Assembly: GCA_950295325.1 (NCBI GenBank)
Contig: OX485806.1
Location: 54,991,169 to 55,055,168 of the forward strand
Direction of reading: 5' to 3'
DNA: 64,000 nucleotides
Origin: Polytrichum commune
Lineage: Eukaryota > Streptophyta > Polytrichopsida > Polytrichales > Polytrichaceae
The position numbers were made by a program, and so were the translations under genes. Each line of letters begins with the position of its first letter. Within the stretch, counting starts at the first letter, position 1. The notes under the pieces are model-generated. The model did no database searches and was not told where the DNA came from. It was given only the letters and a program-made list of their open reading frames with translations. Shown one piece after another: positions 1 to 64,000 of the stretch.

Positions 1-563
1 ACCCACTTTAAACCCCCCTTAATCAGAAGCCTATCAATCCTACAACCTGAAACAAGACTGATAACAAACTGAAAGGCAAAAAAATGATGCTCGGGCCCGA
101 ATGTACATAATGAAGGCTTCAAGCTTGATGAAACAACTTAGAATTAAAACCAAAAGCACCCACTTTAAACCCCCCCCTTAATCAGAAGCCTATCAATCCT
201 ACAACCTGAAACAAGACTGATATCAAACTGAAAGGCAAAAAAATGATGTTCGGGCCCGAATGTACATAATGAAGGCTTCAAGCTTGATGAAAGAACTTAG
301 AAATAAAACCAAAAGCACTCACACTAACCCCCCCCCTAATCAGAAGCCTATCAATCCTACAACCTGAAACAAGAATGATATCAAACTGAAAGGCAAAAAA
401 ATGATGCTCGGGCCCGAATGTACATAATGAAGGCTTCAAGCTTGATGAAAGAACTTAGAAATAAAACCAAAAGCACCCACTTTAAACCCCCCCTTTAATT
501 AGAAGCCTGTCAATCATACAACCTGAAACAAGACTTATATCAAACTGAAAGTCAAACAATTGA
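1..563. repeat. Tandem repeat, about 159-bp unit, 3.5 copies
   Basis: The landmark AGAAGCCT recurs at 25, 184, 342 and 501, a period of 158-159 bp. Each unit holds a C-run after ACTTTAAA or a similar word, then CGGGCCCGAATGTACATAA and GGCTTCAAGCTTGATGAA. Units differ by single substitutions and C-run length. The array enters from the left edge, so its full size is unknown. The unit is near nucleosome length, as in many plant satellites, but four copies do not show a large array. No coding content is seen. Confidence 0.9.
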
Positions 564-813
564 TGGTCCCCCCCAAACTCACATGTTCCAACATAGTTTA
601 GACGTTAGAGAATCCCCACAACCGACTCTGCCGGCGCAACCTCCTCTGCGTCCTTAATCCGCGTTTCAGACAAGAGTCAAAATTGGCAGGTTGAAGCCAA
701 GATCCTACTCTATTTGTTTACAGAGAGAAATACTCTATCAACCTAACTTGAAAGAGACAGACATCGAGCCTGCCACACAAACGGCAAGCGGCAACCAAGC
801 GTTCATAGCAACG

Positions 814-848
<35 letters not shown>

Positions 849-888
849 CGAGCAGAATTCACCAAGTGTTGGATTGTTCCCCACCAAT

Positions 889-919
<31 letters not shown>

Positions 920-1596
920 TGACAGGTTAGTTTTACCCTACTGATGCACGGTGCCGCAATAATAATTCAACTAAGGTACGAGAGTAACCGTTGATTCACG
1001 TAATTGGTCATTGCGCTTGGTTGAAAAGCCAGTGTCGCGAAGCTACCATGTGTAGGATTATGATTGAATGCCTCTAAGTCAGAATCCATGCTAGAAGCGG
1101 CGTTTTCTACCTCCCCGGTTGTTACCCTACTACCAGTAAGCATCGAGCTCTGTCAGTAAAATGGATATCCACATCCCCGACTAACCCTATCAAACTGTAA
1201 TGTTTGGAGACTGGGTTCGGACCCGAATGCCCCTAAACAAGCTGCAATGTTGAACTCAGCACATACCAAATCAAACCCATAAGCCAAAATTCATCTTTGC
1301 CCTTATACGAGTCTACACCATTCAACCACATTCGAGAAAGACGGCAGATTTTGGTTTATGGTTTGACATCGTACCTCTTCCCCGAATTGATGCTTGTTGT
1401 TGTCCATGCTGGCTTCGCATAAATCAACTACATCGGCGTCCTCATCGAATTCGGCAAGGCTCTGTTCAATAAATATGCCCTGTGCTTAGTAGGTATGCTG
1501 TACTCCACATAAAGTGTTATCATTGAAAGCGAAACCTTAACCTATACCAAAAACCCTCAAATTCAGCAATTGAAACAATCTTTGCAGACCTGCTGC
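564..1596. other. Unassigned region with one weak ORF
   Basis: I see no recognisable gene. An open frame at 691-930 (79 codons) begins with TTG, has no homology I recognise, and ends beside a possible donor (ACAG/GTTAGT, near 925). It could be an exon of a decayed element. The rest is mixed-composition sequence with a faint echo of the upstream repeat near 1210 (GGACCCGAATG). Confidence 0.4.
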
Positions 1597-1793
1597 TCAG
1601 TATGATCCGATGTTGAGGTAGTCGAGGCTGCACCAGGTTGTTCCTTTGTCTGGGTCATGCCCTATTCCAAATGTCAAAGCCAAGTCGAAGTCATATTCCA
1701 GATTCAACAACAAATGTGAGCCGATAATATTGCCCACACGGCAATGGAATATTTTGGGTCTCAAATGTTGTAACTTACTGTCCACAAAGTTAA

Positions 1794-2123
1794 TTATATC
1801 ATTGCACTTAAAGAAATATAATTATGATAGCACATAAACATCACCTCACTTCCCCCTTTGTCAACTTGGTTTTCTTCCTCCGATACAGGAAATAAAACTA
1901 CTGGATCTACCGCTGAAACATCAAATGGTTTTTCCCCTTCAGATCCTCTAGCTGTGGCCCTGGAAGATTTAACTCCTCGCCTACCCATTGTTGTCCGCAA
2001 GTTATACGGCGTTCCAATCCTCTCCCTTGATTCTAACCTTTGCTTTCTCTCAATATGCCTCTGCTTTTCAATGTTCCTCCTAACTTCTTGATCTGCTCTC
2101 GACCTAGTATTCATCTCTATCAT
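1794..2123 (-). CDS. Small hypothetical basic protein, possibly exon 1 of a spliced gene
   Basis: This is a 109-codon minus-strand ORF with two candidate starts (2123 and 2114). Its N-terminal half is strongly basic, rich in Arg, Lys and Glu (RNIEKQRHIERKQRLESRER near residues 16-35), and probably helical or coiled. The C-terminal half is acidic. A TATA-like box (GATATATAAG) lies at 2141-2150, just upstream. A GT donor near 1850 and an AG acceptor near 1780 could splice it to a second minus-strand frame (1597-1785), but this is speculative. I do not recognise a family. It diverges from the ORF at 2493, so both may belong to one transposon or one decayed locus. Confidence 0.35.
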   Translation of the reverse strand: MIEMNTRSRADQEVRRNIEKQRHIERKQRLESRERIGTPYNLRTTMGRRGVKSSRATARGSEGEKPFDVSAVDPVVLFPVSEEENQVDKGGSEVMFMCYHNYISLSAMI

Positions 2124-2492
2124 TATTGATGCAAAGAGATCTTATATATCATTGTCAACTCTGTCATAATTAACATATATTCGCCATTTTGTTCACATTG
2201 GATATAGATAATTAATCTCCTAATTCTTGAATTATCACTCGGCGTTATAACCTATTATACCTAATCAAATCCTGCCATGTCAGATATTTGGTGTTCATAA
2301 ATGATTCACAATTATTCAAGTCCATTCTATTCTTACATGTTACAGGTTGTCCAGCATTTACCTAAATAAATATTGACTATTAATTGATCTACAAGATATC
2401 ATATATACAGGCATTGGTGCCTACATTGGGTGTATATAATACGAGATTGCTTGTACCCATTCCTTCATCTCGTTTCATCATATTATTCTCCA
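2124..2492. promoter_or_regulatory. AT-rich divergent intergenic region with TATA boxes facing both ways
   Basis: A minus-strand TATA-like box lies at 2141-2150 and a plus-strand one (GTATATAAT) at 2432-2440. Each is about 20-55 bp upstream of a start codon of a divergent small ORF. This is compatible with a bidirectional core promoter. No other elements were identified. Confidence 0.35.
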
Positions 2493-2921
2493 ATGGGTAC
2501 TGACTCAAGACTCCCGAGCCTTGCTCCTTTAGGTGCTCCTAGTTCATCACAAATCCACACGACGTCGTCGTTCCCCGGTTTTGCAGACGACAACAACATG
2601 AAGATACCAAACCACCCTGACTGCTCAGTTACTCCAGCGATCGCAGTTCAGAGTCCACATCCCCGGACTCCATCTTTGCAGACGGATGTTGCAACGCTGA
2701 TAGAGGACAAGTCTCCTTTACAGACTCATGCCTATTCTAGAGTAGGGGTTATTAAACCGGGCACTTACTCTAGATCTCTATTAAGGAGTGCCCCACGTCC
2801 TCAAGGTCAGGGACTCGGTTGCGCAGGATGCACTGCAGTTCATAGTTTAGGGATCGACCATTGCCATAAACATGCCCGTGATAAAAATGGCAAAGGGCCC
2901 TATAAGCGTCTTCGTCATTAA
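2493..2921 (+). CDS. Hypothetical 142-aa protein with a Cys/His-rich basic tail
   Basis: The start ATG at 2493 was chosen because it sits about 55 bp downstream of a TATA-like box at 2432; the frame itself is open from 2430. The first 110 residues are rich in Ser, Pro and Thr and look disordered. The end carries GCAGCTAVHSLGIDHCHKHA (C-x2-C, then H, C and H residues) and a Lys/Arg-rich tail, suggesting a small zinc knuckle or nucleic-acid contact. I recognise no family. It lies between a divergent small ORF and the MULE transposase at 3247 and could be an accessory transposon ORF. Confidence 0.35.
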   Translation: MGTDSRLPSLAPLGAPSSSQIHTTSSFPGFADDNNMKIPNHPDCSVTPAIAVQSPHPRTPSLQTDVATLIEDKSPLQTHAYSRVGVIKPGTYSRSLLRSAPRPQGQGLGCAGCTAVHSLGIDHCHKHARDKNGKGPYKRLRH

Positions 2922-3246
2922 TCTCAATTTAGCATTCTAATATTATTACCGAGCTTATATCATGCTCTACACATTATTCTTGGCGGCCGTCATTCTTATG
3001 ACCTTATTTGCCAATATATATTTTATTCATCAATGTTTAGAATGTATGCATGTTATTGGATTATACTATTCGGTTTCTTACCTGTCTCGGACTTACGTCC
3101 AAAATTGGTTTTTCAGCCTTCTTTCAGCTTAATCTGCATGACTAGTTCATATATTGCCAGTTGGCTCTGTAATTGCTCTCCTGGTATATATTGTCGCCAT
3201 TTCAATGGTCATTGTACTTGTTTTGGTCAGAGTTCTGTGGAATACT

Positions 3247-6200
3247 ATGGCCCTGCTTCGTGCTGATCCTCCTTCTGTTCCTGTCCTCTTTCCATTAGGT
3301 GAAAACGGTCATGCTATAGTCACTTCTACAACATTAAGTTTGAGGTTTCAGTATCGTGAGGTCACTGTCTTTGTCGAAGAAGAGGTTTTTGACGATCATA
3401 CTGGTCTGGTTTCACATGCAATTCGTCAGACTAGAGTTGAGAATGACGTTGGTGCGTTCTGGTTGCTGAAGCCTGGAAAATATCGTGTATATGGAGTCTC
3501 AGATTCTATGTTAGAGTGTTCGACTGAACTCCTAACACCTAGGGAGTCGTCCACTGTTAGCGTTGAGATACATGTGCTGTCTAAGGTCAAAATTGAGCCC
3601 GGTCTACAGACAATTTATGAGTTGAGTGATGATTCCGACGGCGATGTTGAAGTCCTAAAATCAGAGAGTCCAGTCCAACCTTCGCTGACTCCAGAAGCAG
3701 TTCGCAAGGAAACAACTCCTCCTGTTAGTCCCTCTCGTCATTTTGGTCAGGCCAAGGTTGTCGCAAGTCCTCCTCTCAGTATCGTTCTTTCATTGATGCG
3801 CCTTGGAGCTCGTAAGCGGTCCAAAAACGTGTTGTCTCGAATTAACTTTGATGCGATCAGACTCCAGCAAGTTGATTACCTTCCCCCTCGTTACGATGGT
3901 GACGTTATCTTTGAATTTCCACCTTTAGGTGACCATGGGCTGAATACAAAGGCCAAACAGCTTCGTGGAATGGATAGAAGGTACGATGGCCATGCTTGGT
4001 CTCGCACGATTACATCCAATATTCAAAATGATCTCAAGCTTTTGTTTCGTACATCTTCTTGTTTGGGCCACCTCCGTTGCGACAATCTTGCTTGTCAGTA
4101 TCTTCAGCGAGACCACAAGACTTTTAGCGTGAATGAAACAGAGTGGGAAGGATTATCTGAGAAATTGTTTGAAGTAGGGTCCAAGCCTCCCGCTGGGTCG
4201 ACAATTGTTTGCAAATCCTGTAATGTCCCTCCCACCTGTGTTGCTCTCTGCACTGCCAAGATCTACTATGTTACTGGAACACCTCACATGACGAGGGCTT
4301 GTGTGCACTTGGGATCTCACGACCATCCTGTCAAGTCTGGTGATCATCGGGACTTCATCGATTTGGCAGACAACTTGATTGGGGATCAAGTCGAACGCAC
4401 CCCCTCCGCCACTCGCTCTGCTATTGTGCTTGAAACTGCAAAGGAAGTTCTGGGCCCACTCCTCCTTGCTAAAGAAGGTGACCCACAAAAGATCTTGGAG
4501 CTGGACGAGCTGCAAGGTATTTTCGATCGGTGTAAGCACCTAACCTCGCCCAACATTCGTAACGCAGTCACCACGTTCAGGACTATGCGTCACTTTGGAG
4601 TCATGGACAGTATTACCAAGTTACGGGGTGCTAGCAATTGGAGGTTCGTGCAGCAGAATAGGTTTCCAGGGCAAGGAGCGGACATGGACAAGGTCTTTGT
4701 GTTCAAGATGTCTGAAGTTGGACCGGGCAGCGGAGTTGACCTGGTCAAACGAATGCAACCCGGTGGTGACTTGGAGAACTCCTGGATAATGTTTGACCAT
4801 GTCAAACGGGTCAGGTCGTGGACGACAATGGCTTGTCATGTGTACGATTCCACATACTGCCGTGTCATGACCATCGCAGTATGCGACATGCAATCTGAAG
4901 ATGTTGCAGCCCAGTCAGTGGTATGGAAGAACCTGAACGCTCTCATGGTTCAACATGGAGTGGACAAAGTTAATTTTAAAGGTTTCATGGCCGACAGTGC
5001 CCAAGCGAACTGGAATGCTGTTCGAATCATATACGGAAGTGGAGATGCGTCTGAGAAGATGGTGGACAGAGAGAGGACTTGTCTTTTCCATTGGACGCAG
5101 TCCTTGGAGAAACATACCAAGGCCGATATCCGTAAAGACCTGCAATACCAACATCGAATACTATGCCATCAATACAAGAATGCGAAATCGATGGCAGAGG
5201 CAGAGACAAAGTTTCTGGCAATTTGGGCATGGTAGATGTCATCCGGTGCAGCAACTGAACAAGCTCTACCCCGACTGGAGCTCTGGCTGGCCTTCTGGCA
5301 TTTCCGTTACCGCCAATGGGGTGGATTTATGGAGTTGGTAAGTCTATACTTCCCATCCCCTTGCCTGTATATTTCACTCTTTATAGTTCAACTACAATGA
5401 TTTCGCCATTAGTCTAATTCAGAGTCTATGGGCATTGCAGAATCTAAGTGAAGCTGAACTAGCGGAAATGCCATCCTGTAACTTGGCTGAATCTATCCAT
5501 AACAAGTGGAAGCAGCAATCCGGCGATCGAGGCAACGATCTTTATGTGGCAACAGTCGATGATTTCGTGCGTGCTTTCATGCAATGCTCAGCATATTCCC
5601 AGTTCTTGAACGGAGACAACCCTGGAACTGGACCGTCGAAGGAGGAATTGAAGCTGAGGCGTGCTCAAAGGTCTGCCGCAAAAACAGGAATATCGAAACC
5701 GCTGCATGAGGCCATTCTGAAGATGCCTGGTGGTGAGGATTGGTGCACAAGGACTCCCCACCTCGAAGGGGAAGAGGTATTTGTTTCTCTGAAGCGTAAA
5801 CCAGACACTGCTTTCGGTGATGAATGTGAATCTCATAGGCCAGACAAAATCAGTGTATCCCGACCACGCGTCCAAACCAGATCTGCCCGACTTAACGATT
5901 CTCCTACTCATGTGACAATTCCAGATTCTCCCACAACTCCCACAACTGCAGATGAAGAGCAGCCGCAATTTCCAACACACGACGCTCTGCAACAGGTGGA
6001 TCGACACCACGTCACCGCGATTGAAGAGACATTATGCAACCCTACCCAGTGGCACATCGCACGGCTGCCTAAGACATCTGCGAAGGCTTGCTTTGCTTTA
6101 CAAACAATTACTAAGAAGAAGTGCGTCGCTCGGATTGTACAAGACAGGAAGAGCACCGCTGCACCTACTTACTCAGGCCTCATGAATAACTTTCGGAAGA

Positions 6201-6897
6201 AGAGATTGGACCCTCAAGACTTTTTTTTCTGCAATAACGACATTGAGAGATGCGTGAAGGGTACAAAAAGGAGATGGGTGGTCTCAGTCCCGAACGTTCC
6301 GGATGTATGGCCTGTTAAGTTGGGGACCAACTTAACCTGCAAAGAGATCCTCGCTTTAGAAAACGCAGGCTTTAGACTGCCCCAGTGGAAGGAGATGACA
6401 CCTTCCAGAATTTTTCAGGACCACCCGTTACCTTTGGACTTAGCAAGCTATACGACACCTGCATATCCGGATGAGTTTCCCACCCGGCGTTCAGGGAAGT
6501 TGATTAGGCGCAACAAGAAGGCCCGTCAACAAAACACGCCAATAATTGTGCCTCAGCCCTATCACTGAAAGCCAAAGTGCACAAATTGTGCATGCTTCCA
6601 GCCCCTGCCTTAGGATGCATCATCTCGTTGGATTCCGGCACGCCCCCAAAGGTTCAGCAATACTACTTGACGATTTCGCAGCTGCCAGCATGCACTTGTC
6701 CTAACTTCAAGGAGATGGCGACTAAAGCAATTGGAAAAAAGGGTCAATGGGCCAACTGCAAGCATTTATACTATTTGTTTACAGTAGTGTGTGGTTTGCA
6801 CTCAGATTCAAACACGTTCATTCATGCAGCTAGTTTTAGCTTCAACGAAGTGAAACGAGTTTTGCAAGCTGGTTTATTGAAGTACCTTGACTCTTAG
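3247..6897 (+). pseudogene. MULE-type transposase with SWIM zinc finger, copy 1 (broken)
   Basis: This is a Mutator-like (MULE) DDE transposase, which would cut and join its element's DNA in the nucleus. Exon 1 (3247-5337, 697 codons) has an acidic Ser/Pro-rich linker, a Cys-rich zone (HLRCDNLACQYL and VCKSC) that may be a GCM/FLYWCH-like zinc fold, then the catalytic core. The core has Asp in VYDSTYC (codon 4846), Asp in FMADSAQANW (4993) and the C-x2-H pair in CLFHW (5080, 5089). Exon 2 starts at 5441 and ends in a SWIM finger, CTC...NCKH, near 6690-6770. I chose ATG 3247 because copy 2 begins at the equivalent place; the frame is open from 3154. Damage: a TAG at 5233-5235 where copy 2 has Trp, and a 1-nt frameshift near 6540-6560 before the SWIM region. 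Terminal inverted repeats were not found. Confidence 0.85.
5338..5440 (+). other. Intron of MULE copy 1
   Basis: The boundaries are TTG/GTAAGT and TTGCAG/AATC, phase 0. Copies 2 and 3 have an intron at the same protein position, after a motif close to QWGGFM-x-L. The shared site supports the splice call and shows that the three copies share a spliced ancestor. Confidence 0.8.
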
Positions 6898-7217
6898 AGT
6901 TTTCTGTTTCTTTAAAGAAACATATGTATGCAAGATTTTATATAATCATAATGTAGTGAGACTAAAAGGGCCACTACAAAATTCCATAAGTGTTAACATT
7001 TTTTCTATTCCCTACTTGGGGAGACTACAATAACGTTAAGTGTTAAGTGTTAACTGATTGGCTACTCCCCTCTTTGTAATTTTTCCCTCTATATCTGTTA
7101 ACTTATTATTATATTATATAATACTATACAATACAATATACTGTAACATAGCACATGTAATATACTGTCACATACTGTAACATACCCCCCATTTAGAAAT
7201 TATTAGGGTTTAAGTTA
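6898..7217. other. AT-rich 3' flank of MULE copy 1
   Basis: No gene is seen. The region holds repeated GTGTTAAC/AGTGTTAA words at 6989-7055 and ATACTGTAACATA words at 7138-7185. It may contain the transcript end of copy 1 and the start of a pogo-like remnant. No clean terminal repeat could be defined. Confidence 0.4.
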
Positions 7218-7487
7218 TTGACTGCAAGTCCCTCCCTCGTCAACTCAGTGCACCCTAGCAGGTTGAGCCAATCTACCAGCGTTCGAATTTTTGAGTGTTA
7301 CAATGATGTGCAGTCTTCTCTTCAAACTTTATGTCATTATCTTGAGCAGAGGTCTACTGATGTTATGCATTTGGTCAAGAAATTAGAAAAGTTTGAGAAA
7401 GAGATTGATCACCTACATGTGAATCAGCTCCAGCAGACCTCTATAGATGCCTTCTTCCATCCTAGAGGAGTGGAAATGGAGGAGTGA
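7218..7487 (+). pseudogene. C-terminal tail of a pogo/Tigger-like transposase (candidate)
   Basis: An 89-codon frame without an ATG start. It has a leucine-rich helical stretch (SSLQTLCHYLEQRS, then KKLEKFEKEIDHL), followed by QLQQTSIDAFF near the end. Pogo/Tigger transposases often end with a helix and a PCNA-binding box of the form Q-x2-[ILM]-x2-[FY][FY], which QTSIDAFF matches. The DDE core is absent, so this is a 3' fragment at most. It could also be a chance ORF or the tail of another family. Confidence 0.4.
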
Positions 7488-9310
7488 AACTCCTCAATTG
7501 TATTTTGGAACTTCATTTGGTATTATAATAATATTTTACTTGTGTTACATTTATACGTGTTATGTTTTGATTTGTTCAACTTTGTATTTCTATAAGTGTT
7601 ACAAATGCTCAATTTAACACCCTACACCATATTTTTCACTGATACAGTAACATTTTTTCCTGTAATTGTCCACGGCCATAGGACCCATAGTTTACTAAGT
7701 TTAGAAAAAAAACTTTACTAAAAATACATTTAGTCTAAAAATATTGTAACCTTACTGCTCTAAATAACATTTTCATCAAAATATCTCGGAAGTTACCGCT
7801 CACCGCTCACCGCTCGCAAAATAGCTTCGTCCAGGACATGTCTTCCGTTTTTATGTCAATTGTATATAAATTGTTGAAGTGCATTTTGTTTATTTTAAAG
7901 CTTAGAAATATATACATATATATTGTATTCTTCCATAAATGCTACCGTAGTTGAACCCTAGTTTCAATTCATTTCTTCAATTGGATAATCTCACTAGAAG
8001 GACAATGCATTTCCTTCAATGGTTATTTTGCATTTTTAAAAATATGAATAACAGTTTAACACAAAAAAATAAGTTTTATTGCCTCCAAATACCCGTGGGG
8101 CGTTTGGTTATGTTTATGGGCTCATGCTGCCAATTTTAATTGCAGCATTGTACTAACTGAAAAAGCTGAATGATTGCCAATCCTTAAAAGTTGCCTAAGT
8201 TCAGAGGGGGCCTTGGCGAGAATAATAATGAAAATTCTTGTTTATACTCCATCTTTAGTCGTTTCTTAAAGAAGCAACCTGTCATAGAATATTTTAATCT
8301 CCTTAACGAGGTAAATTCTCCATTTAAGTACTAAGTTGAAGTCCATATTTATGGTGTAAATATGGTCAAGTGCATCATATAATTTAGCATATAGTTCTAG
8401 CATCAATGTCAAAATTTGTGATGTATGGGAGGGAATTATGAAAATAAGGAGTGAGAATTAACACTCAAAACATCCATTCTTTAGGGTTTTGAGATATAAG
8501 AAGCAATGTCAATAAGGAGGTTAATACAAGAGACTTTATAGTATATTGCATGGGAGAGTCAACAATTTAAATAAGTTTCATTGGAGTGTGTTATTTGAAT
8601 ACATTTTTTCGAGGTGGCACCTATTCATAATTAGTTTGTATAGTCTAGATAATGTATGGATGAAAGTTATGCTCGTACGTGATAATCACCCTTTTCTAGC
8701 CACTTCAAAAGAGCCATGTGTCAAGAGGTTTTGGACTTAAAGTAGACGTGCTTAATTCAGTTGCTTATCTTAATGAACACCTATCTTTGAGTGGTATGTG
8801 GTTAGATGTAGCTACAAAAATAGAAACCCAAACAAATAAAAAAGATCGGACTATATACTCTATAGTATGATCCCCATCCTAGACGCAATACCTAATGAAC
8901 ATATTTGAGGGGACCTACCTACATGACCGATTAACAAGCACAAGAATATTCACTTGTTGGATTGTATAAACTTCCCCATTTAAATTATTGTTTCGAGGAT
9001 GCCAGCCCTAATTACGCCCTTAGCCTTAAACACTAAAACAAATTTGCGAATTAATTAAAACACAATTTCATTTCAACCTTGAACGGTCCTCATTTAAATC
9101 ACCCTTTCATATAAATGATGACGTCAGCCCTAATTTCACTATATATATAATAACAAAAATTTGCAGTAGGACCCCTTCCACGGATTTGGGGTACTCTTTT
9201 CCCTAAAAATATACATTTACAATTTTGTCCGGACCAAATTCAGTGGTAATAGGATCCTTATGTTTCAATAAATTTTTTAAAAGCGAGCGGAGAAATTCAC
9301 GAAAACATGA
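7488..9310. other. AT-rich non-coding stretch
   Basis: No gene is recognised. The word CCGCTCACCGCTC occurs near 7797-7815, a partly inverted AAAAGCGAGCGGAG at 9280-9293, and related words at 31549 and 32323. These may be ends of a decayed DNA element of about 1.5 kb, but I found no target duplication. The short ORFs at 7951 and 8546 look random. Confidence 0.4.
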
Positions 9311-9357
9311 CGCTCACCGCTCTACGCTCTACGCTCTACGCTCTACGCTCTACGCTC
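9311..9357. repeat. Heptamer repeat (ACGCTCT)n
   Basis: After CGCTCACCGCTC, the heptamer CTACGCT repeats about five times without a break. It is likely slippage expansion of the CGCTCACCGCTC word seen elsewhere in the window. Confidence 0.9.
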
Positions 9358-9429
9358 ATGCTGTAACTTTCCCCTCCTCCAGCTTATCCGCAGCGCCTGT
9401 GCAGCTTTCTTGAGATTGTGGCCGTGCTT

Positions 9430-9660
9430 CACCTTCTAACCCTAGCCTCCGTCTATTCTCTCCACTTCCCACCTACCTACAACGCTTCACAATGGAGCAG
9501 GCTTCGCCCTCTCTCTCCCTTCTCCCACTTCCTCTATCCTCTAACATGCATAATGAGGCTCCTTGCCTCTACCTTCGGAGATCCCTCCAACCTCTATTAT
9601 TTTTCCCGGGTTGCCCGGCATCTTTCGGGCCGCCCGAGAGAAAAAACGGGTTAAGACCTT
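9430..9660 (+). repeat. Pyrimidine-rich repeat shared with 55320-55600
   Basis: Both regions hold CTCTCTCTC runs, GGAGATCCCTCCAA or GGGACCCCTCCAA, and TTGCCCGGCATCTTT before GGGCCGCCC and an A-run, then a TGTGAGC terminus. The two copies are in the same orientation. This looks like a dispersed retroelement segment, not a gene. Confidence 0.65.
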
Positions 9661-9661
9661 A

Positions 9662-12520
9662 TGTGAGCGTCAAAATTGCCCCCAAAGGCAAGTTGGCTCA
9701 CAATTGAGGTGTTTTAGCAAAACCCTTAGATGAATACTAGGGAAATTTAGCACAAACTGTTTAGATTAAGGTAGGTTGGCTAAATGAGCTTTACCCTTGG
9801 GTTAAACTCTTGGGCAAATAGAAATTAGAAACCGAAAGGGTAAAAGGGAAATGCCCTTTACCCGAATCGGAAGCGTGAAGTAGTGGGCTAGTTAGTAGGT
9901 AGGTTAAGTTAGGAACAACCAAATCAAGCAAGCAAAAGTCAAGTGGCGGCAAAACAAGGGTAATTCCGAAAGCGGCCAAGAAAGAAAAGAAAGTGACAAC
10001 TACGAGCGTAAGGAATTTTGCCAACTAAGGCAAGGGGGCCATGTTGCCACCCTTGCCAACCAAAAATGAATCCCAAATGGAAATGGAAAAGCCTTTCTAA
10101 GGGCTTGAACAAGTGGGGTGCGAGGTGGCACCCCTCACCCCCATTCACCTCCGAGGGCTTGGTTGCCACCGTTCAAGGAACGGGACCCCTCGGTGAATGG
10201 AAGGGAGAAGGGGTCCAACCCTTCATTTTGAAGGGTGATAAAAACCCCCTCTTCCCCTTTCAATCTCTTTCTAATTTTTTGCATTTTTTGCACGGCGAAG
10301 CCCTCTAGAATTGTAGTTAGAAGGAGAAAATCATTCCCACTCATTCACGATAGGCATAAGTTAGAATTCTAATAGTTAGAACTCTTGAGAGAAGGTAGTG
10401 TGTTTTTGAACACACCCCTAAGTTGCTGTGCCATTTTCAAGCGAGTGTTGTGCGCACAAAAATTAAAATTTAGCCTTCTGATTTTGAGTGAATGTAGCTG
10501 TTTATGTTAGCTTTCCAAAAAGCCTAAGATTGTTAGAATCAGAGTTAGGGAGCAACCGTTATGAGTGTTTGAGTGAAGGTGTCTCAGCTGCCTCTTAATT
10601 TACAAGCGCTGACTTTGCAAGCGCATAACTAAAAGACAAGTCATTCAGTTTCTTTAGTATTTACGTATATTATAGGTCTTGTTGTTAGTTTTTTAGAATG
10701 TCTAAGCATGCTAGAATCTAATTTGATTTGTGAAAGTTATGAGTGTTTTAATGAAGGTGTTCTAGCTGCCTTTCAAACAACAAGTACTGACTTTGCATGC
10801 GCATAACTAAAAGAGAAATAATCCAATTGCTTTGATATTTGAATATGTTATAGTTTTTGTTGTTAGCTTTCTAGAAAGTATAAGTTTGTCACAATCAGAT
10901 TTAAGGAGCAAAAGTTATGGATGTTTGAATGAAGGTATCCCAGCTGCCTCCTAAAATATAAGAGCTGACTTTGTAAGCTCATACCTGCAAGAGGAATCAT
11001 GCAGTTGTTTTGATATTTGGGGCACTTGTAGATCTGATTTTAAGGTTTCTAGAAAGTCTAAACTTGCTAGAATCTAAGTTAATAAGCAAAAGTTATGGAT
11101 GTTTGAATGAAGGTATCCCAGCTGCCTCTAGAATTCTAAGAGCTGACTTTGTAGGCTTATATCTTTAAGAAGGTACATGCAGTTGCTTTGATAATTGGAT
11201 GAGTGATAGTTCTTGTTGTTAGCTTTCCAGATTACTAATAATTGTTCCAATTGAAGCTTTTGGACAAAAGTTATGGCCGTTTAAGCAAAGGGGTGTCTGC
11301 TGCCTTACAAGAAGAGGTTTGTCCATCCAAAGGTGGCGGGTACGAGTTGGTGTTGTGGGCGGCCGAGCGATGGAGTAGGGGTTCCGCACCAACCATCGCC
11401 AAGCCAAGATGGGAGTCAATCGGTAAGCATTTTAACCTTACACCCTTCAATTTAGGAATGGAGGGAGCGCGGCAAAGGTATATTCTCACCCCAACCCAAC
11501 TATCCATGTAAGGCTAGGGGGGCATCACCCACCTAGCCGCCGAGGGGAAGTCCAACTCCCATGTGTGCAGAGCCTCTCGGTTAAATGTTGTGGTAGTAGC
11601 TTTCTATTCATAGCTCGTTCGTGTGTGGTGGAGCCGGATTAATCACCGGCATGACCACTCTGTATGTTTGTAGGTGGTAAGGTGGGAGTAATGACCCACG
11701 AAACCACCATCATGTTGTTGGCCCCAAGGGTTGGAGGTGATGGCCCCAACCCTTGAAGATTGTGCAACAGGTTGAACACACAGGTTGCCTTATTTCCCAG
11801 TCCCATCAAGTTGAATTTTAGTGGTCAAACCGTGTTAAACTAATTAATAACCAACACAATTTGTACGACCCCCGTGGGCAAAAAACCAACCGGAAACTTA
11901 ACTCGGAGGATTGAGACTACCCCTCCGACGGCAAAGATCGGAGGGTGTAAGTATCAATCAACCTTCAAGAGACCCGCACAGGGCCTTGAAGGGTTCGGGT
12001 TAGGGCGTGCACCAAACAGGTAGGTGGTGATGCCATAATTTATGAACTTAGTAATATAGGCTTTGTTCAATTAACCATAAACTAATAATGAAGGTTGAGA
12101 GGGTGGGACTTAATTAAGGTCCCCCCGTTTAGATAATTTAATATAAAAAAAGTAAAGAATTAGAGGTGGCCCAAGGTAAAAGGTAAGGTTATTTCATCCA
12201 GTAGGGTTAGGTTGCCTTGATCCCAAGGCTGGTGCGTTTGCGCGTAGACTAGGATAGAGTAGACATTAGGTTAGAAAACTTGATAATTATCCTAGGCACT
12301 TAATATATAGGCACAACCTATCGGAAGGATACGACGCGATTACCAAATCTCTCCGCTAACACCACACACCCATTAAATATCGTAACAACCGGGTTCGGCT
12401 TGGGCACCTGCTAAGGCAGGCCACCCTCACCGAAGGGATTGTGCGGTACTTTTAGGCTCCCTCGGAGGGGGGTGCCCAAAAGCACCACACCTTTTCTTTT
12501 GGCCTCTCCCCCTTTCAAAC
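9662..12520 (+). mobile_element. Non-coding retroelement-like block, copy A
   Basis: It opens with TGTGAGC...GCTCACA (9662-9702), an LTR-like start. Much of it recurs in reverse complement at about 51160-54245: the GGAGGGAGCGCGGC word near 11460, the GGTTCAACCTG-type word near 11770, the CGGGTTCGGCTTGGGC block at 12391, and the GCAAGGGGGC block near 10030. No gag or pol coding is visible; the small ORFs are not conserved between copies. It contains a diverged 177-bp tandem repeat. I infer a large-LTR or LARD-type non-autonomous retroelement. The right boundary is approximate. Confidence 0.6.
10430..11290 (+). repeat. Diverged tandem repeat of about 177 bp
   Basis: CTGACTTTG with a following GCATAAC-like word recurs at about 10608, 10788, 10965 and 11141, spacing 180, 177 and 176 bp. 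Each unit carries AAAGTTATG, GTTTGAATGAAGGT and CCAGCTGCCT or close variants. The unit also occurs in reverse orientation inside block B (about 52640-53330). Confidence 0.8.
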
Positions 12521-12581
12521 CCACTTCCCTTTTCTTCACTTGACTTCTTCTCCCCCAAGACTCATAGATAAATCAAACTCA

Positions 12582-12601
12582 TAGATAGATAGATAGATAG
12601 A
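12582..12601. repeat. (GATA)n microsatellite
   Basis: About five uninterrupted ATAG tetramers, in a pyrimidine-rich stretch after block A. Confidence 0.9.
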
Positions 12602-12692
12602 TACAATAAAATAAAATTAACCCCCCATATTTGTTAGCAAGTAATCACTCTTGTGTTATGGTATAAGTTGAGGTTTGTTGTGGTTGTGGTCA

Positions 12693-12806
12693 CCAAGTCA
12701 TGTTTCCTCAGTTGGTTGAGGAAGAATGTTAGTATTACACCTAGACGGTCCGGGTTCGATTCCCGTTGAGTTCGTCTGATCGTTTAGTGTATTACGCATG
12801 ACTTGG
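12693..12806 (+). ncRNA. tRNA-like / SINE-type Pol III promoter unit closed by a 10-bp inverted repeat
   Basis: A perfect B-box word GGTTCGATTCC lies at 12753-12763. The A-box/D-arm region CCTCAGTTGGTTGAGG lies about 40 bp upstream and forms a 5-bp stem. The spacing suits a tRNA-derived internal promoter. CCAAGTCATG (12693-12702) and CATGACTTGG (12797-12806) are perfect inverted repeats enclosing the unit. A convincing acceptor and anticodon arm are missing, so it is not a working tRNA gene. It could be a SINE head or a structured non-coding RNA. Confidence 0.5.
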
Positions 12807-13499
12807 CTAGTGATTTCTAGGCAAGAAAATCGTATCAACCAACCAGCTCCTACTCCTCTTCCTGAGCTATCGTGTACATATCATTCAATAAATAATGGTC
12901 ATTGTTATGACCCCTTCTATCATTCTATTGGTATTGCTAGGTTGTTTTTAATATGTTTTTTACTAGACTCACACTTAATCACTTATGTTTTTTACTCCCC
13001 ATTACTCCTCTAAGGTTTATTGCCCTTCCTAGCTCTTATTCACCCTTTAATTTAATCTAACCAAGGCTTTTGACCCTTCGCCTTTCTTAACCCTTAGATA
13101 GTTCAAGTAGGCGCATATTCGAGGTATTAGCAACTCCTAATGGTTAGAGAACAATGTGAGCACAATTTAGGGCTCACAATAGGATGAGGTCCTACTAAAT
13201 AGGAGAGGATTAGAAGGTTGTGGTTTTGGGTGCACCTTCCTTCACTGCTATCCTCTCACCCTCCTCCTCTCTCTCCCTCATTCCATTTCTCTCTTCTCTT
13301 CCTCTTCCTCCTCCTCTCTTCACTTCTCTTTTTCTTCTCCTTTTTTTTTCTCTCTTCTCTAGGAAGTTGAGCTTTAGAGCTCGGAAAAAAATGTGGAATT
13401 AGGTAGGGGACTTAGTGGACTTAGTGGAATTCGGTAGGTGAATTAGGGGGAGGCCTTGGAGAAGCTATCTTGTGTTCATTTTCTGGTTTTTGTGATTGA

Positions 13500-13838
13500 G
13501 GGTGGAGAAGCTTAGTTAGAAGTAGCCGCAGCTAAGGAGCTGGGTTTATGAAGGAGCTGGGTTTATGAAGGAGCTGGGTTTATTTAGTTAGAAGTAAGGA
13601 GTTGGGTTTATTTAGTTAGAAGTAGGGAGCTGGATTTATGAAGGAGCTGGGTTTATTTAGTCAGAAATAGGGAGCTGGGTTTATGAAGGAGCTGGGTTTA
13701 TTTAGTTAGAAGTAGGGAGCTGGATTTATGAAGGAGCTGGGTTTATTTAGTCAGAAATAGGGAGCTGGGTTTATGAAGGAGCTGGGTTTATTTAGTTAGA
13801 AGTAAGGAGCTAGGTTTATGAAGGAGCTGGGTTTATTT
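13500..13838 (+). repeat. 27-bp minisatellite in LTR C1
   Basis: Repeats built on GGAGCTGGGTTTATTTAGTT plus AGAAGTA, alternating with a shorter GGAGCTGGGTTTATGAA form. The array continues at 22987 after the transposon, with the AGTTAGAAGTAGCCGCAGCT word. It has the same position and period as the minisatellite in LTR C2. Confidence 0.85.
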
Positions 13839-13852
13839 CTCGGGGGGTGCAC
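13831..13852. repeat. Left target duplication plus left TIR of the P-like transposon
   Basis: GTTTATTT (13831-13838) is followed at once by CTCGGGGGGTGCAC (13839-13852). Base 13853 breaks the inverted match to the right end. Confidence 0.9.
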
Positions 13853-15319
13853 TGTACTAAACATGTACGAATATACGTGAGTGCACAGGAGGGGTATTAA
13901 TTTGGACCTTGCCGTATTACGTATACATATGGTATACATGTTATAATTTATAGTTACGTACAGATATGGAAGGCCTTTTAAAAGTATACAATAATTGTAC
14001 TTGTATGGTACTGTTACTATACTACATATCATAAGTTTTCATATTGGATGAAATTAGGATTAACTAGGATTAACGATTTTCGTTAGCAACCTTATAGGGT
14101 AATATGAACCATGTACAAGGTGTCAAGGTAATATCGGGGAAAGAGGCAGTATTAGGGTTTTGAAATGATTCGTTCAGCTCAAAGTAACAAGGACCCTTTT
14201 CCCCTCCCATCCCTAGGTTTTTGTTTTCTCTTTTTGTCGGGCGGTAAAGGTTTTTGGCTGTGGACGTTGGGTGGTGGACGTTAGGGTTTCTGGTTTGCTG
14301 GAGGAGGTTCTTTCTCATTGTGGTTTGCCGGAGGAAGTTTTGGCGAACTTAGGATTAGGGTTTAGTGTTTTTGTCAATTTCCTTCGTTGTTGCCGATGGT
14401 CTCTGGGTGTTGAGGAAGTAAGCGGTGGTGTACGCTACTGGAGCAACTCCGAAGTATTTCTCTCTGCCTCTCGGAGTCTCAGGCACTCCTTCACTCGTAG
14501 CTCCTAATCACAACATTCTTGCAACTGAAGATTCATGACACATGCTTAACCCCAGCTGCATTCAGGCCTTGCTCAAGTAACAAACCAATCTGACAAAGTA
14601 TGATTTGAACTTCGATCTTCTGGTCAAGTGATCGTCAGATTGTAGCTTTAGGTTGCAGTATCTCTGTGCGAAGTGGTCTACAAATTCACAAAATCCAGTA
14701 CAATTCAAAAACAATGGAGATTCTTGGGTACATATGTGCTCTTGCATGAGTGATGCTGAAACCTCTTAACATGCCGAAGCAGGATTAGAGCCGAAGAATC
14801 TTTAATGCGTCTCATGTATCAAGAGCCAAAGCTGGAATTTAGTTGTGCAAATCCTCTAGACATTCCTGAATGTGCATCCCAAAAGCATGCTAATGACGTT
14901 AGCCACAAGTCTGGGATGGCGAAGAATGTTGATAATTTGTGGAGAATCGAACAAGTAGATGATTGCAAAACTTGCTATGACTTGTCCCTTCCTCATCGTC
15001 CAGGTACTGCAGAGTTGGTAAAATTATCCTCTCTGTTTCTTAACTCTGTTTTCTGTTGAGCTAAGTTGAAAGGTTTTTACTTACCAAGTTTCTTAAGAGA
15101 GGCGCCTTTCTTCGCCAACAGAGTTGGTGAGAGAGGCGGAAGGTTTCTTTAAGTTGTAAGCTAACGTGTAGATCTGAGAGTGTGGATAAGCATTGCGTTT
15201 GTATCTGGTGAATGTAAGTAGCCTGGTTGCCCTGTCTTTGAAAGCAACTCTTCTGTCTCGCTTTTCTCATCGAGAACAATGCAACAGGGGAGGTGAAACA
15301 TTTGTGTGCCCGTGTGCAG
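13853..15319 (+). other. 5' interior of the P-like transposon, origin unclear
   Basis: No exon could be assigned. The GTTAGGGTTTCTGG and TTAGGATTAGGGTTTAG words near 14280-14360 resemble plant 5' leaders, so this may be the promoter and 5' UTR of the captured DUF1295 gene. The missing first exon(s) should end in phase 0 before 15320. ORFs at 14271-14507 and 14805-15059 have no recognisable product. Confidence 0.4.
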
Positions 15320-17500
15320 GTTCTTTACCAATTTTCATTCTTCGTCATTGCCGCTGGATTCAAGTTTGACAAAGTTACGGACTTCGCTGGTGAGCAATAT
15401 ACTGTGCCCGTTTTCAATTGAACTTTGGATTCTCTTCTTCATAGATGGTAGATCTCACTAGCTTAATTCAGTGCCTTGTGGATTTTGATCGGGATGTTTA
15501 TGGGGAGTATTGCAGGTGGCACAAACTTCATTATACTGGCCGTTCTCACATTTTTCCTTCATGCAACCTGGCACTTTCGACAGGTATATGTCTTCATGCA
15601 AAATTTGTGGGGGGCATGTAAAACATTATTTGTCTTCTTCAGATCCTGTGCTTCAGCAAGGCATTTACTACATAGTAGAGGCTAATCTACCCACGTTGTT
15701 TCTTTAATGGCAGATTGTCCTCACTATCTTAGTCGTACTTTGGGGAATGCGACTGTCCGGCTTCTTGCTCCTCCGGTATGGAACAATCCCTTACTCATTG
15801 GATGCTTTCTTATGGCCAATACATGCTACATAAACCTTAAGACAAAACCTCTTGTCTCAACACTTCAACTGGGTCAACAGAGGAGCTTGAAATGAAATGC
15901 TATGACAAAGATTAAAAAAATCATGCATATTTGAATACAACTGAGAATGATGGCTCAGATGAACTAGTGTAGATCCCTTCTTGCTTGTTGACCAGCAGAT
16001 TCTGCAAGAAAATAACTTCAGAATGTGGAAAATGGAATGTTTAGTATTCTCGCGTGGGGGGAAGACAGACGGTTTGATGACAAGCGAGGCAATCTTCTCA
16101 AGTTCGCTGGATTCTGGACATTTCAGGTTACTCCTGCTTCTCACCTTGGCCTGACTTCACTGATTGAACATGGACACCAATTTTTTCATAGATTTCTTCA
16201 CCATCGATCTGTCATGACTATTGAAGTTTAAGCAAGTATCCCCTGTTTTCAGCAATGAGATGCTATTCAACAAATTGATAACAATGATCTACCTAAGTAC
16301 ATACATGAGACTTAAATAATCCCTTGGGCTTCCTGTATGGTATGTGGTTGTGATTTAGATGAAATTCTTCAATTATTTCAAAGGCACTGACAGCTCCTAC
16401 TGTGAGGGTTTGAAATTAATCCTCGGGCCTCAAAGAAGAAATAAAGGTTGTGCCACTTCATTTGGTGCTAATGTGAAAGCGACCTAGATTGTAATTATGT
16501 TTCTCCATGGTGTTTGGTAACATGCAATTTGGGTCTGGACTGTGAGTCTACATTGTGACTGTTGTCAATGCAAGTGATCATAATCCAAACATCAATGTTG
16601 CGGATATAGTGGGTTGGGTTCTGTGGACCATTGGTGTGGTCATTGAAGCAATTGGCGATCAGCAGAAGCTCAATCTGAAGAAAAACCCTGCAAGCAAGGG
16701 CAGATGGTGTGATGTAGGTGTCTGGAGGTGGTCCAGGCATCCCAACTATTTTGGAGAGGTGATGATCATCAAACTCTACACTCCTTTATCCCTGAGTTAT
16801 TCTGCAAGTAGTATAATCATTAATGACAGAGACTAGTCCTCATTGGCACCAATGTTAGTGCTCTCATCTGCAAATTGTCTATTTGAAGCATGAAGTGCAC
16901 AGTATGTTACATGCATTCCTACCCCTCTTGATTTTTGCATTTTTGTGGTCTCTTGAGAATTATTGTGGGTTTCTATTAGAATGGAGTCGATCTTGAGCAT
17001 GCAACAAAATGATTCAATAATCTTTGAATACTTTCAGAAGTAATATTGTAGAGCAGACTTCCATTGTAGCTGATGTATACTGTGGAAATGGTCATTCTTT
17101 TGACAGTTTGATGTTCTGCAGATTGCTCTGTGGCAGGGGATATTTATAAGCACCACTACAGTTTTAAAAGGTGGTCACTGGGCAGTCATTGCTAGCCCCA
17201 TCTTCATCACACTTCTTCTTCTCTTTGTCAGTGGGATGCCACTGCTCGAGGTAAAACTCTTCTCATGAATTGTTACCTTTTTGTGTTCCTCAAACTGTTG
17301 ATGAGATTTGGTTTGACTAAAGTTTTGGGGCCTAAAATAGATGTTATGTAGGGAATCGCTCTAGGTGCCTGCATTTCACTCTAAAACAACAGTCCCCTAG
17401 TATCGAAGCGTGTTCAATTTGTTGACTCTTTTTTGCAGGAATCAGCTGATAAGAAACATGGAAGCAACCCTAAGTATTGAACTTACAAGAATGAAACAAG
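15320..17500 (+). pseudogene. Captured DUF1295 (steroid 5-alpha-reductase-like) membrane protein gene, 7 exons, broken
   Basis: The exons 15320-15389, 15516-15583, 15714-15775, 16045-16126, about 16524-16758, 17122-17250 and 17439-17500 join in phase. Family hallmarks are FKFDKVTDFAG, TNFIILAVLT, WGEDRRFD, DQQKL, GVWRWSRHPNYFGE and SGMPLLEESADKKHG. DUF1295 proteins are multi-pass membrane proteins related to steroid 5-alpha-reductases; the plant substrate is unknown to me. Damage: exon 5 lacks an AG acceptor (CAT precedes GCA at 16524). It also has one extra base between CTA (16548) and GTG (16555). A TGA at 17478 sits where the family has Arg, consistent with CGA to TGA. The usual last exon (a Pro-rich SPLIP-type end) and the first exon were not found. 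Retained introns point to capture from genomic DNA. It lies wholly inside the P-like transposon. Confidence 0.85.
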
Positions 17501-18411
17501 GTAAGGAACAGATAAGAATAATGCGATCTGTCTTGGTCTCTGCTGTAGTGATATAGGGTTTATGGTGGTGAGTGCCTGAGGATTAAGGGGACCTCCTTCG
17601 ATAATACTTTTGGTACTACTGTGTTGTAGCCATAGAACAGTTTCTTAAAATTTATGCCTCAGTTTTATGATATGTAACTGATTTGCTGATTAGAACTAAA
17701 ATTTCACCGTTGATATTTGCAAAATAGATCTTTCCAAAATGTGAATGTTGACTGCAAGAATTCTCTTACCTCCTCTTTGTTGCAGCGTGCAAAAAAGTTC
17801 ATCTCAACATATTGAAAAGAATTTGTGGATCATAGTTTCCAAATGCCATCCTACTGGGCTCATCTAGAAGGTAAAGGTTCGAACAATGTTATGTCGGCAT
17901 GTATATTTGGAATAACCTCATAAGTAGGAAGTCACTGTGGTCACAATCATGATTGAGCTATTGTTACTTCACACCTTTGATATTTTCCATCATTCTGTAC
18001 AACGATTTGTTTTTTTGTTAAAAACTAGGTGGTTGACCTTGATCTAGAAATGCCTATATGAAAGGTTGTGTATTCTGTCTCAACAACAGTGCTGAATTGT
18101 GGTGTAGACAGAGGAAGGATTTGAGAGGTCTTGCACATCCACATAGCCACGGATTTTGTGTGAATTTTGTGAAAACACAGAAAATTCCAGCCCAAGGAGT
18201 GGAGCAATATGCGTGGACAATTGGAAATGTGATTGGAAAAGCTGATGACTTGCAAAGAAGAAGACCAAGCAGAGGTAACTTTCAATACCATATTCCAAAA
18301 ACGAATATTAAGTGAATTATTCAAATATCAAATTATACTACCAAAATCATCATAAGTTGTAGGAGCTCCACTCTCTAGTACTCATACTAAACATCTCTAT
18401 CATCTAGAGCA
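17501..18411 (+). other. Spacer between captured gene and transposase; possible transposase leader exon
   Basis: The capture boundary must lie in the first part. A frame at 18058-18274 (MKGCVFCLNNSAELWC..., Cys/His-bearing) ends at AGAG/GTAACT. It could splice to CTAGAG/CAATGG at 18410, which keeps frame with ATG 18412. This would add about 72 residues, but it may equally be a 5' UTR. Confidence 0.35.
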
Positions 18412-21400
18412 ATGGATGAAGAGATAGAAGTGAAGGTTGTGTCTATAAATTGTGATGACGAACATACCGAGTTGGGTTTTGTCTTCTCTTCTTTGGGTGC
18501 CACTTACAGTGACGTAAGGTTGGCAATCAAAGAGGATGAAATTACCACATCTGAATTTCAGATGTTGAGTATTGGTAGTAGTGTTTTTTCATCTAAACAA
18601 GAAGAGAAAATGAAATTAAGAGGGGATGTTGTTCACATCAGATTGATAGCTACTTCAAATGGAGGTACTAATAAACGTCCTTTGTCATCGATGGCATCCA
18701 CCACATCCTCAGAGGGTGATGGCCTTGGAAATGGTAACATGAATAAACAACCAAGAATTCAAGAACCTTCAATTGAGGTGATCAATGTAGAGCTTGATGG
18801 GGCTCTACTTGGACCAAGTCGTTTAAATAGTAAGCTTGCATTGGCCAAAGATGTTCAGAAGTGGCAACATGGGATTCTTAATACAAGAAGGAAAATTAAG
18901 AAACTTGGACGACATGATGCTTTGGAGTTGGAAACAAGGGATCAAGGAAAGAATGTCTTTTTCCATCTCTTTTGTCATGAATGTCAAGAGAGATATCATC
19001 GATCAGGTAGCAACAAGCCGTGGGATGCATGTGCTAATTATTTATGGTCACACATTAATTCAGATGGACATTTGAAGAATTATGAAGTCAGGCATGGACT
19101 GGTAAATAATTTAGAACATGCAAAAACAAACTATAACAACGACAATGAAGAAACCTTGGTTGAAAACAAGTTTAGGGTCCAAGAAGCACTTGGAAGAATT
19201 AAACTCTTTGAAGTTGAGTTTCCTACAAATAAATTTGAACTTGTTGATGCCACCGTTGGCAATTATTCTAGACTCGGGGCAGTGAAAATTCATTGTACCG
19301 TCGATAACAAGTGGATGCATTTGTTTCCAAAAACTGGCACTTTAGAGAGCAACATGCGTGAGCATGTCATTGGAAAGTCCCATCATGATGCAGTTTCACA
19401 CATTTCTAGTGGTTGTTCCACCAAATCAGATCCCAAATCTAAAGGTCGTCCTTCTAAACCTTCATCATCAAAGGATCCTAGGCAGAAAGATCTAAGTTCA
19501 TTTTTGGTGAATGTAGGTGTCCCAAGTGTTGATGACTCTTCTACTAATGATGGGGTTGATGCTTTATAGCAATCAAACAATTATTCCCACCTCTTGTCCA
19601 TGTGTTGGGGTTTGTGGGATGACAGGTGGGACTATAATGGTGTGACAATGGATTTAAAGCCATTCTTGGACGACCTTAAGAAAGGAAAGAAGTGGTATGC
19701 AGAACCTTTCACTCGTGCTTACATTCAAAATGGTAGCATTGAATATGTTATCAATGGGACTTTTCGTCATATAAATTGTGCTCGCGTTTCTTTGATTGGA
19801 GGTGAAGGTTTTGTTGGACTTCGATGCTCTAAATGTTCTTCAATTCCTATTGAAAATGATTTTAGAATGAGGGTTTATCGTTCTAAAAAGACCAAGAGTC
19901 GCAGATGTGAACGGAATTTCAAAAGAGGTGTCCGGTTGGGATATTATGGTAGGCTTGAAATTATTAAACTTGCTCAATCCTCTCGAAAAGAAGCTAGGTC
20001 TTTACGGTCAAATTTGTGGAGAGCAAGAGTTAGAGTTGCAACTCTTTCTGTGAAAGTCAGATCATTGCGGGAATCTTCAGTTGAGTATCATGGTAGAGGT
20101 GATGTGAAAGCTTTTTGTCACAATATCATTGCGGCACATAACCATGGTAAGTTTGAAGGTAAGGAGTCATTATGGGACTTTCTTACTGATATAAGCAAGA
20201 ATATAGGAAAGGACGATAAGGCAAAAAGATACAACAAGACGACCAAAGCTATGTTTGAAACCATCAAGTTATGGGGTGGTCCTAGACTCCATCATTTCTT
20301 GTCAATTAACATGGCTGGTCCCTCTTTGGATACCACCAAGCGAGGACTTTGAAAAGGATTGAAATACAAAATTGGAGAATGCGACGAAGTTTTCAGCCAC
20401 ATTGCCGGTGTCTATAAATCTGTTATGGAAATGGCAAATATCCCTCTTGGAAAGGTACCTTCTATGGTAGCAGAAGATGAAACTGTTGTTAAAAAGGCTG
20501 TGAGATGGATAGCTAGGGATAATACTTTGGTTGGATTTTGTGGTGTTGCTGAAAATCATAATTGCATCTCTAATTTTGTTGTGAATGTAGGGTCTGAAAT
20601 TGAGGGATATGAAAATATTGTGCAAGCGTTTAAAATGAATATTAGAGCTCATTTTGCCCGGGTTTTGATAGTGAATCCTTTGCATCCTAGATTGCCTAGG
20701 TTAGTGATACTAATTCAACTAACTTGCAACCGTTTTGATGCTGCGTTTGTTCGTAATCAATGGGAAAAGGTAAAGGCACTGTGGTCTATCCATTTGTTGG
20801 ATGTTCTTGGGCCATTGATAGGTCATGCATCAGATGGAGATGCTCGTAGGAGAAAGTTGATGCTTGAAGATTATGGGGCAGTTGATGGTATTCGATTTAC
20901 CATTCCATGGGATGGATGGTTATTTAGTGCCAAGGTCTTAGCAAATTCCAACGTTTATGGTTTACATGATCAAGACTTTGTGCACAATGGGAAGAAGCTT
21001 GTAAATCCTTTGGACTCACCTACACGCCATTTGATTTTGGGCAAGGAACATGCATCCCTTAACCACATCTATCTTGTATATGCTTCTTTTTCTGTTGATC
21101 AACATGGGTTGCAGGAAGGAGACATTAAGAGAGAGGATCGACAAAATTGGACTGCCGTTCAACGCCTTGCATCCAAAAAAGTGCAAAATTGTTTATTGGA
21201 ACTTCGAGAATGTGCACAACATCGAAAGGAGAGGACAAAGGGTACACAATACTACTTAAAGGTTGTATCTTCCTACATAGATATCTTTCTTTCTACTCAC
21301 TTGTCTTTGTTTGATAAATGTAAAGCTGCATCAAAAGTATCATTATTTCTTCGTTTGTGGAAACTATGGTTGCATTTAGGGACCCACACTTATTCTTTGA

Positions 21401-22743
21401 AGACAAATTTTATTAGTCGTCAAGCTTATTTAGATATGCAGATTTCGTGTCATTATATTGTGTTGCTTATCAAGTTGTTCAAGGATAAGTACAACCACTT
21501 AGAAGTTCCATTTGGCTTGCTTGGATCAGATGTTTGTGAAATTTTTTTCAGTAAAGTCGGTGGTATGATTTCAAACGAGAGGAGCTATGATGGGATTGAT
21601 TTTGTGGAAAGTGCAGGAGCATTAGCACGCATTGCAGAAATTGAGGCCGATCCTACTGGTCCACGTTTTGTGAGGGCTCACAAGAAACAAACTCACATAT
21701 GGAATGAGTTGGAGAAGAATTCTACATTAGAAGCTGCAGATTTGAGAGATTATTCATGTGTGGAAAATGATGATCTCATTGTCTTAGCTTTGAAGTTGGG
21801 CTTTCAAGAGGCTCAAGAAATGTGTGCTGAATTGGGTATGAAACCCGATGTTGTGAGAGATGGCAGTTGGTGGGTAGAACCATGGATACATGAAAAAAAA
21901 ATTGAAGCTCATTTGTTTGGAAGTATGGAGGAAGATGAATGTGATTATGATCACATATTGATTGATGATCCTATTACACAGGGTGGTGAAAAGGAAGATT
22001 GTGGTGTTGAAGGAGGCAATTCAAATTCATGCAAGGATGCTTTCATAGAGGCTGAAGGGTTGCAGTCATTGGCTGAAGATGACATAAATGAAGATGTTGA
22101 GTTGGAGAGTCAACTTCGACATACTTTGGATATTCTTGTTGATGAACATGAAGGTGTTGAAATTCCCTCTCTATCAAATGCAAAGTCAGCTGTGGCTTAT
22201 GTAATGGTAGGGGAGTCTAGAATTTTTAAAAGTACACTTGTTAGTCAATTGAATGGCAATCCTTCTTTGTCTAAAGATCGGTTGACTCGAATTAGAGCTG
22301 GCATATTATATATGAAGCCTAAACTCCTGAGTGCTGGAAACCATGACACTTTGTTAAAGCTTGGTTGTCACTGTGGTGTGTGTTTTTTGAACACACCTGA
22401 AGCTAAAACTGTGAAAAAACGAGGTAGGCCAAAAAAATCTACTCAAGTTAAGGTTTGGTTTGTTGGGAGAGTTTATAGGATGCGGAGGAAGTTTGGTAAT
22501 CGTTGGGTGGAGTATAGGGATCCAATTGACTTGATGGACCGTCCATCAAACGTGGAGATTGGTTTATGTTGGTATCAAAAAGGGGCTAACAACAAGTGGA
22601 CATATGATCTTACTGATCATTTGATGGTAGACTTAGAGACAATAATTGCATTGGCTACAATGACATATATTGGTGAATCAAATGTTTATGAGTTACATCC
22701 GGGAGACGAAAAAGTTTTCAACGACTTTGCTGATGAAAGCTAG
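18412..22743 (+). pseudogene. P-like DDE transposase, one frame broken by two stops
   Basis: Frame 1 runs uninterrupted for 1,443 codons except for TAG 19567-19569 and TGA 20350-20352. The first 385 codons hold a Cys/His cluster (FCHECQERYH ... WDACANYLWSHI), a second His-rich finger-like motif (LESNMREHVIGKSHHDAV) and an AT-hook-like KSKGRPSKP: probably the DNA-binding part. The catalytic part has EDET (Asp codon 20476), SDGDARRRK (20833), QDFVHNGKKL and SDVCEIFFSKV (Glu codon 21538), an RNase H-like DDE order. A classic AT hook (KKRGRPKK, about 22414-22437) and an acidic linker follow. The expected role is transposition of the host element in the nucleus. The first stop is followed by CAATCA, a TMV-type readthrough context. 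The second has no such context. Both fit C-to-T change from CAG and CGA. The P-like assignment is inference. Confidence 0.75.
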
Positions 22744-22972
22744 GATATTTTGTTATACATATTATAGGGGTTGATTATTGTTCAAAAGTATATTTGTATA
22801 CTTATGGTAATGACTATATATGAATGGATGTTTTTTTGTGTATACATATTGTCACCTGTATATTTATTGTTGCAATTGTATGTGTATTGCTTCATTTCAC
22901 AAAAAAAAACTTGTATATAGGGGGTTTTTAGAATATGCAGCGAACGCACGTGATTCTGGGTTTTAATGAAAG
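22744..22972 (+). other. 3' end of the P-like transposon
   Basis: An AT-rich 3' untranslated region with repeated ATATGTATAC-like words and no coding content. The terminal 40 bp before the TIR are less AT-rich (CAGCGAACGCACGTGATTC). Confidence 0.6.
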
Positions 22973-22994
22973 GTGCACCCCCCGAGGTTTATTT
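22973..22994. repeat. Right TIR plus right target duplication of the P-like transposon
   Basis: GTGCACCCCCCGAG (22973-22986) is the exact complement of the left end. It is followed by GTTTATTT (22987-22994) and then by resumed minisatellite. Confidence 0.9.
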
Positions 22995-23699
22995 AGTTAG
23001 AAGTAGCCGCAGCTAAGAGCTGGGTTTATTAGTTAATTAGTGCCTACTAGCCTAATTAGCCTCCCAGTTAATTAGTCTTTGGTTAGTTCAAGCTACACCC
23101 TACCTTAGATTGTTGGTTTAGTTTGTGGCTACATGGTGGCATTAAGATACAAAGTTGGTGCTAAGCTACGGGGTTGACATTAAACGTGGAGTTGACACTA
23201 AGTTGCGGAGCGGGCATCAAGTGGGGGGTTGCTATCAAGTTGAGGAGTTGGCCATTAATTCATGGATTCAACAAGTGAAAGTTTTGCTAAGACCAAAAGC
23301 TCAAGAGGAATATTGGCAAGGGCATGTGTGGCAAAGACTATGACTTGGGAGCTTGAGTAGGCTAAGGGAGTAACCATACACGATACTAGTGGTATCGAGG
23401 CATCATTGTCTCAAGCAAAGTGTGAAGCTAAGAAAGTTTCAAAATAAATGAAAATCATTAAAAAGGAGGAGTAGTGAGCTAGTCACTCTCACATGGAGAG
23501 TGGAACACGCTTTAAGGGGTGAATAGGAGGAAGGGTGCTTGTGAACTCTTGGAAGAAGTTAATAAAGACTAGCACGACTAGTGCATTGGTGGAGAGTTGA
23601 AGTTGAATTTCATGTTTCTACGATTCTCGACATAAGACATGTGATTCTCAAACTCATACCCGGACTATGACGCTTAAGGGTGGTGGGTTTGGCCTCACA

Positions 23700-24730
23700 A
23701 CTTGTCTGGTCGTACCCACTCCAGCTTCCTTGCTAGCAATGTCTTCACCACTGTGAGTCTAGCTTCTCCGTATACGAGACCTTGACCATGTGCGGTCTGG
23801 GGAGAATTCCAATGCCTTGATTGTGTTGTTTAAGCTATCATATCATTGTTTCGGTTGTCTCATCCTAGATGCCCTTAATTGCTTCCTGCTTGAGAAAAAT
23901 GCCTTCCTCCTCCTCTTCGCCTTTGGTTTCACTAACTCTATCGGCGAGGACCCTGTCATGTAACTGAACCGGCTTCACAAATTCTACACTTCCCTCCTCT
24001 GTGAACATCACTCTATCAATGTATATGTCTCGCCTGTATTACATCCACACTAATATTCCATCCCATAATCTCGTTCACATAATGTCGATATATTTCTATT
24101 ACAGTCAAGTTGCTATAAACATATAAGGAATCATAAAAAGGAACATTAAAAGAATGAACACGGATGTCTAATAACATTTATAGAAATAATCCAAAAGTAA
24201 TCTAAAAATGAAGAATATCATGTTTTATAAAAATAAAAATGATAGTACAAATGATAATACATAATTCAAACTAAACATATTGAAAGAAATATTCTGTATA
24301 GCCATACCTTGACAATACTCTTCCAACTAAACTAACCTATTCTAGCTTTTCCTTAAAGGTTAATGCTCTTCCCTTGCCCATTTCAATCCTCCACTCCAAA
24401 AGAAACACTTTACTTTAGGGTGTCCCTTATATCCACTAAATGGTTCACGTGGTCTCTGGTGTATTTATAAGTACGTCACTCGGCATCCAGCCTCATGTTT
24501 TTTATTAATAAATCTAATTTGGATTGGCATATGATCATGACTAACTTAAGTAACTGCTCCACTGCATTTTCAATTTTAATTCAAATTGCTCCGCCGTCTT
24601 TCATAGATTCCATCTTGCCATGGCCTTCTAATCACATCACTATATACACCGCCCCACTTTCAACTCACTTTAAGTCCATTGCCCATTTGGCCACTACCTT
24701 CTGTGAACTCGCATTTACAATTCTTCTACA
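23700..24730. other. Non-coding stretch upstream of MULE copy 2
   Basis: No gene is seen. A TATA-like TATTTATAAG at 24459-24468 may serve MULE copy 2, whose ATG is at 24731. The region just left may belong to the interior of element C1 or to the 5' end of MULE copy 2, but no inverted repeat with 31017 onward was recognised. Confidence 0.4.
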
Positions 24731-25726
24731 ATGACCACTATCCGAGCACTGCACCATTCCATACCGCTTGTGATCACTCTAGGAAATGACGGTCTAGCCA
24801 AAGTTGCAGAGTCGTTCCTTAGTTTGAGGTTTAGATTCCACCCAGACTCAATTCATGTCGAGGAAGAGGTCTTTAATGCTAACGGTGACTTGAGTCACAC
24901 TGTCCTTCAGATATCATTTCGCAATGACGATGGTAGAGTTTGGTTCTTGCTCCCTGGAACATACAAGGCCATAGGCGTCACCGAGTCTGATATGGCCACC
25001 ACAACTGTGTTGCTAACACCTGGTGTGTCCCTCACGTCCACCACGCAGGCTCCTCTTCTGGCGACAGTCAAGAAGGAGCCCGGCATCAAAGAGGTTACCT
25101 TGCTCAGCGATGACTCTGATGATGATGTGCCACTTGCCTCGGACATTGCCTCACTTACCCCACCTCCATCGCAAGATCAACCCTTCATCAATCCTCTAAG
25201 GATTCCACACTTGCCTATTGTAAGTCAACCATCTACTTCCAAACCCCTAGTTCACCCAGGTGTGTCTAAAGATCGTCCGAGTGTTGTCCACCACTTGAAG
25301 TTGCTTGCAACCCGACCAGGGTCCAAGAACATCCTCAAGAATATTGATTATGAATCTGTTAGGCATGAGAAAGTTGACTTCCTCCCATCTGTTTTTGACG
25401 GCAACGTCATCTTTGAGTTCCCTCCTCTCGGAGCTGATGCTCCCCATTCCCATGCTAGACTCATGTTCGGAATGGACAAGCGTTTCGACGGTCATGCTTG
25501 GTGTAGGACAAAGACGTCTAATATTACCAATGATCTCAGCTTGACCTTCCGGTTTTCATGTTGTGTTGGCCATCTCCGTTGTGATAACAAGGGATGTGAT
25601 TATCTCAACCGCCCCAATCGAGCCACTGACGTCAACGAGACCGAATGGGAAGGCTGTACCGCCTCACCCTTCTCCGCAAGAGCTGATCCCCCATCTGGGT
25701 CATCTCTCGTTTGTAAGGTCTGTAAG

Positions 25727-26700
25727 TGTCGCGCACCTCTCCATGAAGAGTGCCCAAAACACCATGGGCACAAGGGGGACCCCGGAGTGACACCCGGGAC
25801 TTGTGGCGCCGTTGGTGAGAGGGCCCAAGTGATCCTAGTGTGGGTGAGGGCCCCGGGCGTTGGGAACGCCTCCCACCCACGGAGACTAGGAGGCATGAGG
25901 GTAAGGCCATGAGCTATGCGTAGCTCATGGCGTGGTGATTTTAGAATGCTCAAGATCACCTCAAGCGGAGGTGTGAGCTAGGAGTTATGGCCATTTGAGT
26001 GAGGCGCAGTCCCGGGACAGCGCCCTGGTACAGCAGTGCCTGGGAGTGATTCCCGGGACTGCCAAGGTTCAAACAGGCATAACTTCCTCAAGACTTTCCC
26101 GAATGGGGCAAGTGAGGAGTCCATCGGTATCTAAGTGAAGCGTAGATGAAGATGGAGTGGTTGGTTGTTATGATCAGACATCATACAAGGAAGTTATGAT
26201 GGTCTGAAGCTGCTGGGTTGTTTCTAGGCCCTGCAGCTAAAGGAAAATGTCCACTTGGCCCCAACTCTTGGTAAAGAGACAAGAGGTTGGTTGACGGTGG
26301 GGTAGGGCCCCCGCGTAAAGTCCTAGAGGCTTATATGGGTGAGGTGGTGTGGCCTCACCCACCCGAGGCTGAACGGCACGGCCTCCATGGGCTTTGGCCC
26401 ATTGTGAGGCCATAGTTGCCTAGTATGCTTCGGGTTGTTGTAGTGTTGCTCCGGCAATGCGATGATCAACATAGGATTGGACTTCCATAGATGGAAGTCC
26501 ACATCGAAGAAACGGGTTACCGATTAAGGGGTGAGTCCCGAAAGCAAAGTAGGAGGGTTGGTTCCCTCCTATGAACTATATGGTCCGGGGTAGGAGGAGC
26601 TAACCATTAGCATGGCGGAATGCGAAGGGTTAGTGCTCGTAACCTTTGCTAGAAAGGAAAATTGGCAAGATTGCTAAGGGGGCTAGCAAGGGTTGCGACA
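25727..26700 (+). mobile_element. Solo LTR, family D, 974 bp
   Basis: The termini are TGTCGCGCACC...GGTTGCGACA, beginning TG and ending CA, with a 5-bp duplication GTAAG (25722-25726 and 26701-26705). Removal restores VCKVCKTPPYC, which aligns to copy 1. No coding content. The 3' half matches, inverted, the copies at 40164, 45261 and 60376. A solo LTR left by LTR-LTR recombination is the simplest reading. Confidence 0.85.
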
Positions 26701-27324
26701 GTAAGACACCACCCTATTGTCTTGATACTTGCCAAGCTCAGATGTACTATGTTCTTGGCAAAGGTGACATGACCCGTGCATGCATCCATATGGGTTATCA
26801 CCATCACCCCGTTTCACAAGGTGTATGTAGAGAGTCTAAGGTTGAAATTCATGATGTCATTGGTAGAGAGGTTGAGAGGACTCCCACCGTCACCAACTTT
26901 GCCATTGCATTGGTTGCAAGTAAAGAGTTCCTTGCCAAGTATCTTCTACGCACGGGTGATGATCCCAATAAAGTTATGGACCTTGAGTCCATGAAGTTTG
27001 TCATGGACAGGTACCAACACCTCAACCACTAGTAGAAAATTCTGCGTCCGGATCAACAGAAAGGCGTTGGTCGCGGTTGTCACTTAGGACGCGTTGACCT
27101 GGACATGATGTAACACAATTTTGTTGATTTTTTTTGTTGATATGGTCACAAAAATATTTTTTTTAAAAAACTTATTATATATATATATAATATTAAAAAA
27201 TGAATAAATGAATAAATGTCAGATTTGCAATTCCTAACCCCTCCCAAGTAACCCTCAACCTATACCTCACCTACAAGTATAGACTACCTACAACTCACAT
27301 AGGTGGCAAGGCCAAGGCCGAAGG

Positions 27325-27395
27325 TGTTGGCCACAGGAATCGAACCTTGCACCTAGTGACACCCACACATGTGCCTTAACCACTAGGTCATCACA
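27325..27395 (-). mobile_element. tRNA-derived SINE head inside the CACTA element
   Basis: On the minus strand an A-box-like GACCTAGTGGTTAAGGC lies about 35 nt before a perfect B box GGTTCGATTCC (27336-27346). The Pol III promoter spacing fits a tRNA-derived SINE. The body probably extends leftward to about 27230 (minus-strand 3' direction). Arms are too degenerate for a functional tRNA gene. Confidence 0.65.
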
Positions 27396-27475
27396 TCACA
27401 CATGATATAAGTGGAGTGTTTTAAACCTTTCTAGAATAAGGCCACTATTTTCTCTTTACTACCTACTTGATGTAT

Positions 27476-28330
27476 ATATTTACAGTAAATATATACAGTA
27501 TATAATTACAGTATATAATTACAGTAAATATATACAGTATATAATTACAGTATATAATTACAGTAAATATATACAGTATATAATTACAGTAAATATATAT
27601 TGTATATAATTACAGTAAATATATATTGTATATAATTACAGTAAATATATACTGTATATAATTACAGTAAATATACACTATATATAATTACAGTAAATAT
27701 ATACTATATATAATTACTGTAAATGTATACATATAATATATATATATGTATATAATATGTATGTATATAATGTGTATATATATAATATATGTAACATATA
27801 TTATATACATATTTGTAACATATATTATATACATATATGTAACATATATGTAACATATATTATATACATATATGTAACATATATTATATACATATATTAT
27901 ATACATATATGTAACATATATTATATACATATATGTAACATATATTATATACATATATGTAACATATATTATATACATATATGTAACATATATTATATAC
28001 ATATATGTAACATATATTATATACATATATGTAACATATATTATATACATATATGTAACATATATTATATACATATATGTAACATATATTATATACATAT
28101 ATGTAACATATATTATATACATATATGTAACATATATTATATACATATATGTAACATATATTATATATATACACATTATATACATACATATTATATACAT
28201 ACATATTATATACATACACATTATATACATACATATTATATACATATATTATATATATATATATTATATGTTACATATATTATATACATATTAATATATT
28301 AATATGTATATAATATTAACTATCAACTAA
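27476..28330. repeat. AT-rich satellite inside the CACTA element: about 26-bp then 24-bp units
   Basis: From 27476 to about 27730 the words CAGTAAATATATAC and AGTATATAATTA alternate. From about 27790 to 28165 a 24-bp unit (GTAACATATATTATATACAT plus ATAT) repeats about a dozen times, nearly perfect. The unit is largely self-complementary, which yields long spurious open frames on both strands. Confidence 0.9.
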
Positions 28331-29440
28331 TATAATATTTATAATATTTACACACCTTTGAATTCGTAATTATTTCCATACCCATACATTTACAAGACCA
28401 TAAATTGCAAAAAATTAAAAATATTTTACAATATTCCAATAGATCCTAGAATATTCCAAAAAGATTCCACATTTACTAAAATTTTGTTGATTTGGTCATT
28501 GTACTATTCTAATCAACAAAAATGTAGGCAGTAAACTGTTGATTTTTACAAAAATTCAAAAATCAGTGAAATCGGTCATTGCAGTGCCCAGATCGACAAA
28601 GATCTGTTGATTTTTTGTTGATTTGGTCATGATTTTCTAGTAGTGAACACCCTTAGTATTCGAAACACAGTCACTTCCTTCAAGCGCATTGGGCGAGGGG
28701 GGATCATTGACAGCATCACCGGACTCAGAGGTCATAGTAGTTGGCCCTATGTGCAAGAAAACAAATTCCCAGGCCAAGGAAAGTTGTTGGAAAAAATCTA
28801 TGTATTCAAGATGTCCGAGGTGGGCCCTGGGTCTGGAGTTGACCTTGTCAGGAGAATGAAACCACACGGTGATTTGTAGGATGTTTGGGTCATGTTTGAC
28901 CATGTCAAGCGTGTCAAGGGGTGGACAACCATGGCTTGCCATGTCTATGACTCAGCCTACTGCCGGGTTATGACTATTGCAGTATGTGATATGCAGTCTG
29001 AGGATGTCACAGCGCAGAGCCTTCTTTGGCATGGGCTCAATGATGTTATGCATAGACATGGCATTGCTAAAGTTAACTTCAAAAGGCTCATGGCGGACAG
29101 TGCACAAGCCAATTGGAATGCAGTTAGGATTATCTATGGCAGTGGTGATCCCAAGGTTCCTATGGAGTCTCATGAGAGGACATGTCTATTGGATTGGACA
29201 GTGTCTATGGAGCGCCACACCGCCACCCACATCAAGCCCGACCTCCAACAACAACACAAATTGTTATGCAAGCAGTACAAGGATGCCAAGACTCCCGAAG
29301 AATCTGAGTCCCGTTATCTTGCCATCCGGGCTTGGTGGCTTTCCTCTGGAGCTGCATCCGATGAAGGAATCAAGGACCTTGATACATGGATTGCATTTTG
29401 GCACTTTTGTTACCGTCAATGGGGTGGTTTCATGCAACTA

Positions 29441-29606
29441 GTGAATGTACCATCCACTTTCTATTTCGCTTTTTGGTGTCAATTTTTTTTGGCTCTTAAA
29501 CCTCTTCTGTCATATGTTGTAAATCTCCAGAATACCAATATCAATTTGGGTTTTTAGCAAGATTTTGTGCAAACCGTACTCACTACAGTTTATTTATTTC
29601 TCTCAG
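29441..29606 (+). other. Intron of MULE copy 2
   Basis: The junctions are CAACTA/GTGAAT and TCTCAG/AATTTC, phase 0, at the same protein position as in copy 1. Confidence 0.75.
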
Positions 29607-31016
29607 AATTTCACAGATTCTGAATTGGCGGAGATGCCATCTTGCAACCTCTCTGAGACAGTCCACAACAAATGGCTTCAGCAGTCTGGAAACCGTGGCT
29701 CTGATCTATATGTTGCGACCGTGGATAATTTCGTGAGGGCGTTCATGCAATGTACGAACTATTACGCCTACTTGAAGGGTGAACGCTCTGGCACTGGCCC
29801 AGGAAAAGAAGAACTCCGCCTTCGTGATGCACAACGATCCGGTGACGCCAAGAGAATTGTTGCAGCCCTCGAGCACATGCCTGGAGCAGAGCATTGGTGC
29901 ACCCGCAAACCCCAACTCGAAGGAGAGGAGGTCTTTGGCACCACCAAGCGCAAACTTGATATGCCCCCTGGTTCTGAGCAGGATTCACATAGACCTGACA
30001 AGGTCAGCTTCTCTCATCCACGAGTGAGCACTAGGTCAACCAAGGCACGTACTGATTCCACCACACCATCAAACCTGCCCCTAACATAATCCCCCGATAA
30101 ATCGATTCCACAACGGGTCACCCACGTCAATAACATTCAGGAGACCCACTGCGATGTCTCCAAGTGGCACATTTCTAGACTGCCCAAGACTTCCGCCAAG
30201 GCCTGCTTCGCCATGCAAGCTCATACAAAGACCAAGTGCACCCAGAAGATCATTCGGCATGGTAAAAATACTCCAGCTCCTACATACACTGGCTACATGC
30301 GCGACTACAAGAAGAACAAGGAATTCTTGACACAGTTCTTCTTCTGCAACGATGACATTGAGAGATATGTCAAAGGCACTAGGAGGAAGTGGGTGCAGCA
30401 CCGTCCGGATGTCCCGGACGTCTGGCATGTCCTCACTGGGACAAACCTCACTCTCCAGGAGGTTTTGGCCCTTGAAGAAGGGGGATTCCAACTTCAACAA
30501 CGTCAAGATGTGTCACCCAGAAGACTCTTTGGTGACTCCTCCAATGTTGCCTCATCCATGGCCGAACTCCCTACCCCGGCCCAAGCCGATCAATACCCTA
30601 CGCTCAGGTTTGGAAAGAAGATCCGGCGCAGTAACAACGGACCATGCGTCCAACAACGCAACAAGTGGGAGTCCGCCCTCAACGTCGACGGACAAATCAC
30701 CTCCGTCACAATGATACCTCACCCAGGGATCGGGTGCATCATTCTCTTCCAATCCCGAAAGAAGGCTAAGGTTGAGGAGTACCGTATCACTATCAACACC
30801 TTCCCGTTGTGCACATGCCCAGATTTCGTGGAGATGTCAGCAAGAGCACTTGGGAAGCGGCGCACTTGGGTAAACTGCAAGCACTTGTACTTCATCTTCC
30901 GTGTGACCTGCAACTTGGATCAATACCAAGAAACTTTCATCCATGCTCCGAGCCTTAGTTTCAATGAAGTGAAGCACCTCCTCGAAAATGGCATCATGAA
31001 GCATGTGGGACCTTAG

Positions 31017-32780
31017 CGTGGATACCTATAGGAGCTAGGCTGCCCCCCCTTATTTATAAGTTCACTCTAAGTATTTCCTATTGCGTTGAGTATACCATAG
31101 TATGAGTTTGCTCCGAAAATATCGCTGATATATCAGACCTATCATTATCTATATGATTTGAATTGTATTCGTTTATAAATATTTATGGGTCTCTTCTTCC
31201 AACGTTGTTTTAGATGTTATTGAATGGTACGAGTTTTGCTACTTTGCTTGAATGCTTGAATTTTATGACTTAGAATTTTCTCTTACGTTGTGACCTTAGC
31301 CTATGATTAAGCGGCTCTCACCATAATATGGACAGTCAAAAGTTCCCTGGTTTAATTAGATCATGTCAACTAGTCTCTCTGAAAGGTACCCTAAAACAAA
31401 GTCTCTGTCCTTAAAGCCCTCAAAATTTGCACGGTAATAGGTCCATCGTTTTTACTAAAAAAAGAGGTCTCATTATTTTTTTCTATTTACATTTTCTAAA
31501 TTTAGAAATTTTATTACTATAATTGGAAAGTGTTGATTTTTTTCTGCTCACCGCTCACACGGTAGCGTCGTTGGCTGAAGAAGAATCAGTTTAATTGGGG
31601 GTCTGCTGCCTCACGAAGGAGGGCCGTCCCTGGGGCTTGGGTTGCAGGCTGCCGAGGCAGTTAAGGGATTTGGATGGGCTTGCTGGATGAAGGAGAGGGA
31701 ATACCAGCAGGGAACCGGGACCGGCACCTGGGTTGAACAATGGGATGGATGGCTGATTAATTAATTAGAGCTCTTAGGTGTGTGATTGCTTGAAGGTTGT
31801 TAACTGGAAGGGCCTAATGGGCTACATGTGGCTTGGTTGTTATTATAAGGCCACATGACCCAACTTAGGGTAGTTAGCTTCCTATGAATGAGAAAGGGGG
31901 TGCTTAGATTAGGAGTTGGGAATTGCTAATGTCATGTGTGACAGTGGTCACTGGGGAATTAAGTATTTTTTAATGCTTGTCACCTTGGACCTTGGAATAA
32001 AGATTTGAGGATTCAATTCTTGCATGTTTGAACAAATGCAAGTTGATCTCACCACTAGGAGTAGGACAAGAAACACATGTGAGCCAAAAGCTCTCACCCA
32101 GACTACGACGCACAAGGGTGGGCGTAAATGCGGATAAACTCCTCACTTGTTCCATTTTGAAAAATATTGCAAAAATTATGGTTTTTCTAACCCAGATACT
32201 GTTGCATGCTATTTCTCGATCACTATTGCCTCACCACAACGCCTTTTTGAGTGCTAGGTGTTACCCCTAGGCAACGCCCCTCTCAAATCTCCATATATTC
32301 TAGCTGGACGACACTTCTATGTGAGCGGTGAAAGGAGAGCAAAAAGCAGAAAGCAGAAATGATGTCAAAGTAGCAAACTTCCCATATTAAATTTCCGTGG
32401 AATATATAGGTCCAAAAATAAATTAAAAGGCCCTGAATTTGAAATGACCTCATTAAATTTGGAAACGGGGAAGGCTTAAAATGATAGAAAATTTATCATA
32501 TAATAGATAAGTATATGATTAAAACCAAAGATGATCCCAAGAAACAATAAATGAAAATGATTTTTTTGAGATTGGCATAATTGAAGAATGAGTCAATCAA
32601 AATACAAAGGGCGACCAACTTGCTTCCTTTCTATTCCATCACTTTTGTCTTTGTCCTATATGTGAGTCAACTTTAGAGCTTGGACTCCAACAATTGTTGT
32701 TTGTTGTCGAAGAGATTATTTTGAGCTGAATATATAAGAGGACATAATTTAGACCATACCCAATATAAATGTAGAGGCGC
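31017..32780. other. Non-coding flank with LTR-like debris
   Basis: No gene is seen. 31549-31565 (CTGCTCACCGCTCAC) and 32320-32340 (GTGAGCGGTGAAAGG) are partly inverted and could be ends of a decayed element of about 0.8 kb. Within it, 32075-32125 (TGTGAGCCAAAAGCTCTCACC, then GACTACGACGCACAAGGGTG) resembles the 3' part of LTR family C. Confidence 0.4.
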
Positions 32781-33317
32781 ATGCACACAATGGGAGAAGA
32801 GAGAGACATGTTTGTTGGCCTAGGATGGGAAAAGGAGATTAGAAGTCTAGGAAATCCCCATGTTCCCTTTAATCCATCGCCGGAACATGACATAGGTGTT
32901 GGACATCAATACAGTGATGACTACGAGCTAACTCCATTTTTGCAGTCCACACAAGTCTGGAGGTGGAGGATGCAAGAGGAGCAGAAATGATATGCAAAAA
33001 ATGATAAAAGGCGAGCGGATGTGCAAGAGAAAGACGCCACAAGGTGCATGAATAGCGAGGCAAACGATACGGCTGATTTGAATGAAGACAAGTCGATCGA
33101 CACGGAGCAGGAGGTCAATGTGGTAGGAAAATCTTTAAGGTCTTTGTCGTTTTGCGAGAGGATGAAAGGATTATCGCCGCATCGTCGTTCATTGGAGGAA
33201 CGGATGAGGGATAAAACGGTTTTCTACGTTGATTTGCTTCGACCGGGTCCACCTCCATCAAGAAGGGACGACAAAAAGAAGTCCGAAGCATCTAGGAGGT
33301 TGGTAACACGGAAGTAG
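32781..33317 (+). pseudogene. Orphan ORF of 178 codons broken by one TGA
   Basis: ATG 32781 to TAG 33315 is a single frame with one internal TGA at 32988-32990 (after QEEQK). The protein is basic and charged, with RLSF-type and RRSLEERMRDK segments and a PGPPPSRRDDKKK tail, and resembles a coiled, nucleic-acid-binding or gag-like accessory protein. I recognise no family. It converges on MULE copy 3, whose 3' end lies 216 bp away on the other strand, so it may be a partner ORF of that element (MuDR also has convergent genes), but copies 1 and 2 show no equivalent. Confidence 0.4.
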
Positions 33318-33532
33318 AGTTGATAAATATAGTAGGCATGTTAAATTAAACATGTAGTATTCAACGATGAGAGAGTCACATGACACAATTCAGTATTGTA
33401 ATACAACATTTTGAAAAGAATAAAAATAACCATCAGATTATATTTATTATAGCAAACAACCATGGATTCACATGAGGGCCAAAAATGGCCACATTTATTA
33501 GGGCACAATATAGTGCTAGGCTGAGAGGAATT

Positions 33533-35790
33533 CTAGGAAGTAGATTGTGTCAAGAGGCCCCTTTTGAGGATGAGTTTCACCTCATTGAAGCTAAATGTCG
33601 GGGCGTGAATGAACAAGTCAACATCGGGGTCTACATCAGAGACCTTAACAAAGATGAAGTAGAGATGCTTACAATTCAGGAACGAATTTTGTTTGCATCC
33701 AAACTTTGATATCATATCCTTGAAGGCCGGGCAATTACACTGGGGCAGAGAACCACGGGGAGGTCACTTCATTGTCAAGTTGACACCACGTGCGGACAAA
33801 GTCTGCTACCCCTATATTACATGTCATATATAATTTTAAAATTTATGATATTTTTTCTACATATACATAATCATTGATAGTATCTTTTGTATATTTTTTT
33901 GAATTTTTTAGTCATCTTTACTTTTTTTAGTATTTTTTAAAGTTCAATTTTGTGTCATTCTAGTTAGAAATGGTATGTTTTATGAAAAAAACAAATCATC
34001 AAATTTAGTTACCACTTTTGACTATGTCATAGGTACTATGTATATTTACTCATTAAAAAAAAATTGATAAAATTTTGACCCATTTTGGTGGTGCAACTTA
34101 CCAAAAGAAGATTTTTTTTTGGTCGCACGTGGTGTTCAACTTGACAATTGAGTGATCTACCCGTGCAGAGAACTCACGGTGAGTTGGTAAATTGATTGTA
34201 TAGGTGCAGGTTTGGACAGCAACATGATCACGCAACCAAATCTAGGGCGTGGAATCATGGTGACCTTCTAGATGGTCTCGTCCATAGCTCGTGTAGATGC
34301 CACCATTAGCATTTTTTTTGTTGGTGGTGCAGTGGTAGACCGTCTCGTAGACTTGGACTGCTTGGAAAAAATATAAGAGTCTGGATTAGCTGGAACGTCC
34401 ACTCCGGAGAATTCGAGGGGAGGAGCGGATGTGTTAAAGAGGCAAGTCGGCGTGATGTTATTTTTTCGCGGGAATTGAAAGCCGCCATTTTCAAGCTTAA
34501 GGATCTCTGGTCGAATGAGGTTGGTACCAAGCTTGATAGGCCACACGGGCGAGATGGGAGGTCGTTCTTGGTCAGCAAAGAATTTGTCGACCCACTTGCG
34601 ACGTGAACCTTTGACACAATGCTCAATGTTGTCTGGCCTCAATTTGTCATAGTTCCAAACTCCAAGATATGCCGGGGCAGGGGTGCTCTTGTAAATGGAG
34701 ACGATTTTGGCAGTGCATTTATTCTTCATGACCACATGCATGGCCCAACATGTCTTGGATGAATTGTAAGGAATGTGAGCAATATGCCAGAGCTTCTTAT
34801 CCACTTCGGATTCGTGTACAACAATGACTCGGCGAAAATTAAGACCAATAGAAGGGGTGGTGGAACCTCTAGCACTGACGGAAATGACTCCTCGATGATT
34901 GTAGGCAAAGGTGAAGTATGAGATCTTGTGGTTCTCTGAGAAACATGAGGGCAAGAGAAGTTGACGGTATCAAGGCGGTGGGTTTTATCGTCAGCTCTAA
35001 TGGGGGTGTCGGACTTGCGCTTCTGCGATCCAAACACCTCAGCACCCTCGAGGTGGGGACTACGGGTGCAGAATTTGTCCCCGCCAGGCATGTCGAGGAG
35101 AACCTTCTGTAGAATAGCGGGGTCACCAGTACGTTGAACACGATGTTGAGCACATCAAAGCTTGAGTACTTCTTTGCTAGGGCCATCACCCACAACGCCA
35201 CCTTTTGGAAATTGATGGTATGCTACAATCTGAAGGAACGCTCGAATATAGTCATCCACAATGGCCACGTATAGATCGCCACCCTTGTTGCCGGACGCTT
35301 GAAGCCATTTGTTGTGAATGGATTGAGCAAGGTTGTAATTGGGCATTTGTGCAAATTCCTCGGCGGACATGATTTTCTCCTGAACAATGGAATGGCAGTG
35401 TAAGAAATAAGCAAAGCTTGGGAAAAAAAAAAACTAAAACAAAAAATAAAGAATAATAATACTAAAAACGCACCAATTTCATAAAGCCACCCCATTGTCG
35501 ATATCGGAAGTACCAGAAGGCGAGCCAAAGTTGAAGGTGTTTCAGTCCATCCTCAGAGGTGCAGTTAGACTAAGGCCACCAAGCCTTAATGGCGAGGTAC
35601 CTCGTCTCTGCCTCAAGCATAGAGGATGCGTCACGATACTGTAGGCAAAGACGTTTGTGTTGGTCTTGAAAGTCATGCTTGATATAGAATTTAGTATGTT
35701 TCTCCAAAGACTGGGTCCAATGGAAGGAGCAGGTTCTCTCACGCCCATCGATGGGAACCTTTAGATCTGCGGTTGGGCTAGAGCATCACC
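33533..35790 (-). pseudogene. MULE-type transposase, copy 3, 5'-truncated and interrupted by a MITE
   Basis: Reading right to left, it starts within the catalytic core at about 35770 (ERTCSFHWTQSLEKH, C-x2-H present) and runs through the WLAFWYFRYRQWGG motif. An intron follows at 35473-35380 (GTGCGT...CAG). The second exon runs to a SWIM finger CNCPAF...NCKHLY ending near 33533. The N-terminal half is missing. Damage: a TGA at 35157-35155 aligned to a conserved Arg (fits CGA to TGA), frameshifts around 34730-34960, a TAG at 34270-34268, and the MITE at 33754-34165 inside the SWIM exon. This is the most decayed of the three copies. Confidence 0.8.
33754..34165. mobile_element. TIR MITE, 412 bp, inside MULE copy 3
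   Basis: About 44-bp inverted ends, CACGGG(G/T)AG(G/A)TCACT...ATTGTCAAGTTGA...CACCACGTGCG, with few mismatches. An 8-bp duplication CAGAGAAC lies at 33746-33753 and 34166-34173. Removal restores the continuous protein stretch VSSLPQCNCPAF of the SWIM exon on the minus strand. The interior is AT-rich with no ORF. The 8-bp duplication suits hAT or MULE-derived MITEs; the long TIR favours a MULE-like origin. Confidence 0.9.
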
Positions 35791-37053
35791 TCTAAAACCC
35801 TTCCTCCAACTGACACTCACCACAATACCAACTATGAGGGGCTGACCTTTGCCGTGCACTATGTTGAGGACTGAGGCTTCACCCTCTTGTTCTCGCACAA
35901 TAACAGAACTAGAGAATTATCCTCTCCAATGGATAACGACAAAAACAGTTACAAAAAAAATTCCTTAATTAATTTAATGAATTCACTTTGAAGAATGCCA
36001 TACCTTAAGCAATTCGTTCTCCTCTGCACGTTAGCACTCACTCTCAACCGTGACTCCTCGTAATAACAACACCACCACTCTAAAGCAACATTTCTAGTCT
36101 ACACATCAAATTCAAATGTCCCCTAACTTAGAGACTCATCAAAGGTAAGTGTCGAAGTTGACTTTTCCTAAATTTAATTATCCATCTCAAATTTTAGTGA
36201 GCTATGTGCGCATCCTATTAATGTGAGATTCTTAAGCCATTCCCAAGAGAGTTTAGGACATACCTTGGCCGCGCTCCTTCCTCAAAACAAGATTGCATAA
36301 ATCACAATGCAACTCATCCCAAGGAAAGAATCGAAATGAAACCAATCTAATTAAACCCAACACTCAAGAACCAAGATAAACACTTACCATTCACCAAATG
36401 CTCCTTCCTCTCTCACAAGGTCGTGCCTCCAAATCTCCCCTAATTGCCTCCAAGTCTTGTCTCCTAATTCCGCTTCGCTCCCGGCGGACGCACCATTTAT
36501 ATCAGCCCTAAACCCCCACCCTTGCATGCGTCGTAATTCAGGTGAGAGCCCAAAGCTAACATGTGTAAACCCGTGTGTTTGACGTGGTCTCCTCAATTCA
36601 CACTATCTATCTAGGGCAGTCATTCATAAAGCCAACAACTTTTATTCTCAAGAGCACAAGGTAGCAATGTTTACAACACTCTCACACCTTGTGATCATTC
36701 AACACACCACTGTTTGTTATTCAGCAAACATCCAATGTTCATTTGGTCATTCCATCCCCCTTACTCCCCTAATGTCTACTTAACTAACCAAACCTCACTA
36801 ATTCCCCTGATTAAACTCATTATCTAGCTAAACCCAGCATCTTTGGGTAAAATCCTCCTACACCCTAATAACTAACCTTAATACCCTTCCTTTGAACCGG
36901 GTATTAAGCCTTCAGTCTGCCTCCCTTAGTCGGAAATTTACGCTGTTGGCTCCCCGGGTGAACCCGTCACCGCCCGTCAAGCCTGTCACAACCCGTCATA
37001 GTTTTTTGTTGGCCTCTCTCGGCTCAGCTTCCCCTGTTTGCAGCTCGTCCAGC
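35791..37053. other. Non-coding stretch
   Basis: No gene is recognised. ACCTTGGCCGCGCTCC at 36262 echoes the GCCGCGCTCC word of block B, so retroelement debris is likely. Short ORFs here have no recognisable product. Confidence 0.4.
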
Positions 37054-38336
37054 AATGAGCCCAAAATGGTTGCTCATATTTGTTTTATGTTTAGAATTTA
37101 TTTAGAATTGCATTTGGAATGTTATTGAAACAATAAAAAATATTAAAAAAAGTAAGGCTTGGTGTGGTTTATGTTTTAGGCCTTAAGCCTATTTTGTGTG
37201 GTTAATTAGAAGCTTAGTGACATTAGGGAGTGTTTTGGTTAAGTGAGTAGTGTTTGATGAAGCAAGGGGAGGGGCCTTGGATTTAAATGTTTGAATTAGA
37301 ACATGTTCTTGTTGGTTTAGAGGGCGAGGATTTAGTGGATAGGATAAGGTCCTACTAAGTAGGAGAAGGTTAAGGGGGTTGTGGTTTTGGGTGCCCTCTC
37401 TTCCTTCCTTCTTCCTTCTCTCATTCTCTCTCTCTCTTCGTGTGTGTGTGGGTGTGTGTGTGGGTGTGTGTATGTATTGTGGTAGAGAGTAGAATTGGTT
37501 AGAGGGAGCGTAGAAGAGTAGAATTGGTAGAGGGAGAGTAGAAGGTAGAATAGTTTAGAGGCAGTTGGTTGTAGCAGAGTTTAGAGGCAATGGGTTGCGG
37601 CCAGAGTTTGGAGGCAGCTGGGCTGCGGCCAAAGTTTAGAGGCAATGGGCTGCGGCTAGAGTTTAGAGGCAGTGGGCTGCGGCCAAAGTTTAGAGGCAGA
37701 TGGACTATGGCCAGAGTTTGGAGGCAGCTGGGCTGCGGCCAGAGTTTAGAGGCAGTGGGCTGCGGCTAGAGTTTGGAGGCAGCTGGGCCGCGGCCAGAGT
37801 TTAGAGGCAGTGGGCTGCGGCCAGAGTTTGGAGGCAACTGGGCTGCGGCCAGAGTTTAGAGGCAGTGGGTTGCGGCCATAGTTTAGAAGCAGTGGGCTGC
37901 GGCCAGAGTTTGGAGGCAGTTGGGCTACGGCCAGAGTTTGGAGGCAGATGGGCTGCGGCCAAAGTTTAGATGCAATGGGCTGCAGTAAGGTTTCGAGGCA
38001 AGCTCGACGGTAGCTGGGTTAGGGGAGCTTAGAATGATGGCTAATTATATCTAGTGCCCTAAGTTGAGGAAGAGGGGTTGGCTAGATAATTAGCTATTCA
38101 TGTAAGTGGTTGTGCATTTGTGTGGGGAGTTGATAGAGGGTGTTAAGAGAGCACTAATGGAAAAAACGTTTATCAACGCTTGTACTCATGATATGGAATA
38201 AATTGGTGTGACCAAAAGTATGTGTGATGTAATGGGGTGAATGAAGGAGGAAGGATCAAACTAGGAGGAATGTGAATGTGATCACCATGCCTTCACCCGG
38301 ACTAGGACGCTTAAGGGTGGGTGGTTTGGCCTCACA
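37054..38336 (+). mobile_element. Solo LTR, family C (C2), 1,283 bp
   Basis: A 5-bp duplication CCAGC at 37049-37053 and 38337-38341 flanks it. The left end AATGAGCCCAAAATGG...GCTCAT is a slightly decayed TGTGAGC terminus; the right end is GGCCTCACA. The order of shared words with C1 is preserved, including GGTCCTACTAAG, GTTGTGGTTTTGGGTG and GACGCTTAAGGGTGG. No coding content. Confidence 0.75.
37525..37990 (+). repeat. 27-bp minisatellite in LTR C2
   Basis: About 17 units of the type AGTTTAGAGGCAGTGGGCTG plus CGGCCAG. Alternating GGCAGCTGGG and GGCAGTGGG forms suggest local higher-order copying. Same place and period as in C1 but different sequence. Confidence 0.9.
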
Positions 38337-38341
38337 CCAGC

Positions 38342-39373
38342 CACCCTGTTCCAAGCTTAGCCTCCCTTCTTTCACCTTCCACTGCCGTTCCCTTCCACAG
38401 CAGTGACCATCAATAGGTCCTCCAAGCATTAGTGAATTCGTCCCTAGAAAATTCGGTGGCACTGAGTCCCCTCTGCCTCGCCAGTGGACACTCCCAGCAC
38501 CGAACTGTGGTCGCAACATTAGAAGCATCAGTGGCAATGAGCCACTCAACTAGGATTAGCACCAAACTACCCACAACCAGAACATTCTTGTTGACCGTAA
38601 TTTTTACTTGTGGCTGCTTTCCTTCGATCCCTGATACATTACTGAATCATGAACTCACACAGTTACCTCCAGACCTCAACAAGGATTTCACATTCCCTCA
38701 GCTTCTACTGCCAGATCTGTGCATTCCCAAAACAATTTGATGCTCCTTCGTGATGCTTAGTAACCTCAGATCAACCCAACAGCCTTGTTAAACGTCTTCC
38801 ACCCCTGAAGAACCTTTCTCCTTAGGCAACCAACTCCTTACCAGAAAACTCCGAGAGTCCACAAGTTACATTCTTCCGCATCCGCCGCCTCTGCCTGGTG
38901 ACGGCCAGCCTTTCATGCTAGTTCGATGAAGATTCAACCCTTCCTAACATCAAATTGTCTTAGTTTTTCCCAGCTGGTATCGGCTAGCATCTTCAAGCCT
39001 TCTTCCCAACTGATCCCTCGCAATCAGTGAGATTCTTCCCTCCGCCAATGCGGCAGGGCCGCCCTGGTCCAGCTTGTTCTTGCGAGAGCCACAGAGAGAG
39101 AGAGAAAACCCAAGCAGCTAGATTCTCCAACTGCCGTCCCAGTCCCACCCCCGGGAATTCCTAGGTTACAGTGACGCCTACCTAAATCTAACCAGCCACA
39201 TGCCCTTAATTGGGCACCCAGCTAGCCGTATTTGGCCAATAACTCCCAGCTCCTACCTAAGCAAAGGTCCGGCCCTTTGTGACCAAGTCACCTAAGTCCC
39301 AGTTAATTTAATTAAACCCACACGCTAATCATTAACCTAAATCAAACCCAATCTTAACTATTGCACTATTTTT
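38342..39373. other. Non-coding stretch right of LTR C2
   Basis: A C-rich, moderately complex sequence with no conserved coding. The ORF at 38432-38740 has no recognisable product. Probably retroelement interior. Confidence 0.4.
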
Positions 39374-40163
39374 ATGTTTTGTATAAGTAGTAATTTGACT
39401 AATTCTAAGTTTAATAACTTTGAAAGCATAACAACACATGTGAGACCCTTGTTTGGGCTCATAAGGGTTGAGGGTGAGATCGCCTCAGTTGAAAATGAAT
39501 GCTCCATTGACATCGATTGGGCTTCTACGGAAGATATTTTGCAACCTGCTCATTTTGTCGAAAATTGGAGGGTCATTTTGTGGGACAAGGCTTTTCGGGT
39601 GTATTCTGATGACAAAGGAGTCTTGAAGCTCACCAAAGGGCTCGATCTCATGGAGTTCGAGGAAGACGCCATAGCTATCAAGCGCGTTGCTTACCGGTAA
39701 TCATTTTTTTTTTCCGCCTTAATATCTTCTTTTGTTTTCGTTATTTTTACTTCATTTCTTTATTCTCATGTTCTTTAATTTGTAGGTACATTCATCGTGA
39801 GCTTGTCGTGAAGAATGCTATTCCTTCTTCGTCTTTGCCGTCATTCCTTGTAGATTGGATCGATGACAACTCCTATCTTTGTGTCTACACGCATATGCAA
39901 CTTGCAAAATTTCCACGCGTGCATTTGGTGGCTGTTGGTTGGTACTTGGATTTATCTCGTGGATTTGTTCCCGACGTAGAAAAACCCCTCTACAACAACC
40001 TCGTTTGCTGTGCCCCTCAAGTAATTGAATTGGACGAAGAGTTCGAAGAAGATGAGAATCCAGCTCCTCCCACCAATGAGAAAGAGGTTGCGCCGGTGAA
40101 GGGCAAGGGCAGAGGCAAGAGGGTGGCCTCTACTCAAGTATCCACTCGTTCTTTCACCAAGGC
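39374..40163 (+). pseudogene. Two-exon gene fragment of unknown family, truncated by an LTR
   Basis: Exon 1 (39374-39696) joins exon 2 (39786-40163) in frame across an 89-bp intron (TACCG/GTAATC ... TTGTAG/GTAC). The protein has alternating hydrophobic and acidic segments (ENWRVILWDKAFRVYSDD, LVAVGWYLDLSRGF), an acidic EEFEEDENP linker and a basic KGKGRGKR tail. I do not recognise it. The frame enters LTR-D sequence at 40164 (TGTCGCAACC), so the true 3' end is lost. A TGTGAGA...GGGCTCAT word near 39439 may mark an LTR start within the 5' part, which would move the real start downstream. It could be a host gene piece or a transposon ORF. Confidence 0.45.
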
Positions 40164-40650
40164 TGTCGCAACCCTTGCTAGCCCCCTTGACCATCTTGCC
40201 AATTTTCATTCCTAGCAAAGGCTACGAGTGCTAATCCTTCGCATACCGCCATGCTAATGGTTAGCTCCTCCTACCCCGGACCATATAGTTCATAGGAGGG
40301 AACCAACCCTCCTACTTTGCTTTTGGAACTCACCCCTTAATCGGTAACCCGTTTCTTCGATGTGGACTTCCATCCGTAGAAGTCCAATCCTATGTTGATC
40401 ATTGCATTGCCGGAGCAACACTACAACAACCCGAACCATACTAGGCAACTATGGCCTCACAATGGGCCAAAGCCCATGGAGGCCGTGCCGTTTGGCCTCG
40501 GGTGGGTGAGGCCACACCACCTCACCCATATAAGCCTCTAGGACTCTACACGGGGCCCCTACCCCACCGCCAAGAGACCTTTTGTCTCTCTACCAAGAGT
40601 TGGGGCCAAGTGGACACTTTCCCTTAGCTGCTGGGCCTAGAAGCCCATAT
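40164..40650 (-). mobile_element. Truncated family-D LTR, inverted
   Basis: It starts TGTCGCAACCCTTGCTAGCC, the complement of the 3' end of the copy at 25727-26700. It stays collinear through the GGAACCAACCCTCC and GGAGGCCGTGCCG words to about 40650, where it breaks. The distal half and second duplication are missing. Confidence 0.75.
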
Positions 40651-40832
40651 TATGTTGAGATCGCAATCCCACCCCGCCACCCAATGGGAGAAACCAAAAC
40701 ACTAACTTTTGTTGGATGCACTAGAATAGGCCAAATGGTATTAAATACACATTATCTTAGCAACAAACATCCTAGGATGCATACGCGTGTTGCCAACCAC
40801 TTCAAATAATGCTACATAATTTTAATGCCCTT

Positions 40833-41446
40833 GGGTGCAAGCATGGTAAAGTGGACCAAAAAAATGCTCTGGTATACTAAAACCATAATTGTTTTGGTCA
40901 AAGGCCTAAAAGTAGTAGCAAAGAGTTATTTAAATTGGAATTTTTTTATGATGACCTTTATTGTTGTGTTAAATACTCAAATGGTGAATATCAAGTTGAG
41001 ATCTTCAATACTGAGCATCAAAAGTGATGCTAAAAAACAAATGGTTGACTCTGGTTTTGGATGTAGATTTCATGACCTTAACTATTTTGAAGATAGAATT
41101 TTTTTTATATTCCTTGAATTCATTATCTACTTGAGGGCATCACCACAAAACTTTGCAAAAAACCATCAATTTAAATGTAATTTTATCATATTTTAAACAA
41201 ATTTTAGATAGTCAGTTATTCAATATCACCTACTTGCACGCCACTTGCACCGTTTTCTAAAATAGGTAGATTTTTCTTGGAATTATTTTTGTCATCATAA
41301 ATTGCTTGGCTTTGTAGATCAAGATGTTTTAAAAATGTCTATGGTTTATTTCTTCACAAAATTCAAAGTTAGTACATAAAATTAAATGACTTTCATTTAA
41401 CACTAGGCAGGGATCAGGAGTTGTCCACTTTACCGTGCTTGCACCC
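40833..41446. mobile_element. Candidate TIR element, about 614 bp
   Basis: GGGTGCAAGCATGGTAAAGT at 40833 is inverted at 41422-41446, with one mismatch over about 24 bp. The interior is AT-rich with no conserved ORF. No target duplication was found at these bounds, so the superfamily is unassigned. Confidence 0.55.
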
Positions 41447-42539
41447 CCATACACACATGCATGTAACCAATCCACCTTATAGATATCAAACACATCACAC
41501 TACTCATCCAATATATAGAAACTATAAATGCATGAGCCAAAACAATTCATGCTTAAACAATTACAAACAAAACATCCAAGAATGAACCTTGCAACATGCT
41601 ACCCACACAAATAAATCAAAATTAATAACCAAATCCCAAGGAATCATGCTTGAGATTCAAACCCAATAGATGTTGCAATGAGTCAAAACTACATGCCCTT
41701 ATAACACCCGCCCTTAAGGTACACAACATTGGCAAACAAAACTTATAATCCTCCTAGCTAGGCCTACAATGTTTGTTTTGTTTGCTATTATGGGGACCAC
41801 CACCAACAACAGGGAGTAACACATGTCCAATAATGTTGCTCCATACACTTATTCCATGTTCAGAAATGATCTCGTGGGTACGATCAAGGAAAAGTGTTCC
41901 TCATTCACGCCAACACTAACGGTTGGTGTCACCTCTATCTCTACACCATCAATTATGAGCCCACATGACTCCCACCACCTCCAACAAAAACCCATATTTT
42001 TGGATGTTTCACCTACATCACACAGAATGTCAACATGCTACATATTGGCATACCAAACTTAGAAATGTTATTAAACATCCATAACATTTTTTCAATTGGT
42101 TTTTTCCATGAAACCAACATGTTTAAAAATTGAAACACATTAATTACCTTGACAAAATATTCTCCAATCCTAACCTTATACATGGAGGGACATACACCTT
42201 CACCAGTTACCTACATTGATGGCACACTCACAAAACAAAGAGGTATGCTCATCATCCACTATAAAAATCATACCAAATCCAACACATACACATCAAACTT
42301 CCAACCCCAATCACCATCCAAAACAAAACAAACTTATTCCTTCCCCTTTTATTCATCCATGTCTACATGGCCCCCACCCCTTAGACCTAACCTTCACACC
42401 CTTAATCCATATCTCCATCCATAACTTCAACAACAAAACTCCAACCCACGTGTTGTGCTCCTGGTGTTGCGGGAACTCCTTATGAATATGTGTGCAATAA
42501 AAATATAACAGTAGATAATACTCTTACCTTAGAGGTAGT
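41447..42539. other. A- and C-rich non-coding stretch
   Basis: No gene is recognised. The composition is low in G on the plus strand, and the short ORFs are spurious. Confidence 0.5.
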
Positions 42540-44650
42540 TAAGGAAAAAAATATTCAGATGGTGTTGAAGATGAATACCTAGTCAAAAGTTTGAAATTAA
42601 GAACCCTTGAAGATCCCGAGATGGTCAGAATAACTAAATATTTGGATGAATATGTAACAACTGTAAAATATATGTTGTTACAATTCAAAAATGTGTTTGG
42701 ATTTACGTACAAGGGCATGAAAATGACACCTCCATATGTATGCAAACATGAGATTGAAAGCCTAGTTCTCATGATCGGATGTCCCGGGGAACTGCTATAT
42801 TAAATAGCATAAGGGCGTAGCAAATAAGGCACGATAAATGGTTTTTTATCTCATTATAAAATATATAACCCTTCAAACCGCTGGCTCCCTGCTCAAGACG
42901 CCCAAAACAAAGCTTGTGAGACAACTGCGTTATAAAATGAACCCCAATTTTGTAGCCAGAGTAAAGGAGGAAATTAACAAATACTTGGATTTTTATATAC
43001 TCAGTTGATGAAACGGAATGGTTGTCACCGATCATGATTGTGCCCAAAAAGAATGGGAAACTCCACGTGTGTGTTTTTATCAAAAATTCAATGTGCTCAC
43101 TAAGGTGGATCATTTTCCTCTATTTTTTACATAATCGATTTTGGAAATAGTAGTTGGTAACGAGATATATACCTTAATGGATGGGTAAAGTATATATAAC
43201 CAGATCATGATTGCGTTAGAAAAGCAGCTAAGAGTTTTCTTTTATTACTAAGTATGAAGCATTTGCGTATTGAGTAATGCATTTTTGATTGATGTGTGCA
43301 TCAACCACTTTCCAAAAGGGTATGATGATGATATTTGCGGAATACCTAAGAAACGTTATGAATGTATTTCTAGATGATTTCATTGTGTATGGAAACAATA
43401 AGGACCATATTGAACATCTAGAGAAATGCCTCATCAAATGTCGCAAGAATGGAGTAACCTTGAACCTAGAGAAGTGTTATTTTTATGTCAATTCTTGGAG
43501 ATTCCTAAAACATGTGGTTTGCAAAGAAGGTTTGTTGGTGGACCCTAAAAAACTAGAAGTTCTTAGAGGGTTATCCCACCAACCACTGTACATGGAATCG
43601 GAGTTTCCTAGGACAAACTAAATACCACTGTAATTGTATATGAATGTATCTTGAAATTACTAGACTTTTGTATTTATTGTTGAAAAAGAGCAAAAAAATA
43701 CACCATGGACCAATCTTGCCAACAATCATTCAAAGAAGTAAAAATGAAGTTGATTACCACAACCATATCAATTACCCCCAATTGGACGATGGAAATCCAC
43801 ATACACTGGACGCATCCAACATAGCCATGGGGGTAGTTTTGGCTCAAAATATATAGGATGATAGAGATTCTTCAATTTATTATGCTTATCAACTCTTAAA
43901 TAGTGCAAAGAAGAATCATAGCACCACGAAGTGTGAAGCTTTAGCCATGATTTTGCTCCATGGAAAAATTTAGGCATTACCTTTTAGCCAACCATTTTGT
44001 TTTCTTTGTGGACCATCAAGACCTACATTACTTGGTCAATCAATAGGTACTGTCCGAGAGAATTGCAAGGTGGATGATCTTACTTCAAGAATATGACTTT
44101 GAAGTTGTCTAGAAACCCAGTTAAAGACATGTGATGGATGATCATCTATCAAGAATCCAAAGTGGAGAATAATCCTTAGGAATACAAGACTAGTTTCCAT
44201 ATCCATGTTTTTCATGGTTCATGTGCAACCCTTTGAAGATTGGTGAGCACCTTTGATTGTATATCTTACACTTGGAAAATTGTTGTTAATTATAGCCACC
44301 CCACAAAAACAAAACAGATCCAAAAAATTGAATGAACCATTGTTAATGAATAACGATAAGCAAAAATGAATAAGCATCATCGATGTAGCTAAGGACATCA
44401 TCAAAGATAGTCTAAGTGAAGCTCACAAACATGAAGGTACTCAATACAATCTATTTCCACTTGGCATTATCTATTGTGTACACCATATTGTTGGCCTACT
44501 CGTCAAAAAAATGTTTTGAAATATTGCGAAGAATGTATGGTGTGTAATATCGCAATTAAAAAAAACAAAGGAAAATTCCGATACCTCAAACCCCACGAGA
44601 TTTTGGAATCGATGACCACGAAGCATTACCCATTGAACTTTTGAAAAAAT
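42540..44650 (+). pseudogene. Ty3/gypsy polyprotein remnant: reverse transcriptase, RNase H, integrase start
   Basis: Recognisable blocks occur in order in different frames. They are a pre-RT segment (FKNVFGFTYKGM near 42690), a PKKNGKL-type motif near 43045, and the RT active-site block FLDDFIVYGNN (43366-43398). Then come the downstream HLEKCLIKCRKNG, an RNase H motif (DASNIAMGVVLAQ, 43813-43851), FFVDHQDL near 44010, and a C-x2-C zinc-finger piece near 44525. The order RT, RNase H, integrase is that of Metaviridae. Many stops and frameshifts make it long dead. The LTRs of this copy were not identified. Confidence 0.8.
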
Positions 44651-44935
44651 AAAAAATTTGACAAAAAAAATGGAACTTGATTAGAGAAGCCTGTATGTCC
44701 TATACCTAACACATAAAATGCAATGGAAAAGTGACCTACCTAAAGAAGAAAAAAAATTGATAGCCTACCATAGTCAATTTTCATTCTCAATAAAGGAAAA
44801 TTACATCGTGATTTCCATAGAAATATCATCAAAAATGGTATACCTAAGAAATACGTGAGAAACTACATTAAGACCTTCTACATCCAAAGAAATTTGCATT
44901 ATTCAATCATGCCACCAGACAATTCATATTACACT

Positions 44936-45260
44936 TGTTGCAACCTTTGCTAGTGCCCCTTAACTAACATGGTCGTATTTCAACTCTAACAAAGGACACG
45001 CACGCTAACCCTTTGCATTCCACCATGTTAATGGTTAGTTCTTATATGTAGACCTCTTAATTCATCAGAGAAGGACCAACCCTCTTACACTTGCATTTGA
45101 GACTCTCCCCTTAATCGGTGACCACTGCTCAGATGTGGACTTTCATTCATGAAGGTCCAATCTGTAGTTGATCATCACGTTGCCAAAGCAACACTATAAC
45201 AACCCGGAGCAAATTGCCAAATGTGCTCTAGATAGGGTCCATCGGCTAAGCCACTTCACC
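44936..45260 (-). mobile_element. Older diverged family-D LTR fragment, inverted
   Basis: TGTTGCAACCTTTGCTAG (44936), CTAACCCTTTGC, CCACCATGTTAATGG and CTCCCCTTAATCGG match the family D 3' half in inverted orientation, with many substitutions. It is interrupted at 45260 by a younger copy of the same family. Confidence 0.65.
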
Positions 45261-46134
45261 TGTCGCAGACCTTGCTAGCCCCCTTAACAATCTTGCCCAT
45301 TTTCATTTCTAGCAAAGGTTACGAGCGCTAACCCTTCGCATTCCGCCATGCTAATGGTTACCTCCTCTTACCCAGACCTTATAATTGATAAGAGGGAACC
45401 AACCCTCCTACTTTCCTTTCGGGACTCACCCCTTAATCGGTAAAAAATCCTTAGATGTGGACTTCCATCCATGGAGGTCCAATCTTATGTTGATCATCGC
45501 ATTGCCGGAGCAATATTATAACAACCCAAACCATACTAAGCAACTATGCCCTCACATTGGGCCAATGCCCATGGAAGTCGTGTTGTTCGACCTCCATCAA
45601 GTATTTTTTTGTCTCTCTAGAAGGGTTGGGGCCAAGTAGAGATTTTCCCTTAGCCTCTGGGCCTTGAAGCCCCCTAGTAGCTTTAGACCACCATATCTTC
45701 TACATATGCCTATTGATGCTATCAAATGACCACTATATTGACATGCATTTATTCCATTAATGCCAATGGAACCCTCATTTGTCCCATTTGGGCAAGTATT
45801 GAGGAAGTTATGGTTGTTCAAACCTAGGCAGTCCCGAGCGCCACACCCAGGTCAACGCTGTCGTACGGCGCATATCTCCTAGCTCACACCTGCAATTGAG
45901 GTGGTCTTTAGCATTCTAGTAATTGACCACCATAAGCTACCCATAACTCATTATCTTACCCTCGTGATTCCTAGTCTTTGTGAGTGGGAGGTGTTCTCAA
46001 GGCCTGGGGCCCTAATCCACACAAGGATTACTTGGGCCCTCTCACCATTGGCGCCACAAGTCCTAGGTGCCACTCCGGGGTCCCCCTTATGCTCATGGTG
46101 TTGCGGACACTCCACATAGAAAGGTGCACGATTC
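45261..46134 (-). mobile_element. Solo LTR, family D, 874 bp, inverted, nested in an older copy
   Basis: It starts TGTCGCAGACC at 45261 and ends in a decayed GGTGCACGATTC at 46134. The 5-bp duplication TCACC lies at 45256-45260 and 46135-46139. It stays collinear with the complement of 25727-26700, including the GGCGCCACAAGTC and GGGGTCCCCCTTATG words. Confidence 0.75.
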
Positions 46135-46139
46135 TCACC

Positions 46140-46869
46140 CCTCATCAAAGATATAATCCACAACAAATTGAGACCTCAAAAAAATAATTATTGCAAACAG
46201 AGAGAAATAATATGAGAAAATGAAAATTTTATGCTAGAAAAAGAAAAATTCAAAATATTGGAGAAAAAAAAACGACCAAAATATGCATTGCATGTTTCCA
46301 AATAAAGCATTAGATACAAGTATTGCACATTTATCAACAAAGACAATCTTCAACCGAAATTGGTAGCGAGTTTTAAAAGATATCGATGGTGGCCTACTAT
46401 GAACCTAAATAATTTTCAAAACTACCTCATTTACAATTGCCCTAGATGTTGTAGAAATTTTTGACAGACTCATCGCAACATAATTTGTGGAGCAATTATA
46501 GCCCAATTCAAGTAATTGGAGGAGTTTATTGGGACCCCAAATCTCCAAACAACAACACAAAACGATTGCCCGACAAAGTAAATAATATTTTATTAGAAAA
46601 TGGAAATTAAAAAATATATTGTCAAATGGAGAGATTAAAATGTATATTGTAGGTCGTGAAATCAAGGAATACATTCAAGGATTATATGTTATAGAAATAA
46701 AAGAACATCTTAGCACAAAGGTGACTTGGCAACTAAGAATATTTTGACCATATTGGTGACCCACAAGCCATGGAGACGTTAAGTATTTATGCAACTTGGA
46801 ATATTCACTTTGTAGGTACCAAAATGGAAATTTAAAAGATAAAAAAAACAACCACCCCCATATATGATG
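46140..46869. other. AT-rich non-coding stretch
   Basis: No gene is seen. It is A-rich with TATTTTATTAGAAAATG words and may be interior sequence of a decayed gypsy element. Confidence 0.4.
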
Positions 46870-47240
46870 ACCTAAAAGAGAAAATTACCACAGATTGGAG
46901 ACGACCTTACATAAAATATTTGACATGCAATAAATTATACAACCAAAAATTACCAAAAGAAGACCAACAAATTGTAGAAGATAGTTGTCAATATTTTATA
47001 TTCACCAATGACACTCTACAACGAATTCGTAGGGGAAACAAAAAAAATTAAGTATGTATCCCGGAGGCTCAAATTTCCATGTACTTAGCCAAGAATAATA
47101 GAGAAATCAAGCCCCATTAGGCATCTATAGAAAGGTGGAAGGCAGTGGCCTCAAAAACATGGGGTGATGATGTATGCAACTACCTCCGACATTGCAAAAT
47201 TTGTAGAGGAGCGGAAACTGAAGAGGAAAAATTTGAGGAA
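46870..47240 (+). pseudogene. Gypsy-type integrase zinc-domain fragment
   Basis: With frame changes the region reads a DWRRPYIKYL-type opening near 46893, then KEDQQIVEDSCQYF, TNDTLQRI and, after stops, NYLRHCKICRG near 47200. Spacing and order resemble the N-terminal part of Ty3/gypsy integrase (an H-H-C-C finger ending in C-x2-C). It is heavily decayed and separate from the remnant at 42540. Confidence 0.5.
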
Positions 47241-48640
47241 AGTCAAGAACTTTTGTCACAAGAAATAAAACATATAAAAATTTGGAGATTCCCAAATCCT
47301 AAACCCTAAATCCAATTACACAACAATAAAAGAATATTGAAGAGTTAGACCGTATTGACATAGATGACGAATTAGGGTTATTCAACATTGATGCCAAAAC
47401 TTATTTCTAGATGGTTTGAAATATAGATTACGAAATGGAGAAATCAAAATATGTATAACAAAAGAGGATGCACATGACTGGGTGAAAATGGTACGTGAAC
47501 ATAAGTCCTCACTCAAGTTAACCAAGGTCTAAACTAGTGGCCGACCATACCTTCAAATGTAGAGTAATAAACAAACAAATGCAAGGCTTGCAAGCCTAGA
47601 GCCTTGATGTGAGCAAGAATCATCAACTCCCTTTTGAATGCAGCCTAATCCGGGGAAGAATCTTCCTTCACACAACCTAGGTTATCATTCACACATGCAC
47701 CCTTGTTCCATGTAATTGTGAAAGAAGTGGTGTGTATAACACCTTTTCCATTAAGATCTCCAAGCAATTACAAATGCTTGCACTACAATATAGAAGCAAC
47801 CCCACTGATTAACTACAACATTCCCCGAATTCCTAAACCTGCGTGCCACCTCCGGTTGTGCTATCTAACTGTCCCCCTTCATTGGTGATAACGTGAGGGC
47901 TTATGTGTGATGGCCCTTAGCTGCCCTTGGTCACTCTCTATTCCTACTCCACCTCCTTGAGGTGGATGATCAACTATGTGTAGCTACACAACTCCTGTTG
48001 TTAATATCTTGGTTTCAGGAAGTTGAAGCAGGGACGATAGCGCCACTTGTCATCACCCCCTCCTTTGTCCGACTTCCTAACCTGCACAACAACACACCAA
48101 TAGCCTCCAGCCAAGATGATTTCTCATCGAATGTCACCCCGTCTACACTCGCAAATGCTTAGCAACCACCCCGATTAGGATCTGGAAAAAACTACATGAT
48201 CAACCTATAATTGTGAGGAAGAAGGAAAAACACTTCACCAATCTCTCTCTCGCTTTCTCTCCGAGATGGTGGATTCCTCGACCTTGACAAACACACAGGA
48301 GGAACTCGCACTCAGAATTTGGAATTCATATAAGGAAAAAGCAAGAAACGCCCTACTTGAATTTATATATTGTGTCATCAATAAGGTTGGCAGATGCAGG
48401 TACATAATGCTGAAGAGGAGCAACCAACGGCCGAGGAGAGAGAGAGAGACGGAGTGGACTCAGCGGAGCCAGGACAGATGGAAACCGGAGAGCAGCTACA
48501 AGTCACCGAAGCCCAGGAGGAGGGTAAGGCGAGAAAACCTGCTGGATGTACTGGTTGGCCGGATATTTGAGGACGAAGGGGAGCCGGCCGAGAAGACTTA
48601 AGGGGCGGCGCCGAAGGGACACGTTAGATTAGAGTAGGCC
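47241..48640. other. Non-coding stretch with one weak ORF
   Basis: An ORF at 48266-48601 (111 codons; MVDSSTLTNTQEELALRIWN...) is basic and charged (RPRRERETEWTQR) and unlike any family I know. It may be a retroelement leader or gag piece. The remainder shows no gene. Confidence 0.35.
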
Positions 48641-50330
48641 AATAGGTATGGACGTGAGCACACTAGTAAATTAGAAGTAGGAACTAGTGAACACTTAGTT
48701 AACCTTTAGGGTAGGAATTAGTGAACACGAATGATTCCTTCTGGGAGGTAGATGAAAGGACATGCACAAGGGATGAGAATCCCTCGGATGAACATAACTA
48801 ATTCAACTACCGTCAATGAATGTGGGGAAATTTTGGATGAACGGGGTACACGGAGGATAACCCAACCCAGATGCCACATCTAACCCCATAGTAAATACAC
48901 CAAATGTATTTCACAAGTACATCTATTTTAAGCACGTGTTATTACTGTTAATAGATCCGTATGTACCAAAATTAGACTTCAACTTCATTCAAGGCTAAAA
49001 ATAGCCGATTCATACATATGGCATTAGGGGAATAAGGCCTAACCGCCATATCAATTAATTGGTAGATATTAGACCCTATAAAAGGAGGGGATTTAGGGCA
49101 CCTAAAGCACCTCATTCAAGCAGGAACCATTCGATGTGAGCATCGCGAAGAACTACGAAGACTCGAAGACTTTTTGAAAACTCTCAAAAACTTCAAGACT
49201 TAAGGTATTTCGAGGCCGAAGATCATTTTGAAGACTTAAAGCATTTTGAAGACGAAGGCTAATTGAAGAAGATCATTTTGAAGACTAAGGCATTTCGAAG
49301 ACGAAGGCTAATTGAAGAAGATCCTTTTGAAGACGAAGGCATTTCGAAGACGAAGGCTAATTGAAGAAGATCCTTTTGAAGACTAAGGCATTTTGAAGAC
49401 GAAGGCTAATTGAAGAAGATCCTTGTGAAGACTAAGGCATTTTGATAACTAAGGTGATTTAAAGAGAATCTCTTGAAGATCAAGGGACATTGTAAAAACC
49501 TTGGAAACTCCAAGACAGAGAAATTGAAGAAAACTTAAAGAAGATTTTGGACATGACAACCAATCAATTAAGACAAGAAGACTAAGGATTCTTATGAACC
49601 TTAAAAAAATTAAAGGTTCCCATAACACCTTCGGAGATGAAGAATGAGAGTACATCGGAAGACTAAGGGTTTTTACCAACCTTAGAAGATTTAAGTTCTC
49701 TCAAGACCTTTGGAAGATCCGGAACCTAGGAAAATGACAAGTTGGAATCAGCGATACAAAATTTACCAAGTATCATCCAACTAAATTTAGAACTAAGAAC
49801 GGAACGTTCTCATGAGATATTTGAACTAATACTTAGAATGTGTAGGGAACATATGGAAAAATTAGATCATACCCGGATCATTGAGATTGATGGACAAGTG
49901 GGGATGATGAAGGAATGAGAAATCCTTGTATTTGAATATTCTCTAAGTGAATGGAATTACATTAGTGAGGAAGTATGCTTGAAATCTATCAAAGCTACCT
50001 ACTCTCTTAAACAAAGCATTTTTGGAATATTTAAAAGAATAAAACCAGTCTTAAGAATTCAAACCATGAAAGATATTGTATACAAGAATGGAGTTCCTCC
50101 AAGAACACTTAACCTTGACATTAGGCTTTAGGGGTACATTAACTTGAAAACCTAGGGCATCTACTCCTCGGAGATTCACTCGAGGAGAACACCATAATAA
50201 ACTAGTATGTATTAGTCCACCTTCAGAATGGAAACTTAAAGAAAACTAATTTAGATAAGAGTAGTGTCTGTGTAAATCGGTCAGCAACGGGTTACACCAT
50301 CTAAGGCTGAGGGTTGAAGGTGGCCTTGAC
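48640..50330 (+). mobile_element. LTR of a retroelement with TATA box (family E)
   Basis: A TATA box (CTATAAAAGG, TATAAAA at 49077-49083) precedes a likely transcript start near 49105. A putative primer-binding region (TTGGCGACCATGCTGGGGAT, 50334-50353) follows the LTR, and a gag-like frame starts at 50436. The left boundary is approximate. A 49-bp repeat lies downstream of the TATA box. Confidence 0.55.
49195..49450 (+). repeat. 49-bp tandem repeat in the LTR-E leader
   Basis: GACGAAGGCTAATTGAAGAA recurs at 49251, 49300, 49349 and 49398, always followed by GATC-x-TTTTGAAGAC or a near variant. The exact 49-bp spacing marks it as young. Diverged relatives of its GAAGAC words continue to about 49700. 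Confidence 0.9.
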
Positions 50331-50333
50331 ATT

Positions 50334-50358
50334 TTGGCGACCATGCTGGGGATTCGCC
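50334..50358 (+). promoter_or_regulatory. Putative primer-binding site of LTR element E
   Basis: TTGGCGACCATGCTGGGGAT resembles the TTTGGCGC-x-TGCCGGGGA stretch that follows the 5' LTR in many plant gypsy elements. The matching tRNA was not determined. Confidence 0.5.
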
Positions 50359-50435
50359 ACAGGGACACTGCACTTACCTAAATTAGAATATCCAACATAA
50401 GATATTTGGGTAAGTTGGATGGCAGGGAGAAATGA

Positions 50436-51044
50436 ATGGAGAACATGTACTACACATGGTGTGGGAGACTTCAACAAGACATAGAGGAGGAATGCAAGTC
50501 AGCAGAAATATTTGGACCGCGAAGGCAGAACTGTGTGGATAGAGCAGTACAACGAAGACTAGAGCAATTTAACCTTCGAGGGTTTTATGTGCAGGTCGAT
50601 AGAGAAGGAGAAGAGGAAAGGGTAAAACATCAAGGAATCCCGACTTTGGGTAAGTGGCCATGGAATTATCCAAAATATGATTCAAGTCAGACAACTCTAA
50701 GGAAATGAGAAGGGACCAGGAAATTCCACGATCTCATGTGGGATATGCAGAAGATCTATGAAGATAGTGTATGGTAAGTATACAAGGAGAGAGAGATAGG
50801 TTTTACATATCGATCTCAATTTGAAAAAGACATCGATGAGTTACCAGAGGAACTGCAAGCAGTAATCTTCTCCAAGGTATGGAATGACGGAAAAGAGGGA
50901 ATCAGCGCTCACGTGCTAAGAGCGACTAGACATCAAGGATATCACTACAAACAAGAAGGTTTGTTATATGATTCGTATGTTAGAAAGATATTTTTACCTC
51001 TGTATGGTGGTTTGAATGGTAGGGTGGGAAAGCAGGATTTGGAA
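50436..51044 (+). pseudogene. Gag-like region of LTR element E (broken)
   Basis: The ATG is at 50436. The frame meets TGA at 50706 and another stop near 50772 but stays protein-like to about 51044 (RSQFEKDIDELPEELQAVIF, RATRHQGYHYKQEGLLYDSY). It is charged and helical, and its place after the primer site fits gag. No zinc knuckle is visible before the element is cut off near 51100. No family name can be given. Confidence 0.45.
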
Positions 51045-51159
51045 TAGAGGCACAACCAAGAAACAAGACATTGGAAATCATTATCCAAAGTGATCATCCA
51101 TAGGCAACCATGTGAAGTACGGGTGCATTGAGGCGACAGAGCTTAGAGAGCCAGCCAAG

Positions 51160-54100
51160 ACCATGATCCCGAAACACTTCTGGTACTTTTGGGCCACCCC
51201 CTTTCGAGGGAGCCTAAAAGTATCACACAAGCCCTTCGGTGAAGGTGGCCTGCATTTGCAGGCGCCCAAGCCGAACCCGGATGATAGGTGTATAACGTGA
51301 GTAGTTAGATTTTTAAGGGAGATTAAATATACGTCGTAGTACCTCCGGAGGTTGGGCCTTAGTTTTTTACTAGTGTGGCTTTAAACTCCACTAACCAATT
51401 TCATATCTAGTTCTAACCTTAACCTACAACCTATTCTACGCGCAGACGTACCAACCTTGAAACCAAGGCAATTCTAATTTGTGAATTAGGATGGTTCTGA
51501 TACACACCAACCGGGTGTGACTCATACCACCCTAGCTCAATGAACGAAATAACGACAATTTGATGGACCATTCAATTCTTCCTATTTTTTTACTTAGTTC
51601 TATTTAGTTTTCTAAGCGGGGGAACTTGGCCTAAGTCCCACCCTTCACAAAAATTCCTTCTTAATTACTTACTTTTGTTTGCACGTCCTAACTCACTACA
51701 TTAACATATTAGGCATCACCCCTTACCTGGTTGGTGCACCCCTTACCTCGGACCTTCTAAGGCCTCGTGCAGGTCCTTTGAAGGTCGAGTAACATCTCAA
51801 ATCCTTCGGACATCAATGGTTCGAAGGGTGGTGTCACTCCACCGAGTTAAGTTTCCGATTCGGGTCTCTTGCCAACAAGGGTTTACGATTTATTTTGTAT
51901 GTTTTGATTGTTAAATGTGTTTACACTGGATAGACCACGAAATGCAACTCAATGGGACTAGGGTGACGGACAACCTGTAGGTTCAACCTGTTGCGCAATC
52001 TTCATAAATTGGGGCCATTACTCCCAATCTATGGGGCCAACAACATAATAGTGGATTCGCGGGACAGTAATTCCACCTTTCCACCAACAACATTAAGAGT
52101 GGTTATGTCGGTGATTAATCCGACTTACCACACACGAAACTTGCTAATAAATGAAGCTACTACCACAAAACATACCAAGGGCCCCGAAAACAATGGAGTT
52201 GGGTATTCCCTTGGCGGTCAAGTGGTCAAGCCACTTGACCTTACGAGATAGGTGAGTGAGTTTAGAGATGCATACCTTAGCCGCGCTCCCTCCAACCCTA
52301 AATGGAAGGCTAGCATTAGTAAATTTACCTCAATTCTCCTCGGTTGATTTGGGCTTGATGGAGGCCGAGCCGCTACCTCCTTCCTTGCTCCACTTCCAGA
52401 GCGTCGACCTTGACTCCTTCTTTGTAACTAGTTTGGTAGTAAGCGTACCTTAGTTAACAATTAAAATATAAAGTATTTATTTTGCACTGTAATTGAATCC
52501 TAAGCATAATATTTATACTTAGTGCACCTAATTATCTTTCCAATGATCTAAAAATCATTTTAATCGGATAAGAATTGCAAAAGTTATGAGGGTTGGAAGT
52601 GTGAGGTCGATTCAACCGACCCTTCCAACCCACCTATCTACCTTCTAACTTCAAAAATTCATAGCACATTCCTTACTACTTGATTCTAGGCTTTCCTTAT
52701 ACCATTGGAAATCTATGAATATGTTCTAACTACGAAAATTATGACATCAGCAAGTTAAGCGAATAGAAATTCAGCAGACTCCTTGTAACACAGCAGTTAA
52801 TCAAGAAGGCTTAAACTATGTATCTCGCCTTCAACAATTCATATCTAATTCAAATCTTATTCAAATCAAACGTTCTATATGACCTTGGAGAGATATTAAA
52901 AAGATGTATTTGATAAAAATATGTGATTAGAAAGGTAAGCCAAAGTGAACCCAGCAGATCCTCTGTAATGCAGCAGTCAACCAAAAGTTCTCAAACTATG
53001 TGTCCCATCTTGCACAATTCATATCTAATTCAAATCATGCTCAAATCAAATGTTCTAAGCCATTTTGGAAAGCGACACAAAAGTTCTACTTGGGAAAAAT
53101 ATAAATTCTTGGAATTAAAATTTCTATTGGGCTCGCAGGTCTGATCCAGCAGCCGCTACCCACAAGACCATCCAGTTTTTCTACTCCATCTTTGAAAATC
53201 CATAACTAATTGTCATCTTAACCAAATCACAAATGGGAAACGGCTATGGATAGCTATAGGAAATTTCTTTCAAAGAAAATGATAAGTATTTTGTTCTAGC
53301 TTTTGAACTAAGCCTTCAGGGCATTGGCAGATGAGGTCTATAATGCCTCCACTCAAAATTCTACCATCCAACCTACCTCTACAAAAGAAGGAATCATTTT
53401 GTTGGTGTGTTAATAAACACACATTCTAACTAGGAGAGAGAGTAGAGGAGGTTCTCAAGCCTTTTTTTTAGGCCATTGAAAATACATGCTAAAGGATTTT
53501 TTCCTAACTACATTGAAGCAGGGCTTCGCCCAAAAACTAGAGAAAGAGAGAGAGCTATAAGGTGGAAGGAGGGGTTTTTAAATCCTCTCACAAAAGGGTT
53601 GGACCCCTCCTCCACCGGATCCATTTTTCAAACCCTTTCCCGAAATTTTGGCTCGGGGGTTTTCACGGTTGACGTTGCCACCCTCTCGCCGAGGTGGCTC
53701 CGACGGGGAACCTAGAAATCTTTCTAATTTTTCGCCATCGAGTTGGCAAGGGGGCAAGTGGGCAAGTAGCCCCCTTGCTCTCTTTCTTTTTTGTCTTCAA
53801 AAGTCTTCAAGCCGATTTTGTCTTCTTACGTAAAACACCTCCAATAGTCTAGTGTGCCTCACACTAACTAATAAACTAACATTTGCTTAGCTAGTATTTA
53901 CTAACATTTGCTTAATAGCTAGCATTTACTAACATTTGCTTAATAGCTAGCATCTACTAATATTTGCTTAGCTAGCATCTACTAACATTTGCTTAATAGC
54001 TAGTATCTACTAATATTTGCTTAGCTAGCATCTACTAACATTTGCTTAATAGCTAGCATCTACTAATATTTGCTTAGCTAGCATCTACTAACATTTGTTT

Positions 54101-54245
54101 AGCGAGTTGCTTTTACTAGCTAGCATATTTTTTCTACTTTGCTATCTTCTAGCACTACTTAGTTTCATTTTGACCTTCCTTCTTCTAGGCTAAATGCTAA
54201 ATGAACTAATTTTTCCTAAATTCCCTATCAATTCTAACTTTTAAT
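51160..54245 (-). mobile_element. Non-coding retroelement-like block, copy B (inverse of block A)
   Basis: The landmarks occur in reverse complement and reverse order relative to 9700-12520. They are the GCCCAAGCCGAACCCG word (51264), ACGTACCAACCTTG, the AGGTTCAACCTGTTG word (51979), GGGGCCAACAACAT, GCCGCGCTCCCTCC (52281), the 177-bp-type repeat (52640-53330) and the GGGCTTCGCCC word (53521). No coding is shared. The left end abuts the gag region of element E, so one truncated the other. Confidence 0.65.
53878..54125. repeat. Minisatellite of CTAACATTTGCTTA units
   Basis: Two alternating forms, TTTGCTTAATAGCTAGCATC and TTTGCTTAGCTAGCATCTAC, repeat with 27-31 bp spacing over about 250 bp. It lies within copy B and has no obvious counterpart in copy A. 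Confidence 0.85.
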
Positions 54246-54315
54246 GCTAACATTCTAACTAAAAGTGGTCCCGCGGAGTGGTGGACCACTCAAAGGGTTC
54301 ACAACACTCTCAGTA

Positions 54316-55068
54316 ATGTACATGGTTGATCATGAGGATACATTTAGTACAAGAAGTACATCACCCATTCCCAGAGAACAAGAAGCAAAGATGAAGCATA
54401 TGGAGCGCATGCACTCCAAAGAAGACTCTGTGAAACGGAATGAACAACAAAAGAGATAAAGAGAAGAGAGGTACGCCATGTGTACACGACAAAGAATTAC
54501 AGGGAAAGAAAAAAATAGAAATGCTTCTGAACAATCGGCAGTGGGTTCCCATACTACCAAACCCATCCACCATAGAAGTCAAAATGAAGGAGGAGGTAAT
54601 GATAGAACATACAAAGGAGATAAAAACACAAATGAGGACAACTTAGCTCAAGAAGCAAGCGAGGAAGATGAGGATGATCTGATAACAGGTACCCCTCTTG
54701 GGACCTATGTTTTGAGAACAAAAGGTACAGGTAAAAACACGAGTACGTATACCCTAGTAGGTAGAGTGCATGACAAAACCCATCAAGGAAACATGGCCAA
54801 GGAGAATTTTTTCAACCAAAGGAGTTGGGAGAAACTGAAAAAGAATTTTGAAGAACAATTCAACTATGAGGACTCCAGCTTTTCAGGAGGGAGCACTCAG
54901 AACCAAACGGACCAAGAAGTCCACCTCCTCCAGATGCACGATCGGGGTAATCTATACTTCGGTGTCTTCCTCGTCGCCGTGTTTCACGATCTCAGCCTCC
55001 ATCAATGCCCATCCGAAGCTTCTTCTCTTGTTGATGGCCTTGATGGGTTACAGTGCCTCTTCGGTTGA
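54316..55068 (+). pseudogene. Orphan hydrophilic ORF broken by one TAA
   Basis: The frame runs from ATG 54316 to TGA 55066, with a TAA at 54457-54459 (fits CAA to TAA); it is open upstream to 54265. The protein is rich in Lys, Glu, Asn and Thr, with an acidic ASEEDEDDL stretch and a more ordered TPLGTYVLRTKGTGKNTSTY segment. After about 54900 the frame may be out of its coding range. I recognise no family. It sits between block B and a retroelement repeat and is probably a transposon gene. Confidence 0.35.
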
Positions 55069-55319
55069 CGATCCTAGCTGCCGATGTAAGAAAAACTTTT
55101 CTAAGTAGTGTGACAACCTCAATTTGGTGGCGTTGCCCTCCGAAGACTCCCCGCTCTCACTTGCCCACACCCGGTGTCCACCTAAATCTTAAGTGTCTAA
55201 CTCAGATCCTTGGCAGTGATGTCTTCCCCAACCCCAGAGATCCTACCAAACAAGCCCCAGATTACTATACTTGCCAACAAAACGAACCCGCCGCACAAGA
55301 AAATCAACATTCTCCACCG

Positions 55320-55653
55320 AGGCAACGCTTCTGTCTTCTTCGTCTACTCTCTCTCTCCCCTTTGTTGCCAATGAGCCTCTCCTCTCCTTCCCTCCGGGAC
55401 CCCTCCAATTCCTCCTTATTTTCCACGTTGCCCGGCATCTTTGGGCCGCCCAAGAAAAAAAGGGTCTTGCCTTTTCCTTACATTTTTTCCCTTGTAATAC
55501 TCCTCATTCCCGCGTACGGTAATTGCACTTACCCTTGATTTTAATTTAGTTCAATTTTTTTTAAGGGCGAGGTTAACCTCTTTAGTTCGCCTTTTCACTT
55601 CCCAATATTTGTGTTAGAGTTAATTAAGATGTGAGCACATTTTAGGGCTCACA
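55320..55653 (+). repeat. Retroelement segment matching 9430-9702
   Basis: The same pyrimidine-rich block, TTGCCCGGCATCTTTGGGCC and A-run are followed by TGTGAGC...GCTCACA (55630-55653). Same orientation as the other copy. Confidence 0.65.
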
Positions 55654-57303
55654 AGAGAACGACATGACAAACCACAAACGAGAACATGTTGTACCCCATT
55701 GTGATCATGGAACAATCAAGCCACCACAAAAAAAACCAAAAAATATGATAGTATGAAAAAAAAAATCATACAAGCTATGGATGAGATTAAAAACTCTTCA
55801 AGGACTTAGAAATTTGAACCATCATCTACTCACAAAGTAGGATTTAACCCCGGCCAAAGAATCTTGTGGCATCTACACCATAAAATACCCAGGCTAGGCA
55901 AACTCAAATATGATGGGCAATACCGTACATGATTAAATATGTTTATGACAACAAATCAATGTATGTTACCATCTTGCAGGGGGAGAGTTTCGGACGAATC
56001 AACATGAATAAGTAGAAACCATACCAAGAGCCAAAAACTACTCAAGACTATGCATTACAAATTTTAGCATGCCATATTCAAGAAGCAAAGATAAAGACAA
56101 AGAAAAACCATTCACATAAAAAAAATGATACAACCCAATCCCAAATTATTACATTCTCCCAATCAAGGAAAGAAACCATCTCCCACATCGAATCCACCCC
56201 ATACCAAGATCAAGAAACTTTAGAATCAAAGGACTTAGAAGTACATAATGTCATACCAAAAAGATATTTTGAATAACCTTTAAATCACCCAAATTGTGAA
56301 TTATCATTCTCCTCTATTAGTTCTTAAAAACCCTTTGGATTGGGCAATGGACTTGATAATTGAGATAAAAAATAATTTACAAACCTAAATTATAATCCTC
56401 AATGTTGCTTGCAATTTTTAATTTTCCACAACCTTTTGTCCTAAGGGTATTTGTAGAGCTCTACTACCTCTACTTGCTCCTAGGGTTCACCATATCATAG
56501 TGATATAAAGCGTCGTTGTTCATTACAAAATCTCGAACAACAATCAGAAATGGAAATGGAAGTTCGGACATCAACCGGCCGTAGCGGAGATCAAATCACC
56601 TTAGTTGTACAACGGTCCGGTTACCAATTAGTATAATAAGATACTATGTAAGATTAATTGGCCATGATTAGTAAGCCAATTTGGACTAGTAGGTTATGAA
56701 GAGGGAAAATAAACATTAAGGAAACTAGTAGGAAACCAGTAAGTCACATAGCAAGCCATTTAGGATTAATGGACTTCAAGGTGGCAAGTAATTGTCTAGG
56801 CCACATAGGTAAGGCAAATGAAGGTGGAAGTAAATAAGGGCCAAGAAATGATTTCTTGGTTAGCCTTAGGAATCTTCCCATACCTAGATTATATATAGGT
56901 AGATTTTAGGCTATAATCTACTACATATTGAATGTAAAAGAACATGAGGATTATATGAGCTCTTTCCAAGAATGACCGGAAGAGCTATCTACATTTTCTT
57001 AGAGTAATTAAAGATATGATAAAGTAAGAGGACGGTACATATTAGGCACCTCATCTTACTATATATAGAGTTAGGATTAGCGTTAGAAGACCTTACCTTA
57101 TTCACGTCGATAAGCTACACGAGAGCTAGGTCCTTTGTATTCTTTATCATTTTGGAATATACGAGCTTCAAACTCAACCTTCTTCATAGTTATTCAAGGT
57201 GGAGGCAAAGTAAAGTATTAACTTAAACATAGTTAAGTTGATTAATTGTGAAAGCAACTTGAAATGTCCTATAGCAACTCACTTGAGGGGAGATATTACA
57301 TAA
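55654..57303. other. AT-rich non-coding stretch
   Basis: No gene is recognised. Parts around 55800-56280 could be decayed retroelement coding, but no motif survives. ORFs are short. Confidence 0.45.
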
Positions 57304-57311
57304 GTTAGAGA

Positions 57312-57831
57312 CACGGGTAGATCACTCTAAGGCATTTTTGTGCACCACGTGCGGCTGGGGGTTTTTTGTTTTGGGGCTATTTACCTTCAAGGGCTGAATT
57401 AAAGCCTCCCTATAATTACTTAAATTTAAAAAATGGCCAATTTATTTGCACCCTTCCATTACTTATATTGTCCAAGTCACTGCAATTTTTTGTACTCTAT
57501 ATTCCTTTTAACGACGGCGCGTTCTCTTTTCATCCATTTTTGGACAGACAAAAATCCCAATTATCATCCATCCCCGTGAGTCCTAAACCCATTTACATAC
57601 CATACTAAACATACCTTCTAGGATCCATATCTTCAGCCCCTATATTAATTTTACAAAAAAAATAATGGCCCACGTTTTATGTCCATCTAACTTACTTATA
57701 ATGGGATTGTCTACATTAAATGGCCCCTTCATTATTTGGAATTCCTTTATAATTTTTATTTCAAATGATTTTAATCCTCTCTATATTATGCCGCACGTCG
57801 TTTTTAAAATGCACTAAGTGATCTACCCGTG
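57312..57831. mobile_element. TIR MITE, 520 bp, second copy of the CACGGGTAGATCACT family
   Basis: The left end CACGGGTAGATCACT and the inverted right end AGTGATCTACCCGTG match perfectly over 15 bp. A more diverged inner part, ending in CACGTGCGGC and GCCGCACGTCG, brings the TIR to about 43 bp. An 8-bp duplication GTTAGAGA lies at 57304-57311 and 57832-57839. The interior differs from the copy at 33754, so the two share mainly their ends. The ORF inside (57366-57608) is probably chance. Confidence 0.9.
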
Positions 57832-57839
57832 GTTAGAGA

Positions 57840-60375
57840 GATGTAGCTTATGTAGCAAATTGATTTGGAAAACTTGACATAAAAATTGAGAGACAATTAT
57901 GAGGGAGTAACTTATGGAGTCAAACATATGATAAGGGAATTAAATACTCACATAAAGAGAGAATAGACACGAGAGTGGATAGAAGTTTTGTTGAAGTGAT
58001 TATACAAAAGTAAGTGAGACTTGAAGGGTTTTAAGTGCGAATGTTAACAATTGAAATTGAGAGATTATAGATGTGAAAAGATTGGTTGATACACAAGGCA
58101 ACTATAAAGAAAAAGAGAGGTGATGAATGCAAAATTGTATGCGGAACTATTGCATGAAAACTAACCTCCATATAATTCTTCTCATTCTTCCTATCTTATA
58201 ATTATTGTAATATAATAAAGTTGTTTGGTAATTGATAATTTAAAAGAACCCCATGATCAAATCATTTCATTTACAAATATATTATTATTCTACAATATAA
58301 GCAGCTATCACTAAGTATCAATGAACTTTATATACCTTACAATATCTAAAAGGTTAATGAATCTTAACTTGAATGTTTTTGGAATACAATAAGGAAAATT
58401 ATGAACAAGGAATAAAGTGTGATGAGTTCTTTATTCACTTTGATTTGACTACATGATGATATTGCTCTAATCATTGATCGGTTATGTTATGAATATGCTA
58501 AAAATAGAATAGAATCAATTATATATTATATGCTAAAATAAACTATGTCTAATTATATTTGCAACTAAGATATATTATATAATGTGCTAAAAATAGACTG
58601 CATATAAGATAATGGCGAATCCATAATTGGTTGTGAGATTGACAATTTAAGATATTGAAAGAAGAAAAAATATTGGAAAGAAACGCAAAACGTTTACTTG
58701 GCCGTTTGAAGATGGACACTCGTAGGAGGTTGTTTAGTTACATTGAAGACGATCACTTGGCCACTTGAGGAAGATGATTTGGATACTTGAAGAAAGTTAC
58801 GTGTGACTTGGATACTTGTCACTTAAAGAAAAAAATTACTTGTTACTCGGTATTCGGCGATTTGAAAAAACTTACGGCCATTTGGATACTCGAAGAAATA
58901 TCATTAAGAGGCAATTCTAAAAATATATTGTAATTTATATCATTGAGGAGCCAAAGGACATACAAGGGAAAGAAGATTATTATGAGAGGAATGACTAAGT
59001 TGAATTAATAACTCAATGATGCATCCTCAAAAGTTGATAAGAAAATGGAAGATTAGTAGAGGCATTACTACACATGTGAAGAGAAAATCTCCTTTATATG
59101 GGATAAGAGTATTTAACAATCACTTCATTATTTTTAAAATATTATCAACACATGTGCAACGGAGGGAAATTCCGATAGTGGAAACTAACAATTAGGAGAA
59201 TAAATGTAAGACTTACAAGAGAGGAAAATTTTTTGGAACGAAAGGTAACTTGGCTCATTGAAGACGACTACTTTGATACTTACCGAATGTAAAAGAAAAG
59301 GCAACCGCGAGACAATAATAATGCACAACAAGGAAATTAGGTAGTAGGTCATCATATTCCAGACGACGCGCTAAGTCACTACGATACGGTCAACCCTAGG
59401 AACAAATGGAGGTAGTTGAGCTCTACAATCGTCCGGATTATGATGACTGTTCTATTTAATCTCCTTGTCATTTGTTGTTATTTATTATTGGTTGTTCTCT
59501 TTTGTTATTTTGGTAGGTTTTTTTTTGTTTTTTTAATAACTCCTCTACCTTATATGCAACATGATGGATTTTTAAGTAATTTCAAAGTCATGTTTTGTTG
59601 TAATTTTTATCTTCGTGATGTTTCTTCATATAGCCTCGTACGACCAAATGTTGTTTCTAATCTATCAGTTTGTTTGTTTGAACTTCTTTATGTACCGCAA
59701 TTGTGTTTTTGCGCTCAAATGCTACTTTCTTAATAGTCTAGATCTTGTCAACTCCTCCTTGTATGTTGTATCATTGCAACATCTTCATGTGCCATAGATT
59801 TCTCTTCTTCTTCTCAAATAGTTAGTTAAGTAATTTAAGTAACCAAGTATAAAGTAGATTTTTCCCTCCAAATTGCTAAGTAGCCAAACAACCCATGTAG
59901 CCAAATCACCAAGTAGCTGAATAACCAAATAACCAAATGACTAAGTAACAAGTTATCATTTCTTCCAAATAGCTTATTAATCACTAATCCCTTGCTCTTC
60001 TTGCTGGCTATTTCACTTCTCCATGCCTCTTTGTGTTGGCTATTCACCTCTTCCATATGACGTTACCATGTATTAGTTTATTATCCTTTGCTAGATTCTG
60101 TAGGCTATGTCTCCTCCGGGTGTCTTTGTCTACTTTCTAGTCATTTTTCTTGTTGTGGTTTTAGAAGCCTTTACTTAATGTTATCAGTATTCATCCCAAC
60201 AAATATTATTTATTTGATATTGTAGGCAAATCCTTTGGTACTTCAATTTAACTTAGAAGTTTCAGGTATTTAATAATAACTTGTATGGATATATCAATCA
60301 CTTGGCCATCAATTCAACCTTGTGCAATCATAATGGAATAGGTACCAATTAATTGGTTGATACAAACACCAAATG
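57840..60375. other. AT-rich non-coding stretch
   Basis: No gene is recognised. Repetitive CACTTGG/GATACTTG words at 58690-58870 and AACCAAATAACCAAATGACT words at 59890-59965 recall the GAAGAC-type repeats of LTR E. ORFs at 59416 and 59615 are T-rich and unlikely to be real. Confidence 0.45.
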
Positions 60376-61363
60376 TGTCCCAAATCTTGCTAGCTCCTCC
60401 TAATTTATCTTTACCACTTCGCAACTCTAGCAAATGTCACGAAAGCTAACCTGCACATCCCACACACCTGCACGGTTAGTTCCCTATACCGCAGACCTCC
60501 AAGCTCATGGCTTGGGTACCAAACCCTCTTATACATGCATTTGAGTTCTCCTTTTATTAGGTAGCCAATGGTTAGATGTGGATTTCCATTCATGGAAGTT
60601 ATATCGTAAATTGTTCATTATCTTGCCAAAGTAACAATACAACAACTTGAAGCATAGTTGCCAAATATGCTTTGGGTGGGGTGGGGTCGGTCGGCAACGC
60701 CGCCTCATCCATATGAGCCTCTAGGACTTTGGGCAGGGCTCCTACCCCACCGTCAAGAAACATTTTGTCTTTCTCCTAAGAGTTGGGGCCAAGTAAACAT
60801 TTTCCTTTGGTCACTAGGGTTGGAAGCCCCCAATAGCTTGAGACCTCCAATTATAAGGTGAGTCCTAAAAAAGAGAAGTCACAGGGTTGGTTCCCCTCTA
60901 ATGAACTATAAGGTCTGGGGCAGGAGGAACTAACCATTAGCATGGCAGAATCTAAAGGGTTAGTGCTCGTGATCCTTGCTAGAAATGAAAATGGTTAAGA
61001 TGGTTAAGGGACGCTAGCAAGGTTTGTGACATCCCGGGTGCCACTCCAAGGTCATTGTAGTCTCAAGGCGTTATCCTTAGCAACGCCTCATTCAAATTGC
61101 CATATGTCCTAGTTCACACCTCCAATTTGGGTGTTCTTGAGCATTCTAAAATCTAGATGTCATAAGTTATATATTGCTTATGGTTTTATTGTTGTGACTC
61201 ATAATATCCGTGGGTGGAAGGCATTTTCAATGCCCATGGCCCTCATCCACACTAAGATCAGTTGGGCTTTCTCACCGTTAGCGCCACAAGTCTCGGGCAT
61301 CACTCTAGGGTCCCCTTTATGCCCATGGTATTGCGGACACTCTTGATGGAGAGGTGCACAACA
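60376..61363 (-). mobile_element. Solo LTR, family D, 988 bp, inverted, with an internal reversed segment
   Basis: It begins TGTCCCAAATC and ends GAGGTGCACAACA. A 5-bp duplication AAATG flanks it (60371-60375, 61364-61368). It is the complement of the copy at 25727, except that about 60856-61029 is in the opposite orientation and ends in the LTR terminus word GGTTTGTGACA. That segment is either a nested partial copy or a local inversion-duplication. Confidence 0.75.
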
Positions 61364-61614
61364 AAATGTCATTCTAGTGATGGTTTGAATCCAACAAAGG
61401 TAATACAAATACATGTTATCAGTAACTTCACTTGATTGGCTTTCCATGTTTTTTTCGAGGTGAATGTAATATTTCGTATCATTGGTTTCATTGTTCATTG
61501 CCTAGGTACCTTTACCTCTTTTTGAAGGGCCATAATGTCTCAAGCTATTTCCCTAGACAAGTGACCTAGGACAAAAAAAATACGGGACAAAAAAATACGA
61601 GGTAGAATTTGTAA

Positions 61615-61616
<2 letters not shown>

Positions 61617-61648
<32 letters not shown>

Positions 61649-61649
61649 C
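61617..61649. repeat. (TA)n microsatellite
   Basis: About 16 uninterrupted TA dinucleotides. Confidence 0.95.
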
Positions 61650-62039
61650 CTACCTATTTGAGGTCATAGAAAACTATTATGGGAAGAGACAATCTCTTAG
61701 TGATGATTTGGCTGTAGCAAACAATTTTACACATGAGTTACAATCCACAAATAGTTTTAATTCATATTTTGTCAAATTCATACTACAGTTGGAATTGTGG
61801 AATTTTTTCATTTCTTATAATTGAAAATAGCCTATCAAAAGGATATTTATGTGTTTTCAAAAGGTTGAGTATCCAATGAAAAATGTATGTGTTCTTTTAA
61901 GGCCTTGAATATGATTTCCAAGTGATACTTTAGTAGTTAATCAACCTTATTTCTTTCTAAAATTTTCACTTAGGTTGTTACTCCTTCATTTGAAATTCTC
62001 AAACTATAAACCTTCAATTCTTCAACATATTAGTATTTG
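61650..62039. other. AT-rich non-coding stretch
   Basis: Nothing recognisable. Confidence 0.5.
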
Positions 62040-62976
62040 TGTGAGCCCGATTTTGTGCCCACAATTCAATTTAAACCATAAAAATACCAAAACATTAGAA
62101 TTAGCAATTGTTGAGTTAGTTTGAGAGTTAGATTGGATTGGAGTTTAGAAGTTAGACTTTAGTTGAGTTAAGTTGTTAGACTTAAGTTATTAAGTGAGAA
62201 AAATAAAAAATGAGTTAATTAGTTTGATTAGAGTTAGGTAATGCCAAGCTCAAGTGGCTCAATGCTAACGGTATTGATCGTTTAGGCTTAGGTCACTGTT
62301 AAATTAAGGGGGGGGGGCTTCATTGTAATGGATTAGAGCCGGATTTTTGGGTCCAGCCAGGGGGTCCCTGGAATGCTCCGTGAGGAGTTCCATTATTTTT
62401 CTCCCTCTGAAATCTGAACCAGAGGCAGTCTGGAGGGGCGAAGCCCTGCCGATTTTTGGAATTTCTCTGTGGACAAGAACAGCCGAGCGGTTGCGGAGGC
62501 AACTTCGTCTTCATGTTGATGGCAGAATGAAGGCATGAGTTGGCGTAATGGGGGCCACCACTGGTAGGTGGTGTAAGGGAGGTTGGATGCTCGGATGAGA
62601 TCAACTTTGTGGGTGATCTAGGTGCGCAAGCCCATGCCGAGCATTGAAGAAACGAGAATGCCGTAGGGCGAGGCTGGTTGCTTTGGGAAAGGAGCAAGAG
62701 GCCTCCAAAACCGCACGAAGCGAAGAAAGGAATGTTGGGATCGAAGGGGCTTGGCAACTGCTAAGGGATTTGAGCAGACTCCGGCACACATACTCGAATC
62801 CCAGGTGCTTTGTGTGCAGCGTAGTCAAAAGTGTGAGGTTGAGGAGGGTGGCACAATTTCTAGTCAAGCAGTTTTCTCCCCACAACATTACAAAGGCGAA
62901 TGCTTGAGCGGGGCAGGATCTGAGCTTGCAACAGAGGACGTTGAGTGAGCTGGGCGAGTTCACGCTCAATGTGTGG
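62040..62976 (+). mobile_element. LTR-like segment starting TGTGAGC
   Basis: TGTGAGCCCGATTTTGTGCC then CACA opens it. It is followed by A-rich then GC-richer sequence with no conserved coding. The next TGTGAGC start at 62977 suggests two tandem or nested LTR starts. The right end was not defined. Confidence 0.4.
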
Positions 62977-63640
62977 TGTGAGCCCAAATTTTTTGCCCAC
63001 ATGCAGTCTTAGGATTAAAGGGCTATTAGGCTCTTGACTTTGAAATTTCAAGTGATTAACCAAAAACAATAAAAAGATTGATGCTTTGATTTAGGTTTGG
63101 ATTAAGTTAAACGGATAGAGTAGGGTAAATTAGTGTGTTAGGAATAGGAGAAGGGTTGGGGACTATCTAATCTAGGCTTCATTCGGGGCCGGGTTAGGGT
63201 CGTAATGGGCTGCCTCCGTGTCCGTTTAAGGGTAGAGTCAGGGGGTTAGTGGATAAGTTTCTGGGCAGAATTAGGAGGTTTGTGTGTGGAGACCAGGAGG
63301 CTCTCGGAAGGCAGCGGGGGGGGGGGTCTCATTCGGCAGAACATGGGAACAGGGAAGGAGAGAATACGAGCTGCAGAGAGGCTGGTATCTAGGGTTGTCT
63401 ATCGCGACGTCCTGCCATCGTCATGACGTCATGACGTGTCGTGTCGGGGCAGACCCCTCCGTCACGACATAATAGGGTCCACGTAGGGTCATACTAGGGG
63501 GAAGCTAGTAGGGTGGGTAAAATACTTACCTTCTTGCCAAGGTGGCATCCAATGTGGCAAAAAAATCCGACGTGGATGTGCATATTTCCCTTGCCAGGTA
63601 AATCATTTTGCCTTTGTGTTTATCATTATGTTAAAATCAA
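62977..63640 (+). mobile_element. Second LTR-like segment starting TGTGAGC
   Basis: TGTGAGCCCAAATTTTTTGC then CCACA (62977-63001). It continues with GGTTAGGGTCGTAATGGGC and a CATGACGTCATGACGTG palindromic stretch near 63421-63437. No coding is seen. Confidence 0.4.
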
Positions 63641-63654
63641 AGTAATAAAATATG

Positions 63655-63994
63655 ACAAATGTGGGTGTGGGGGGGAGGGGAACGGAGCGGACGGGGACGG
63701 GAACGGGGGCGGGAACGGATGCGGACGGGGGGAACGCCGGATAGAGGGCCAGATGGGGGCCGGATGGGGGCCGGATGGAGGCCGGATGGGGTACAGATGG
63801 GGGCCGGATTGGGGTTCGGATTGGGGGGGGGAGGGGGTTCGGATTAGGGGGGCCGGGTTCGGATGGGGGGGGGCCGGGTCGGATAGGGGGGGGGGACTGG
63901 GTTCGGATGGGTGGGGGGGGGGGGCGGATGAGGGCCGGATGGGGGAGGGGAACGTAGGGAGCGGGGGGAACGGGGGGGGGACGGGCGCTAGTAA
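63655..63994 (+). repeat. G-rich simple tract with GATGGGGGCCG-type units
   Basis: About 340 bp where the plus strand is dominated by G runs of 3-10, with repeating GGCCGGATGG and GGTTCGGATTGG words. Many runs are close enough to form G-quadruplexes. Open frames here are Gly-rich artefacts. The tract continues to the window edge. Confidence 0.85.
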
Positions 63995-64000
63995 TTTTTT

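Follow-up and report, generated by a model that had tools for sequence, protein, structure and literature searches.

A P-like DNA transposon of the cut-and-paste type in the moss Polytrichum commune appears to have captured host DNA and later moved with it, a reading to which we give a probability of roughly 0.8. The element occupies 9,148 bp (positions 13839-22986) of the window, that is, the whole stretch of 64,000 bp analysed here (G000:C4:54991169-55055168), and was compared with 407.8 Mb of genome sequence. The proposal made in the first-pass annotation, a P-like transposon with a captured host gene, is supported by the element's ends, its target-site duplication, the modelled fold of its transposase, a donor gene and a second chimeric copy on C3. 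That capture was followed by movement is highly probable.

In plants, MULEs, CACTA, hAT, PIF and Mariner elements and Helitrons are all known to capture genes. A P-type element with traceable cargo from several sources would add the superfamily of the Drosophila P element to this list. That element's transposase biochemistry and gap repair have been examined in detail, which opens the capture step to experimental test.

Element ends and target site

The element is bounded by perfect 14-bp TIRs, CTCGGGGGGTGCAC at 13839-13852 (plus strand) and its exact complement at 22973-22986 (minus strand). These are flanked by identical 8-bp target-site duplications, GTTTATTT, at 13831-13838 and 22987-22994, so that the TIR and duplication first described from the letters hold. 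A minisatellite array detected by TRF covers 13534-13838, and reading the flanks across the element restores its normal unit, as would be expected of the rebuilt target that had been claimed. The family 5′ terminal region (13839-14256, plus) is common to 20 short copies fetched from elsewhere in the genome, among which its end varies (14193, about 14256 or 14279); the 3′ terminal region covers 22744-22986 (plus). When the ends were checked against the genome with the first 262 bp of the element as query, the same ends were found, besides the window, at 39 other places with 97-98% identity (scored from 920 first-look candidates), which is more than chance.

A broken transposase of P-like type

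The transposase frame reported earlier is present and lies on the same strand as the captured gene (plus), but it is broken by stops into three pieces, all in one reading frame. The N-terminal piece (18412-19569) is closed by a TAG at 19567 and the middle piece (19570-20352) by a TGA at 20350, which the C3 copy lacks; the catalytic and C-terminal piece (20359-22743) is 794 aa long. In a structure model, residues 2-428 of this last piece adopt a P-transposase fold, with an RNase H-like core such as P transposases have, and residues 661-784 a BAH-like fold. D161 and E394 are invariant in an alignment of 26 sequences, whose consensus also includes AEDET (D40); judged from the aligned ranges, E394 falls at about the position that we take to be that of the last P catalytic residue.

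None of the three window frames or eight relatives matched a Pfam transposase family, although two of the eight gave weak Pfam matches to unrelated families, and a PDB profile search with the transposase returned no match to P proteins. An N-terminal THAP domain is typical of animal members of the P superfamily; the broken frames had no Pfam match to it. The element is called P-like here from its modelled fold and its 8-bp duplication, a length of duplication that the hAT superfamily also has.

Among the copies of the same family that were scored, none covers the whole 794-aa piece. Nine P-like transposase matches elsewhere have open frames of 1,493-1,549 aa with no stop and 41-44% identity (57 of 3,008 candidates scored); they lie in G000 at C6:18.75, C5:50.06, C5:50.08, C4:41.30, C3:22.76, C3:22.48, C6:6.80, C3:38.71 and C3:23.85 Mb. 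The frame at C6:18.75 Mb measures 1,506 aa. The nine matches suggest that P-like elements have multiplied greatly here and that some of them are intact, a sign of a rich P-like lineage within a plant group. No description of such a lineage in mosses was found in the literature searched.

The captured DUF1295 gene and its donor

DNA of a DUF1295 gene occupies 15298-17555 (plus) and runs from the end of intron 1 (22 bp retained) through exons 2-8 to the start of intron 8 (56 bp retained), with 97% identity to a donor. The first-pass annotation had recommended looking for an intact DUF1295 paralogue, and a genome search with 15200-17500 found one as the donor, at C2:21143482-21145680 (97%; all five candidates scored). 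The same query also returned a partial copy at C3:10.42 Mb, a 99-bp piece at C3:15.38 Mb and a relative at C2:39.54 Mb with 76-77% identity. The model of the donor gene (G000:C2:21.14 Mb), picked by eye from splice signals and not from transcripts, has nine exons, introns that are all GT-AG and an intact 296-aa frame, whose product matches Pfam DUF1295 with an E value of 5.8e-86; the seven DUF1295 exons first noted on the transposase strand are thus genuine.

Because the segment ends inside introns on both sides and keeps its introns, DNA rather than RNA was copied. Unlike the donor, the captured copy has a frameshift (at about 16548) and, at the sixth donor exon, an altered splice acceptor; the eighth exon contains an early stop (17478-17480), again absent from the donor. 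On these grounds it is a pseudogene, and it lacks exons 1 and 9.

A mosaic of several sources

DUF1295 sequence is confined to 15298-17555, and most of what remains between 14.5 and 18.2 kb derives from elsewhere in the genome. Upstream of the gene, and like it given on the plus strand of the window, lie pieces at 14497-14864 (96% to G000:C7:574764-575131), 14863-15020 (92% to G000:C1:31620180-31620337, minus) and 15019-15298 (93% to G000:C3:15381134-15381422, minus); downstream of it, a 41-bp joining piece (17556-17596, plus) is followed by a piece at 17597-18153 (plus; 97% to G000:C2:66497973-66498529). The interior was thus drawn from five genomic places, the DUF1295 donor and four further loci (24/24 and 18/18 candidates scored in the source searches). 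The first four captured pieces abut directly, their three joints sharing 2, 2 and 1 bases. Upstream of the traced pieces, a 66-bp piece (14355-14420, plus) has 17 further matches across the genome with 91-92% identity, in one case over 60 bp.

The joining piece is in part common to the C3 copy and to a further locus, L042, and no source for it was found outside copies of the element. Source tracing left 14257-14496 partly, and 17556-17596 and 18154-18411 wholly, without a match. The mosaic (14.3-18.2 kb) lies just upstream of the transposase frame and would have taken the place of the 5′ leader that some sister copies have.

Other copies of the chimera

The copy on C3 covers 10422782-10427038 and continues from 10479977, beyond about 53 kb of other DNA. 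With 98% identity to the window, it has the transposase, the joint at 17555 and, from 16632 onwards, the DUF1295 piece. On the left it breaks off at 16632; on the right it is interrupted by the 53 kb and two further breaks, and its own ends were not recovered. Its joint, a stop and the transposase are common to the window copy, which argues for one capture before the two copies parted. Over 917 ungapped columns of donor, window and C3 copy, 16 differences from the donor are common to the element copies, 13 are confined to the window and seven to C3; the two copies also share two indels relative to the donor. When polarised with the C2:39.54 Mb paralogue (72-80% identity), three of the 16 shared differences, including the early stop, fall on the element side and three on the donor side, and the other ten are intronic, where this outgroup places none.

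The transposase stop at 19567 is common to both copies, each of which has further private stops. Since this stop is shared, the transposase had probably lost its open frame before the two chimeric copies parted, to judge from their sequences, and since both long copies carry stops, we infer that transposase from another source moved the chimera. Transposition of the C3 copy is likewise deduced from its presence on a different chromosome and not from a duplication of its own; less probably, the copy arose by segmental duplication.

Parts of the mosaic are joined to 3′ element sequence at two more places, L042 (C1:32.47 Mb), which has the joint at 17596/17597, and C3:58.798 Mb, known by its coordinates only.

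The DNA inserted in the transposase of the C3 copy (G000:C3:10427040-10479976; L035 9540 to L040 77) has CACTACTAGG ends and an ATG duplication. Given these CACTA-type ends and the 3-bp duplication, a CACTA element is its probable identity, and other insertions may be nested in it.

Capture mechanism and alternatives

As the route of capture we lean, by a narrow margin, towards gap repair. A P-like element would have excised and the gap been repaired by copying; the copying strand would have jumped to other chromosomes, so that host DNA was patched in between intact ends. Successive jumps or rounds would have produced the mosaic in place of the 5′ leader and, because the ends stayed intact, the chimera could have been mobilised by transposase supplied in trans. 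Repair from ectopic templates has been proposed for the P-derived MITEs of Anopheles (PMC1562414). Here it fits better than tandem fusion, since the pieces, although from distant places, meet with only one or two bases in common and inner element ends are absent. The short joints would also be compatible with end joining or with fusion of tandem elements, and the repair route is deduced from the sequences themselves.

The alternative that survives best, though rather improbable, is that two Pack-TYPE copies flanking a host gene moved as one unit and lost their inner ends. Such a tandem model was put forward for Pack-CACTA and later broadened to include other superfamilies (PMC8903248, PMC13317346). 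With five distant sources it would require repeated rounds, and the direct abutment of the first four pieces also speaks against it; no TIR was found inside the element with three mismatches allowed, and no family TIR in 10 kb around the donor with two errors allowed.

Mosaics from many sources are typical of plant Helitrons and Pack-MULEs, and this, with the recurrence of the 66-bp piece, would suit a Helitron or Pack-MULE that gathered gene pieces and then became nested inside the P-like element. We consider this improbable. Exact 10-bp inverted repeats between 14240-15330 and 17540-18430 amount to five pairs, none of which has duplicated flanks as judged by eye, and a strict perfect-stem test, which degraded ends could escape, found no hairpin-CTRR end at 17400-18420. 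No repeated family was found at the outer edges of the block (18/18 and 24/24 candidates scored, with very common words skipped).

It is very unlikely that the DUF1295 gene was resident and that the element ends came to surround it by chance or through segmental duplication: the failure to recover the C3 copy's own ends would allow it, but the target site was duplicated within a minisatellite and the two flanks together rebuild its unit, which contradicts residence, the donor is intact elsewhere while the captured part stops within introns, and the C3 copy has transposase and gene piece in the same order. Least likely of all is an assembly artefact, which repeats flanking the site and an element known from assembled sequence alone might suggest, as the C3 copy repeats the joint at 17555 and L042 that at 17596/17597, each with substitutions of its own.

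Comparison with known systems

The moss transposase has 14% identity to that of the Drosophila P element (DmTNP; PDB 6p5a, 6pe2). Besides the Pfam, PDB profile and THAP results given above, the moss element differs from it in its 14-bp TIR, its extra C-terminal BAH-like region and its host from the plant lineage. Like the moss element, the P-MITEs of Anopheles gambiae have P-type ends, 8-bp duplications and internal DNA unrelated to P; they measure 205-2,450 bp and, in the available text, are reported with no captured gene ('captur' occurs 0 times; PMC1562414). The moss element, in contrast, has seven identifiable exons, an intact donor and an adjoining transposase.

Pack-TYPE elements, including Pack-MULEs, share with it TIRs, fragments of host genes and genomic amplification, but in the part of the source available they are limited to MULE, CACTA, hAT, PIF and Mariner elements (the text has no instance of 'p element'; PMC8903248). 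As in these elements, host gene fragments lie between intact TIRs with a duplication. Pack-TYPE elements are defined as non-autonomous, whereas the moss element retains a broken transposase and so falls outside that definition. The transduplicating elements of grapevine, which belong to all five plant superfamilies studied there, resemble it in having captured exons together with introns, some of them beside transposase frames; the same source lists P as one of the superfamilies that, as of 2008, had yet to be described from plants (PMC2528002). We found no report of gene capture by a P-type element in the openly licensed literature, in agreement with the first-pass annotation, which knew of no described precedent.

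A wider reading, which we hold to be doubtful, is that P-like transposons form a general gene-shuffling system of mosses, with many intact families, repeated capture by ectopic gap repair, movement in trans and a BAH-type module that reads chromatin.

Short sister copies

The 20 copies fetched from the 39 other places are the best-scoring ones, a biased choice. All are short (781-1,958 bp): in 11, element positions 1-355 and 8716-9148 are directly joined; two have the ends 1-441 and 8697-9148; and in seven the ends flank a leader piece that is missing from the window copy. Their 8-bp duplications are perfect in 16 cases and have 1-2 mismatches in three, with none in L018. Terminal divergence has a pairwise median of 2.4% (21 copies, window included). 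Over the 795 alignment columns of the compared ends, three 1,270-bp copies (L026, L027 and L028) do not differ from one another, and neither do L020 and L025; within both sets the duplications differ, which argues for recent transposition of the family. Neither DUF1295, nor the N-terminal part of the transposase, nor any transposase sequence upstream of window position 22158 occurs in any of the 20, so the cargo-bearing lineage is a small minority of the family.

One sister copy, L012 (1,958 bp), has a 391-bp insert (8086-8476, minus) with a 55-aa open stretch starting MVGLSS, possibly a second and independent host capture. Another short family, roughly 340 bp long, has CTCGGGGGG TIRs and a long G run, with members in L014 (8316-8665), L011 (3822-4157) and L039 and no match within the window. 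The start of its TIR resembles the P-like TIR, and the copy in L014 is nested.
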